Shown piece by piece: positions 1-64,000 of a DNA stretch of 64,000 bases. A model generated the notes under the pieces. The model was given only the letters and a program-made list of their open reading frames with translations. It was not told where the DNA came from and made no database searches. Position 1 is the stretch's first letter, and each line of letters opens with the position of its first letter. The translations under genes were made by a program, and so were the position numbers. The stretch comes from Halobacteriales archaeon YIM A00013 (GTDB lineage Archaea; Halobacteriota; Halobacteria; Halobacteriales; Haloarculaceae), in the NCBI GenBank assembly GCA_025041195.1, contig JAKCFM010000001.1, positions 2,356,001-2,420,000 on the forward strand, in the 5' to 3' direction.

Positions 1-84
1 TAACCTTTTGTCAATCAGATGTTTTTTCTATCAATTCGGGTTCGGAGGTGGGCGTTCACGAGGCGTACAGTTACTACGCTATTC

Positions 85-864
85 CTAGGATGTAAGTTTA
101 TCGAAGGTTTTTTCGGCCCAAACGATACCGAACTCTGGCCCTTCTTCCCGGTAGGCAGCGCTGTCAAGCACGCTGAACGGGGTTGGGATTGTTACGTCGT
201 GTTTGATGGCACCACAGGCGAGCTCTGCGGCGTCAGTAACGCTCGTTCTGCCGGTGGCAACCTCCCGGGAAAGATCGTCGAGTCGGGGTTCGACGCGCTC
301 GCCAGCGTCTTTCCAGGCGGTAAACAGCGCTAGGTGGTCGTCAGCGAACCGTTCGAACTGGGGTTGGGTGTAGAGCCCTCGATAGGCATCGAAGAGGGCA
401 ACGGCCAGCTGGTACGTGTCGGTTGGTCCAAGCGGGACTGCCGCGTCGAGATCGAGATAGGCCTCGCGGAAAAATCCCAGGCAGTTTTCTGGCAGAGACT
501 CGCCGATCTCACACAGCGCTTCGGCGATCAGAAACTCCACAAACGACGGTGGCGACCCTTCGAGTCTGTCCTTCACGAAAACGACCGGCGGCTCCGTCTG
601 TTTCGTCCAGGCGACACCGCCATCGCCAGGGAGTCCGATCGAAAACGGTGTTTCGAGCGTCGTTCGGAGCTGTGCTGGAGCGCTCTCTGGGAGCCATGCT
701 GGATCGTAAGCAATCGGCTCGATTCTATCAACCACCAAGCCCAGCTCCTCCGCTCTGGCGGTTTGTAACGTCTGAAAATCGGGCGTGTTAACGATGAGTG
801 CTCCTGGCGCAGTCGACGATCTGACGGCGTCTACTGGTTGCGATACGTCTCGCCGGTCAAACAT
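85..864 (-). CDS. Conserved haloarchaeal protein of unknown function
   Basis: This encodes 259 residues of acidic, soluble protein with no signal peptide or membrane segment. I do not recognise a catalytic motif. The start is supported by a TGATG junction with the upstream microprotein gene, where stop and start share one base, so the two are probably translationally coupled. From memory it resembles a haloarchaea-only family of unknown function that begins with a similar MFD-x-R-D motif, possibly DUF7089, which I cannot verify here. Coding is judged from length, haloarchaeal composition and the coupled start. The overlapping reading frames on the other strand look like shadows. Confidence 0.7.
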   Translation of the reverse strand: MFDRRDVSQPVDAVRSSTAPGALIVNTPDFQTLQTARAEELGLVVDRIEPIAYDPAWLPESAPAQLRTTLETPFSIGLPGDGGVAWTKQTEPPVVFVKDRLEGSPPSFVEFLIAEALCEIGESLPENCLGFFREAYLDLDAAVPLGPTDTYQLAVALFDAYRGLYTQPQFERFADDHLALFTAWKDAGERVEPRLDDLSREVATGRTSVTDAAELACGAIKHDVTIPTPFSVLDSAAYREEGPEFGIVWAEKTFDKLTS

Positions 865-950
865 CAGGCGAACAGTACTCCAACGACGACGAGCGACAGG
901 ATCAATGATCCACTAACTGTCCCAAGGACGACCTTCGTTGCCATGCTCAT
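864..950 (-). CDS. 28-residue single-span membrane microprotein
   Basis: A 28-codon frame starts ATG AGC ATG GCA (a second ATG two codons later is an alternative start). It encodes a short Lys-containing N-terminus followed by about 22 hydrophobic residues (VVLGTVSGSLILSLVVVGVL and a few more), which is a single transmembrane helix. Its TGA overlaps the ATG of the downstream 259-residue gene by one base (TGATG), a typical sign of coupled translation. Function is unknown. It could be a small membrane partner of the downstream protein or a coupling leader. Coding is inferred from composition and overlap only. Confidence 0.55.
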   Translation of the reverse strand: MSMATKVVLGTVSGSLILSLVVVGVLFA

Positions 951-1137
951 ACGCCCAACTCACACTCCTTGCGGCTAACTATGTTGTGGTTCGATACCAT
1001 CCTCGATCGTGTATCCTCGGAGATAGTTTTTCATACGATAGGTTATTGGTATTACTACACGGATGAGAAATTCGAGTGAGAATGCGGTGGTGTCCGTCTG
1101 TGACCGCGATCAGAGTTCATGGGGACCCACTCGGTTC

Positions 1138-1479
1138 ATGGCCGTGGGGACGCCCGTTCAGATCGGCGTGGCAGAGGCAGAACAGGTGCTCTGTAGCGGA
1201 CCGATATCGATCGCGCAGCTGATTACAATCGGCCTGGGACTAATATCGACGTATTTGATACTCAAAGGAGTCCTTCGGTTGATGGTGGGTGTCGACAACG
1301 CGGGCGCGACGGAACTCGTTGGCAGCGATGGAATCCGACGGACCAAAGCCGCGCCGGCCTACGGTCGTCGGCAGGCTCGCGGCGGGATCTACTCTGTTGT
1401 TGCTGCACTGTTGCCAACAATCGTCCCGGTGGTGCTGGGAGTGATGGGAATCAATGTGATTAGCTGTCTGTTTCCGTGA
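1138..1479 (+). CDS. Small two-span membrane protein
   Basis: This is about 113 residues if started at the internal ATG (MAVGTPVQIG). An upstream in-frame ATG at 1063 would add 25 residues that look non-conserved. Two hydrophobic stretches are visible, around LITIGLGLISTYLILKGVL and near the C-terminus (VVAALLPTIVPVVLGVMGI), joined by a basic loop. Two cysteines lie outside the helices, one in the N-terminal segment and one at the C-terminus. I recall similar short membrane proteins in haloarchaea, but no function can be assigned. Confidence 0.6.
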   Translation: MAVGTPVQIGVAEAEQVLCSGPISIAQLITIGLGLISTYLILKGVLRLMVGVDNAGATELVGSDGIRRTKAAPAYGRRQARGGIYSVVAALLPTIVPVVLGVMGINVISCLFP

Positions 1480-1520
1480 TGGGATTGAAAAAATTGGGTT
1501 TCGTTCGATAGCCAGGTTTC

Positions 1521-2132
1521 TCAGTTTTCGTTCGATAGCCAGGTTTCGGGCATCTGAATGACGTAATGGCCGTTTTCCTGGAGGGCAATGATATACTCTT
1601 CTCTGCCGTAGAGTTCCATCAAATTGAGCTCATACTGCCCGGGTTCGACGATCTTGATCGACTCGAACTGATCGTTGAGTTCGGCTCTGAGTTCGGCGAG
1701 ATCGGGTTGTTCACCGGTCGGTTCGCGAATCACGCGCCCGTCGCTTGGCGGCGGTGATGGTCCTGTCGGAGTGGAATCGTCGGTCTCGGGGAGTTGATCA
1801 GGATGGACGAACTCGGATCGAGCCGTTGCCTGTGCCGAATCTTCGGGTCGTTCGGGAGCAGCGGACGCAGACTCAGATTGTTCTGTCTCTGTAGTGTCGC
1901 TGGACTCAGTGTGCTGTCCAGTCATCAACTCTCGCATCATCGACGTGGCACGGCCCACGTGGGTACCGACGGCTCCTCCCCTGGGTTGGGGTGGTTCTTC
2001 GGTGACGCCATCGGCGTCCGAATCTTCCGGCTTAAACTGAAACGTTGTGCCGCCACAATCCGGACAGCCCGACAACATCTCCTTTGAACCATCTCCAAAT
2101 ACGCATCCGCAGTTCGTACACTGGTGTGGCAT
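1521..2132 (-). CDS. oapC: OapC/ArvC-like zinc-ribbon protein
   Basis: This 203-residue protein begins with a zinc ribbon: C5-x2-C8 (CTNCGC) and a second knuckle CPDCGG near residue 23. A low-complexity acidic, Ser/Thr/Pro-rich linker follows, then a folded C-terminal domain (about residues 140-200). It is the last gene of the leftward set oapA-oapB-oapC. In Haloferax this trio flanks an orc gene at an origin (hence 'origin-associated protein'), and the homologues are also called ArvA/B/C after their role in extracellular vesicle formation. Family and context match; the exact biochemical role of the zinc ribbon is unknown. Confidence 0.8.
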   Translation of the reverse strand: MPHQCTNCGCVFGDGSKEMLSGCPDCGGTTFQFKPEDSDADGVTEEPPQPRGGAVGTHVGRATSMMRELMTGQHTESSDTTETEQSESASAAPERPEDSAQATARSEFVHPDQLPETDDSTPTGPSPPPSDGRVIREPTGEQPDLAELRAELNDQFESIKIVEPGQYELNLMELYGREEYIIALQENGHYVIQMPETWLSNEN

Positions 2133-2150
2133 TAGCGCTCGGTTCGTCTC

Positions 2151-2525
2151 TTACTGGGTTACGAGTGCTCGAATCAAGTTTTCGTCCTTGTGAAGCGTCT
2201 CGATGCGGTTCGCTGGTCCTATCACGGTCAGTTTGTTCGGCGGGTTGCGCCCGAACAGACGGCTGAACAGTCCTGGTTGGCTCTCCTGTTGGGGGTAGCT
2301 CTCGATTTCAATCCCGGTAAACTCGTCGGGACTGATCTCATTCATCGTCACTTCGATGAGCTTTGACTCCTCGTCAGGAGAGAGTCCTTCTTCAAGGATG
2401 ACGATGTTGCCGTCGCGGACACCATCGATAATCAACCGGATTTTTTCCATGCTCCGGAGGCTCTGCATCCGCTCTCGACTAACGAGATCGATCTGCACCC
2501 CATCAGTCATCGTTATGTCAGCCAT
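2151..2525 (-). CDS. oapB: DUF2073 family protein OapB/ArvB
   Basis: This 124-residue protein opens MADITMTDGVQIDLVSRERM, typical of DUF2073 proteins found beside Era-like archaeal GTPases. It is predicted soluble, with a mixed alpha/beta pattern and a basic loop near FSRLFGRNPPNKLTVIGPA. It sits 5 bp after the GTPase gene and 18 bp before the zinc-ribbon gene, so the three form one operon. The constant pairing suggests it acts with the GTPase, perhaps as effector or regulator; that is inference. Confidence 0.82.
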   Translation of the reverse strand: MADITMTDGVQIDLVSRERMQSLRSMEKIRLIIDGVRDGNIVILEEGLSPDEESKLIEVTMNEISPDEFTGIEIESYPQQESQPGLFSRLFGRNPPNKLTVIGPANRIETLHKDENLIRALVTQ

Positions 2526-2530
2526 CTAGT

Positions 2531-3748
2531 TCACCCAAAGTACTCCGCTATCTTATCGTAGACCTCCTCCATATTTTCTCCTTCTAGTGCAGACAGTGGG
2601 ATCACCTCGTGTTGTGGGAACGCATTGACGATACGTTGAATGCTTGCATCGTCAAGATCGATCTTGTTCGCGAAGATCAAGACCGGAAGATCACGACTCT
2701 CGATGATACCGACGAGCATTGTGTTCACCTGTGTGAACGGATCGCTCGTGCTATCAAGGACGTACACCACGCCGTCGACGTCCTCACGCAACCAGTGCAT
2801 CGCTTCTGCGACGCCTTCAGTTGCCTCACGAGAACGCCGGACGGCGTCCTCTTTGTTCATATCGTGTTCGAGAAATTCGTTGTAATCGACTTTTGTCGTG
2901 ACGCCCGGTGTGTCCACGATGTCGATCGTCACTGTCGAGCCGTTTCGTTTTATCTCGACGTTCTCCTTGCGGCGGGCTCGCCTGGTTTCGTGTGGAACGT
3001 GACTTTCGGGACCGACCGCATCGCCAGTCCAGTCGCGCGCGATCCGATTGGCGAGCGTCGTGTTGTGAACTACGAGCCCTGAGCCTGTGGTGAACGTGTG
3101 GTGTTCGGGGACGGTCAGATCGTAAATGTACCCCGTGTATGACGTGGGTTCGATAGCACGCACGGTGTCCCAGGTCAGTGAATAGTCCGCGACGGGGGCT
3201 GCGCGCGAGGCGTGTGCTACTGCACCGCCATCGGTGGACAGTCGAGTGTCATCCGTGAACAGTCGAGATGGTTGTGTCGAAACGGAAGCCACAGTGGCTC
3301 CCACTGATAGCTCGCGGGCTGGAATCTGTGTTGGCCCCTCACTACCGGCGACGATAAACGGATGTGCAGGGCTCACTACCACGTCTCTGCCCGTTTGTGT
3401 CTCAACCCGGAACAGCTGGCCGTCGTAGGACTGGCGGAACACGTGCGAGACGGTCGCCGGAACGATCTGCTCGGATTCCGTCAACGCTGGGACCCGAATG
3501 CCGGCGTCCGCACAGGAAAGCCAGGTCTCGTTGGAAGCAGAGCTCACATCGGTGGCATCCGGACACCGTCGTTCGGCGGTTGAGAACACCGACTCTATTG
3601 GCATTCGGGTACCATCCGCGAGCAACACCTCCTCAGTTGCCCTGAGACACTTTCCTGCGTTCGGTGGCCCATAAATGCCTATCCGCCTCGGCTCGCCCCC
3701 CGAGAACAGTCGTGAAATACTGTCTTTTATGCTCGCTATCAGACCCAT
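2531..3748 (-). CDS. oapA: Era-like GTPase OapA/ArvA interrupted by a mini-intein
   Basis: The precursor is 405 residues. Residues 1-33 are the N-extein ending in the P-loop GPPNAGK. Residues 34-229 are an intein, and residue 230 onward (TTLANRI) completes the Walker A motif. After splicing the host would be about 209 residues, a Ras/Era-type GTPase with DTPG (G3) in VDIVDTPGV and the G4 motif NKID in FANKIDLDD. In haloarchaea this GTPase lies beside the origin and orc gene, and its homologue ArvA is needed for extracellular vesicle formation. GTP binding requires the intact P-loop, so activity should depend on splicing. Confidence 0.9.
   Translation of the reverse strand: MGLIASIKDSISRLFSGGEPRRIGIYGPPNAGKCLRATEEVLLADGTRMPIESVFSTAERRCPDATDVSSASNETWLSCADAGIRVPALTESEQIVPATVSHVFRQSYDGQLFRVETQTGRDVVVSPAHPFIVAGSEGPTQIPARELSVGATVASVSTQPSRLFTDDTRLSTDGGAVAHASRAAPVADYSLTWDTVRAIEPTSYTGYIYDLTVPEHHTFTTGSGLVVHNTTLANRIARDWTGDAVGPESHVPHETRRARRKENVEIKRNGSTVTIDIVDTPGVTTKVDYNEFLEHDMNKEDAVRRSREATEGVAEAMHWLREDVDGVVYVLDSTSDPFTQVNTMLVGIIESRDLPVLIFANKIDLDDASIQRIVNAFPQHEVIPLSALEGENMEEVYDKIAEYFG
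3062..3649 (-). other. Mini-intein (196 residues) in the GTPase P-loop
   Basis: The element begins with Cys34 directly after the Walker A Lys (GPPNAGK/C) and ends with the His-Asn pair followed by Thr as +1 residue (VVHN/TTLANRI). Block A is CLRATEEVLLADGTRMPIES. Block B is the SPAHPFIV segment, with the usual His. Block F is YDLTVPEHHTFTTGSG. At 196 residues and with no LAGLIDADG motif visible, it lacks a homing endonuclease domain. The boundary codons are AAG (Lys) then TGT (Cys) at 3652-3647. Such splicing elements are common in haloarchaeal replication proteins, but one in this GTPase is less familiar to me. Confidence 0.9.
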
Positions 3749-4046
3749 CCTAACGCGCTCCTCCCACGGCCAGTGGCCGCGTATACCCCAATACCCAAGC
3801 CGATGTACTTAAGCGTGCGTCAGACAACCATATTTTAGCTTTGGTATTATATTTGCTACGTTTCATATGTGGTCCTATTTCAATCGGGCTACCTTCGATT
3901 AATTGCTCGGGCCCCATTGTATTATCAGTTGGTTTTCAGTGGACCTGAAAGTGGTCTAGGTCGTGTAATACCTGCGATCGCTGTTCTCGATCTGTGTGCA
4001 GAGTTACCGACAGGATATCTGTAGTTTACGTGACGTCTCACCGTTA

Positions 4047-4075
4047 CCCCCCCACCCCTTCGTTTCCACTGGAAC
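4047..4075 (-). repeat. Origin recognition box 1 with G-run
   Basis: Read on the minus strand this is GTTCCAGTGGAAACGAAGGG followed by GT and seven G. It matches box 2 almost exactly in the opposite orientation. The TTCCAGTGGAAAC core plus GGGGT is the haloarchaeal ORB pattern bound by Orc1, and the trailing G-string is a halophile-specific extension. Confidence 0.85.
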
Positions 4076-4129
4076 GCTCACAGCCGTCTCCGCAACCAAC
4101 GAAAATCGGTTGTATCTGACGGTAACTAG

Positions 4130-4300
4130 TGGTTTTTCGGCGTGTTTGCGGTTGAAAGATATTGAACTAGCGCTAGTTAGCTTAGCGAAAAAACGAACTA
4201 GCTAGAAAGCAGCCTAGAAATAAAGAAAATAAAATAGTGCGTTTTCTTTCTCTTCCACGGTTGTGGTTTAGGCTCTTATCTAATAAAGATTCCCCTATCT
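4130..4300. other. AT-rich duplex-unwinding region of the origin
   Basis: This stretch between the inverted boxes is strongly AT-rich, with runs such as GAAATAAAGAAAATAAAATA and short CTAG-type repeats (GCTAGTTAGC, GAACTAGCTAG). It is the obvious candidate for initial strand opening. Limits are approximate and assigned by base composition only. Confidence 0.65.
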
Positions 4301-4348
4301 AGCTAGCGTCGAGGGTGGAGGGGGGACCCCCACCCCCGTTGATTTCGA

Positions 4349-4376
4349 CTCCAGTGGAAACGAAGGGGTGGGGGGG
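4349..4376 (+). repeat. Origin recognition box 2 with G-run
   Basis: CTCCAGTGGAAACGAAGGGG then T and seven G on the plus strand. It is the inverted partner of box 1 across the AT-rich region. A preceding cluster of G and C runs (GGGGGACCCCCACCCCC at about 4321-4337) may form further structure. Confidence 0.85.
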
Positions 4377-4689
4377 TCTAGTGTGGGCTGGTAGCAAGCA
4401 CCGTGTCAACTTACCGCATTCTAGCAGATCAGTCTCCGCAACGGGACGTTCATCAATCAAACTGTAACTCCTGAAATGATTGCTACCGTCACCAGGTAGA
4501 TGCCTATTGCCAACCTTATTGAACGGGATGGGTCTGTACACCGACCCACCATAACCGACTGAACCATAACGCTTAATTAGGATCTCTACCTGTTGTTCCT
4601 CTGCGTCAGGTGGACATCGGATGTTCAACCGACACGGTGTAGACACGCTATATCGATAGATTACCACGGATATGAAGATTGCGCGTCCC

Positions 4690-4712
4690 GTTTCCACCTG
4701 AAACGGAGGGGT
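4690..4712 (+). repeat. Divergent origin box upstream of orc1
   Basis: GTTTCCACCTGAAACGGAGG then GGT. It keeps the dyad TTTCCA/TGAAA and the GAGGGGT tail but lacks the long G-run. It ends 11 bp before the orc1 start, so Orc1 binding here could also autoregulate orc1 transcription; that is inference. Confidence 0.7.
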
Positions 4713-4723
4713 ATGTGTAAGGA

Positions 4724-6241
4724 ATGACCGAGACTAATGGAGACGGCGATACCGAGCCACTGTTCGAAAGTGCATCCGTTCAGTCTACAGAAGACGACGA
4801 CAGCGGACCGCCAGCGCAGGATACGCTCTTTGATGGCCTTCCGAGCGAACAGGACGCATCACGAGGACTGTTTGACGATCTATTGAGTGGTGAACCAATT
4901 TTCGAGAACAAAGAGGTACTCCGACCCTCGTACACACCACGACGACTTCCGCACCGTGAAGAACAGATCAACAACATGGCCACGATTCTCGTGACCGCAC
5001 TTCGTGGCGAAACGCCGTCGAATATTCTGATCTATGGAAAAACTGGAACGGGCAAAACTGCCTCGGCGAAGTTCGTCAGCGAAGAACTTGAGAGCACCTC
5101 CGAGAAGTACGCCGTCCCGTGTGACGTGCAGTACATCAACTGTGAGGTAACTGACACGCAGTATCGTGTACTCGCCCAACTTGCCAACACGTTCATCGAC
5201 GAAAATGAGAAGTATATCGAAGAGCGGTTGTCGACGCTCTCTGCGCTTCACGAACGCGCGAGCGAGAATACAGACGCGCTCGAAGACACCGCGTTCGAGT
5301 CGGTGAGCAGCATCGATGACAGAATCACGGAGCTCGAAGCCGACCGCGAACGCTTCGAGAGCGTCCCAATGACTGGGTGGCCGACTGACCGGGTGTACAC
5401 CACATTTTTCGAGGCTGTCGAGTACGACGAACGAGTTGTCGTGATCATGCTCGATGAGATCGACAAGCTCGTCGAGAAAAGCGGTGATGACACCCTGTAT
5501 AACCTCTCCCGAATGAATTCGGAGCTTGAGAACTCTCGCGTCTCGATCATTGGCATCTCCAACGATCTCAAATTCACCGACTTTCTTGACCCTCGTGTCA
5601 AATCCTCACTCGGCGAAGAAGAGATCGTGTTTCCACCGTATGATGCCCCACAACTCCGTGATATTCTTCAGCATCGTGCGGAAGTGGCGTTCAAAAACGG
5701 AGCGCTCTCTGATGGCGTTATTCCGCTGTGTGCTGCGTTTGCCGCACAAGAACACGGTGACGCCCGCCGTGCGCTCGATCTGCTACGCACGGCTGGAGAG
5801 CTTGCAGAACGAGACCGGACGGATTCGATTCAGGAAGACCACGTTCGACAGGCCCAGGAGAAGATCGAACTCGACCGGGTGGTCGAAGTTGTCAGAACGC
5901 TTCCAACCCAATCGAAGCTGGTTCTCTACGCGATTATTTTGCTAGAGCGTCAGGGTGTCAGAAACATCAACACCGGCGAGGTGTTCAACATTTACAAACA
6001 GCTGTGCGCAGAGATTGGCGTCGACGTGCTTACACAGCGCCGCGTCACTGATCTGATCAGTGAACTCGATATGCTCGGCATTGTCAACGCAGTTGTGGTT
6101 AGCAAGGGTCGCTACGGACGCACAAAAGAGATGAGCCTCTCCGTTCCACTTGAGGATACGGAGACGATCTTGCTCAGTGATTCACGACTCGCGGATGTAG
6201 AACAGGCCCAGCCGTTCGTTCAGGCGCGATTCGACGAGTGA
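4724..6241 (+). CDS. orc1: Orc1/Cdc6 replication initiator
   Basis: This 505-residue AAA+ initiator binds origin boxes and recruits the MCM helicase. Walker A is GKTGTGKT (about 105-112) and Walker B is VVVIMLDEIDK (about 238-248). A sensor-type ISNDLKF and an arginine-rich LDPRVKSSLG segment follow, with a C-terminal winged-helix region (about 400-505). A helical, charged insertion lies between the Walker motifs (about 160-215), which I associate with the haloarchaeal Orc1 that sits at the main origin. The gene begins 11 bp after an origin box and lies divergent from oapA, supporting its assignment as the cognate initiator of this origin. Confidence 0.95.
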   Translation: MTETNGDGDTEPLFESASVQSTEDDDSGPPAQDTLFDGLPSEQDASRGLFDDLLSGEPIFENKEVLRPSYTPRRLPHREEQINNMATILVTALRGETPSNILIYGKTGTGKTASAKFVSEELESTSEKYAVPCDVQYINCEVTDTQYRVLAQLANTFIDENEKYIEERLSTLSALHERASENTDALEDTAFESVSSIDDRITELEADRERFESVPMTGWPTDRVYTTFFEAVEYDERVVVIMLDEIDKLVEKSGDDTLYNLSRMNSELENSRVSIIGISNDLKFTDFLDPRVKSSLGEEEIVFPPYDAPQLRDILQHRAEVAFKNGALSDGVIPLCAAFAAQEHGDARRALDLLRTAGELAERDRTDSIQEDHVRQAQEKIELDRVVEVVRTLPTQSKLVLYAIILLERQGVRNINTGEVFNIYKQLCAEIGVDVLTQRRVTDLISELDMLGIVNAVVVSKGRYGRTKEMSLSVPLEDTETILLSDSRLADVEQAQPFVQARFDE

Positions 6242-6242
6242 G

Positions 6243-6980
6243 TCAGGGAGCAACCAGGCCAGCTCCACCGCCGATCTGTGCTGGCGTGGTTCCAATCGGC
6301 CCTGCGGTGATCGTTTTCAACAGCAGTCGGATCTCGCCGAGATACGGGATCCGGAACTTTGCGGTGCCGATAATCCACGATGGCTTGACGGGTTCGGACA
6401 ACCCCGCCACCTGATCGTATCTGTCATTCTCAACTTTGTTGTCACCCTTGGTGATGAATCCAGCGTGGGGTGCCGGACAGTTTGCCAACTCCTGGCAGTT
6501 CTGAGCCCCGTTTAGATAGTCCTTGTTCGCCTTATCGTACCAGTTTTCACCCGAATCTACCCAGAATCGTGCGCGGTGAATGATCGGTGTTTCAAACTCG
6601 TTTCCGTCCGGCTCATAAATAATTACGTCGCCGTAACTGCTGAACGTCTTGTACTCATCCTCTTTTGCCACCTGAAATGGAACGACGCCGGTGGATGATC
6701 CATCAACAGTTACCGCGTTGTCGCCCGAAAATCGATGTTCTTCGGTCACAAAGACGAGATCGCCAGTGTTGATGTGTGGTTCCATGCTTGGGCTTTCTAT
6801 TGCCACCATCGGTGGCCACACACCACTCACGCCAAAGAGAATCCCACCGACGAGAACCACGATCGCAACTGCGCTGACGATCTCTCGTACGAATGCAATA
6901 AATCCGCCCTCTGCGTTCCACACCCGTTTTAGCCAACCGAGTGCGCCGACTGGTCCGTCGTTATCACCGGGGTCTGCCAT
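6243..6980 (-). CDS. sec11: Type I signal peptidase (Sec11-like, family S26B)
   Basis: This 245-residue membrane enzyme cleaves Sec signal peptides outside the membrane. One N-terminal transmembrane helix (IVSAVAIVVLVGGILFGVSG) is followed by the box with the nucleophile Ser (ESPSMEPHINTGD). The GDVIIYEPDG segment comes next, then the His-containing IIHRA box that replaces bacterial Lys in archaeal and eukaryotic enzymes. TKGDNKVENDRYD follows with the conserved Asp residues. It converges on orc1 with 1 bp between the stop codons. The C-terminal hydrophobic stretch ends in GGGAGLVAP. Confidence 0.9.
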   Translation of the reverse strand: MADPGDNDGPVGALGWLKRVWNAEGGFIAFVREIVSAVAIVVLVGGILFGVSGVWPPMVAIESPSMEPHINTGDLVFVTEEHRFSGDNAVTVDGSSTGVVPFQVAKEDEYKTFSSYGDVIIYEPDGNEFETPIIHRARFWVDSGENWYDKANKDYLNGAQNCQELANCPAPHAGFITKGDNKVENDRYDQVAGLSEPVKPSWIIGTAKFRIPYLGEIRLLLKTITAGPIGTTPAQIGGGAGLVAP

Positions 6981-7142
6981 TACCTCCCAATGTGGCTCAT
7001 CTCGTTTGAAGCTTCTGGGTTCTGGTTACTCCGCCCGCACGTGATGGCTGTGACGACCCATCACCTGCCCTGCGATAGCTGGCGTTGCTCCACCAGAGAA
7101 AGTGATGAAAACCCGGGCACTGCACGCTGTTGAACACAGAAT

Positions 7143-7164
7143 CTCCAGTCGAAACGAAGGGGTG
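7143..7164 (+). repeat. Isolated origin-box-like sequence downstream of orc1
   Basis: CTCCAGTCGAAACGAAGGGG then TG matches box 2 over nearly its whole core with one substitution (GTGGAAAC to GTCGAAAC) and lacks the long G-run. It lies about 2.8 kb from the main boxes, in the short gap between the signal peptidase and GNAT genes. The rest of the 6981-7219 gap shows no gene. Confidence 0.6.
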
Positions 7165-7219
7165 TTGACGCCGCTCTTGACAGTCGGGACGGTCGCGATC
7201 GATGGGGCTGCGAGCGGGG

Positions 7220-7606
7220 TTAGGAAGAATCGAGCCGATACCGGAGTGTTTTGGTTCCCTCGAACGTTGGGCCGTTGCCGTCGCGTTCGAATGCTGAGTT
7301 TTCGACGGCCTCTTTCGTCTGCGAGTCGGTCGCCGGTACCAGCAGTTCTACTGCCATTCCTTCTTTGTGTGCAAATCGGATCGGTTCGTCGAGCAACTCT
7401 TCACAGATGTCTTCGGTCCCCTCAAGCTGGGTGATATGAACCGTATCGCGTCGGGCGTCGAAACTGACGAATCCTTTCACGGTGTCGTCGGTTGCAGCGA
7501 CCCGCACGGTTCGGTCATGAACGAGGTTCCGCATGACATCGCGTGGTGCCCCTGTTTTCGAGGCAAGTTCGTCTGCATCGGCTTCGGTGGCGTCCCGAAT
7601 CTGCAT
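7220..7606 (-). CDS. GNAT-family acetyltransferase-like protein
   Basis: This is 128 residues when started at MQIRDATEADADELASKTGA. An upstream in-frame ATG would add 20 residues that do not fit the family. The N-terminal IRDATEADADEL pattern and the later strand-helix pattern (VKGFVSFDARRDTVHITQLEG, then ELLDEPIRFAHKEGMAVELLVPA) suit a small GNAT fold. The acetyl-CoA loop motif (Q/RxxGxG/A) is not obvious, so activity is uncertain. The substrate is unknown. Confidence 0.65.
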   Translation of the reverse strand: MQIRDATEADADELASKTGAPRDVMRNLVHDRTVRVAATDDTVKGFVSFDARRDTVHITQLEGTEDICEELLDEPIRFAHKEGMAVELLVPATDSQTKEAVENSAFERDGNGPTFEGTKTLRYRLDSS

Positions 7607-7751
7607 ATCTGGTGTAGGGTTCTCTATCAGTATAAAGCCCCATCGGTAGTGACACCTGATCGGCAAGGTTTCGGGTATACAGGGTACTTATGGCCCGCCG
7701 GTCGGTAGCCTCGACAATGAGCTATTCGAACGCGGAGGGGGGAGTCGAATA

Positions 7752-8936
7752 ATGCGTGTTGTATCCAAATTCGGGGGGACGAGCCTTGGAAACGGGAATC
7801 GAGTGAATCGAGCGGCAGATTCGATCGCGGCGGTTGTCGAGCAGGGCCACGAAATCGCGGTGGTCGCAAGCGCAATGGGATCGACGACCGACCACCTGCT
7901 GGATTCGATCACGTTTGACGCCGACGAAGCCGATCGTGCCGAAATCGTCAGTATGGGTGAACGGACGAGCGTTAGAATGCTCAAGGCGGCACTGTCCGCC
8001 CGTGGTATCGATGCCACGTTTTTAGAACCTGGTGACGAAGAGTGGCCGATAATCACCAACGCGTGGGGTGAAGTCGATGTTGAGGAAACGAAGGCGCGCG
8101 CGAAGGTCCTCGCCGACAGACTCGACAGCGACGTGCAGATCATCACCGGCTTTCTCGCCCAGGATCATGCCGGAAACACCACAACGCTCGGCCGTGGTGG
8201 CAGCGATTCAACCGCCGTCATGCTGGGCAATTATATGGACGCTGATGAGGTCGTCATCGTCACGGATGTTGAGGGCGTAATGACTGGCGATCCACACGTG
8301 GTTGAGGGGGCACGAAACGTTGGTCAGATCACGGTCGACGAACTTCGGAATCTCTCATTCCGCGGCGCCGAGGTTATTGCTCCCAGTGCGCTGGGGTATA
8401 AGACCGAGGAGTTCGGCGTTCGTGTCGTTCACTACCAGCACGGCGACCTCCTCTCCGGTGGGACGACGATCGAAGGCGAGTTCGAGAACCTGATCGATCT
8501 CAGAGACGAATCGCTGGCGTGTATCACGCTTGCCGGCCGATCCGTTCGAAACCAGGAAGGCGTCTTATCACAGCTTTCAGGTGCGCTTGCCGACCAGGAG
8601 ATCAACATCGATGCCGTCGCAAGCGGCATGGATTCGGTAACATTCTACGTTGATGAGGATCTCACAGAGCGGGTCGAAACCCTGTTACACGACGTTGTCG
8701 TCACTGATGACCGACTCTCGTCGATCACCGTTGAGACGGAGATCGCCGTGATTCGTGTCACTGGTGGTGAACTCCCGAATCAACCAGGAGTCATCAGTGA
8801 AATCGTCCAGCCGCTCGCTACCGCTCACATCAACGTTCACGACATCATCACGAGTGCAACGAGTGTTGCGCTGTTTATCGATTGGGACGACCGCGAGGAA
8901 GCACTCGAAATCGTCCAAAACGAGTTCACACACTGA
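7752..8936 (+). CDS. lysC: Aspartate kinase
   Basis: This 394-residue enzyme phosphorylates aspartate at the entry to Lys, Met and Thr synthesis. The N-terminus VVSKFGGTSLGNGNRV is the nucleotide/aspartate binding signature. The central TLGRGGSDSTAVMLG is a conserved amino-acid-kinase motif. The C-terminal part holds two ACT-domain-like segments (SVRNQEGVLSQLSGALADQ and GELPNQPGVISEIVQPLA), so feedback control by an amino acid is likely. A GGAGGGGG-type purine stretch precedes the ATG. The gene stands alone on the plus strand. Confidence 0.95.
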   Translation: MRVVSKFGGTSLGNGNRVNRAADSIAAVVEQGHEIAVVASAMGSTTDHLLDSITFDADEADRAEIVSMGERTSVRMLKAALSARGIDATFLEPGDEEWPIITNAWGEVDVEETKARAKVLADRLDSDVQIITGFLAQDHAGNTTTLGRGGSDSTAVMLGNYMDADEVVIVTDVEGVMTGDPHVVEGARNVGQITVDELRNLSFRGAEVIAPSALGYKTEEFGVRVVHYQHGDLLSGGTTIEGEFENLIDLRDESLACITLAGRSVRNQEGVLSQLSGALADQEINIDAVASGMDSVTFYVDEDLTERVETLLHDVVVTDDRLSSITVETEIAVIRVTGGELPNQPGVISEIVQPLATAHINVHDIITSATSVALFIDWDDREEALEIVQNEFTH

Positions 8937-9106
8937 ACGTCGTACTGGTTGTATCGCGGGGCTTGCGTGTCGTTTTCGACCGGTGACTGGCTACTCCGTA
9001 TGTCAATTGTTGTCGATGGATGAATACGGATGCGAATATATAGAGATGGAGATTCTACATACTCTTTCCGCAAGTCTCATACGAGCTAATCGGCAATTCT
9101 CCGTTA
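8937..9106 (+). promoter_or_regulatory. Probable promoter region of the pst operon
   Basis: This is the 170-bp gap before pstS. An AT-rich box GAATATATAG near 9032-9041 fits an archaeal TATA element, with a purine-rich segment just upstream of it. I cannot assign a phosphate-responsive operator from sequence alone. Confidence 0.45.
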
Positions 9107-10117
9107 ATGCCAGCCGAGAGGCTTCATGGTTACGGCGTAACACGACGACAGTTCGTCGCTGCGACAGGGGCGACGGGCGTCGGGGCGCTTGCAGGGTGTA
9201 CGGCAAATCCAAAACTCAAAGAGCCCGGTGATGGTTCCGAAGGGTCTGGAACCCTCTCGGGAAACGTCGATATTGCGGGGAGTTCGACGGTGTATCCACT
9301 CGCCGAGGCCGTTTCTATTCAGTTTAATTCCGAACACCCGGATGTGGACGTTTCACTGAGTTCTACCGGAACGGGTGGTGGATTCAAGAACTTTTTCAGC
9401 CAGGGAAAAACCGATTTCAATAACGCGAGCCGTCCAATCCAGCAAGAAGAACGGACACAGTGTGAGAACAACGGTGTCACACCGCTTGAACTCCGCGTTG
9501 CGACGGACGCGCTGACGGTGATCGTCAATCAGGATGCCGACTGGGTTGACTGCATAACGGTTGCCGAGTTGAAACAGATCTGGGAACCAGGCGGGGCAAC
9601 ACACTGGAATGATGTTCGTCCCGAGTGGCCAAACGAGCCGATCACACGGTACGGCGCGGCCGATACGTCTGGAACGTTCGATTATTTCACTGACGTAATT
9701 GTTGGCGAAGAAGGATCGCAGACTGACGATTACTCCGCAACAGAGAAGGATAACATCATCGTCCAGGGTGTCGAGGGGAACAAATACGCCATTGGATATA
9801 TGGGATTTGCCTACTATCAGTCCTCGAAAGACCAGATCAAGGCGCTTGCCATCAATGATGGCGATGGCTGTGTCAAACCATCGATCGAAACCGCCAAAGA
9901 CGGTTCGTACACACCGCTCTCGCGTCCACTGTTCTCCTACGTCGCAGAAGAGTCGCTCTCAGAGCCGCAGGTGGCCGCCTTCGCTCGATTTCTTGTAGAA
10001 CAGAGCACCAATCAACGAGTCGTCACCGATCAGGTTGGGTACGTTCCCAACGACGAGGCGACCAAAACCGAAATGCTCGAAAAACTGAACAGTGCGATCG
10101 AAACCGGGGAGCCTTGA
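9107..10117 (+). CDS. pstS: Phosphate-binding lipoprotein PstS
   Basis: This 336-residue extracellular phosphate receptor feeds the PstCAB importer. The N-terminus has a twin-arginine signal (VTRRQFVAATGATG) and a lipobox GALAGC, so it is exported folded by Tat and lipid-anchored. The mature part shows the PstS signatures IAGSSTVYPLAEA, STGTGGGFKNF and GAADTSGTFDYFTD. It is first in pstS-pstC-pstA-pstB, all on the plus strand with gaps of 14 bp or overlaps. Confidence 0.95.
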   Translation: MPAERLHGYGVTRRQFVAATGATGVGALAGCTANPKLKEPGDGSEGSGTLSGNVDIAGSSTVYPLAEAVSIQFNSEHPDVDVSLSSTGTGGGFKNFFSQGKTDFNNASRPIQQEERTQCENNGVTPLELRVATDALTVIVNQDADWVDCITVAELKQIWEPGGATHWNDVRPEWPNEPITRYGAADTSGTFDYFTDVIVGEEGSQTDDYSATEKDNIIVQGVEGNKYAIGYMGFAYYQSSKDQIKALAINDGDGCVKPSIETAKDGSYTPLSRPLFSYVAEESLSEPQVAAFARFLVEQSTNQRVVTDQVGYVPNDEATKTEMLEKLNSAIETGEP

Positions 10118-10131
10118 GGAGGCGTTGATCG

Positions 10132-11100
10132 ATGTCATCTATCACCGCTGATCTGACGACACAGACGACGAAATCGCCGCGTGAACGACTTGCACGCTGG
10201 TTTTTCTTCGCCTGTGCGGCGATATCGATCGTCGTCACGATCGGTATCGTTGTGGTACTCGTTCTGGGCGCGCTCAAGTTCTTCCGGTCAACCGGCGTCG
10301 CCCTCGGGATGGCTCCTGGAGACACCGTTACGCTTTCGTCGTATCTCTTCGAGGGCCAATGGACGCCGGGGAGTGAACCCCAGCAGTTTGGCTTGCTCGC
10401 GCCGCTCTCTGCGACGGTGATGCTCATGCTCGGCTCGGCGATCATCGCACTCCCGCTTGGACTCGCAGCGGCGATCTATCTCAGCGAATATGCGAGCGAT
10501 CGAATGCGTTCGGTCCTCAAACCGGCACTTGAGATTCTGGCCGGCGTTCCAACAGTTGTCTACGGATTTTTCGCTCTGGTGTACATCACGCCGTTGTTGG
10601 ACCAGCTGGTTCCACTGGGCGTTGGAACCTTTAATATGGTGTCTGCGTGCATCGTGGTTGGGATCATGATCATTCCGATGGTCACCTCGATCAGCGAAGA
10701 TGCGATGAATGCGGTGCCAGATTCACTTCGGCAGGCTGGGTATGGCCTCGGGGCTACGAAGTTCGACGTTTCGACGAGCATTGTCGTCCCATCAGCGATC
10801 TCTGGGATTGCATCGTCGTACATTCTGGCGCTGTCGAGAGCGATTGGCGAGACGATGGCGGTCGCAATCGCGGCCGGCAGTCAGTCTACCGTGATGAATC
10901 CGCTGAATCCGGTGGCGTATTTCAGTCCCAATTCGCCGATTACAGCACAGATGATCCAGCTCGCAACGGGCGATATTTCGGCGCAGGGGGCGGCTTATCA
11001 CGCCATGTTTGCGCTCGGGCTCACGCTGTTTGTCATCACGCTCGCGATGAACATCGTGAGTGAGCTCATTTCAAGTCGATACCGGGAGGTGTATCGATAA
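10132..11100 (+). CDS. pstC: Phosphate ABC permease PstC
   Basis: This is 322 residues with about six membrane spans. The cytoplasmic EAA-like loop EDAMNAVPDSLRQAGYGLGATKFD contacts the ATPase, and SRAIGETMAVAIAAG is a typical PstC segment. Its TAA overlaps the pstA ATG by one base, which indicates coupled translation with the partner permease. Confidence 0.95.
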   Translation: MSSITADLTTQTTKSPRERLARWFFFACAAISIVVTIGIVVVLVLGALKFFRSTGVALGMAPGDTVTLSSYLFEGQWTPGSEPQQFGLLAPLSATVMLMLGSAIIALPLGLAAAIYLSEYASDRMRSVLKPALEILAGVPTVVYGFFALVYITPLLDQLVPLGVGTFNMVSACIVVGIMIIPMVTSISEDAMNAVPDSLRQAGYGLGATKFDVSTSIVVPSAISGIASSYILALSRAIGETMAVAIAAGSQSTVMNPLNPVAYFSPNSPITAQMIQLATGDISAQGAAYHAMFALGLTLFVITLAMNIVSELISSRYREVYR

Positions 11101-12776
11101 TGGCGACCGAGCACGCAGACACCACTACAGCCGTAAGCCGGACCCGTGGGGTCGTCTTTCGATACGTTCTGTTGGTCGCCACGCTGTCGGCGCTTGCGTC
11201 GCTTGGCCTGTTGCTCGCGAACGTGGCCGTCGATGCGTTCGACCCGCTCAGTGCTGATCCGAGCTGGTATCTGATCTATCTCTGCACGCTCGTGGTGCCA
11301 TCGCTGCTCGTTGGTTGGGGGCTGCGCCGCCACGAACTCCTCGTGGGGGGAATTGAGGCGCTGTTCGTCCCAATTGGCGGACTGTTCGGGGCTGGAGCGC
11401 TGTTTTTGCTGTTCGAAGTCATTCCGTTCAACGTCTGGTTCGCCTGGGCTGTCGGTATCGCCGTCCCCGCTGCGATCTGGCTCCTCACTACAATTGCCGG
11501 CACCAGTGGCCGGGTTCGAGCCGGACTCACGCTTGGTGTCGGGGCAGTGGCGCTAATTGGACTCCCACTTCCGGGCGTTTCAACAACGGGCGCAGTTGGT
11601 CTCCTGACGATGGGCGTTCCAGCGTACATTCAGCGCCGGGTGTACACGATACCAAACTACTATCTGACGTATCTGCTCACCCTTGCGGTGCCAATCGCCC
11701 TGCTGGTCGGCCATCAGTTGCGAAAACGAGTCTCGTTCACCGCAGGGCTGACTGGCACCGGCCTGGTAGTCATTGCCAGCCTGGCGGTGCTGTTCCAGAC
11801 GGTGGTGTACACCTACGTGGCGCTCGTGCTGGTGCTTCTCGTTCTCGTCCCGACAGCATGGTACTGCTACACCCAATGGCACGATCACCCGGCCGATCGG
11901 CTGCAGTTCGCGTTTCCAGTGACCGTGCTCATCGGTGCTGGACTCGGTCGGATCGCAGTCTGGGTCCTGTCGATCAGTGGCCCAAACTCGTGGGTTGATT
12001 TACAGTTCTTGCAGGATGCGCCGACTCGATACGCCGAATCAGCCGGGTTGAACCCCGCGCTCGTGGGCTCGTTGTTGTTAATGGTCGTGGTGATCGCGAC
12101 ATCATTCCCACTGGGTGTGGGGGCGGCAGTTTATCTCGAAGAGTACGCCCCAGACAACGGCTTCACCCGATTGATCCAGCTGAACATCTCGAATCTCGCT
12201 GGCGTCCCGTCGGTCGTTTATGGGCTGCTTGGGCTGGGACTGTTCATCAATCTCGGTGGCATGAGCGGCGAGTCGATATCGCTGTTCGGCCAGACGATTA
12301 CGTTGCAGGGCATGCCGACCGGCTCGGTACTCGTCGGCGGCATGGCGATCTCGCTGTTAATCTTGCCGATAGTGATCATCTCTTCACAAGAGGCGATTCG
12401 ATCGGTACCGGAATCGCTCCGACAGGCGTCGTTTGGAATGGGTGCAACCCGCTGGCAGACCGTCAAGCACGTGGTGTTACCGCGGTCGGTCCCGGGCATC
12501 CTGACGGGAACGATTCTGGCTGTTGGGCGCGCTGTCGGCGAGACGGCACCGTTGATCATGGTGCTTGCAGCAAGCTACTCCTCCTCGCCACCTGCCGGAC
12601 TGCTGGATAAGGCGACTGCACTCCCGCTGCAGGTGTACTCCTGGGCGTTCGAACCGGATCCCGCGTTCCGCCACGGAGTGTTGGCAGCTGGCGTGGTCGT
12701 GATGATCGTGGTACTGCTGGTGATCAACTCGATCGCAATAATCGTACGCAACAAGTATGAGGCAAAGCAACAATGA
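11100..12776 (+). CDS. pstA: Phosphate ABC permease PstA with a long N-terminal membrane extension
   Basis: This encodes 558 residues, about twice the usual PstA length of around 280-300. The C-terminal half (about 320-558) is the permease proper, with [22 protein letters not shown], the EAA-like loop [23 protein letters not shown] and [18 protein letters not shown]. The N-terminal 270 or so residues form a further set of hydrophobic helices separated by short loops, with no recognised domain. I recall extended PstA forms in other haloarchaea, so this is probably not a sequencing artefact. It overlaps pstB by 4 bp. Confidence 0.92.
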
Positions 12777-13648
12777 CCGAAGGACACAGTGAACCAGAGA
12801 CCGAACCGAACACCACAACCGACACAGAGACGATGACCGACGACGCAGATGACGAACTCAAAACGCACACGGCGGGCTTTGAATCACCACCGACTGGTGA
12901 AACGATCATCGAGGCCGAGGACGTCAACGTCTGGTACGACGACGACCGGGCGTTAGAAGACATCTCAATGGCGGTGCCCGAACACAACGTGACGGCGATT
13001 ATCGGCCCGTCTGGCTGTGGTAAATCCACCTTCTTGCGCTGTATCAATCGGATGAACGATCTGATCGACGACGCCCGCGTCGATGGAACGCTCAGACTCG
13101 CCGGCAAGGACGTCTACGACGCGGATGTCGATCCGGTTGCGCTTCGTCGCCGCGTCGGTATGGTGTTTCAAAAGCCCAACCCGTTTCCCAAGAGCATCTA
13201 CGACAACGTGACCTACGGGCTGGAGATGCAGGGGATTGACGGCGATTACGACGCGATCGTCGAGGATGCGCTGCGCGAGGCCGCGCTCTGGGATGAAGTT
13301 TCGGACCAACTCCATGAGTCGGGATTGGAGCTTTCGGGTGGGCAACAACAGCGACTCTGTATTGCGCGGGCGATCGCGCCCGATCCAGAGGTGTTGTTGA
13401 TGGACGAGCCCGCGAGCGCACTCGATCCGGTGGCGACCTCACAGATTGAGGACCTCATCGCCGATCTCGCCGAGGAGTATACGGTCGTGATCGTCACGCA
13501 CAACATGCAACAGGCCGCCAGGATTTCCGATAAAACGGCCGTCTTTCTCACGGGTGGCAAACTCGTCGAGTTCGATGACACGCAGAAAATCTTCGAGAAC
13601 CCCGAACACCAGCGGGTCGAAGATTACATCACGGGCAAATTCGGCTGA
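12773..13648 (+). CDS. pstB: Phosphate import ATPase PstB
   Basis: This 291-residue ABC ATPase powers phosphate import. It carries Walker [10 protein letters not shown], the Q-loop [14 protein letters not shown] typical of PstB, the signature LSGGQQQRL, Walker [14 protein letters not shown] and the His switch IVTHNM. The first 40 or so residues are an acidic Thr/Glu-rich tail. The start lies in an ATGA overlap with pstA. No phoU follows: the next gene (purO) converges immediately at 13649. Confidence 0.97.
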
Positions 13649-14221
13649 TCAGCCGTTGTGGATTGCGGTTTCGATTCCGTTTTCATCGACACTAACACCT
13701 GCCGCACAGACTGCGTGTTCGAATGATCGGTCGTACACTGCTAGTGCGGCCTCCTGTGGGGTTGTTGCATCCAGCGAATCCGGCTGTGGCGCTGCAATCT
13801 CGTACGTTGCCACGATCGTTGGTTCATCAACTTCTCTGACAAGCAATGCGTCGTGGCGAACGGTCCCGATGTACGCGGTCTGTGGCCCAACGACGGCCGC
13901 GATCCGTGGCGTGTTGTAGTCGTCCTTTTCGTAATCCAGTCCGTGTAATGCTTCGATGAGCGCATCGCGAGCGGGATAGCCCCGAGCTATTTTTTCGGCG
14001 ATGGGGTCTGCGTGCGAGCCGTTTGCCAGCACGGCCTGGTTGTTTGGCGTTCGGACGCAGTTGTACGCGATGTACGGGTTGTCGGTTGGGGGTGCATCCT
14101 CGGTTTCGGTCACGGTGAGTACGCCGTCTCGGTCGACGATCTCCCGGTGGGGAAACGAGCGTGAGGAAACGCGATACGCACCAATACCTGGTCCGGCAAC
14201 GATGAAGCGGCCAACGTACAT
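13649..14221 (-). CDS. purO: IMP cyclohydrolase, archaeal type PurO
   Basis: This 190-residue enzyme performs the last step of IMP synthesis (FAICAR to IMP) in archaea that lack the bacterial PurH cyclohydrolase domain. The sequence begins [20 protein letters not shown] and contains [10 protein letters not shown] and NPYIAYNC, hallmarks of PurO. Its stop codon is adjacent to that of pstB on the other strand. Confidence 0.92.
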
Positions 14222-14323
14222 GCTCGTGACTCCCAGATATCCGAACTAATACGTGGCGATCCGGTTGCCAGGGAGGGTTCACAACAATTAAGACGGTGTA
14301 CCGAATAGAACAGCATACATCAC

Positions 14324-14396
14324 AGTCCCATGGGGTAGTGGCCAATCCTTCCGCCTTCTGGGGGCCGAGACCCAGGTTCGAATCCTGGTGGGACTA
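14324..14396 (+). tRNA. tRNA-Gln (CUG)
   Basis: The acceptor arms AGTCCCA and TGGGACT pair perfectly, with discriminator A. The T arm CCAGG-TTCGAAT-CCTGG is canonical. The anticodon loop TTCTGGG gives CTG (Gln). The anticodon stem CCGCC/GGCCG has one C-C opposition at its second pair. CCA is not encoded. Confidence 0.9.
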
Positions 14397-14534
14397 TTTT
14401 TCAGCGTTCAATCGCAGACCGGACGGTCTCTGTGTTCTGGTGACGATTCGCAGGATAATACTCTCAACTCTGATTGGATATAAACGAACTATAGCTACCG
14501 TATAGTTGAAAAACCCTGGTGACATGGTAATTGT

Positions 14535-16046
14535 ATGTCCGCACCGGATCTCGCAGAGCGTGTGGCTGACCTGCTCACGGTGGATCATGAGGAGTTCAGA
14601 ACCAGAGTTGAACGCGAAACCGAGTGGTTACAGGAGGCGGTCCGGGACGGTGTCTTCGATAATCCACAGGGAATCGTGGGGCTGGAGTACGAGTTTTACG
14701 GCGTTGATGAAGAAACAGACGCCCTCCAGCGCGTCCCCCGTCGGTTGCTCGAATACATTGGTTTCGAGAAAGAACTCGGATTGCACAACGCTGAGATGCA
14801 GACCACTCCACAGCCCCTCTCGACGTACGGGCTGGCGGCACAGGAGGCAGAAGTCCAGGCCAGACTCGACGCGGCGCTCAGAGAGTCGAACTCATCCGGT
14901 ATCAGACTTGTCAGCGATGGGCTCTGGACGGTGCCCCCAGTTGGTGAAAGCGCGTCATCGTATCTGACTGGCAGCGTCGACGACGACGGAATCACCATCG
15001 CCACCAATATGAGTGGCGCCGAGCGCTATCACGCGATGGCGAACGTCGATTTCGGCGCTGACCTCTCGCTGTCTGCGCCCCATCTCGATCTTGCGGCCGA
15101 CACGGTGATGCCTGAGAGCCTGATCACCTCGATTCAGCCACATTATCAGGTGTCACACGCCCCTGATCTTCCCTCGTATTTCCAGTATGCAATCCGTATC
15201 GCCGGACTGTTGCTCGCACTGGGGGTCAATTCGCCGTTTTTCCCGCCGGAACTGTACAACGACGACGTCTCGACGGAGACGATCATGAACGACGGCTGGC
15301 TGGAAAACAGAATTCTGGTGTTCGAATCGATTCTGAACCCGCCCGAACAGCCGAAAGTCTGCTTTCCAGAGGATTTAGAAACGGTGGAAGAGGCGATCGA
15401 ACGGATCGCAATCGATCGGACCGTCGTCCCAATGCTGTTCGAGAACGGCGACCGATTCGACGATCAGTTCGCTCACTTCAGACACAAACACGGAACCTAC
15501 TGGCGGTGGGTCCGCCCCGTGTTTGACGGCCCGACCAGATCACACGCGAACGCCCGGATCGAGTTCCGGCCGCTACCTGGCCAGCCCACCGTCCGGGATG
15601 CAATCTGCCTCCAGGCAACGTACGCCGGACTGCTCGAAAGCCTAACAAAACGAGAACATCCTGTCACTAGACTCGACTGGCAAAAGGCCGAGGCGAACTT
15701 TTATTCGGCCGCTCGCAACGGTCTCCAGGGCGATTTCCACTGGCTCACTGCCGATGGCGTCGAGACGACTGATACGGACAGGATTTACGAGGAACTCTTC
15801 GACTACGCGCGCGATGGACTCTCCCTGCGCGGACTCGACGAACGCGAAATTGATCGGTACGTCACACCGCTCAGACAGCGATTCGAACGTCGGCTCTCAC
15901 CTGCGCGCTGGAAACACGAACGTGTTCGAAACGCCCTCGATGATGGCGCACCGTTCGTAGAGGCCGTTTGGGAGATGCAAACCGAGTACATTAACCGGCA
16001 AAAATCGACGTTAATCGAGGGTCTGTTCGTCGATTGGCTCAATTGA
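14535..16046 (+). CDS. GCS2-like (glutamate-cysteine ligase superfamily) protein
   Basis: This is 503 residues. The N-terminal part has GIVGLEYEFYGVDEET and LHNAEMQTTPQPLSTYGL, which resemble the acidic metal/glutamate-binding strands of the glutamine synthetase/GCS2 fold. A later segment RSHANARIEFRPLPGQPT also fits an Arg/Glu-rich active-site strand. It may ligate an amino acid, but neither the substrate nor gamma-glutamylcysteine production can be claimed. The length exceeds typical archaeal GshA. It stands alone on the plus strand after tRNA-Gln. Confidence 0.65.
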   Translation: MSAPDLAERVADLLTVDHEEFRTRVERETEWLQEAVRDGVFDNPQGIVGLEYEFYGVDEETDALQRVPRRLLEYIGFEKELGLHNAEMQTTPQPLSTYGLAAQEAEVQARLDAALRESNSSGIRLVSDGLWTVPPVGESASSYLTGSVDDDGITIATNMSGAERYHAMANVDFGADLSLSAPHLDLAADTVMPESLITSIQPHYQVSHAPDLPSYFQYAIRIAGLLLALGVNSPFFPPELYNDDVSTETIMNDGWLENRILVFESILNPPEQPKVCFPEDLETVEEAIERIAIDRTVVPMLFENGDRFDDQFAHFRHKHGTYWRWVRPVFDGPTRSHANARIEFRPLPGQPTVRDAICLQATYAGLLESLTKREHPVTRLDWQKAEANFYSAARNGLQGDFHWLTADGVETTDTDRIYEELFDYARDGLSLRGLDEREIDRYVTPLRQRFERRLSPARWKHERVRNALDDGAPFVEAVWEMQTEYINRQKSTLIEGLFVDWLN

Positions 16047-16126
16047 GCGGTTGAAATGGTATTCCTGGCTGACTGCTCTTCGAACGGACCAGTAAATTTT
16101 TTGTGGTATGGTCGAAGATCCCTGGT

Positions 16127-16972
16127 ATGCCAACTCCTGCAGATGTCGTCGAAATTCTAAGCAAGCGTCAGGAGTGGCTTCCACATCTCTGTGGGCAGGC
16201 ACTGACGAAACCCGAACTCTGCTCTGCAACTGGTGTTTCTCGATCGACGATTGACCGCGGGGTGGCTGAACTAGAGCGGGTCGAACTCGTAGCACGAACC
16301 ACCGAGGGATTTCGACTCACACCGTTTGGTGACCTTCTCCGTCGGCTCCAGCAGTCCTACACCGCGACGGTCGAATCGATCGCGGAGGCCCAATCGATGC
16401 AGACACCGTTACCAACCGGCGAGTTCGGCGAACTGGTAATGTTTAGAGGCGGTGATGTGGTCCTCCCGGACCCTCACATGCCCGAAAAACCGGTACGGAC
16501 TATCCTCACGCTGTTGACCGAGGCAGAACGGACGTATGGGTTTACTCCCGTCCTTCACGATCAGTACGTCACCACGAGTTACGAGCGGGTGATGCTTCAC
16601 GATCTGGAGTTCGAATTTCTGATCACACCGGAACTGTTCGATGGACTGCTCGATACCTACGCCGAGTGGCTGCTCGAAGCGGTCAAACGCGATCAGTTCG
16701 AGCTGTATCACCGACCGACGATCCCTCCGTTTGGGCTCACGATCTTCGAACCGGTTGCCGATGAGAATCCCGTCGTGATGATGGCATTGTACGCTGATAA
16801 TGGACTCAGTGCGGTCGTTACGAACGATTCGATCCAGGCGGTGGGCTGGGCGTCGGAACTCTATCGTCGGCACAAGGATGATAGTTCAGTAGTCACCACA
16901 GATCTGCTTGAGAAGCGACTCTCAGAACAGTCCGAATCGAACGACGACGCCACTGAGAACGAAAAGGCTTAA
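16127..16972 (+). CDS. FilR1-type helix-turn-helix regulator
   Basis: This is 281 residues when started at MPTPADVVEILSKRQEW (an upstream in-frame ATG at 16103 adds 8). The N-terminus is a winged helix with recognition helix region GVSRSTIDRGVAELERVELV. The middle and C-terminal part (about 100-260) matches the FilR1/methanogen regulator ligand-binding domain often found in haloarchaeal HTH proteins. The signal and targets are unknown. The gene is not in an operon. Confidence 0.8.
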   Translation: MPTPADVVEILSKRQEWLPHLCGQALTKPELCSATGVSRSTIDRGVAELERVELVARTTEGFRLTPFGDLLRRLQQSYTATVESIAEAQSMQTPLPTGEFGELVMFRGGDVVLPDPHMPEKPVRTILTLLTEAERTYGFTPVLHDQYVTTSYERVMLHDLEFEFLITPELFDGLLDTYAEWLLEAVKRDQFELYHRPTIPPFGLTIFEPVADENPVVMMALYADNGLSAVVTNDSIQAVGWASELYRRHKDDSSVVTTDLLEKRLSEQSESNDDATENEKA

Positions 16973-16998
16973 CGGCCGGTAAAACTACATTCACCTGA

Positions 16999-17079
16999 GC
17001 CGGGATGGCCGAGTGGTAAGGCGCACGCCTGGAAAGCGTGTTCCCTCTGGGATCCAGGGTTCAAATCCCTGTCCCGGCG
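16999..17079 (+). tRNA. tRNA-Ser (GGA)
   Basis: A class II tRNA with acceptor GCCGGGA/TCCCGGC, discriminator G, anticodon GGA in the loop CTGGAAA, a long variable arm (TTCCCTCTGGGAT region) and T arm CAGGG-TTCAAAT-CCCTG. No intron is visible. Confidence 0.93.
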
Positions 17080-17254
17080 TCACTGGTGTTAGTTTTTCCA
17101 GCACGGTTTCAACGCGCCACGATGAATACCGCGTCGTGTGTCGTTGCGTCTGATCAACGCTCAGGGAGTACCGGGCAAGTAGCCCGTGGCTGGCGATTTG
17201 TGTTTGATGTCTTTGGTGTGCCATTCACTAACGATCGTTCGCGGACCATACAAA

Positions 17255-17263
17255 CTTATATAG
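17255..17263 (+). promoter_or_regulatory. TATA box of the thermosome gene
   Basis: CTTATATAG ends 26 bp before the chosen ATG at 17289, which would place the transcript start at or within a few bases of the ATG. The mRNA is therefore probably leaderless, as is common in haloarchaea. Heat induction is typical of the family but is not visible here. The rest of the 17080-17288 gap shows no supported gene. Confidence 0.6.
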
Positions 17264-17288
17264 AATCGCAAACAACGGTTGAGTGATT

Positions 17289-18959
17289 ATGAGTCAGCAG
17301 ATGGGCCAGCCCATGGTCATCCTCGGAGACGATGCCCAGCGGGTGAAAGATCGCGATGCACAGTCGCACAACATTGCCGCCGCGAGAGCGGTTGCAGAGG
17401 CCGTTCGGTCCTCGCTCGGACCGAAAGGCATGGACAAAATGCTTGTCTCCTCGATGGGGGATGTAACCGTCACCAACGACGGTGTGACCATTCTGCAGGA
17501 GATGGATATCGACAATCCAACCGCCGAGATGATCATCGAAGTTGCCGAGACCCAGGAGGACGAGGCTGGTGACGGCACGACGACGGCGGTCGCGATCGCG
17601 GGTGAGCTGCTGAAAGCCGCCGAGGATCTCCTTGAGCGTGACATCCACCCGACGGCCGTGATTCGTGGCTTCCACATGGCGAGCGAACAGGCCCGCAGTG
17701 AGGTCGATTCAATAGCCACGGAAGTCGAACCTGACGACGAGCAGCTGCTCCGCAAGGTCGCAGAAACCTCGATGACGGGCAAGGGTGCAGAGCTCAACAA
17801 GGAGCTGTTGAGCCAGCTCATCGTCGATGCTGTTCGAGCGGTGACCGTCGAGAACGATGAGGGCGAGCACGTGGTCGATCTTGACTACGTGAACCTCGAA
17901 ACCCAGACGGGCAGCTCGGCGAGCGAATCCGAGCTCCTCGAGGGTGCCATCGTGAGCAAGGACCCGGTGCATCCGGACATGCCGACCGACATTTCGGACG
18001 CATCGCTGTTGCTCGTTGACGAGCCAATCGAAGTCGAAGAAGCCGATGTTGACACGCAGCTCAGTGTCGACAGTCCGGACCAGATTCAGCAGTTCCTCGA
18101 CCAGGAAGAGGCACAGCTCAAAGAGAAGGTCCAGCAGATCGTCGACACCGGTGCTGATGTCGTCTTCTGCCAGAAAGGAATCGACGATCTCGCACAGCAT
18201 TATCTCGCCAAGGAAGGCATTCTCGCTGCACGCCGGGTCAAAAAGTCCGATATCGGCTTCCTGAAGGAGCTGACCGGCGCGCGAATCGTTTCGAATCTGG
18301 GATCGGCCACGAGTGAGGATCTTGGCACGGCCTCGATCACCCGCGACGGTGACGAGGAGCTGTTCTACGTCGAGGGCACCGACGACGAAGCCCACGGCGT
18401 CACGCTGTTGCTCCGTGGCTCCACCGAGCACGTTGCTGACGAGCTTGAGCGTGGACTCACTGACGCACTCGATGTGGTCGCTCAGACCGTTGCCGATGGT
18501 CGCGTGCTTGCTGGCGGTGGCGCAATCGAAGTCGAGGTTGCACGCCGTCTGCGCAACTTCGCCGACTCCGTGTCCGGTCGCGAACAGCTTGCAGTCGAAG
18601 CGTATGCGGACTCGATCGAACTCATTCCGCGTGTGCTCGCCGAGAATGCTGGCATCGATTCCATCGACACGCTGGTTGATCTGCGTTCGGCCCACGAGAA
18701 CGGCGACGAACACGCCGGTCTCAACGTGTTTGGCGGGTCCATTGAGGACACGTTCGAGGCAGGCGTCGTCGAGCCAGCTCACGCCAAAGAGCAGGCGCTT
18801 TCAAGCGCTTCTGAGGCAGCAAATCTCGTCTTGAAGATTGACGACATTATTTCGGCAGGAGACCTCTCCACCGAAGGCGAGGAGGACGGCGGCCCAGGCG
18901 GTGCCCCCGGCGGTATGGGTGGCATGGGCGGTATGGGCGGCATGGGCGGCGCGATGTAA
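17289..18959 (+). CDS. thsA: Thermosome (group II chaperonin) subunit
   Basis: This is 556 residues starting MSQQMGQP (a GTG two codons earlier is in frame but unlikely). The group II chaperonin signatures are present: RSSLGPKGMDKMLV, VTVTNDGVTILQEMDI and GDGTTTAVAIAGELL (the ATP-binding GDGTT). A helical-protrusion apical domain follows. The C-terminus is a Gly-Gly-Met repeat run, typical of haloarchaeal chaperonins. It assembles in ring complexes that fold cytosolic proteins. A well-placed TATA box lies upstream. Confidence 0.97.
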   Translation: MSQQMGQPMVILGDDAQRVKDRDAQSHNIAAARAVAEAVRSSLGPKGMDKMLVSSMGDVTVTNDGVTILQEMDIDNPTAEMIIEVAETQEDEAGDGTTTAVAIAGELLKAAEDLLERDIHPTAVIRGFHMASEQARSEVDSIATEVEPDDEQLLRKVAETSMTGKGAELNKELLSQLIVDAVRAVTVENDEGEHVVDLDYVNLETQTGSSASESELLEGAIVSKDPVHPDMPTDISDASLLLVDEPIEVEEADVDTQLSVDSPDQIQQFLDQEEAQLKEKVQQIVDTGADVVFCQKGIDDLAQHYLAKEGILAARRVKKSDIGFLKELTGARIVSNLGSATSEDLGTASITRDGDEELFYVEGTDDEAHGVTLLLRGSTEHVADELERGLTDALDVVAQTVADGRVLAGGGAIEVEVARRLRNFADSVSGREQLAVEAYADSIELIPRVLAENAGIDSIDTLVDLRSAHENGDEHAGLNVFGGSIEDTFEAGVVEPAHAKEQALSSASEAANLVLKIDDIISAGDLSTEGEEDGGPGGAPGGMGGMGGMGGMGGAM

Positions 18960-18969
18960 GCTCGGCGCG

Positions 18970-19773
18970 CTATCCATCCCGTTCGGTTTCGTTATTTTCT
19001 CGATCAATCGTTGCTTCGACCCACGCCGGACGCGTGGGTGGTGAACCACCGTATTCGATTTCGGCGGTTGTGGTACTCGTTGCGATTCGTTCGTCGTCGT
19101 GAACGAACGCTTCCGTGATCGTATACTGCTTGAGCCGACCCTTCCCGTCTAGCGTTGCTGTTATCGTTCTATTTGTCACCTGTACGTTCTTTTCGAAACT
19201 TGCCCCACCGCGATCGTAGAGGCTGCCGGTGAGACGTATCTCACCGTCCGTTTTGGTGAGGGAACTCTCTTTAATATTGTAGAACAACGGGCGTATTCGG
19301 CCGATATACTGGTCGTAGAGTGAACCGGTTTCTACGCCGTACGTCGTCATCCTGTTCGTCTGGAATCGTCGGTATATTGTACTGTTCGGAGTGGACCATC
19401 TGTTAACCGTGTGGTTGTCGCCTTCGGGCAGTAGTAGTCGGCTACGCTGGAGGCCAATTTCCCCACCGAAAACGAACGTTTCGTTCACTCGTTCGTTGAC
19501 CGTTCCGTTTGCCAGAACGGTTTTGGTATCGCTTGAGAATGTCATCGTTCCGTTCTGGGTAGCGTTTGCGTTTACCCTGAACCACAGCCCAGAATCATCG
19601 ATGCCACCCTCGTACAGTCCGGGTGGATACTCAAAGGTGGGTGATGGAACCGTTGCCGGTGTCACAGATGGCGCTGTCCCTGAATCATCACCCACTGAAA
19701 GTGTATTACACCCCGCAAAAACTAGCAGCAGAACACAGATGGACGTACGTCCGAGCGACACAGAACGGCTCAT
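18970..19773 (-). CDS. Haloarchaeal lipoprotein, tandem paralogue 3
   Basis: This is 267 residues with an N-terminal signal and lipobox VFAGC, then a Thr/Pro linker and a beta-rich mature domain with many N-x-T/S sites. It is the last of three neighbouring genes encoding the same architecture. It shares PxxPxxFxxPPGLYEGGI-like and C-terminal PPTRPAWVEAT segments with its neighbours (PPTQPSWVP, LPSKPDWV). Start and upstream stop overlap by 4 bp (ATGA), so the trio is co-translated. Function is unknown; I recall a haloarchaeal lipoprotein family DUF7537 with this look, but cannot verify it. Confidence 0.75.
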   Translation of the reverse strand: MSRSVSLGRTSICVLLLVFAGCNTLSVGDDSGTAPSVTPATVPSPTFEYPPGLYEGGIDDSGLWFRVNANATQNGTMTFSSDTKTVLANGTVNERVNETFVFGGEIGLQRSRLLLPEGDNHTVNRWSTPNSTIYRRFQTNRMTTYGVETGSLYDQYIGRIRPLFYNIKESSLTKTDGEIRLTGSLYDRGGASFEKNVQVTNRTITATLDGKGRLKQYTITEAFVHDDERIATSTTTAEIEYGGSPPTRPAWVEATIDRENNETERDG

Positions 19774-20564
19774 TCGTCCGTTCGATTCTCGATCCGTTCG
19801 CGTGCGTCAGGGACCCACGATGGCTGTGTCGGTGGTGTGTCTGCGCGCTCGTAGGTAATTGTCGCGGTGTAAATGCCAGGCGATCCGAGCTCCGGATTTC
19901 GAACCGTTGCATTCTGGATGAATCCACGGTCATCGATCACACACTGAATCGTCGCTGACCGCGTCTCCCCAGAGACGGTGTTCTCCTCTGTGGCATACAT
20001 AATGGTTGCGTTGATTCGATAGCGCGTCCGATTCGTCGATTCATCGATCGGCGTGATCGTTTCATTGCCCGTTCGTGAGAGCGTCTTGTTTAGCGTTCCA
20101 ATCATGCGAACCCGCTGGCGCTCCATGGCAGGCCGTTCGTGAAATTCGACACTCCCGTTGGCGTGCGCTCGCCGTTGAATACTCTGACCGTCTTCGATCC
20201 ATTGTTCGAGGCTCTGATTTTCTACTGACCCAGTTTTGCTGTAGCCGATAGAGCCATTCGCTGAGAACACCGTTGATGTGTTCTGTCGTTGGAGGATGGT
20301 CTCATTCTCGAAGGCGTATTTCGTGTGGTGGGTAACTCGAAGGGGACTCTCATTGAGAACGGATCGGTGGGCGTGGACGAGTTGGTTGCCATCGACGATC
20401 GACTCGTTTGTCACACCAGGAGCGATCTGGTTCGCCGATCCATCTGCTGGCACTGGTGCGGGCGTCACTCTGATATCGTCGCCTGTTGGCGTAAAGCCAC
20501 TACAGCCGGCGAGGAGCACCACAACGAGCATACTCACGGCAGTGAGCAACGATGATTTCGTCAT
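19770..20564 (-). CDS. Haloarchaeal lipoprotein, tandem paralogue 2
   Basis: This is 264 residues with signal MTKSSLLTAVSMLVVVLLAG and the lipobox Cys following. The segment QIAPGVTNESIVDGNQLVHA matches YIAPGVSERGIENASTLFRA in the upstream paralogue, and the hydroxyl-rich beta domain is shared. The ending TQPSWVPDARERI is also family-like. It overlaps both neighbours by 4 bp. It is probably anchored outside the cell membrane. The role is unknown. Confidence 0.75.
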   Translation of the reverse strand: MTKSSLLTAVSMLVVVLLAGCSGFTPTGDDIRVTPAPVPADGSANQIAPGVTNESIVDGNQLVHAHRSVLNESPLRVTHHTKYAFENETILQRQNTSTVFSANGSIGYSKTGSVENQSLEQWIEDGQSIQRRAHANGSVEFHERPAMERQRVRMIGTLNKTLSRTGNETITPIDESTNRTRYRINATIMYATEENTVSGETRSATIQCVIDDRGFIQNATVRNPELGSPGIYTATITYERADTPPTQPSWVPDARERIENRTDE

Positions 20565-21364
20565 GGTGTCGTCCGATTCATACGGTGTTTGTTCGCCATC
20601 GCTACCCAGTCCGGTTTCGATGGGAGCTCCACTCCAGTTTCAAAGCGATATGTGATGTTCATGATGAAAGGTCTGTCATAGCGTTCCGTCCGCTCGGTTT
20701 GTATCGTAATGTTGCGGATGAAACCCGCTTTCGTGATGGTCAGTGCAAACGATTGGTTCGGTGTGTGTTGGGCCGCTTCTGATACGTCATTGTCGGCAGG
20801 AATGAACGAACCAGTAATTCGATACATCGTCGTGTCATTCTCCGTTTCCACCGATGCTACCTGCTGAGAGCTACTGTTCGAAAAGGGCCTCCCGAGTTCG
20901 CTGACCTGTTGAGAGAGGTGACGGCTGTCGATTCTCCGATTGGGGTATCGAACGGTCCCATTTGGAAATGTGACACGGCTGAGCTGCTGCGATTCGTGAA
21001 ACCAAACAGTGTGTTGTCGTGTCCCCTTCCCAAATATTCGTTGTGTACGGGTCGCAGACTGTGGCTCTCCGGAGTGAGAGAACCAGTTCGAACCGGTGTA
21101 CTGCCTTTTTACACTGCCGTTCGTGTACGAATGGTTCGATTGAAACTGCATTCGCACGGGTGTCCCGTTCAGTGCCTGCTGATGGGCGCGAAACAGTGTG
21201 GAGGCGTTTTCGATGCCACGCTCGGAGACGCCAGGGGCGATGTAGCTGTTGGGGACCTGCGCCGGTGTGACGGACGGAGGATTGGCCGACCCCTGCAACG
21301 GCCCACCCGAACAGCCGGCGAGAATCAGGACAACGACGAGTATGAGCGAGGCTCGACTGTCCAT
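20561..21364 (-). CDS. Haloarchaeal lipoprotein, tandem paralogue 1
   Basis: This is 267 residues with signal MDSRASLILVVVLILAGCSG (lipobox LAGC). It then has the same IAPGVSERGIENASTLFRAHQQALNGTPVRM pattern as the next gene. It is the first gene of the three-gene operon, with a 4-bp overlap to the second. Divergence from its neighbours is substantial apart from the conserved start and end, so the duplications are old. Confidence 0.75.
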   Translation of the reverse strand: MDSRASLILVVVLILAGCSGGPLQGSANPPSVTPAQVPNSYIAPGVSERGIENASTLFRAHQQALNGTPVRMQFQSNHSYTNGSVKRQYTGSNWFSHSGEPQSATRTQRIFGKGTRQHTVWFHESQQLSRVTFPNGTVRYPNRRIDSRHLSQQVSELGRPFSNSSSQQVASVETENDTTMYRITGSFIPADNDVSEAAQHTPNQSFALTITKAGFIRNITIQTERTERYDRPFIMNITYRFETGVELPSKPDWVAMANKHRMNRTTP

Positions 21365-21475
21365 GTAGTAGATGGCAAATAGTAGCCAATTGAATCTACT
21401 GATTTAATGCGACGTCCCGCGCTGGACGCCTGTCGTTTCGCGCCAATTTAGTAGGCTGGCGCAAAAGTTGCCAGT

Positions 21476-22471
21476 ATGCAGACGCTGCTGTTAAACCACG
21501 ACGCCGTCGCGGCGAATGCCCAGATGCCTGCCGTGATCGAGGCCGTTTCAGACGCGTTCGCTGCGTATGAGCGCGGCGACGCGCAGATGCCAGCTAAATC
21601 GTACATCCAACTTGAGCAGTACAACGGTGATTTCCGCTCAATGCCGGCGTATCTCGAGGCAGAGACGTGGGATGCGGCGGGGATCAAATGGGTGAACGTC
21701 CATCCGGATAACGCGCGCGACTACGACCTTCCGACCGTGATGGGGACAATGATCTACTCGGATCCAGAAACCGCGTTCCCGCTCGCGATCATGGACGGCA
21801 CGACGCTGACCCGACTGCGCACAGGGGCGGCAGCAGCCGTTGCGACGGACCACCTGGCCATTGAGGGTGCGACCTCGCTGGGGATTGTGGGTGCTGGCGT
21901 CCAGTCATACACCCAACTTGACGCAATCGCACAGATTCGCCCGATCGAGAAGGTTGTCGTGAGCGATCTTGACGACGATCGACTGGCTAAATTCGTCGCT
22001 CGCTACGAGGACGATTTCGAGGTCACAACCGGCTCGATCGGTGACGCAGCCGCGTGTGACGTGCTTTCGACCGTAACGCCCGTCACTGACCCGATTGTTG
22101 AGCGCTCGATGCTGGCCGATCACACTCACGTGAATGCGATCGGTGCCGACGCCCCGGACAAGCACGAGCTCTCAGACGAGATTCTCACGGACGCCACGGT
22201 CGTCATCGACGACCGCGAACAGACCACCCACTCTGGCGAGATCAACGTTCCGTGGAGTGAGGGGACGCTCACCGACGATGACATCCACGCCGAAATTGGA
22301 GAGATCGTCGTCGGTGGGGCGCCGGGACGCACCGAAGAGACGTCCATTTCCGTCTTCGATAGCACCGGGCTCGCAATCCAGGACGTTGCCACCGCACACG
22401 TGGTGTATCAAGCAGCAAGCAGCGCAGACAACGGAACGCCGTTCGATCTGGTCGATCAGTCGACCGATTGA
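21476..22471 (+). CDS. Ornithine cyclodeaminase / alanine dehydrogenase family protein
   Basis: This is 331 residues of the mu-crystallin/ornithine cyclodeaminase family, NAD(P)-dependent enzymes acting on amino or imino acids. The motifs include KWVNVHPDNARDYDLPTVMG, DGTTLTRLRTGAAAAVATDHLA and the Rossmann turn LGIVGAGVQSYTQLDAI. Archaeal members include true alanine dehydrogenases, so the substrate is undecided. The gene is monocistronic. Confidence 0.85.
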   Translation: MQTLLLNHDAVAANAQMPAVIEAVSDAFAAYERGDAQMPAKSYIQLEQYNGDFRSMPAYLEAETWDAAGIKWVNVHPDNARDYDLPTVMGTMIYSDPETAFPLAIMDGTTLTRLRTGAAAAVATDHLAIEGATSLGIVGAGVQSYTQLDAIAQIRPIEKVVVSDLDDDRLAKFVARYEDDFEVTTGSIGDAAACDVLSTVTPVTDPIVERSMLADHTHVNAIGADAPDKHELSDEILTDATVVIDDREQTTHSGEINVPWSEGTLTDDDIHAEIGEIVVGGAPGRTEETSISVFDSTGLAIQDVATAHVVYQAASSADNGTPFDLVDQSTD

Positions 22472-22524
22472 TCTCGCTGTTCGAAATGCCATAGTTATTT
22501 GTTTTTACCGTGCCAATTGATAGT

Positions 22525-22788
22525 ATGGCCTCCCCGATAGTTCGCACCCTCCGCGAATCGCTTCCGGATACGGTTTCGATCATCTGTGGATTGCTCGGTC
22601 TGGGGATTGTGCTTATCTTTTTCGACATGATTGGCGGTGACATAAATGAGCTGTTCACTGCAGACAGTGGCTGGACAGTGCTGTGGGTCGTCGTCTGGGG
22701 TGGCTGCGCTTCGATTATCAATCGTCTTCGTACTTCGCTCGGGACGGCGCTCGAACGCCGCGATGAGTCGATGGAATCCGTTCGGTGA
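22525..22788 (+). CDS. Small two-span membrane protein
   Basis: This is 87 residues from MASPIVRTLRES. Two hydrophobic segments (VSIICGLLGLGIVLIFFDMI and WTVLWVVVWGGCASIINRL) flank a short polar loop, and the C-terminal tail is charged. No family is recognised. It converges with the next small gene. Confidence 0.55.
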   Translation: MASPIVRTLRESLPDTVSIICGLLGLGIVLIFFDMIGGDINELFTADSGWTVLWVVVWGGCASIINRLRTSLGTALERRDESMESVR

Positions 22789-22799
22789 GCGAGTCGTCG

Positions 22800-22997
22800 C
22801 TATCGCTCGTCCGAGGAACCAATCCGATCGATGAGCCAGAGGATGAGCATAAACGGCAACAGTGGAATGAGTAGCACGGCGAGGACGGCGAACAACAGCC
22901 AGCCGATCGCATCCATTTCAAGATCCGAACGACCGAGATGGAGTTCCGTCACGCTCTCTGTTGGCTCCTCACCGGCATCATCGGTTGTCACAGCCAT
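22800..22997 (-). CDS. Small haloarchaeal membrane protein downstream gene region
   Basis: This is 65 residues if started at MAVTTDDAGEEP (a start two codons upstream is possible). An acidic N-terminus of about 30 residues is followed by one long hydrophobic segment WLLFAVLAVLLIPLLPFMLI and the end LWLIDRIGSSDER. I recall short haloarchaeal proteins with this layout (possibly DUF7535). Function is unknown. It lies 44 bp downstream of leuS's stop on the same strand. Confidence 0.6.
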   Translation of the reverse strand: MAVTTDDAGEEPTESVTELHLGRSDLEMDAIGWLLFAVLAVLLIPLLPFMLILWLIDRIGSSDER

Positions 22998-23041
22998 ACA
23001 CACAACTACGGGTCGCTACGAATAAAACATTCTCCGACGGC

Positions 23042-25879
23042 CTACTCGATCCGAACGGCTGGTCTAAACGGCGTCGCGTCGGCAGCGTACTCCGCTTCGC
23101 TTTCGTCGACAGCAGTTTCCTGTGCGACGGTCACGTCGGCGTCGAACGTGTCCTCAAGAAAGTCGGTTGTTCTCGAATACACCGATTCTTCATTGATCGC
23201 ATCTAAGCGCTCAAGCGTCGCTTCGTCGGTCCCGCGATAGCGATCGACCAGCTCCGAAACGAGGTCGTTGACCCCTTCAGCGTGTGCTTTCAGCTCATCT
23301 CGATCCATTGCCACGTCCATTACGTCGCTGTGTTCGGGTCCTGCCTCGACGAACACGTCGAACACCTCGCGTTTCCACGGTGCTCGAACGTAGACGGAAA
23401 TCTCCTCGGGATCTTCGTCAATCAGTTCCTGAATTGCCGTGATGTCGTCAGTGAGCGCATCGACGAGCGATTCTTCGAGTTCGATTCGCCGGTCGATGGC
23501 GTCAGTATCGACGGCTGGCCAGTCGGTGACCGGCTCGTCCGTGAGTGCGTCGTAACACTCATTGGCCAGATGCGGGACGAACGGGGAGAGCAGCTTGAGT
23601 CGTGTTTTGAGGACTGTCGCAAGCGTCCACCGTGCGCCTGGTCGGTCCGTATCAGTCCGACGGCGATACCATCGGAGCGTGTCTTCAAAGCGGTAGAAGA
23701 CCTCCTGGCTGGCTGTCCGGGTCTCGAACGCTTCGAGTGCGCCAGTGACGCGCTGGACGGTGTGTTGGAGCTTCGAGAGGAGCCAGTCGTCGATCTGTTC
23801 GAGCTCCGGGCGCTCGTCTGGGATCTCCGCATCGATCACCGATTGGGCACGGTCGTAGAATCGTTCGAGCTGTTGGTGGGTGTCTTCGACGCGCTCGTCG
23901 CGCCAGTCGAAATCCTGCCACGGTTCGGCGTTGTTCAGGAGGAAAAACCGCACCGTATCAGCGCCGTACTCCTCGATTGCGGTGCCGGCGAGCACGACGT
24001 GGCCTTTCGAGGAGGACATTGCCGACCCATCGAGCAGTCCCATTCCCATGCTGGTGACGGTCTCTGGCCAGTATGGCTGCTCGAAGAGTTCGGCGTGGTG
24101 ATAGAGATAGAAGGTGAGATGATTCGGGACGAGGTCGCCGCCGGAACACCTGACATCGACGGGATACCACGCATCGAACTCCTCGTGTAGTGAGCTGGCA
24201 GTGTCGTCCGGATCGTCAACTGCATCGGGGCCGAAAAAGACGGTGTCGAAGAACTCGTGTGTGAGCTCCTCGACAGGGACGTCTTCGAGTCGGTGTGCGA
24301 TGGTGTAGTAGGCCATATACAGCGTCGAGTCCGACAACGGCTCGATGATGAACTCCTCATCCATCGGTAACGGCGTCCCAAGGCCGTAGTTGCGGATGCA
24401 AGGCCAGGCTTCGAGCCAGTCGATCGCGTGGTCGAACTGGTCAGCCGTGGACGGTGGGATCGTCTGTAGTCCATCGAGAGCGTCGTACGCTTTCTCGGTC
24501 CAGTCCTGGTCGTTATACCGCAGGAACCAGGTTTCCTGTTCAGCGACAATCACGTTCCCGCCTGCCCGCGAGATCACGGGTTCCGGAAAGTCGAACATCG
24601 TGGTGGCGACCCCATCCGCAATGAGGTCGTCACGGAACGCCGTGCGAACTTCTCCGATCAGTTCACCCTCGTAGTCGTCGTACATTGCTCGCAGTCGACC
24701 ATTGTGGAACTCGGTGCTGTAGAGCTCCTGCGTGATCGTTTCGAGCTCTGGGTCTTCGACCGAGTCGATGGCACGGAATTCGACCGCATCGCGAGCCGGC
24801 AGTTCCCCGTATCCTTCAACGTCTGCGATCGCCGTCGGTTCGATCTCGGCGACGGTTTCGGGATCAATATCGTATGGTTCGAGGCGCTCGGGCTCGTTTT
24901 CGAGTGTTTTCAGCGCCAGCCAGTCATCAGGGCTGTGTGCTGGCACGCTCATGACGATACCCGTCGCGTTCGCAGTGTCGACGAACGACGCCGGAAGAAT
25001 CGGCGTCTCTCCTCCCGTCACCGGGTTCGTCACCGTCTCGCCGACCAGCGATTCGCCCTCGATCTGTGCTTCGATTTCGACATCGTGTGTCTGGTGTTCG
25101 AGCTTGACAACGGCGTCGGCGGCGACGATCCAGCTGTCACCGTCGACGGTTGCTCGGACGTAGCGTCCGTCGGGGTTGACGAACGCGTTCGTGACGCCGT
25201 GGATCGTCTCCGGGCGAAGCGTTGCCATCGGAATGCTGGCGTCATCCGCTTCGAATTCGAGGAGCGTGTACTCCTGGGAGTCCACATCATCGCCAACGAG
25301 AATGTCGTGGGTCGTGACGGGAGTGTCTTGCTCAAGACAGTAGCTCACCGGGTGGAGTCCTCGTTCGAGCAGCCCACGATCGTTGAGCGTCTCGTACTGC
25401 CAGGTGATAAATCGCTGATAGCGCTCGTCCGTCGTTGTGAACGTTCGTCGCCAGTCGATCGAGAGCCCAAGCGCCTGCATGCTCGCTTTGTAGTGGGTGT
25501 CGATGAAGTACTGGGCAAACGCCATCGGCGAATCGAGCTCGTCGAGCGTCGCTTCGGGAACGCCAAACGTGTCGGTCATGATCTCGATCTGTTCCGTGTC
25601 GTCGTTGGTGAGCCGCTCTACGGCACCAACGATCGGCGTTCCAGTGACGTGCCAGCCGATGGGAAAGAGGACGTTCTCGCCCTGTAACCGCCGGTATCGA
25701 GCAAACACGTCGGGAACGGTGTACGTACGAACGTGTCCGACGTGCATTCCACCGTTCGGATACGGATACGGCACCGTAACGAACGTGGTGTCGCCGTCCG
25801 GTTCTGCCTCGAACTGACCGGTCTCATTCCAACGCTCTCGCCAGCGCGATTCGATAGTGTCCGGCTCGTACTCGGTCAT
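23042..25879 (-). CDS. leuS: Leucyl-tRNA synthetase
   Basis: This is 945 residues from MTEYEPDTIESRWRERW. The class I HIGH motif appears as MHVGHVRTY. The CP1 editing domain is present (GETPILPASFVDTANATGIV and VPAHSPDDW). The KMSKS region reads AMSSSKGHV, so the first Lys is replaced by Ala. An anticodon-binding helical domain and a C-terminal extension follow. The in-frame upstream ATG at 25918 would add 13 residues unlike the family. It charges tRNA-Leu. Confidence 0.96.
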   Translation of the reverse strand: MTEYEPDTIESRWRERWNETGQFEAEPDGDTTFVTVPYPYPNGGMHVGHVRTYTVPDVFARYRRLQGENVLFPIGWHVTGTPIVGAVERLTNDDTEQIEIMTDTFGVPEATLDELDSPMAFAQYFIDTHYKASMQALGLSIDWRRTFTTTDERYQRFITWQYETLNDRGLLERGLHPVSYCLEQDTPVTTHDILVGDDVDSQEYTLLEFEADDASIPMATLRPETIHGVTNAFVNPDGRYVRATVDGDSWIVAADAVVKLEHQTHDVEIEAQIEGESLVGETVTNPVTGGETPILPASFVDTANATGIVMSVPAHSPDDWLALKTLENEPERLEPYDIDPETVAEIEPTAIADVEGYGELPARDAVEFRAIDSVEDPELETITQELYSTEFHNGRLRAMYDDYEGELIGEVRTAFRDDLIADGVATTMFDFPEPVISRAGGNVIVAEQETWFLRYNDQDWTEKAYDALDGLQTIPPSTADQFDHAIDWLEAWPCIRNYGLGTPLPMDEEFIIEPLSDSTLYMAYYTIAHRLEDVPVEELTHEFFDTVFFGPDAVDDPDDTASSLHEEFDAWYPVDVRCSGGDLVPNHLTFYLYHHAELFEQPYWPETVTSMGMGLLDGSAMSSSKGHVVLAGTAIEEYGADTVRFFLLNNAEPWQDFDWRDERVEDTHQQLERFYDRAQSVIDAEIPDERPELEQIDDWLLSKLQHTVQRVTGALEAFETRTASQEVFYRFEDTLRWYRRRTDTDRPGARWTLATVLKTRLKLLSPFVPHLANECYDALTDEPVTDWPAVDTDAIDRRIELEESLVDALTDDITAIQELIDEDPEEISVYVRAPWKREVFDVFVEAGPEHSDVMDVAMDRDELKAHAEGVNDLVSELVDRYRGTDEATLERLDAINEESVYSRTTDFLEDTFDADVTVAQETAVDESEAEYAADATPFRPAVRIE

Positions 25880-25949
25880 GGCGCTACGAATGAGCGGCCT
25901 GCCTAAAGAAGTATACAATTCGTTGTGACGTACGCCCGCTGTCAGGCGA

Positions 25950-26360
25950 TCACTCGATAGGGATCGACTGGCCGCCGCCTTCGCTGGTTGCTTTCGAGAG
26001 CGCGACTGTCAGCACGCCGTTCGTGTAGGTCGCGTCCGTTTCGTTTTCGACGACGCTTTCGGGGAGTCTGACGGTGCGGTGAATGGATTCGTGCGAGCGC
26101 TCGCGTCGAACGTATTCGCCATCCTCGTCTTCGATTTCGGCGGTTCGTTCCGCCTCGATCCGGAGGGTTTTCCCCGACAGTCGCACCTCGATGTCGTCTT
26201 TGTCGTAGCCTGGCAGGTCGGCTGTGATGACGAAACGATCACCCTCATCAAGGAGGTCGAGCGGCACACCCTGGGTGAGATTCGTGTCGAACGAGCGGAG
26301 GCCTTTGTCCATCTGTTCGAACATGCGCTCGATCTCTTCGAAGGGATTTCGCGATGTCAT
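25950..26360 (-). CDS. hsp20: Hsp20/alpha-crystallin small heat-shock protein
   Basis: This is 136 residues from MTSRNPFEEIERMFEQMDKG. The open frame extends 72 codons upstream, but that part would overlap the pheA end and looks non-coding. The alpha-crystallin domain runs from about 40 to 130 (FVITADLPGYDKDDIEVRLSG through TYTNGVLTVALSKA, the A-x-x-x-n-GVL motif). It ends with a short SIPIE tail matching the I-x-I contact motif. It is an ATP-independent chaperone that holds unfolding proteins. Confidence 0.92.
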   Translation of the reverse strand: MTSRNPFEEIERMFEQMDKGLRSFDTNLTQGVPLDLLDEGDRFVITADLPGYDKDDIEVRLSGKTLRIEAERTAEIEDEDGEYVRRERSHESIHRTVRLPESVVENETDATYTNGVLTVALSKATSEGGGQSIPIE

Positions 26361-26433
26361 AGCTGAGGGATACGTTCTCTTCGGGGTTAAATCTAGCACC
26401 CATCCGGTAGTTTGAACGACGCCGTTCCAGCAA

Positions 26434-27240
26434 TCACTCCACAACGTGTTCGGTGTCGTACGATCCCAGTCGTTGGATGCTTCCGGCACCGACCTCGGTT
26501 TCAATCTCTGCGATGGCGTTCTGGGTTCGTTGTTCGTACAGTCCAGTGTCGATGTCGATATGGAACAGATACTCACCGAGTCGATCGCCCGTTGGTCGGG
26601 ATTCGATTCTGGAGAGATTGATGTCTCGCTCTGCGAACGGTTCGAGCAGTTCCAGCAACAGTCCCGGGTGGTCGGTGTCCGGGGCGACGATCAGTGACGT
26701 TTTCCCGCCTGCGTCGGTTCGTTCGATCTCCGGGGCCAACACCATGAATCGCGTGGCGTTCGAGGAGCGGTCCTGGATCCCTTCGGCGAGCACTGTCAGC
26801 TCCGCATCGGCGTTGTCTGGGTGGGCGATTGCGGCCGCCGTTGGATCGCTTCGAGCGCGTTCGACGCCCTGTGCGGTGGAGGAGACGGGGACGAGCTCTG
26901 CGCTGGGATACTCCGCAGCGAGATGGGCCCGACATTGGGCAAGCGCCTGGGGGTGGCTTTCGATCGTTTCGAACGATGGCCCCTGTGCGATCAGGGCGTG
27001 TCGAATTGGTGTGACGATCTCACCAACAATGGCTACCTCGTGGGTTGCCAGCGCGTCAAGCGATTCGGTTACCGATCCCTCGATGGAGTTTTCGATCGGG
27101 ATTACGCCCCGGTCAGTGGCGCCGGATTCGACACGGCTGACGATTTCAGTCACTGATTCTGTGAATTCGATCTCATCGGCGATCGAACGCGTCGCCCGGT
27201 GGGAGTAGGTGCCGGCCGGTCCGAGTGTGATGGCGTCCAT
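26434..27240 (-). CDS. pheA: Prephenate dehydratase
   Basis: This is 268 residues from MDAITLGPAGTYSHRATR. It converts prephenate to phenylpyruvate in phenylalanine synthesis. The motif GVIPIENSIEGSVTESLDAL and the substrate-binding segment NATRFMVLA are present. The C-terminal third is an ACT domain (KTSLIVAPDTDHPGLLLELLEPFAERDINLSRIESRP), which usually binds Phe for feedback inhibition. The frame extends 11 codons upstream to an ATG that does not fit the family. Confidence 0.95.
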   Translation of the reverse strand: MDAITLGPAGTYSHRATRSIADEIEFTESVTEIVSRVESGATDRGVIPIENSIEGSVTESLDALATHEVAIVGEIVTPIRHALIAQGPSFETIESHPQALAQCRAHLAAEYPSAELVPVSSTAQGVERARSDPTAAAIAHPDNADAELTVLAEGIQDRSSNATRFMVLAPEIERTDAGGKTSLIVAPDTDHPGLLLELLEPFAERDINLSRIESRPTGDRLGEYLFHIDIDTGLYEQRTQNAIAEIETEVGAGSIQRLGSYDTEHVVE

Positions 27241-27303
27241 TACCACGGCAAGTGACTCGCCACCAAAAAGCACGTCGGAGCCGGCAGCAGACGGCTCGAC
27301 CGA

Positions 27304-27915
27304 TCAGAGTAGCTGGCCGGTGGACAGTTGATAGAGCCCGGAGAACCCGAGCATCACCACGACGGCTATTGTCGCGTCTCGTCGCGAGCAGTCGTTCGCC
27401 CACTGGAGCCCGGCGATCCAGAGGTATCCACTCACGAGAAAGGTTGCCGAGTTTGCGAGTCCGGCGATACGGAGCACCGGTTGATCGTAGTAGCTGGTGG
27501 TGAGCTGTTGGAGTTCGACCGCCGTTTCAGCTCCGGTGATCGTTGGTGGCGTTGCAAGGAGTGCTGCGACGAGTGTGAGCAGTCCGCCGATCCACGTCGG
27601 AAGCAGTCCGTACGCGGTTATCGTCCAGATGCGACGAAACGACCCCCCGTTGTCCTGGAGACGGCTGATCACGACGAATCCGATGGCGAACCAGCTGAGG
27701 ATGATGAGCGGTGCGAATGCGGTGCCGAACAGAGTACCCACCAGTAGTGGCCCATCGAAGAAATATCGAACCGAGAGATAGTTGCCGAAAACGTAGAGAA
27801 GGGTGAGTCCCCCTATGATGATCATCGGCCAGTTTCGTGCTGGTTCCTCATCAAGCTCGGCGAAAAACGATGCTGGATCTCAGAACAGTTGCTGGAGATT
27901 TGATTGGTTGCTCAT
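27304..27915 (-). pseudogene. Yip1-type membrane protein with in-frame TGA at codon 12
   Basis: The frame starts at an ATG at 27915, 18 bp after the DUF4013 gene, and reads MSNQSNLQQLF then TGA (27882-27880). It continues in frame DPASFFAELDEEPARNWP into five hydrophobic helices of the Yip1 family to the stop at 27304. A Trp (TGG) before DPASFF would fit the family, so a single G-to-A change could have created the stop. Translation from the ATG at 27825 would give 173 residues without the DPASFF motif. It is either a recent pseudogene, a shortened gene, or a sequencing error. Confidence 0.7.
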
Positions 27916-27933
27916 TAGTTGTACTCTTCGTTA

Positions 27934-28707
27934 CTAGTTACCTGCCACGTTGTCGCCAGCTGGCGTTTTGTCCGATGGCTCTTCGGGGTTTGATGGCGAG
28001 AGTGCGTTTGCACAGCCGCGGCTGAGAACGCGTGCGTTCACCATGTACAGATAGAATGCGATCGGGGTGGTGATGAGTGTAAACACGAGAAACAGCACGC
28101 CCATGCCGCCAAAGCTGACGTGGATGATGCCGCGGACAATTTCCATTACTCGCATGAGAATCGTACAGACGAATGCAATCAGGAAGGAGACGACGTACGT
28201 TCCCGTGGCGACACCACTCGCGATGGTTTTGAAGTCGAACGCCGCTCTGATATCATCGGTTATTGCGTAGTTCGTGATCGCGACGGGCAGCAAGAAGAGC
28301 TCAATCAACAGCAGCAGATACGTGAACAACGTCATCGCCACGGTGAGTCCCGTTACAGCGCCGCCAGATAGCACCAGTTCGATCAGGATCAGTACGAACG
28401 GGACCAGGAAATACGCCAGGGCAATGGCGATTGCACTCGCGCCCTGGATCAGCAGCCGTTTCGGCTGGTCAAAGTCCGGCGGATCACAGGTGGCTCCCTG
28501 GGCCTGGCTCATGCAGCGGACGAGATAGCCGAACACAGCCGCAAGCATGGTGAGTATGACCACGAACGCGAGGAGGAATATCACTGATGAAAGTGATCGC
28601 CCCACCTGAACCAGCAGAACGGTGAGTATCATGAGGGCGCTCCCAATGCCAAACGTCCGTGCCCTGTCGTCGCCCCTGAATGGATATTTCAACGCATCGA
28701 CAATCAT
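27934..28707 (-). CDS. DUF4013 membrane protein
   Basis: This is 257 residues with about six membrane spans. It begins MIVDALKYPFRGDDRARTFGIGSALMI and contains a cytoplasmic segment RCMSQAQGATCDPPDFDQPKRLLIQG followed by helices, as in DUF4013 proteins. The C-terminus is polar. It is upstream of the damaged Yip1 gene. A second, frameshifted DUF4013 copy lies 1.4 kb upstream beyond the AT-rich island. Function is unknown; membrane organisation is sometimes suggested. Confidence 0.82.
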   Translation of the reverse strand: MIVDALKYPFRGDDRARTFGIGSALMILTVLLVQVGRSLSSVIFLLAFVVILTMLAAVFGYLVRCMSQAQGATCDPPDFDQPKRLLIQGASAIAIALAYFLVPFVLILIELVLSGGAVTGLTVAMTLFTYLLLLIELFLLPVAITNYAITDDIRAAFDFKTIASGVATGTYVVSFLIAFVCTILMRVMEIVRGIIHVSFGGMGVLFLVFTLITTPIAFYLYMVNARVLSRGCANALSPSNPEEPSDKTPAGDNVAGN

Positions 28708-29096
28708 GGAGGGGTGTCTTTTGCAGGCTGACTTATAGCTGTTGGAAACTAGTCGGTAATCTTCTGGATTATGAGTTGATCATTGTGGAAAATTATCTTA
28801 ATTCATATATTAATATAGATTTCAAAATTGAAAATTGGCAATGGTCCGAAGTCTTTATGAGAATGGAAATTGGAAAGCAACAATAATCAAATAATATGCA
28901 ATCTGGGAATTACCTTTCACTTGAATCTGAATCCATTATTAACGTAGAATTCCGCAGATCATTCCATTGCAGGTTAAATATTAGAACTGTATAATGAAAT
29001 GAATGGACGGCTACTCAAATATGTGGAAAGATACCCAGACCGTCTAATATCACAATCCTAATACGTGATTCACAAATGATGGAAGTCCTATTTTTT

Positions 29097-29405
29097 ATGA
29101 CGTACTATAAAAGATTAGCGAATATTATTATTAAATACTTCGATCTAGTAACGAACAAGATTCTATTAGCTATCGAATTAATAGTATTCGTCATATTGAT
29201 ATCGACAATATTTACAGACTTCACTTGGCCACTGCTTCATCTGATTCATCCAATATTTGATCCAACGACTTCGAGCCCAAGTGGTTGGGTAAGAAGCGTT
29301 GCTAATATAATCATCCATACAACGCATATGTTGACTCTACTCATTGGATGGTTTGCTTATGTATTTATAAAATCCTTAACCATAGCTAAGATCAAAGATA
29401 AATAA
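29097..29405 (+). CDS. Small orphan membrane protein, island paralogue A
   Basis: This is about 102 residues from MTYYKRLANIIIKYFDL (an ATG at 29076 adds 7). There are two hydrophobic spans: ILLAIELIVFVILISTIF and MLTLLIGWFAYVFI. The pattern 'ILISTIF, PLLHLIHPIFDP, II-HTTHMLTLLIGW' matches the second small protein at 29761 ('ILISQIF, PILHDAHSIFAP, LVHLILISSGCLIYY'), so the two look like diverged duplicates. Composition is AT-driven. The stop TAA is followed in the same frame by another open stretch. Confidence 0.5.
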   Translation: MTYYKRLANIIIKYFDLVTNKILLAIELIVFVILISTIFTDFTWPLLHLIHPIFDPTTSSPSGWVRSVANIIIHTTHMLTLLIGWFAYVFIKSLTIAKIKDK

Positions 29406-29754
29406 CATATCCCCCCTCGAAATACTCCTTTATACATTTGGTTCTTATCATTAGTAGGTGTTTTATATATTATCTACTACATTGTTGATAATGATGTTCC
29501 GGTCAGCACCGTTCAAAGATTGCGTGATAAGAATGTGGTATCAGGCGAAGTTGTCACTTTAGCAAAATTTTATGGGTAAAACGGACCAGACTCTGACATC
29601 GTATAAATCGGCGTTGATCTACTGCTCATGGCAAGATGGCAATGAGGATATTGGTGAAAATATAAAAAGCATTTGTGGGAAAATCCCTGAACCACCTTTC
29701 ATAGGAAATAAAAGTGGGTCAATCAATGACTATAGCTTGGAACCCAAGGGATAG
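29406..29754 (+). pseudogene. Broken GIDE-like membrane protein fragment
   Basis: In the same frame as the preceding gene, a start-less stretch encodes a hydrophobic helix (PLYIWFLSLVGVLYIIYYIV) and VPVSTVQRLRDKNVVSGEVVTLAKFYG, ending at TAA near 29579. A shifted frame from 29572 continues KTDQTLTSYKSALIYCSWQDG and ends at 29754. Joined, the two parts resemble the membrane-anchored GIDE-type domain (helix, 'GEVV', 'D-x-TL-x-SP-x-SG-x-CxYY'). Stop and frameshift suggest decay. The domain match is by eye and weak. Confidence 0.35.
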
Positions 29755-29760
29755 TTCAAT

Positions 29761-30120
29761 ATGAATATAAATAAAATAATAGCTTCTTTGCGCTCTGCAT
29801 TGGAATGGGTAGCTAGTAAATTTATTGGGTTTATATTAATAATGGAGGACTTGATTGCAATGATTTTAATTTCACAAATTTTTGCATATGAAATTGCTCC
29901 AATTCTACATGATGCTCACTCCATATTTGCACCCAAACAGTCTGTCGATAATTATAATATAAAATCTCCTGATAATTTACTTCAATTAGTTCATTTGATA
30001 CTTATCAGTAGCGGATGTTTGATATATTATCTGTTGCGTAGTAAAGTAAAATCTTATATTTTCACCAAACTAGGAAATATTTGGGAGTGGCTCTTATCCC
30101 AACTTCCCACCAATAGCTGA
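29761..30120 (+). CDS. Small orphan membrane protein, island paralogue B
   Basis: This is 119 residues with two spans (FILIMEDLIAMILISQIF and LVHLILISSGCLIYYLL) separated by a polar loop with HDAHSIFAPKQSVDN. It resembles paralogue A 350 bp upstream. Its end overlaps the stop of the convergent frameshifted DUF4013 gene by 27 bp. No family or function is recognised. Coding is inferred from the shared pattern with paralogue A. Confidence 0.5.
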   Translation: MNINKIIASLRSALEWVASKFIGFILIMEDLIAMILISQIFAYEIAPILHDAHSIFAPKQSVDNYNIKSPDNLLQLVHLILISSGCLIYYLLRSKVKSYIFTKLGNIWEWLLSQLPTNS

Positions 30121-30806
30121 CCCCACTAGGTGAGTTAACACCATTTGTATATAAAATATCGCCCAATATACAGTTGGAAGAAGTACAAACGTCACCAATA
30201 AAACGCCAGAGAGTGCCATAAAGAACATCCATCCGATTACCCAGATACAGAACAGTACTCCAGTGAATACGACAACAATAAGATAGTCCTTGGTGAGAGC
30301 GGCCCGCAGGATCGATTTGAGATCGCCGGCTGCCAACAATCGTTGTTTTACGACCATATTTGTTTCTGCTACGGGAAACAGTACAAATCCGATTATCAAC
30401 AACATTAGGCCCACATAATACACAAATGTAGCATGCCCACCTGGGGTTCGTATAAACATCTGATCTAAATACATTATTGCAAATATGGTGGTTATGTATA
30501 ATAAAAATACCAACACTACATAAAGACCTTCTTTAAATATTCTCTGGAAATTATCCAATCCTGGAACCTGATCATGCCCTGTGGCTACTGTATGAAAAAC
30601 TCTGTAGCTGTATCCTGATAGCAAGATGTAGGGTATTACAATCCCCACCGCCACGAATTTGGGCATTCCAGTTGGGGCCCACCGAGAGGAATGTAAATAA
30701 ATGGTAATAGATACGGAAACAGGTGGAGAAATCCACCAATCCCCAGAACACGGAGACGCGATTCGGCTGTCAGAGGGAATTTAAACGCTTCGTTAAACAC
30801 AATCAC
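30094..30806 (-). pseudogene. Frameshifted DUF4013 membrane gene
   Basis: A GTG-start frame (30806) encodes VIVFNEAFKFPLTAESRLRV and LGIGGFLHLFPYLLPFIYIPLGG, aligned with the intact copy's MIVDALKYPFRGDDRARTFGIG. After GGPQLE the sense continues in another frame as PKFVAVGIVIPYILLSGYSYRVF (from about 30665), then GHDQVPGLDNFQRIFKEGL, typical of DUF4013, down to 30094. One base lost or two gained near 30665 restores one protein. An ATG at 30666 would allow a 190-residue C-terminal part. It is a decayed paralogue of the gene at 27934. Confidence 0.75.
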
Positions 30807-30913
30807 AGCATCACATGTCAAACACTTATCAATTTCGCAGATTGTCCTCACTGCCAATACCGCTTCCCACGTCCTCTACCACCAGGAAGACCGCCGCAGA
30901 CCAGCTATCTCAG

Positions 30914-32341
30914 CTATCGATTCAGCGTGTGGATTGCCTCGCCCAGCGCGTTGGCGGCGGCCTCCATCACGGCTTCTGAGAGCGTGGGATGGGTGTGAAT
31001 CGTGCTGGTGAGATCCTCAAGCGTGGCGCCCATTTCGACGGCCAGCGCAACCTCGGCGATCATCTCGGAGGCCTCTGGACCAACGATCTGTCCGCCGAGC
31101 ACGAAGCCGCTCTCCTCGTCGGCAACGATCCGTACGAAGCCGTCGGATTCCTCCATCGTCAGCGCACGGCCGCTTGCCTGCATCGGCATCTTGCCGACGA
31201 TCGGCTCGAATCCGTCATCTGTGGCCTCACGCTCGGTCAGGCCAACGGTGGCGATCTCCGGCTCGGTGAACACCGCTGCCGGGACCGCCCGGTTGTCGAA
31301 CGCCGCGGGCTCGCCGGCAATAACGTCGGCAGCGATCTCTCCAGCGTGCATCCCCTCGTGAGCCAACATCGGCTCGCCGGCCACATCGCCAACGGCGAAG
31401 ATGCCATCGATGTCGGTGCGCAGCTGCTCGTCGGTCTGTAAAAAGCCGTTCTCGTCCGTCGAAAGACCGGCTGCTTCGAGATTCATCGTGTCGGTGACGG
31501 GCTCGCGACCGACGGCAACGAGCGTCTTGTCGGCGGCGTATTCGGTGGTCTCGCCGTCTTCGGTCTCGGTCGTGACAACGATGCCGTCGCCGTCCTCTGT
31601 CCACTCGCTTGCGGCCTCGCCGAAGTTGAACTCGATCCCGAGCGACTCAGCACGACCCTTGACGACACGCGAGATGTCGTCCTCGTAGGCCGGGAGGACA
31701 TCGTCCAGCATCTCGACGACGGTCACGTCCGTGCCAAGCCTGGCGAACACCGTCGAGAGCTCCATGCCGATGTAACCGGCACCCACAACGAGCAGCTCGT
31801 CCGGAATCGTCTCTAGGGCGAGTGCCCCCCGCGAGGAGAGAACCAGCTCGCCGTCGAACTCGAAGCCGGGCACCTCAATCGGCCGACTCCCGGTGGCGAC
31901 GATGGCGTGCTCGAACTCGACGGTCTCACCACCCTGACCGGCGCCCTCGTGAATGACCCGCACCGTATTCTCGTCGGCGAACTCGGCGCGACCCTCCATC
32001 AGATTGACGCCGTTTGCTTTACAGAGCTTCTCGACACCGCCGGTGAGCTGCCCAACCACATCGTTCTTCCAGTCGATCATGGTCGGCAGATCGAACTCGG
32101 GCTCGTCAAACGACACGCCGAACTGCTCGGCGTCGGTCGCCTGCTGGGCGATATCAGTGGCGTGTAACAACGCCTTCGACGGAATGCACCCGTGATTCAA
32201 ACAGGTGCCGCCGTACGTACCCTTTTCAATGAGTGTCACGTCGAGATCGTGCTGTGCAGCGCGGATGGCGGCCGTGTAGCCGGCCGGCCCGCCGCCGATC
32301 ACGACGACATCAGTTCCAGTTGCAATGTCTCCAACAACCAT
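30914..32341 (-). CDS. lpdA: Dihydrolipoyl dehydrogenase (E3)
   Basis: This 475-residue flavoprotein reoxidises the lipoyl arm of the E2 subunit. FAD-binding GGGPAGYTAAIRAA, the redox disulfide in GGTCLNHGCIPSKALL, the NAD-binding GAGYIGMELSTVFARLG and the C-terminal His-Glu pair HTHPTLSEA are all visible. It is the last gene of the leftward E1alpha-E1beta-E2-E3 operon, 3 bp after the E2 stop. Confidence 0.97.
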   Translation of the reverse strand: MVVGDIATGTDVVVIGGGPAGYTAAIRAAQHDLDVTLIEKGTYGGTCLNHGCIPSKALLHATDIAQQATDAEQFGVSFDEPEFDLPTMIDWKNDVVGQLTGGVEKLCKANGVNLMEGRAEFADENTVRVIHEGAGQGGETVEFEHAIVATGSRPIEVPGFEFDGELVLSSRGALALETIPDELLVVGAGYIGMELSTVFARLGTDVTVVEMLDDVLPAYEDDISRVVKGRAESLGIEFNFGEAASEWTEDGDGIVVTTETEDGETTEYAADKTLVAVGREPVTDTMNLEAAGLSTDENGFLQTDEQLRTDIDGIFAVGDVAGEPMLAHEGMHAGEIAADVIAGEPAAFDNRAVPAAVFTEPEIATVGLTEREATDDGFEPIVGKMPMQASGRALTMEESDGFVRIVADEESGFVLGGQIVGPEASEMIAEVALAVEMGATLEDLTSTIHTHPTLSEAVMEAAANALGEAIHTLNR

Positions 32342-32344
32342 AGA

Positions 32345-33748
32345 TTACAGTAGTAGCAGCTCCGGCGTTTCCAGATAGCGCTTGACAGTGTTGGCGAACT
32401 GGGCGGCGGTGGCCCCGTCAATCGTCCGGTGATCGATCGAAAGCGAGAGCCCCATCACCGACCGTACGACGACCTCGCCGTCGACAACCCGTGGCTTTTC
32501 TTTGATCTCACCCAGCCCGAGAATCGCCGACTCGGGATGGTTGATGATTGGCGTGGCGTGTTCACCACCGATGGCTCCGAAGTTAGTGATGGTGAACGTG
32601 CCGCCTTGCATCTCCTCTCGGGCGATCGATCGCTCCCGCGCTTTCTCGATCAGCTCGTTCATCTCCGAGCTGAGCTGTAACAGCCCTTTTCGATCGACGC
32701 CATCGACGACCGGCACCATCAACCCGGCGTCAGTCGCGACGGCAATGCCGATGTTGTAGTAATGCTTCAGGATGATCTCCTCTGCGTCCTCATCGAGCGT
32801 TGCGTTGAGCGCAGGGAACTCCTTGAGCCCCTCAACGATCGCCTTCATCACGAACGGCATGTAGGTGAGCGAGACGCCCTGCTCGTCTGCAACTTCAGCG
32901 AGCGTCGAACGGCGCTCAACCAGCTGCGTCACGTCGACCTCATCGTGATGGGTGACGTGCGGTGCCGTAAACTTTGAGGCTTCCATCTGCTGGCCGATCG
33001 TGCGCCGGACCCCGCGGTAGGGTATCCGCTCTTCGCGCCCGCTCGGCGCACCGATTGCAGCCACATCGGCTGCCTGGGCGGCCTGTTGTGACTGGGCGTA
33101 CTGTTGCACTTGCGCTGGCGTGACGAACGCCTCACCCTCTTGTGTTTTGTCGGTGGGAACGGCGTTCAGTTCGACACCCTCCTCAGCGGCCAGTTTCCGC
33201 GTCGCTGGCGCGGCGAGCGTGATCTCGCGGCTTGCGCTGGTTGCTGGCACGCTGTCGGTCTCGACCGACTCGATCGCCTGCGTCGGTTCCGAACCGCTCT
33301 CATCGGTTTCTGCGTGTGCGCGCACGTCGGCCGTTGTGATACGACCGCTCGGACCCGTCCCCTCGACGGCCTCAATCGACACGTCGAGTTCGCGTGCCAG
33401 TCGTCGCGCACTGGGTGGCGCAAACACACGCTCGTCATCAGTGTCGGACGCTGGCTCTCCGGTCGAATCTGGAGCGTCCGATGGTTCCTCGTCCGTGGCC
33501 GTCTCTTCGCCGTCTTCCGCGAAGACGATGATCACATCACCAACCGGCACCATCTCGCCGGCATCGGCACGTATCTCTGCGACGCTGCCATCGACTGGTG
33601 AGGGAACGTCGACGACTGCCTTGTCCGTTTCAACCTCTGCAACCGGCTGGTCTTCGGTCACCGCATCGCCGACCTCTACCAACCAGCTGACAATTTCGCC
33701 TTCTGCGACGCCTTCTCCGACGTCGGGTAGTTCAAACTCGTATGTCAT
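32345..33748 (-). CDS. pdhC: 2-oxoacid dehydrogenase E2 acyltransferase
   Basis: This is 467 residues. An N-terminal lipoyl domain (about 1-78) has the lipoylated Lys in ETDKAVVDVP. After an acidic linker comes an E3/E1-binding domain (APPSARRLARELDVSIEAVE, GTGPSGRITTADV). A second, more divergent copy follows (APATRKLAAEEGVELNAVPT, then FVTPAQVQQYA). The catalytic domain (about 235-467) ends with the active-site DHRTIDGATAAQF. Whether the substrate is pyruvate or a branched-chain oxoacid cannot be read from sequence; in haloarchaea the role of such complexes is debated. Confidence 0.95.
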   Translation of the reverse strand: MTYEFELPDVGEGVAEGEIVSWLVEVGDAVTEDQPVAEVETDKAVVDVPSPVDGSVAEIRADAGEMVPVGDVIIVFAEDGEETATDEEPSDAPDSTGEPASDTDDERVFAPPSARRLARELDVSIEAVEGTGPSGRITTADVRAHAETDESGSEPTQAIESVETDSVPATSASREITLAAPATRKLAAEEGVELNAVPTDKTQEGEAFVTPAQVQQYAQSQQAAQAADVAAIGAPSGREERIPYRGVRRTIGQQMEASKFTAPHVTHHDEVDVTQLVERRSTLAEVADEQGVSLTYMPFVMKAIVEGLKEFPALNATLDEDAEEIILKHYYNIGIAVATDAGLMVPVVDGVDRKGLLQLSSEMNELIEKARERSIAREEMQGGTFTITNFGAIGGEHATPIINHPESAILGLGEIKEKPRVVDGEVVVRSVMGLSLSIDHRTIDGATAAQFANTVKRYLETPELLLL

Positions 33749-33775
33749 GCGGGTAGCTGCGTGTCGCTGTCATCC

Positions 33776-34774
33776 TCAGAACTCTACGACTTCTCGAATG
33801 CCGTCTTTGATCCGCGCTGGCTCAGGAAGATAGTAATCTTCGAGCGCGTACAGCGGGAACGGCGTGTCGAAGCCGGTGATTCGCTTGATCGGTGCTTCCT
33901 GATAGAGGAGTGCTTCTTCCTGGATGGTGGCCGTGATCTCTCCGGCGAGGCCGCCCGTCTTTGGCGCCTCGTGAACGACGGCTGCTCGGCCGGTCTTTTT
34001 GAACGAGTCGACGATCGCGTCGGTGTCGAGCGGCGAAAGCGTCCGGAGATCGACAACCTCCACGTCGATCTCGCCGGCGAGCTGGTCGGCAGCCTCGACG
34101 GTCTGTTGGGCCATTGCCCCCCAGGTGAACACCGAGACGTCCGATCCTTCGCGGCGGACGGCGGCCTCACCAAGCGGTGTGGTGTAGGGCTCGGTTGGCA
34201 CGTCACCGCGGAACGCCCGGTAGATGAGCTTCGGTTCCAAGAAGACGACCGGATCCGGATCGCGGATCGATGCGGCGAGCAGCCCCTTGGCGTCTCGCGG
34301 CGTCGACGGAACGACCACCTTCAGTCCCGGCTCGTGCACGAAAAACGCCTCCTTGGACTCGGAGTGGTGTTCTGGAGCACGAATCCCACCGCCATACGGC
34401 GCGCGAACCACCATCGGACAAGTGAACCGACCGCGCGATCGCGTGCGAATGCGAGCGGCATGCGAAACGATCTGGTCGAATGCCGGGTAGATGAACCCCA
34501 TGAACTGGATTTCGGGCACCGGCTTGAGACCGTAGGCTGCCATTCCGATGGCTGTTCCAACGATTCCGGATTCGGCCAGCGGCGTATCGATCACGCGATC
34601 GGTGCCAAACTCATCGTAGAGGCCCTCGGTTGCGCGGAACACGCCACCGTTCTTGCCAACGTCCTCGCCCATGACGATGACCTCGTCGTCGCGGTCCATT
34701 TCACCGTACAGCCCGTCCCGAACGGCCTGTACGAGCGTCAGATCGTCCGTTTCTGTGGTGTCGTTTGCGCTCAT
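33776..34774 (-). CDS. pdhB: 2-oxoacid dehydrogenase E1 beta
   Basis: This is 332 residues of the thiamine-diphosphate-dependent decarboxylase beta chain. The conserved VIVMGEDVGKNGGVFRATEG and DTPLAESGIVGTAIGMA segments are present, as is MVVRAPYGGGIRAPEHHSES. It pairs with E1 alpha, whose stop overlaps this start by 4 bp (ATGA), so equal synthesis is likely. Confidence 0.96.
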   Translation of the reverse strand: MSANDTTETDDLTLVQAVRDGLYGEMDRDDEVIVMGEDVGKNGGVFRATEGLYDEFGTDRVIDTPLAESGIVGTAIGMAAYGLKPVPEIQFMGFIYPAFDQIVSHAARIRTRSRGRFTCPMVVRAPYGGGIRAPEHHSESKEAFFVHEPGLKVVVPSTPRDAKGLLAASIRDPDPVVFLEPKLIYRAFRGDVPTEPYTTPLGEAAVRREGSDVSVFTWGAMAQQTVEAADQLAGEIDVEVVDLRTLSPLDTDAIVDSFKKTGRAAVVHEAPKTGGLAGEITATIQEEALLYQEAPIKRITGFDTPFPLYALEDYYLPEPARIKDGIREVVEF

Positions 34775-35874
34775 TCCAGAAGTTCCTCGTCGCCGTGTCG
34801 GTCACGAAGCCGCTCGAATGCGGCCTGTTGCTCTGCAATCCGTGCTGGCTGCTGATCGAAGACGTGCTGGAAGATCCCGGCGGGATCCGGCCGCTCGGTC
34901 GATTCGGCCGCATCGATTGCGTCAGCCACCTCGTCTTCGATCTCGTCGGTGATCGTCTCAATCCGTTCGTCGTCGAGAATTCCTTCTTCGCGAAGATACT
35001 TCTCCAACCGGTCGATCGGATCGCGATCTTTCCACTGTTCGACCTCCTCGTCGTCGCGATACACGCTCGGATCGTCTGCGGTCGTGTGCGCGCCGAACCG
35101 ATACTGGACGGCCTCGATCAACGTTGGCCGAGGCGCGTCACCGTCGGGATTTCGTGCCTTTTCGACGGCATCCCGGGTTACTTTATAGACGGCAAGCGGA
35201 TCCATTCCATCGACCTGCACGCCATCGAAGCCGTAGGCGGTTGCCTTCTGTGCAATCGTCTGGCTCGCCGTCTGGCGCTCTCGTGGAACGGATATCGCCC
35301 ACTGGTTGTTGTTACAGAAGAAAATTGATGGAGTATCGAAGACGCCAGCGAAGTTCAGCCCCTCGTGGAAATCTCCTTCGCTGGTTGCCCCATCACCGAA
35401 GTAGCACATAAACACCCGATCCTCGTCTTTCAGCTTCGACGCCCACGCCAGGCCCGTCGCGTGGGGGATCTGCGTGGCGATCGGAACGGCTGCTGGAAAC
35501 ACCGGTTTGCCGTCCATCTGGTTACCGCGCTCGTCGCCCATCCAGTACTGCAGGGTCTCGGCGAGCCCAACGTCCTTGCCGTAGACGGCAGCGTGCTCGC
35601 GGTAAGACGGAATGATCCAGTCGTCATCTCTCAGTGCATGGGCGCTGCCAACCTGTGCGCCCTCCTGACCCGACATCGGCGGGAACGTCCCCATTCGACC
35701 CTGTCGCTGGAGACTCACCGCGCGCTGGTCGAAATGCCGACCCAGTCGCATCTCGCGATACATCTCCACGAGCTCTGCGTCGTCGAGGTCGGGCACTGTG
35801 GCCCCGTCACGGACGCGGCCGTCCTCGTCGAGAATCTCTACTCGCGTGTCGGGATCGCGTTGTAACGTACTCAT
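34771..35874 (-). CDS. pdhA: 2-oxoacid dehydrogenase E1 alpha
   Basis: This is 367 residues. The thiamine-diphosphate binding motif GDGATSEGDFHEGLNFAGVF ends with the NNNQWAISVP segment. The phosphorylation-loop region YRFGAHTTADDPSVYRD is also conserved. It is the first gene of the operon. A lipA gene on the same strand lies 199 bp upstream, a sensible neighbour because lipoate is the E2 cofactor. Confidence 0.96.
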   Translation of the reverse strand: MSTLQRDPDTRVEILDEDGRVRDGATVPDLDDAELVEMYREMRLGRHFDQRAVSLQRQGRMGTFPPMSGQEGAQVGSAHALRDDDWIIPSYREHAAVYGKDVGLAETLQYWMGDERGNQMDGKPVFPAAVPIATQIPHATGLAWASKLKDEDRVFMCYFGDGATSEGDFHEGLNFAGVFDTPSIFFCNNNQWAISVPRERQTASQTIAQKATAYGFDGVQVDGMDPLAVYKVTRDAVEKARNPDGDAPRPTLIEAVQYRFGAHTTADDPSVYRDDEEVEQWKDRDPIDRLEKYLREEGILDDERIETITDEIEDEVADAIDAAESTERPDPAGIFQHVFDQQPARIAEQQAAFERLRDRHGDEELLE

Positions 35875-36073
35875 ACTTCCCTCCGTACCATACTCGAAAC
35901 TTTTCCGCAGACCGTATAGTGTTTTCGTAAAAATCTTTTCTTCGTTGCTATTCTTGCCTGGCAGGCGTTGGTTTCGTTAAATTCGATCCGCTCACACCTG
36001 GTGGTTCCGACCGGAATGTGGCGTGGTTCCCACCAGCTACTCAGTTTCCTCGAAAACAGATTGGAGTGCGTGA

Positions 36074-37012
36074 TTACGCCGAGTTTCCGTCGCCAGCTGC
36101 TCGTTGTCGTGCGGTTTCAGCGTCGTCACCATCCCTGAGGACGGATTCGATGAACAGCTCGCCAGCCCGGTACGAAGAGCGGACGAGCGGGCCACTCGCA
36201 CAGTAGGCAAAGTTGAACTCTTCGTGGGCGATCTGCTGATACGTGTTGAACTTATCCGGATGGACGTGTTTCGATACCTCGAGATGTCGTCTGGAGGGCT
36301 GGAGATACTGCCCGAACGTGACGATGTCCACGTCGATCTCTCGGAGATCACCGAGCGTCTGGTAGATTTCGTGGTCGTACTCGCCGACGCCGAGCATGAT
36401 CGACGTTTTGGTGTGAATGTCAGAGCGATCGGCGACGGTTGAGAGCACCGACAGTGACTGTTCGTAGCCTGCTCGACGGTCACGAACTGGCCACTGGAGC
36501 CGTTCGACGGTTTCGATATTGTGTGCGATTACGTCCGGTCCGGCGTCGATGATCCGTTGAATCTGCCGTGTTTCGCCCTGGAAATCCGGGATCAACACTT
36601 CGATAAGCGTTTCTGGGTGTCGGTCGTTGATCTCGCGAATGGTTTCGGCGAAGTGGCTCGCCCCCTGATCCGGAAGATCGTCCCGATCAACGGAGGTCAA
36701 AACAACATATTCGAGGCCAATTTCTGCGATCGCAGCGGCGACGTTCTCGGGTTCGTCGGGATCTAGAGGCTCCATTCCGCCCGTTTGCACGTCACAGAAG
36801 TTGCAGCCACGTGAACAGCGATCACCCATCAGCATGATGGTGGCCGTTCCCGGCCCGTCGCGACCGCTCCAACACTCCCCGAGGTTCGGGCAGTTGGCTT
36901 CTTCACACACCGTGTGTAGATCGTGCTCACGAAGCACCTGTTTGATTTCGGTGAAGCGACGTCCGGATGGTGGCCGCATCTTCAACCAGTCGGGCTTTCG
37001 CGCACGACTCAT
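36074..37012 (-). CDS. lipA: Lipoyl synthase
   Basis: This 312-residue radical SAM enzyme inserts two sulfurs into octanoyl chains on lipoyl domains. The auxiliary cluster motif [12 protein letters not shown] and the radical SAM motif CSRGCNFC are both intact. The C-terminus RSSYRAG is the expected end. It is placed just upstream of the oxoacid dehydrogenase operon whose E2 needs lipoate. No octanoyltransferase gene is seen in the window. Confidence 0.96.
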
Positions 37013-37204
37013 ATACTGGATCGTAGCGCTTGGGCGAGTAAAGCTTGTGGATCACCGACCAGGGTGGGTGTACAACCGCGTTGGCGTTCAGTCTGTCCGT
37101 ACGCTGGCATTCAAATTCCAGGCTATAGCGGTTTGATCCAGACGATGAATCACAGCAAAATATATGCCAAAAGATATATTGTTTGCTTCCGTTTCGATAT
37201 AATA

Positions 37205-38143
37205 ATGAGACGCCGGCGGTTCATCACGGGGTCGGTTTCGCTAACGGCCATGCTATCTGGCTGTGTGTGGGCCGAGAGCTCCGATTGGGAGTCGCCGACC
37301 GGCCAGTCGAACGCCGAGACAAAAGCCGAGCCGGTGAAGGTGGCGTTACAGCCGGCTGATCCGACGGCAACCCAGACACCGACTGACACGTCGACATCGT
37401 CAACCTCGCTGACACGAACGTCCACGCCGCTTTCACAGGAGGCGTTCGTTTCGTCGTACGGGCAGTCGCTTCGGGCACGTGGCTATCAGGGCGACTGGGA
37501 GCTGTCGATGGCCGAATCATCGGTGACGATCACGTATGCTGTGACCCAACAGACACACAAACCGCTGTTTCGGGTGTTTCTGAACGCGTTTTTGGACCTG
37601 GTACGGACGAAAGATGAGCCACGAAACGCACAGTTCGTGGTGACGGCTGGTGACAACCGGTGGTATACGTGGACGCTTTCGAACGAGCGGGTTCGCGCGC
37701 ATCTCGGCGGATCGCTGGAGAAATCTGCGCTGATTTCGACGGCGTGGGAGGGGCGGACGGTGGTTTCGACGCCGACTGCAACAGAAACCCAGACACCATC
37801 GCCAACACCAACGACGACAGAGACCCAGACATCGACGCCAACGGGGACACAAACGCCAGGGCCAGATGAACCGATGACGCTGACGGTAGCCGTTCAGTTC
37901 GAGCACACGTGGGCTGGACGGTTGGCAGCAGGAACTCATTCCGAGCGAATCGAGGGCAACGGTGAGACGACGATCACCGTTGATATGGAGCGGCCACAGA
38001 AGCTCACTGTGACCGTCTGGGCGACCGCACATCCCAGAAAGACACTCACTGTCTCAATTATTCACCAGGAGGAGGTTGTTGAGGAGGATTCAACGGATCG
38101 TGGGACGATTTCGGTCGAATACATCCCACCGCAGGCAGAATGA
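37205..38143 (+). CDS. Twin-arginine lipoprotein of unknown function
   Basis: This is 312 residues from MRRRRFITGSVSLTAMLSGC. The run of four Arg and the lipobox LSGC predict export by Tat and lipid anchoring. Two Thr/Pro-rich linkers (TPTDTSTSSTSLTRTSTP and TPTATETQTPSPTPTTTETQ) separate a middle alpha/beta domain from a C-terminal beta domain. The open frame extends 94 codons upstream but lacks a signal there. It overlaps the helicase start by 4 bp, an odd pairing of a secreted protein and a helicase. Confidence 0.7.
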   Translation: MRRRRFITGSVSLTAMLSGCVWAESSDWESPTGQSNAETKAEPVKVALQPADPTATQTPTDTSTSSTSLTRTSTPLSQEAFVSSYGQSLRARGYQGDWELSMAESSVTITYAVTQQTHKPLFRVFLNAFLDLVRTKDEPRNAQFVVTAGDNRWYTWTLSNERVRAHLGGSLEKSALISTAWEGRTVVSTPTATETQTPSPTPTTTETQTSTPTGTQTPGPDEPMTLTVAVQFEHTWAGRLAAGTHSERIEGNGETTITVDMERPQKLTVTVWATAHPRKTLTVSIIHQEEVVEEDSTDRGTISVEYIPPQAE

Positions 38144-40515
38144 GAAATTCCTTTGACCCGTCGCCTCCGTTCTCGTCTGTGAACGTCGCAGAGCGGATTC
38201 CGAAGTTCGCCGACGCGTTTCCGTTCGAGTCGTTTAATCGGATGCAGTCGACGGCGATCAGCGGGATCTTAGAGCGCGACGACAACGTTGTCGTCAGTGC
38301 ACCAACGGCGTCTGGGAAAACTGCGCTCGCAGAGCTTGCGATCTGCAGGACGATCGACCGTGACGGCACGGCACTGTTCATCGCGCCACTGCGGGCGCTG
38401 ACGAACGAAAAAGAGCGCGAGTGGGAACGCTTCGAGGAGCTTGGCTTTTCGGTGTACGTCGTGACCGGCGAGCGCGAGTTGCACACTCGCCGGGCCGAAC
38501 GCGCTGACATTCTGGTGATGACGCCGGAGAAAGTCGACTCTGCGACACGAAAACACGATTCGGGGCGCTATTCGTTCATCACCGAGATCGACTGCTGTGT
38601 CATTGATGAGGTACATCTGCTGGACTCGGAACGACGAGGGAGCGTCCTTGAGGTAACGATCTCTCGGCTGCGACGGCTCTGTGCGCCACGAATCGTCGCG
38701 CTGTCGGCGACGATGGCAAACGTCGATGAGGTCGCGCAGTGGCTCGATGCGCCACCGGAAACCACGTTTACGTTCGATGATGAGTATCGGCCGATTCCGT
38801 TGACGGCGGAGGTCCAGACGTACACGCACGGCGACAACCCGTTTGCAGACAAGTATCGCCGGCTCTATCGCGCGCTCGATCTTGCTGAGCCACACATCCG
38901 AGACGAGGGCCAGGCGCTCGTATTCGTCGCGTCGCGGTCGGATACCCGTCAGGCCGCAGAGAAAGCACGCGACGAACTGGCACAGCGCGACGTCCCAATG
39001 GGTGCCCGCGGCGAATACGATTTTCATACCGAGACCCAGCAGCTCTCGAACGAAACGCTCAGAAAGTCAGTGCTCGACGGCGTCGGGTTTCACCACGCCG
39101 GGCTATCGACCGACGATAAAACGCTCGTCGAGCGATGGTTTCGCGAAGGAAAGATCCAGTTGTTGTTTTCGACCTCAACGCTGGCGTGGGGCGTGAATCT
39201 GCCGGCCAGATGTGTCGTCATTCGCGACACGAAGCTCCACGATCCCCTCGAAGGGGAAGTGGACATGAGCCCGCTGGACGTGTTGCAGATGCTTGGTCGT
39301 GCGGGCCGGCCCGGCTACGACGATGCCGGCTACGCCTACGTTGTCTGTGACCAGGCTGATGCCGACCGATACCGATCGCTGCTTGCAGACGGCAAACCGA
39401 TCGAATCCCGCCTCGCGGAGGATCTCCCCGCGCATCTGAACGCCGAGGTTGCTCTCGGGACGGTCGACAACGTGGCCGACGTTGTGTCGTGGCTCGAAAC
39501 GACATTTTATTTCGTCAGAACAACTGCTGATGATACCCGTGCGGACGCAGATCAGTTGCGCGAAATCGCCGTGGAGACGCTCGAAACTGTCGACGACGAC
39601 GGCTTCGTGTCGATTGACGACGATGGACAGGTCGAACCGACCCCACTTGGCCAGCTCACGTCTCGGTTTTATCTCCGATTACCGACGGCACGCACGTTCG
39701 ATCGACTGACTGAGCAGTCGTCGATAGACGCTGCTGCCGTGCTGGCGACGATCGCACGCGCGAGTGAATTCGATAGCGTGGCAGCACGACAGAGCGAGCG
39801 CGAGGCGATTTCGGCCGTCGTCTCCGGACAACCTGGACTGACCGATCTGAGTCACCGGAAGGTGTTTGCCATCCTCCAATCGAGCATGAGCGGCTCGACA
39901 CCGAGCGCGCTCCAGAGCGATGCGTGGGTGATTCGGCACAATGCACTCCGGTTGCTCGCGGCCCTGCGCGCGTTTCTGGACCGATTTGGCGATCCGCCGG
40001 CGGCAAACGTCGCCCGCCGCGTTGAGGCCCGCATCGAGAACGCGATCAGCGACGATGCAGTTGGACTGACCGCGATCGATGGCGTCGGCACCGGGCGCGC
40101 ACAAACGCTCGCCAGGGCTGGACTGTCGACGCCAGCGGACGTTCGAGCGGCCGACCTCGACGGCCTCGTCGATGCCGGACTCTCCGATGGCGTCGCCCAG
40201 CGCGTGCTCGAAAGCGCGCATTCGTTGCCCGCAGTCGAGATCGACTGGGGCGCGTTTCCAGAGACGATTCCGGCGGGTGAGAATGACCTCCGCGAGGTTA
40301 CGATTCGGACGACGGCCGGCAGCGCACGTGCGTCGATCGCCGTCACCGTCAACGACGTCTCGATGACCGATACGACCACATATCTCGGCGAGACGACGGT
40401 TCCGGTGGGCGTGTTCGGCGGCGATGTCGACACGCTTGAGTACACAATCACTGTGAGCTTCCCAGAGCTCCCGCTCGTGCCGGTTGTCGAGTCAAAAGAA
40501 GTGCGCGTGGTTTAG
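38140..40515 (+). CDS. Ski2-family DEAD/DEAH helicase (Hel308/Brr2-like)
   Basis: This is 791 residues. The helicase motifs are Q-motif FNRMQ, motif I APTASGKT, motif II DEVH, motif III SAT, then GFHHAG, motif V TSTLAWGVNLPAR and motif VI QMLGRAGRPGYD. A winged-helix and ratchet-like region follows, then a helix-hairpin-helix TAIDGVGTGRAQTLARAGLS and a C-terminal beta domain resembling Sec63/immunoglobulin-like folds. Hel308 proteins act at stalled forks. This one may be the second haloarchaeal form; exact orthology is uncertain. Confidence 0.88.
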   Translation: MRNSFDPSPPFSSVNVAERIPKFADAFPFESFNRMQSTAISGILERDDNVVVSAPTASGKTALAELAICRTIDRDGTALFIAPLRALTNEKEREWERFEELGFSVYVVTGERELHTRRAERADILVMTPEKVDSATRKHDSGRYSFITEIDCCVIDEVHLLDSERRGSVLEVTISRLRRLCAPRIVALSATMANVDEVAQWLDAPPETTFTFDDEYRPIPLTAEVQTYTHGDNPFADKYRRLYRALDLAEPHIRDEGQALVFVASRSDTRQAAEKARDELAQRDVPMGARGEYDFHTETQQLSNETLRKSVLDGVGFHHAGLSTDDKTLVERWFREGKIQLLFSTSTLAWGVNLPARCVVIRDTKLHDPLEGEVDMSPLDVLQMLGRAGRPGYDDAGYAYVVCDQADADRYRSLLADGKPIESRLAEDLPAHLNAEVALGTVDNVADVVSWLETTFYFVRTTADDTRADADQLREIAVETLETVDDDGFVSIDDDGQVEPTPLGQLTSRFYLRLPTARTFDRLTEQSSIDAAAVLATIARASEFDSVAARQSEREAISAVVSGQPGLTDLSHRKVFAILQSSMSGSTPSALQSDAWVIRHNALRLLAALRAFLDRFGDPPAANVARRVEARIENAISDDAVGLTAIDGVGTGRAQTLARAGLSTPADVRAADLDGLVDAGLSDGVAQRVLESAHSLPAVEIDWGAFPETIPAGENDLREVTIRTTAGSARASIAVTVNDVSMTDTTTYLGETTVPVGVFGGDVDTLEYTITVSFPELPLVPVVESKEVRVV

Positions 40516-42155
40516 AGGCCGCTCGTTACGCGACTCCAGTTTCTAGCGCCGTCTGCTCGGTAGCCAATCCACGGCGACACTGCCGTGTTCCAGACGAGCG
40601 CTCCCGTGGCGTGTGCGTAGTCGGCGTGTCCGTTCCATTCGCCGCCCGCTGATGGATCGCCACTGTTGGTTCCCTGACCGTTGAACAGCGTTCTGGTGCC
40701 GGAATCGTCGAGCCCATCGCGTGTGAGACCCTGCACGTTTGCGAGCACCGTTTCGACGGCGCCGGTATCTACCGTAAGCCGCCAGGACCGTCCACCCTGA
40801 CAGACCACATTCGAGAGCACGTTTCTTGCCCCCGAAATCCGTGCACTGACACGACTCCCATCTGCGCCACCGAGCCGGACGTTCGAAACGCGGTGTCCCG
40901 CTCCATCGAGTCTGATGGCCGGTGCGTTCTGCTGTTTCGTTCCGAAACCATCGACAGCGAGCCCATCGACAACCGTGTTCGCCCCAGTGAGCCGAACGAC
41001 CGAGCCACCGATGTTCGTGGCGCGTATCGTCGAGTACTGCGACTGGCTAGCGCCGGAAACGATCGCGTGCTGTGCGTCTTTGATCGTCGCGTTCGAAACG
41101 ACGTTGCCGCTCACCGATCGCTCGCGGAACACCGCACCGTCGGCCGTCCCCTCGGCGTACACGTTGGTGATGGCGTTGTTGACGCCCTGGAGCTCGATGC
41201 CGGGCGAACAGTTGTACAGCGAGAGATTCGAGAACTGACTCGTCGAGTTGTTGCTGTAGATCCCGCCCTTCTTCGCACTGATGAGGTGGCAGTTGTCGAT
41301 CTTCAGCCGGGTACCCGTCCCGAGATGGACGTTCCATCCACGGTTGTTCTCGATCCAGCAGTTTCTGATCCGTGTTCCCGAGGTGGAGCCAGCGAGGCGC
41401 ATCCCGTCGCCCCAGGAGTATCGAACGATCAGATTCTCATACACCGTGTCGATAATGTTGCCATCCCCCTCGATGAGATGCCCGGACGATCTGGTGCCGT
41501 TTGGAAACGTCCCGAGAACGCTCATATTGCTCACGCCACCGAAATTCCCGCTGTCGTCGCTCTGGAACGTGATCACCGAGCCGTCTTCTGGGGCCGCGTT
41601 TAGCACGGTTGATCGCACACCAGCCCCGGAGAAATACACCGCATCGTTCTCGTAGTCGCCATCGGACGGTGTTTGCAGCCCCGACGCACGAAACTGCCCT
41701 GGCTCGAATGAAACGTGTCCACCGGCTGGAACCACCGACGAATCAAGGATCCATGGATCGTCCTTCGTGCCGCTCCCCCCGGTTGCAAACTGTGTGGCCT
41801 GTCGAACGCCGTTCGTCCGCTGGAACGCTCCATCTGGCCCCGAAACATCCATTGCGTGCCAGTCGTTGCCGATCCAGACGTAGAGCGTCCCCTGTTCGGG
41901 CGGATGCGTGACGAAATACTCCTGGCCTGGTGCAGAACCCTTTTCTGGGCGCTCTGAAAGCGGGCCCGCGAGCCGCGATGCGTCGTAGGGCTCTGATGGG
42001 CGCGCGAGATTGTTCGTGGGCTGATCGTTCATCTCCGTCGCCGTCGACTCGTCCTCCGAAGACCAGTCAAAACACCCCGCCAGCGACCCAGCCCCCACCA
42101 CTGCGGTCGTCCGCAACACTGACCGTCGAGGAATTGATCGGCGATCTTCTGTCAT
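40512..42155 (-). CDS. Secreted right-handed beta-helix lipoprotein
   Basis: This is 547 residues with a Tat signal (PRRSVLRTTAVVGAGSLAGC). The first 120 residues after it carry LSERPEKGSAPGQEYFVTHP and LYVWIGNDWHAMD, like short phage tail-fibre or surface-repeat modules. Residues of about 150-470 are coiled beta repeats with N-rich turns (NCWIENNRGWNVHLG, NVYAEGTADGAVF), typical of pectate-lyase-like beta-helices. The C-terminus repeats a module-like ALVWNTAVSPWIGYRADGAR. It is probably a cell-surface or polysaccharide-binding protein. The substrate is unknown. Confidence 0.8.
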   Translation of the reverse strand: MTEDRRSIPRRSVLRTTAVVGAGSLAGCFDWSSEDESTATEMNDQPTNNLARPSEPYDASRLAGPLSERPEKGSAPGQEYFVTHPPEQGTLYVWIGNDWHAMDVSGPDGAFQRTNGVRQATQFATGGSGTKDDPWILDSSVVPAGGHVSFEPGQFRASGLQTPSDGDYENDAVYFSGAGVRSTVLNAAPEDGSVITFQSDDSGNFGGVSNMSVLGTFPNGTRSSGHLIEGDGNIIDTVYENLIVRYSWGDGMRLAGSTSGTRIRNCWIENNRGWNVHLGTGTRLKIDNCHLISAKKGGIYSNNSTSQFSNLSLYNCSPGIELQGVNNAITNVYAEGTADGAVFRERSVSGNVVSNATIKDAQHAIVSGASQSQYSTIRATNIGGSVVRLTGANTVVDGLAVDGFGTKQQNAPAIRLDGAGHRVSNVRLGGADGSRVSARISGARNVLSNVVCQGGRSWRLTVDTGAVETVLANVQGLTRDGLDDSGTRTLFNGQGTNSGDPSAGGEWNGHADYAHATGALVWNTAVSPWIGYRADGARNWSRVTSGL

Positions 42156-42287
42156 TAGAGTTGAACTATTGGAGAAATATAAGGGTCTTGTGGCTCGTCA
42201 AACGTGTCCGGTAATCTGGAATGTATCTGGGTCGTTCTCGTGGGACCCAATCACAGTGGCTTTGGCAGTCGCCCGTCCAGTAGCGGT

Positions 42288-43316
42288 ATGCACGGCTCGA
42301 TGGAGGGGGAGACGGTACACGTACCGTCGCCCGCTCGCGAACGGTTTTACGACAGTCGGGGGTACGGTCACCCACGAGGTGATGGGCTCGCGCTGTCGCC
42401 GGCTGAGGCCGCCCATCTGCTGTATCGTGGTGATCTTGATGCAGTGGATGGGAAGGGATTTCAGTCGTTTTTGGCGACCACGGACGCGCTCGTTCCGTTT
42501 CTCGTGTACAAGGATCTCAGAGAGCGCGGCTTTTATCTGTCTCCTGCGCGGGATGGGTGGGTCGGACGTGACGTGGCTGATCGGGCGGATTTCATCGTCT
42601 ATCCGCGCGGAAACGGTCCCTGGGACGGCGTCACCGAGTATGCGGTGCAGGTAGTGGGCGAACGCGAGCCGATCTCCCTGACGGAGCGTTCGGGGACGCT
42701 CGCGGTTGTTGACGAAGAAAGCGAGATCACCTACTTCAGCGTTGCGGAGGCACCGCTGACGGGTTCGACAGCCCACGACCTCCCGACCGACGTGCCGGGA
42801 ATGTTGCTCGCCGATCGCGTGGTGTTGTGGGACTGTCCATCGGAACTGTACGAGCGGGCGTTTTTCGGCCAGGCACTCGGCGACGGTCCATCGAACGATG
42901 GCGACCCGCTGTCGATTCAGTGCTCGCTCGTTGAGGCAGCGTATCTTGCTGACGAGGGTATCATCCGGACCGATGCGGGCACCGACGGCATCATTGAGCG
43001 CGGCCGTGCCGTGGTTGGCGACCGGTTTGACCGTCGGCTGGCGGTGTATCGCGAACTCAGAGACCGGCAGCTCGTCCCGAAGACGGGTTACAAATACGGC
43101 GCGGATTTCCGGACGTACGATGACGTCGACCACGTTGAATCGTTGCCCCACTCGAACGATCTCGTTCGAGTGCGCCCGTCGGGAAAACCAATGGCAACGC
43201 GTGAGCTGGCGCTAGACGTGCGGATGGCTCACGGTGTCCGTAAGCGAATGGTTTTTGCTCTGACCGACGCGAAAGGCGAGATAGACTGGCGGTCGGTCAG
43301 TCGTCTCACACCATGA
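42288..43316 (+). CDS. endA: tRNA-splicing endonuclease EndA
   Basis: This is about 342 residues from MHGSMEGETVHV (an ATG four codons later is possible, and the open frame reaches back to 42204). Two similar halves are seen, as in the fused alpha2-type archaeal enzyme. The C-terminal half holds the catalytic Tyr-His-Lys set (YGADFRTY, PHSNDLVRV, VRKRMVFAL). It removes introns at bulge-helix-bulge sites. It is coupled to trpS by a 4-bp overlap; haloarchaeal tRNA-Trp usually contains an intron, which makes the pairing apt. Confidence 0.93.
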   Translation: MHGSMEGETVHVPSPARERFYDSRGYGHPRGDGLALSPAEAAHLLYRGDLDAVDGKGFQSFLATTDALVPFLVYKDLRERGFYLSPARDGWVGRDVADRADFIVYPRGNGPWDGVTEYAVQVVGEREPISLTERSGTLAVVDEESEITYFSVAEAPLTGSTAHDLPTDVPGMLLADRVVLWDCPSELYERAFFGQALGDGPSNDGDPLSIQCSLVEAAYLADEGIIRTDAGTDGIIERGRAVVGDRFDRRLAVYRELRDRQLVPKTGYKYGADFRTYDDVDHVESLPHSNDLVRVRPSGKPMATRELALDVRMAHGVRKRMVFALTDAKGEIDWRSVSRLTP

Positions 43317-44848
43317 CCCGGCACGAACACGACGCCTCTATGGACGAATCAGACGGAGTCAAACGGACGGATGGCGGGACCGCCGAGGAAACAGATGATG
43401 TTGCGCTCGATCCCTGGGGTTCCTCGACGGTCGAGGATTATCGCAAGCTGTTCGAGGAGTTTGGCATCGAGGCGTTTGAGGACGTGCTCGATTCAGTGTC
43501 AGCGCCCCATTATCTGATGCGACGCGGTGTGATCTTTGGCCACCGCGAGTACGATCGCGTCCTCGAAGGGATGGAAGACCAGAATGCGGCGGTTCTATCG
43601 GGGTTCATGCCGACCGGCGATCCGCATATCGGTCACAAGCTTGTTTTCGATGAGATCATCTGGCACCAGCGCCACGGTGCCGACGCATTCTCATTGATCG
43701 CGGATCTTGAGGCGCATTCTGCCCGCGGGCTTGACTGGGACGAGATCGAAACTCACGCGCGTGACTATCTACTCTCTCTGCTGGCGCTTGGGTTCGACCC
43801 CGAGGCAGGTGAGCTCTACCGGCAATCAGAGAACCGCGAGGTCCAGGATCTGGCGTTCGAGCTGGGAATCGAGACGAATCTCTCCGAACTCCAGGCAATC
43901 TACGGCTTCGACGGCGAGACCGACGTCTCGCATATGCAGAGCGTCGTCACGCAGATGGCTGATATTCTGTATCCCCAGCTCGAAGAACCCCGGCCGACCG
44001 TGATTCCTGTTGGTCCGGATCAGGACCCCCACGTTCGGCTTGCGCGGGATCTGGCGGCACGCATGCGAGCGTTCAAAGTAACCGAGGCGTATGCCAGCTT
44101 CGAGACCGACGAGGCAAACCGCGAGCTGCTCGGCGCGGTGTACGAACAGCTCGACGATGCGGATACCGAGGTCATTCGCTGTGAAGCGGCCGCTGAATTC
44201 GTCGCTGAGCAGTACTCTGCGCCCGAACTCGAATCGAGCCTTCGTGCTGCGGGCAAGGAGCCGCTCCGCCACCGGGTGCGGTTTTTGGATCGAAACGCCG
44301 ACGAGGAGACGTTCACCGCGCTGATCGACGCAATCGATGGCGAAAAACGCGTCTATGAGGGACACATCGACGCGTTCGATCTCGACCGAACGGCTGCACA
44401 TGAGCTCGCTCGCGAGATCGAAGTCGAGCACGGTGGCTATGGCTTCTATCCGCCATCATCGATCTATCACCGGTTCATGACCGGGCTCACCGGTGGAAAG
44501 ATGTCCTCCTCAATCCCAGCGAGTCACATCAGTTTGCTCGATGATCCACAAACGGGGTATGAGAAGGTGAAATCAGCGACCACCGGTGGCCGCGATACGG
44601 CCGAAAAACAGCGCGAGCTCGGCGGTGAAGCCGATGACTGTCCGGTGTACGAGCTGTATGCGTATCTGCTGGCCGATGACGATGATGATCTGGCCACAAC
44701 CGTCTACGAAGAGTGTGTCACCGGCGAGCGACTCTGTGGGGGCTGTAAAGAACAGGCTGCAGAGCTGATGCGCGAGTTCCTCGACGACCACCAGGAAAAA
44801 CGCGAGGAAGTCAAACCACTTCTTGATTCGCTGGAAATTGGGCTGTAG
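43313..44848 (+). CDS. trpS: Tryptophanyl-tRNA synthetase
   Basis: This is 511 residues. The first 35 or so are an acidic tail, then VEDYRKLFEEFGIEAFEDVL. The HIGH motif is in GDPHIGHKLVF and the KMSKS motif is KMSSSIP. The C-terminal part has YAYLLADDD and a Cys-rich CVTGERLCGGCKEQA segment common in archaeal TrpRS. The start lies in an ATGA overlap with endA. Confidence 0.95.
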   Translation: MTRHEHDASMDESDGVKRTDGGTAEETDDVALDPWGSSTVEDYRKLFEEFGIEAFEDVLDSVSAPHYLMRRGVIFGHREYDRVLEGMEDQNAAVLSGFMPTGDPHIGHKLVFDEIIWHQRHGADAFSLIADLEAHSARGLDWDEIETHARDYLLSLLALGFDPEAGELYRQSENREVQDLAFELGIETNLSELQAIYGFDGETDVSHMQSVVTQMADILYPQLEEPRPTVIPVGPDQDPHVRLARDLAARMRAFKVTEAYASFETDEANRELLGAVYEQLDDADTEVIRCEAAAEFVAEQYSAPELESSLRAAGKEPLRHRVRFLDRNADEETFTALIDAIDGEKRVYEGHIDAFDLDRTAAHELAREIEVEHGGYGFYPPSSIYHRFMTGLTGGKMSSSIPASHISLLDDPQTGYEKVKSATTGGRDTAEKQRELGGEADDCPVYELYAYLLADDDDDLATTVYEECVTGERLCGGCKEQAAELMREFLDDHQEKREEVKPLLDSLEIGL

Positions 44849-44989
44849 AACTACGCAAACCACACCTTTACGGACCCGATCTCATGTTACTGCCACCGAT
44901 TTATTTAATAATAGAATAATTTATTATCTGCTGTAAGATAGTTTGTGTATGGTCCTCGATTTGGTTCTTGTTCTCGAACGTGGTGATAG

Positions 44990-57984: not shown

Positions 57985-58212
57985 TTAAGGCGGCCACAGC
58001 GGCGGGGCCAACTCCCGTACCCATCCCGAACACGGAAGATAAGCCCGTCTGCGTTCCAGCGAGTACTGGAGTGCGAGAGCCTCTGGGAAAACTGACCCGC
58101 AAGGGTGGCCAAGTGCAGGTCGAGGTTTGCCAGCTATAGTACACGCAGGGTTCGTCCCGGTGGAATTAGCGAACAGACTGTCGACGCCTGTTACTGGTGG
58201 TTCGCCGCCTTT
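57985..58212 (+). rRNA. rrf: 5S ribosomal RNA carrying an internal insertion
   Basis: The 5' part TTAAGGCGGCCACAGCGG through CTCTGGGAAAACTG (57985-58094) is a normal haloarchaeal 5S up to about nucleotide 110. The expected 3' strand of the terminal helix is missing there. It appears about 100 bp later as GTGGTTCGCCGCCTTT (58197-58212). AAGGCGGC (57987) then pairs perfectly with GCCGCCTT (58204), and CCAG with CTGG in the neighbouring helix. Without the 102-bp insert the molecule would be close to 122-126 nucleotides, the normal length. Confidence 0.9.
58095..58196 (+). other. 102-bp insertion within 5S rRNA
   Basis: The insert lies between two copies of ACTG (58091-58094 and 58193-58196), so its exact edges are ambiguous by 4 bp. 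It starts with ACCC-GCAA-GGGT, a GNRA-capped hairpin. It contains CAGG-TCGA (58116) that can pair with TCGA-CG-CCTG (58181). Halococcus morrhuae has a comparable insertion of about 108 nucleotides in mature 5S, retained in the ribosome. I see no clear bulge-helix-bulge splice site at the edges, so retention is likelier than splicing. Confidence 0.8.
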
Positions 58213-58337
58213 CCATTCATACTTCATTCATAACTCGCCGTGAGCAACAGCGTTGTTGCTCAGTGCTGTTTTCAGTTCGGGGAGCCACTGCAACATCGCT
58301 ACCCTTATTTCATTGTATCCGAAACCCATAGCTACGC

Positions 58338-58413
58338 GCCAAGGTGGCAGAGTCTGGCCTTACGCGGTCGCCTGCAGAGCGACTATACGCCGGTTCAAAT
58401 CCGGCCCTTGGCT
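58338..58413 (+). tRNA. tRNA-Cys (GCA) after 5S
   Basis: Acceptor GCCAAGG/CCTTGGC, discriminator T (U in RNA, as usual for Cys), anticodon stem GTCGC/GCGAC with loop CTGCAGA (anticodon GCA), and T arm GCCGG-TTCAAAT-CCGGC. This is the standard last gene of the haloarchaeal rRNA operon. Confidence 0.95.
58374..58390 (+). repeat. Direct repeat copy 1, inside tRNA-Cys
   Basis: GCAGAGCGACTATACGC runs from the anticodon GCA through the anticodon stem and variable loop to the first bases of the T stem. It is identical over 17 bp to 58444-58460. Confidence 0.85.
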
Positions 58414-58443
58414 TAGCATTTTTGAGTGCGGTTACGGTGAGTA

Positions 58444-58460
58444 GCAGAGCGACTATACGC
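58444..58460 (+). repeat. Direct repeat copy 2, downstream of tRNA-Cys
   Basis: This is an identical 17-bp copy 70 bp downstream of the first. The flanks diverge at once (TGGCCC versus CGGTTC), so it is not a second tRNA. It resembles the partial tRNA copy left by a tRNA-targeting integrative element, or a small local duplication. Confidence 0.7.
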
Positions 58461-58475
58461 TGGCCCACCAGGACG

Positions 58476-58499
58476 GTGGATTTCAGCTTCGAAATCCAC
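58476..58499. repeat. Perfect 9-bp inverted repeat
   Basis: GTGGATTTC, loop AGCTTC, GAAATCCAC. It is a stable hairpin between tRNA-Cys and the NTF2-like gene and might end the rRNA transcript or be a binding site. No T-run follows it directly. Confidence 0.6.
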
Positions 58500-58617
58500 A
58501 TATCGGCCACAGAAATATCACAGTATCGCCCGTACGAGGTCGTATGGGGACGGAAGCTACCAACGCACGACACGGGTCTGTATCGTCGAAGCGCACCACA
58601 CCAAGGGTGAGCGACCA

Positions 58618-59001
58618 ATGACGGAGATTACCGTCGAGGAACGTTGCGGGAATTCGCCACGAAAGCAGTTCCTCAAGGAGTTCTACGTCGCGTTCGCAAA
58701 AGCGGACATTGAAGATATCCGTTCCCGTTTGACCGATGATATCCGATTGACCGTTGTCGGTGACGTGACGGTCAACGGAAAACAGGACGTCACTGATCTC
58801 CTCACTGGGATGCTGGACGAGGAGCTCACCGAGATCAGGGTTGACAACATCATTACGCACGGCTACACGGCGGCGGCGAACGGCGTTTTGCGGGCTGCGA
58901 ACGGAGACACGCACGCCTTCTGCGAGGTGTTCACATTCGATGGGGCGACGAAAACTGCCGACATCGAAGCGATTGACTCGTACGTGATTGAGGAAGTCTA
59001 A
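58618..59001 (+). CDS. NTF2/SnoaL-like small protein
   Basis: This is 127 residues with the pattern of the cone-shaped NTF2 fold: a helical start FLKEFYVAFAKADIEDIRSRLTDDI, then strands RLTVVGDVTVNGKQDVTDLL and DTHAFCEVFTFDGAT with the end IEAIDSYVIEE. Members are enzymes or ligand-binding proteins, so the function is open. The first 10 or so residues are poorly conserved-looking. Confidence 0.7.
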   Translation: MTEITVEERCGNSPRKQFLKEFYVAFAKADIEDIRSRLTDDIRLTVVGDVTVNGKQDVTDLLTGMLDEELTEIRVDNIITHGYTAAANGVLRAANGDTHAFCEVFTFDGATKTADIEAIDSYVIEEV

Positions 59002-59121
59002 TGGAGTGGCCATGGTCGAGCCACGGCAGGACGGTCATTCGGGCGTACCATCATGTCACTCGGGGCGCCATTGGTAGCACCGTTTCGAGGAGACGAAACC
59101 AATTTCCTATTCGGAATGCGT

Positions 59122-60108
59122 TCACAGCGAAACTGTTTCGTACTGTCCCTCGATCGGTGGCTCCGTGGCGAGCGTGGTTGGGTGCTCTCCAAGCGCCATC
59201 ACCCACGACCAGAGCGTGACAATCGGATCGTCCTGATTGCCGGTATCGCAGGCACACACCCCCGATTCGGGATCGGAGAACACCCGTTGGATGGCAGCCG
59301 TATCAATCTCCTCCCGATACCCGTCGAACCAGCTGTGAAGGCGTTCAAGGCGTGTTTCGCTGTTCGTTGAGCGCTCTGTGGTCTGTTCGTACGCACGCAT
59401 TGGAGCTGACTGAAAGTGATTCGTGATTGCACCGAATCCGTCTGCTGGGCGCGTGATTGTGACGGCTTCCGAACTCGCCTCGACGACTGCAATCTCACCA
59501 GTGGCATCACCGAGCAGAAAGTTGGTGTTTCGAGCGTGCGGAATGCGTTCGAGGAATGCTACCGCCCCATCCACCGTCCGGCAGGTATCAAGCACTGCAC
59601 GAGTTGCGAGTCCGAACATGACCCCCGGTTCATTGTTGGTGTCCGGAACGAAGGTGTGCCCGACCGCCAGCCCAGCCTCGTTGATCCCGTCGTGTCGTCC
59701 AACCCAGTGATCAGAACAGCCGATGCTGGTGTGGCCGTTGGTGGGTTGCGTTCGGTACAGCTCCGAGAATTCTCCGAACGATTCGTGAAAGTCATAGTTC
59801 CGTCCGAGTCGGGGTATCCCATCAACAGTGTGGTCCCCGGAGATTGCAACAACAGAACAGCCTGCCTCATAACTGAGTCCAAGCGGCAACGCTTCGATCC
59901 GCTCCAAATCCCAATCACCAGCATCCGCTATGCCTCGGAGTTCCTCCCGAAGCTGGGGGGTGTGTGTTTCAACGAATGGCTCACAATCACGGACGAACTG
60001 GCGCTTCGCAGGTGTAATCTTCTGTGGCGCGAAGCCGACGTCATCCAGGAGCCGTCCATACTGCTGGCCTAATGTGTAGTGATCGCCGACCAGCCCAATT
60101 TCATCCAT
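59122..60108 (-). CDS. Peptidase C45 / acyltransferase-like Ntn hydrolase
   Basis: This is 328 residues from MDEIGLVGDHYTLGQQYGRL (an ATG 23 codons upstream is in frame). The likely nucleophile Cys is in EAGCSVVAISG, followed by GRNYDFH. The chain then shows GINEAGLAVG and the pattern NTNFLLGDATGEIAVVEAS of the C45 (acyl-CoA:6-aminopenicillanate acyltransferase-like) family. Autocleavage before the Cys is typical of the family. The substrate here is unknown. Confidence 0.82.
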   Translation of the reverse strand: MDEIGLVGDHYTLGQQYGRLLDDVGFAPQKITPAKRQFVRDCEPFVETHTPQLREELRGIADAGDWDLERIEALPLGLSYEAGCSVVAISGDHTVDGIPRLGRNYDFHESFGEFSELYRTQPTNGHTSIGCSDHWVGRHDGINEAGLAVGHTFVPDTNNEPGVMFGLATRAVLDTCRTVDGAVAFLERIPHARNTNFLLGDATGEIAVVEASSEAVTITRPADGFGAITNHFQSAPMRAYEQTTERSTNSETRLERLHSWFDGYREEIDTAAIQRVFSDPESGVCACDTGNQDDPIVTLWSWVMALGEHPTTLATEPPIEGQYETVSL

Positions 60109-60315
60109 AATTGATATTTTCGATTTTTGCATCCTTAAATCCCTGAGAATTCCACCGTATACGAACCCATTTTGCAAAATTCCAGGCTCTCTGGTGATAA
60201 TACTCGATTACAGTTCGATTCCGCTACGCTGCATGACTACACTCAGGATGAATGGACGGTCGTCACGGAAAGGGAGATCTCCCCAAAAACCACTATGTCT
60301 GGCAGAGACGTACTC

Positions 60316-60759
60316 CTAAAGATGTTCATCGAGCGCGTCGAGCATTCCCGTCCAGCCCTCGACAACGCCGTCCGGTAGCGTCTCGGGAAACTCCTGTGTG
60401 AGGACCACGACAGTTCCATTTCCGGCGTTACGAAATTCATACGTGAGTCGCAACTCTCCATCTCCAATTTCTTCGCGGGTGCCGAGCCGTTCGTAATCGA
60501 CGATGTCGGTGTACTCCCCCTCGTTTTCGATGGTGTGCTCGCCGTCGGTCCAGGTGATTGCCATCGCACCACCAACTTCGAGCTCGTTCGCGTGAACTGT
60601 CGCCTCCATCCCCTCGGGCACAAACCACTGTTCAAGCTCGTCGGCTTCGGTGAATGCCCTCCAGACCCGCTCGCGGGGGGCGTCGAACGTCCGGCGGATG
60701 GTGAGTGATCGCTCGCTCGTTTCAATCTCGGGAGTGTCGTCTGCGTCGGACGCTGTCAT
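60316..60759 (-). CDS. AHSA1/START-like protein (SRPBCC fold)
   Basis: This is 147 residues with RRTFDAPRERVWRAFTEADELEQWF, the characteristic start of the AHSA1 (activator of Hsp90 ATPase homologue) helix-grip fold. Strands follow, ending in GVVEGWTGMLDALDEHL. It binds a hydrophobic ligand in many relatives. The partner is unknown. Confidence 0.85.
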   Translation of the reverse strand: MTASDADDTPEIETSERSLTIRRTFDAPRERVWRAFTEADELEQWFVPEGMEATVHANELEVGGAMAITWTDGEHTIENEGEYTDIVDYERLGTREEIGDGELRLTYEFRNAGNGTVVVLTQEFPETLPDGVVEGWTGMLDALDEHL

Positions 60760-61115
60760 CTATATTCGGTCTCCAGATTGGTCGCCAGTTCGCTTGAGTC
60801 TTGGTGACTAATAACGGACTGGTTGGTGTGACGGCGCAACGGAGTGGTGGCTGCCCATCAAACCGGTACCGACGAAGTCCACATCCGACGACGAACGGTC
60901 ACCCAGCTAGGTGAACGGTCTCTGCGATGAATAGTACCTATACATGGAACAGAAAATTTGGACACCATTCGCCAGTGGGTCCTCTTGGGTCGTCTGTGAA
61001 GACGTGCGCTATGCACAGACGAGCGCGGATCAACCGCGACTGACACCAAGATGAACTCCCGTGTCAGTCGGTGAATGAAGGACTGATGACGGTGTCAGGA
61101 CTGGCGAACGCTGCG
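60760..61115. other. Gene-poor gap
   Basis: No supported gene. A short frame on the minus strand (60858-61049) is Arg-rich and unlike haloarchaeal proteins. A plus-strand segment reading TDEVHIRRRTVTQLGERS is faintly transposase-like but too short and interrupted to call. Confidence 0.4.
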
Positions 61116-61850
61116 TCAGATCGTGGCTTCGGTCTGTTCGCTCTCTGCAACGAGCAGTTCGTACGCCGAGGACTGCGTCGCAATTCGAAACACATCAGCG
61201 AGCGAACCCAACAGGCAGAACATGATCTGTCCGAGAATTCCAAATCCGAAGAGTAGGCCAATCAACGGAAGGATCGTAATAACCAGCCAAACGATAACGC
61301 CAATCACGAACAGTGGAATTCGCTCTCCTGAGGTAAGTCCCCAACTCGAACGGAGTGCTTCGATCGCGTTCTCTCCCTCAACGATAATGAATATATCAAA
61401 GAAGATGAGCGATACCAACACAAAGAACCCCGGAATGATAAGTAACATAAATCCGATAGTTTGGAGGATTCCTACTAAAATGGCTGCGATGAAGAGATTC
61501 ACCAGCACCCACAGAAAATTGCCCGTCACCCGCTCAGTGGTGAGCTCATCTGGACCATCGGAAACGAACGCCCGAAACGCACCCATTCGGAACAATAGCA
61601 TTCCAATACCCACGATGAATATGAAAATGATTGCAACAATTGGATTTATCGGGCCAAAGAGAGAGCCCATCATCATGTCGAGTTCTGTTGTCGTGGCGCC
61701 CTGTTGCTCTAGCTGATACTGACTCACCCCAGCAACGACCTGGAATATGATGAGATTCAACAGGGCAAATACGCCGATCGTTTTGGCCCCAGCATCGGAA
61801 AAGGTGTGGTCGATTCCTCGGCTCAACGCATCCGATATATCAAGCGTCAT
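61116..61850 (-). CDS. Multi-span membrane protein, glycerophosphoryl-permease-like
   Basis: This is 244 residues from MTLDISDALSRGIDHTF (an ATG 16 codons upstream gives 260). Six hydrophobic segments are visible, with FFDIFIIVEGENAIEALRSSWGLTSGERI between two of them. That loop pattern is typical of YciC-like/DUF7847-type haloarchaeal membrane proteins. The end is acidic. Function is unknown. Confidence 0.7.
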   Translation of the reverse strand: MTLDISDALSRGIDHTFSDAGAKTIGVFALLNLIIFQVVAGVSQYQLEQQGATTTELDMMMGSLFGPINPIVAIIFIFIVGIGMLLFRMGAFRAFVSDGPDELTTERVTGNFLWVLVNLFIAAILVGILQTIGFMLLIIPGFFVLVSLIFFDIFIIVEGENAIEALRSSWGLTSGERIPLFVIGVIVWLVITILPLIGLLFGFGILGQIMFCLLGSLADVFRIATQSSAYELLVAESEQTEATI

Positions 61851-62050
61851 ACTGGCATTCGTAGCTCCTGTTACTTTATTTGTTATGGTGTCAATCACGA
61901 ATTACCCCTCATTTACTATCATTGCAATGTTTATATTTCTGGAAAGAATAACCGATGTATGCCAGTCACGCTATCGCTGCGCTTTGAGCCGGATTGCAAT
62001 CACTGTGCACCCAGTGGGCGATACGCTGTCTGGGGGTGTAGACCGCCATC

Positions 62051-62317
62051 ATGGGGGCGATACCAATGAGTTTGCTCACGGCCATCGTGATTTTTCTTGT
62101 CGGCCTTGTCTCAGGCATCATCATCAGGGAGTTTGCGGGGATCGCCGCACTGGGGGCGTTGTTGCTCGTTGTGTTCGGCGTCACAACGCCGAACGTTGAG
62201 ATCGTCGATTTCATCGTCTCACAGTACTACCAGAGCAACGAACTACTGTTTCTGGCGGGACTGCTGTTCGGACTTGACGCGAATCGGACCCGTCGTGTGA
62301 TCACTCGGGGCGACTGA
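62051..62317 (+). CDS. Small two-span membrane protein
   Basis: This is 88 residues. Hydrophobic stretches are MSLLTAIVIFLVGLVSGIII and IAALGALLLVVFGVT, then VEIVDFIVSQYYQSNELLFLAGLLFGLDA. A later ATG (MSLL) is an equally possible start. No family is recognised. Confidence 0.5.
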   Translation: MGAIPMSLLTAIVIFLVGLVSGIIIREFAGIAALGALLLVVFGVTTPNVEIVDFIVSQYYQSNELLFLAGLLFGLDANRTRRVITRGD

Positions 62318-62382
62318 CGGCGATCGGAGTATGCACACACGTCAGTAGTCTTTTCCAGCCGACCAGGTCGTCAGCGTTTCAC

Positions 62383-62889
62383 TCACGCGATCAAAACCGT
62401 CGCAATGAGAGAAGCCACAAAGGAGCCGACGGCAGCCGCCGTTCGAACGTGGTTCCACCGTGCCCACCGCAACCGGACGGATCGCCAGTCGTCCGGGGGT
62501 GATTCGCCGTCCCACAATTCGATGGCGTCGTTCATCGGGATATGCATACTCGACGTAACGCCGACAGTCCCGACCAGGTAGACGAGTGACGCTCCAATGA
62601 ACAACTGGCCGTACGTATGCATCCAGTGTCCACCACCAATTACGACAGCCGTACCCATGACCGGGACGATAGCCGCACCACCGAAGACGATTCCAAACAC
62701 CGGGTTCAGGATCGTCTCGTTGATCGACTGCATCACTCGTGTGTACGTCGGCCCATTGAGCGTGTCGAGGGCCACCACCACGCTCACTGAGTAGGCGAAC
62801 AACAGCCCGGCCAGCAGCCCAAACAGTAGGGTTGTCGTGGCAAAGAACACAATGAGATGCTGGTCAAACAGTCCGATCAGTCCAGTCAT
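62383..62889 (-). CDS. DUF1772 (anthrone-oxygenase-like) membrane protein
   Basis: This is 168 residues with four hydrophobic segments. It matches the DUF1772 look: LLFAYSVSVVVALDTLNGPTY near the start, MQSINETILNPVFGIVFGG, and SSMHIPMNDAIELWD then a W-rich RWNHVRTAAAV. The start shares 4 bp with the stop of the truncated NAD-binding gene upstream, so they form one unit. Such genes often sit with NmrA-like genes and an HxlR regulator. Confidence 0.82.
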   Translation of the reverse strand: MTGLIGLFDQHLIVFFATTTLLFGLLAGLLFAYSVSVVVALDTLNGPTYTRVMQSINETILNPVFGIVFGGAAIVPVMGTAVVIGGGHWMHTYGQLFIGASLVYLVGTVGVTSSMHIPMNDAIELWDGESPPDDWRSVRLRWARWNHVRTAAAVGSFVASLIATVLIA

Positions 62890-63026
62890 TGCTCCACTCC
62901 TGGACGCCGAGCTACCGGTGTCGTCAGTTTCGAGGCGATCATTTCCCAGAGACGCTCACGGACCTCCTGGCCAATAGCGCCGCTTGCGCCCGTACCGAGG
63001 ACGTTCGGTGGAGTACGGTGGCTCAT
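62886..63026 (-). pseudogene. Truncated NAD(P)-binding (NmrA/SDR-like) gene
   Basis: Only 46 residues from MSHRTPPNVLGTGASGAIGQ then EVRERLWEMIASKL. The nucleotide-binding GASGAIGQEV of an NmrA/SDR-type Rossmann fold is followed after a few residues by the end, so most of the domain is missing. The stop overlaps the DUF1772 ATG. It is probably the remnant of an internal deletion, although a free-standing short peptide cannot be excluded. Confidence 0.6.
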
Positions 63027-63165
63027 ATCCTGGTACCTGTTTCGGCTGGCAATGTGAAATAATGTCAAGTTTCTGTTTTGAAAGTGACTTTCGTGGAGGA
63101 AAGCGGGGTGTCAACTCGGTGGGTCGGTCCGCGGCTATATACAACCATCATTCGTACTGTCACCT

Positions 63166-63615
63166 ATGGTAGAATCAGATGATGACGATTCTTCCTCGCC
63201 GACACCCGATCACGAGAGCGCTCGTTCAAAGGAACACAGCCCTGCGGATGTTGTTACCCAGTATTTTCACCTCCTCGACGGTGTGCCTCCCATCGACCAG
63301 ACGCCTGAGGAGCTGCATGTAACAGTGAGCGACCTCCTTGAACTGCTCACGAAGGCATACGCTATGGATATCCTCTTTCATCTCTTTTGCGAGCATGATG
63401 CGCTCCGGTTCACCGAAATCGAAGCGGCTACTGGTGCGTCCCCGAAGGTCCTTTCTCAGCGATTGAAGGAGTTCGTTGATGCGGGACTCATTACTCGGCG
63501 ATCCTACGACGAGATTCCGCCACACGTTGAGTATCAACCGACACGAATGGCGGAGGAACTCGATCCCGCATTCCAATTTCTCTACGCGTGGGCCGAACAC
63601 CACGACATCCAGTAA
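63166..63615 (+). CDS. HxlR-type transcriptional regulator
   Basis: This is 149 residues. An acidic tail precedes the winged-helix domain YAMDILFHLFCEHDALRFTEIEAATGASPKVLSQRLKEF, then LITRRSYDEIPPHVEYQPT, a hallmark of HxlR proteins. It lies divergent from the NAD-binding remnant and DUF1772 unit, which it probably controls; that is inference. Confidence 0.88.
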   Translation: MVESDDDDSSSPTPDHESARSKEHSPADVVTQYFHLLDGVPPIDQTPEELHVTVSDLLELLTKAYAMDILFHLFCEHDALRFTEIEAATGASPKVLSQRLKEFVDAGLITRRSYDEIPPHVEYQPTRMAEELDPAFQFLYAWAEHHDIQ

Positions 63616-63673
63616 TGATCGATCCGGTTGATCGCCCGATCGGATTCCACTGCGTCCACATCACGAATCTCTT

Positions 63674-64000
63674 CTACGCGGATTCGATCGCCTCGTCGAT
63701 CGCGGTGGTGAGCCGGTCGAGCGCCAGTTCGCGGTTGGTTGCCCAGTTCGGCGACCACACACGGTGAACCGTCCAGCCCAGTTGCTCTAACACCTCGCGG
63801 CGCAATCGATCTCGATCTCTGGCGGTATTGGAGCGTCGATACGCCACGCCGTCACACTCGACGCCGAGCACGTACGATCCCGGCCGTTCTGGATGCTCAA
63901 TAGCCAGATCAACGCTGTAGCCGCTACGATCTGCGGGCCGAACTACCGTGTAGCCATCCTTCGTGAGTGCTGTCTCGACGGCCGCCACGAACAGATCGGA
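63674..64000 (-). CDS. C-terminal part of a restriction-endonuclease-fold protein (window edge)
   Basis: The reading frame is open to the window end, so the start is outside. The visible 109 residues (SDLFVAAVETALTKDGYTVV onward) include DLAIEHPERPGSYVLGVECDGVAYRRSNTARDRDRLRREVLEQLGWTVHRVW. This is the D, E-x-D and Q/W pattern of the C-terminal PD-(D/E)XK domain found in very large DNA helicases (DUF4011/DUF3320-like). A GTG at 63988 is probably internal. The full protein is likely a large DNA-processing or defence enzyme. Confidence 0.75.
   Translation of the reverse strand, partial: SDLFVAAVETALTKDGYTVVRPADRSGYSVDLAIEHPERPGSYVLGVECDGVAYRRSNTARDRDRLRREVLEQLGWTVHRVWSPNWATNRELALDRLTTAIDEAIESA

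Follow-up and report, generated by a model that had tools for sequence, protein, structure and literature searches.

The closest described systems are the P-loop inteins of archaeal NTPases, known from Pyrococcus RadA, CDC21/MCM, RFC and VMA. They are class 1 inteins located at or beside the Walker A motif, they occur both as mini-inteins and in endonuclease-bearing forms, and their +1 Ser or Thr is itself a residue of the P-loop. The intein of archaeal IF-2 (NCBIfam PRK14845), which also has a GTPase as its host, sits in the P-loop as well. The location of inteins at P-loops is a recognised pattern (PMC5874633). Among 118 halobacterial genomes, Soucy et al. (2014) described 24 intein alleles in 13 genes, with a patchy distribution, full and mini forms, and horizontal movement within Halobacteria (PMC4071816), and neither ArvA/OapA nor any other GTPase appears among the 13 host genes in Table 1 of that paper.

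Here we describe an intein in the Walker A motif of the GTPase ArvA/OapA, found in a 64,000-nucleotide stretch (hereafter the window) of the genome of Halobacteriales archaeon YIM A00013. It shares with the P-loop inteins above the class, the position, the two forms and the use of a P-loop residue at +1, and like the halobacterial alleles of Soucy et al. it is patchily distributed and has moved horizontally. Its host sets it apart from the archaeal NTPase inteins, ArvA being a small vesicle-forming GTPase and not an ATPase of replication or repair. The role of ArvA in driving the formation of extracellular vesicles has been shown for Haloferax volcanii only (PMC10927574). Our searches of openly accessible papers listed no report of an intein at this site, and the vesicle study PMC10927574 does not use the word "intein" in its main text. 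The ArvA Walker A site therefore appears to be unreported, while the class of P-loop inteins is well known. The element in the window is, with high probability, a splicing-competent class 1 mini-intein descended from a mobile, LAGLIDADG-bearing intein whose endonuclease has been lost.

The arvA gene and its neighbourhood

The open reading frame at 2531-3748 on the reverse strand encodes ArvA/OapA interrupted by a 196-aa class 1 intein without an endonuclease. Its 405 codons read MGLIASIKDSISRLFSGGEPRRIGIYGPPNAGK, then the intein CLRATEE...GLVVHN, then TTLANRIARDWTG..., so that a 33-aa N-extein (3650-3748) and a 176-aa C-extein (2531-3061, with the stop codon) add up to a spliced GTPase of 209 aa. 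The N-extein consists of the N-terminal helix and the first half of Walker A, ending in GPPNAGK. The C-extein starts with the Walker A Thr as +1 residue and contains the G3 (DTPG), G4 (NKID) and G5 (SAL) motifs, in agreement with the Pfam models GTP_EFTU/MMR_HSR1.

In addition to the GTPase motifs, the gene neighbourhood identifies the protein as ArvA/OapA. On the same strand, the next genes are arvB/oapB (2151-2525, reverse strand; Pfam OapB, 9.7e-42) and arvC/oapC (1521-2132, reverse strand; Pfam OapC, 7.2e-28), and on the other side of arvA the adjacent, divergent gene is orc1/cdc6, as seen with both Pfam and NCBIfam. This arrangement agrees with the arvA-arvB-arvC operon known from H. volcanii (PMC10927574).

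The gap between arvA and orc1 (3749-4723) contains a perfect 28-nt inverted pair (4046-4073 and 4350-4377, ACCCCCCCACCCCTTCGTTTCCACTGGA) and a second inverted pair of 31 nt with 71% identity (4598-4628 and 4679-4709). Both pairs resemble haloarchaeal origin (ORB) repeats, and because of this resemblance the gap is probably a replication origin.

Structure and splicing residues of the intein

The intein occupies 3062-3649 (reverse strand), that is, 588 nt or 196 codons, from TGT (Cys1, 3649-3647) to AAC (the terminal Asn, 3064-3062). It is flanked by GIYGPPNAGK and TTLANRI, and the junction lies between the Lys and the Thr of Walker A (GPPNAGK/C...HN/TTLANRI). The Pfam Intein_splicing model matched the window protein with an E value of 1.5e-17 and 64.3 bits (cut-off 35.8), and the NCBIfam end models intein_Nterm and intein_Cterm matched at 5.2e-9 and 1.8e-6. 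The residues expected of a class 1 intein are all present, namely Cys1, the SPAHP motif of block B, the YDLTV..HHTF motif of block F, His195-Asn196 and the +1 Thr, and the HINT fold was recovered by Pfam, AlphaFold2 and Foldseek alike. Among the 22 intein sequences compared, all contained Cys1, [ST]PxHP, His-Asn and the +1 Thr; the strict block F pattern was found in 19, and the other three carried small variants of the same motif. No LAGLIDADG domain was detected in the window protein with Pfam, while relatives with the same insertion site have one. In its place is a linker of 29 residues (precursor residues 160-188; 3185-3271, reverse strand), where the alignment gives the full-length relatives about 270 residues more. 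The first-pass annotation of the window had proposed a mini-intein inside Walker A with intact splicing residues and without a homing endonuclease, and our results bear this out, with coordinates exact to the codon.

The AlphaFold2 model of the whole precursor, built on 10 aligned sequences, was confident in the intein, where blocks of 10 residues mostly scored 80-96 over about residues 34-159 and 190-229. The pLDDT was under 50 in the linker (residues 160-184) and in the GTPase part, so the model gives no usable GTPase part or junction geometry. The top PDB matches in Foldseek were intein structures, several of them from P-loop hosts, with PhoCDC21-1 (8.8e-14) and TvoVMA (3.8e-13) followed by PabCDC21-1 and PhoRadA among the best, all at a low identity of 20-27%. 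The best NCBIfam match was the archaeal IF-2 intein (PRK14845; 58 bits, residues 25-154), far below the equivalog cut-off of that model and with a host different from ArvA.

A HINT-fold domain alone is no proof of splicing, and the insert could in principle be a lineage-specific insertion or a Hedgehog-like/BIL domain that is kept in the mature GTPase. The His-Asn end, the +1 Thr and the matches to both intein end models argue against this, as does the placement exactly at the Lys-Thr junction of Walker A, which in intein-free orthologues lies within an uninterrupted GPPNAGKTT. We consider such a retained domain scarcely credible.

Distribution of the ArvA intein

The ArvA precursor found a match in 390 of 392 Halobacteriales genomes (E ≤ 0.001; a few of these weak), and the same site was filled by an intein in 17 of the 392, comprising 16 recognised by an exact match to the junction (GPPN[A/V]GK with Cys as the next residue) and one genome, G139, whose contig starts inside the intein and carries only the 3' part. 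Eight of the 17 are mini-inteins of 183-213 aa (the window and L005-L011), one retains an endonuclease remnant (L012, 275 aa), seven are full-length with an endonuclease (L013, L014 and L016-L020; 466-482 aa), and one lies on a truncated contig (L015). In Halocatena, most likely the genus of the window, the intein was present in 7/7 genomes, a count in which one species is probably represented twice, as the ArvA matches of G982 and G283 have identical coordinates. The Halocatena carriers include Halocatena marina, H. pleomorpha and 'Actinarchaeum halophilum' YIM 93972 (in current taxonomy Halocatena halophila), the last of which has the closest sequence to the window (93%). Further named carriers are YIM A00010, Halomarina halobia, Natronomonas aquatica and Natronosalvus hydrolyticus.

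The GTDB species collection contained 17 stretches with the same kind of junction pattern. The carriers named above come from this set, and one of its stretches (L034) breaks off with its contig right behind the junction. This count is a lower bound, because two of the three inteins from Nanoarchaeota-type genomes escape the pattern. These three were found in 279 genomes of the phylum of L041, a carrier that is a metagenome-assembled genome (MAG) labelled Pacearchaeota; L041, L076 and L077 have full-length inteins at the same site, preceded by GPPNAGK, GPPNSGK and GPPNGGK, respectively. The L041 protein matched 242 of the 279 genomes (E ≤ 1e-20), nearly all through its GTPase part. Outside the order, a phylum-level search of 392 genomes with L041 as query returned no intein-bearing ArvA at E ≤ 1e-60, a threshold at which mini-inteins are invisible. 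The junction pattern matched no stretch in the viral collection, where a divergent copy would be missed.

An isolated or chance insert was rejected, since homologous inteins fill the same site in many genomes. The first-pass annotation had held that the site would not be novel if a known intein family filled it in many haloarchaeal OapA proteins. A single family does fill it, both in 17/392 Halobacteriales genomes and among Nanoarchaeota-type genomes, but the published list of haloarchaeal alleles (PMC4071816) does not include it.

A single mobile family

The best matches of the window intein were ArvA inteins of other Halocatena, with 84% identity to the nearest relative and 50-51% to the next three (173-190 bits). 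The best match in another gene, the MCM intein of its own genome, reached 35% over 144 aa and 67 bits. Between haloarchaeal and Nanoarchaeota-type full-length ArvA inteins, the identity was 32-36% over about 474 aa with best scores of 268-294 bits, while ArvA inteins scored at most 80 bits against the non-ArvA inteins tested, a set from which L101 (in fact ArvA of G283) was left out and in which several rows repeat one and the same MCM or RNA polymerase gene. This difference in scores makes it unlikely that the Nanoarchaeota inteins arose independently at the ArvA site. On these alignments, the ArvA inteins of Halobacteria and of Nanoarchaeota-type genomes are one family, but an old one. A recent jump between Halobacteria and Nanoarchaeota is not claimed, as the inteins are only 32-36% identical.

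The extein and intein trees disagreed. The inteins of L013 and L016 paired at 100/100, while their exteins fell into different supported groups (97/93 and 99/95), showing that the intein was transferred between genera. The inteins of L041 and L076 also paired (100/95), yet the L041 extein grouped with the empty L078 (99/97). The six Halocatena exteins formed one clade (100/100), and the six Halocatena inteins formed no single supported clade in the intein tree; in both trees many deep forks are unsupported, and in the 22-row intein tree the mini-inteins occupy less than half of the alignment columns. Judged by its single site, homologous inteins, patchy occurrence and horizontal movement, the ArvA P-loop intein is a homing-type mobile allele.

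Loss of the endonuclease

The inteins at the ArvA site represent several stages, from the full form of about 470 aa through the 275-aa remnant of L012 to the mini-inteins. Pfam LAGLIDADG_3 was detected in the full-length copies scanned (L013, L018 and L041), and this domain is a putative homing endonuclease for the empty arvA site. The L012 remnant keeps only sequence past the endonuclease core, and the window and the other mini-inteins retain a short linker surrounding a conserved DGG. L012 belongs to the clade of the Halocatena exteins, so that stepwise loss of the endonuclease within Halocatena is probable, perhaps more than once. Two related MAGs also differ in this region: in L038 (2115-3356), 267 codons present in L040 are absent in frame, while the flanks are identical at 627/636 and 655/672 nt (97-99%). 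It looks as if a mini-intein had been born recently here, although L038 comes from a metagenome and its clean deletion could have been introduced during assembly.

Selection on the intein and exteins

Between the window and G227, dN/dS was 0.026 in the exteins (209 codons), 0.177 in the splicing domain (167) and 0.295 in the linker (22). In most other pairs synonymous divergence is close to saturation, so that the dN/dS analysis depends mainly on the pairs L001-L005 and L007-L008. For the same genome pair, the MCM mini-inteins gave 0.107 and 0.257 and the MCM exteins 0.007. By these values, purifying selection on the ArvA splicing domain is about as strong as on the MCM mini-inteins of this genome pair. 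It would suffice to maintain splicing, and the comparison with these MCM inteins gave no sign of an added constraint that could point to regulation. The mini-intein in Walker A of MCM (cdc21) from the window's genome resembles the ArvA intein in its P-loop site, its lack of an endonuclease and its similar constraint, and differs from it in sequence, as given above.

The MCM gene of the window's genome (G000, C1:599313-600614, L002) contains two inteins, neither of them with an endonuclease; the first lies in Walker A (GDPGTGK/C..HN/SQLL) and the second after ELDKMR. Elsewhere in this genome, a gene that resembles RNA polymerase subunit A'' (C1:2067203-2068522, L004) carries an intein that seems to include an endonuclease region, and intein-like matches at C1:429965-431869 (L092-L094) lie within a 1813-aa open frame. 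The haloarchaeal draft genome G360 has 24 matches to PF14890, an unusually large number, with several per gene.

Splicing and the function of ArvA

In the proposed mechanism, the 405-aa precursor would be made and Cys1 would attack the peptide bond that follows the Lys of the P-loop. The N-extein would then pass to the +1 Thr, also a P-loop residue, and cyclisation of the terminal Asn, aided by the penultimate His, would free the 196-aa intein. The product would be the 209-aa GTPase with an intact GPPNAGKTT. As the +1 nucleophile is the P-loop Thr, a working GTPase would arise only after splicing. The Walker A Thr of GTPases coordinates Mg, and the use of this residue as the +1 nucleophile explains why this point of Walker A tolerates an intein. 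The N-terminal helix of ArvA is thought by the authors of the vesicle study to reach the membrane (PMC10927574), and the 33-residue N-extein includes this putative membrane-reaching helix. Since the intein follows the helix and the Lys, splicing would both close the P-loop and join the helix to the nucleotide-binding domain. The occurrence and efficiency of splicing are here predicted from sequence, as is the inactivity of the unspliced precursor, which would be unable to bind GTP. In agreement with the first-pass annotation, we infer that GTP binding depends on splicing from the insertion site and from the search of the window's genome, which contained no second, intein-free ArvA at E ≤ 0.01.

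The arvA gene of H. volcanii is not essential, its knockout being viable with slightly faster growth (PMC10927574). A poorly splicing intein could therefore be tolerated, which counts against the reading of a splicing-competent intein and in favour of a decaying one, with splicing lost or slow in the strain of the window and ArvA effectively inactive. However, the catalytic residues are all intact and the frame is open, and purifying selection acts on the splicing domain as well as on the exteins, the latter being nearly unchanged between the window and G227 (pN 0.004). Decay is thus very unlikely.

The first-pass annotation had also suggested that splicing could couple ArvA activity to conditions such as salt or redox. 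In a wider form of this idea, the intein would have been kept for a splicing reaction that is sensitive to salt, redox or developmental state and that gates vesicle formation in Halocatena. Environment-dependent splicing at functional sites is known: the P-loop mini-intein of RadA, which lacks a homing endonuclease, splices conditionally, and salt-dependent splicing of halophile inteins appears in titles of the reference list of the same paper (PMC5790916). Halocatena contains hypha- and spore-forming haloarchaea (PMC10067837), in a paper whose main text mentions neither intein, GTPase nor vesicle. Besides Cys1, Cys29 and Cys46 are common to all six Halocatena sequences compared, which is only a lead, as Cys46 occurs in most relatives too (W-x(1,2)-C near the N-terminal end, 17/22) and Cys29 is also found in L017 from outside Halocatena. 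The presence of the intein in 7/7 Halocatena genomes would fit a regulatory role, but fixation in the genus is also expected from one old invasion followed by endonuclease loss, and a full-length copy exists in Halomarina halobia, outside the genus. As the MCM mini-inteins of the same genome pair are constrained to an equal degree, the ArvA intein bears no mark of a regulatory element. A conditional switch is accordingly improbable, and its more specific version, a post-translational gate in which salt, redox (through Cys1, Cys29 and Cys46) or developmental state would time the joining of helix and P-loop, and hence vesicles or differentiation-linked membrane remodelling, is slightly more so. 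The salt or redox switch is without positive evidence and stands unsupported.

The reading of a splicing-competent mini-intein at the end of its mobile life accounts for the persistence of the element in Halocatena. A non-homing intein in a conserved loop would be lost only by exact deletion and would have to keep splicing, so that no regulatory role is needed. The mini-intein of the window is most likely the end stage of the homing cycle.

Implications

The ArvA site adds an apparently unreported intein location outside the usual hosts of replication, repair and nucleotide metabolism. This single site displays every stage, with endonuclease-bearing, remnant and mini forms in Halobacteria and full-length forms only in Nanoarchaeota-type genomes. 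Surveys of ArvA that filter by length lose the intein-bearing proteins, as would apply to the 2024 vesicle study, whose ArvA reference set included only hits under 250 aa (PMC10927574). When an intein-bearing ArvA is expressed, splicing is to be expected. If splicing were conditional after all, the intein would offer a rare handle on the control of vesicle formation in archaea.
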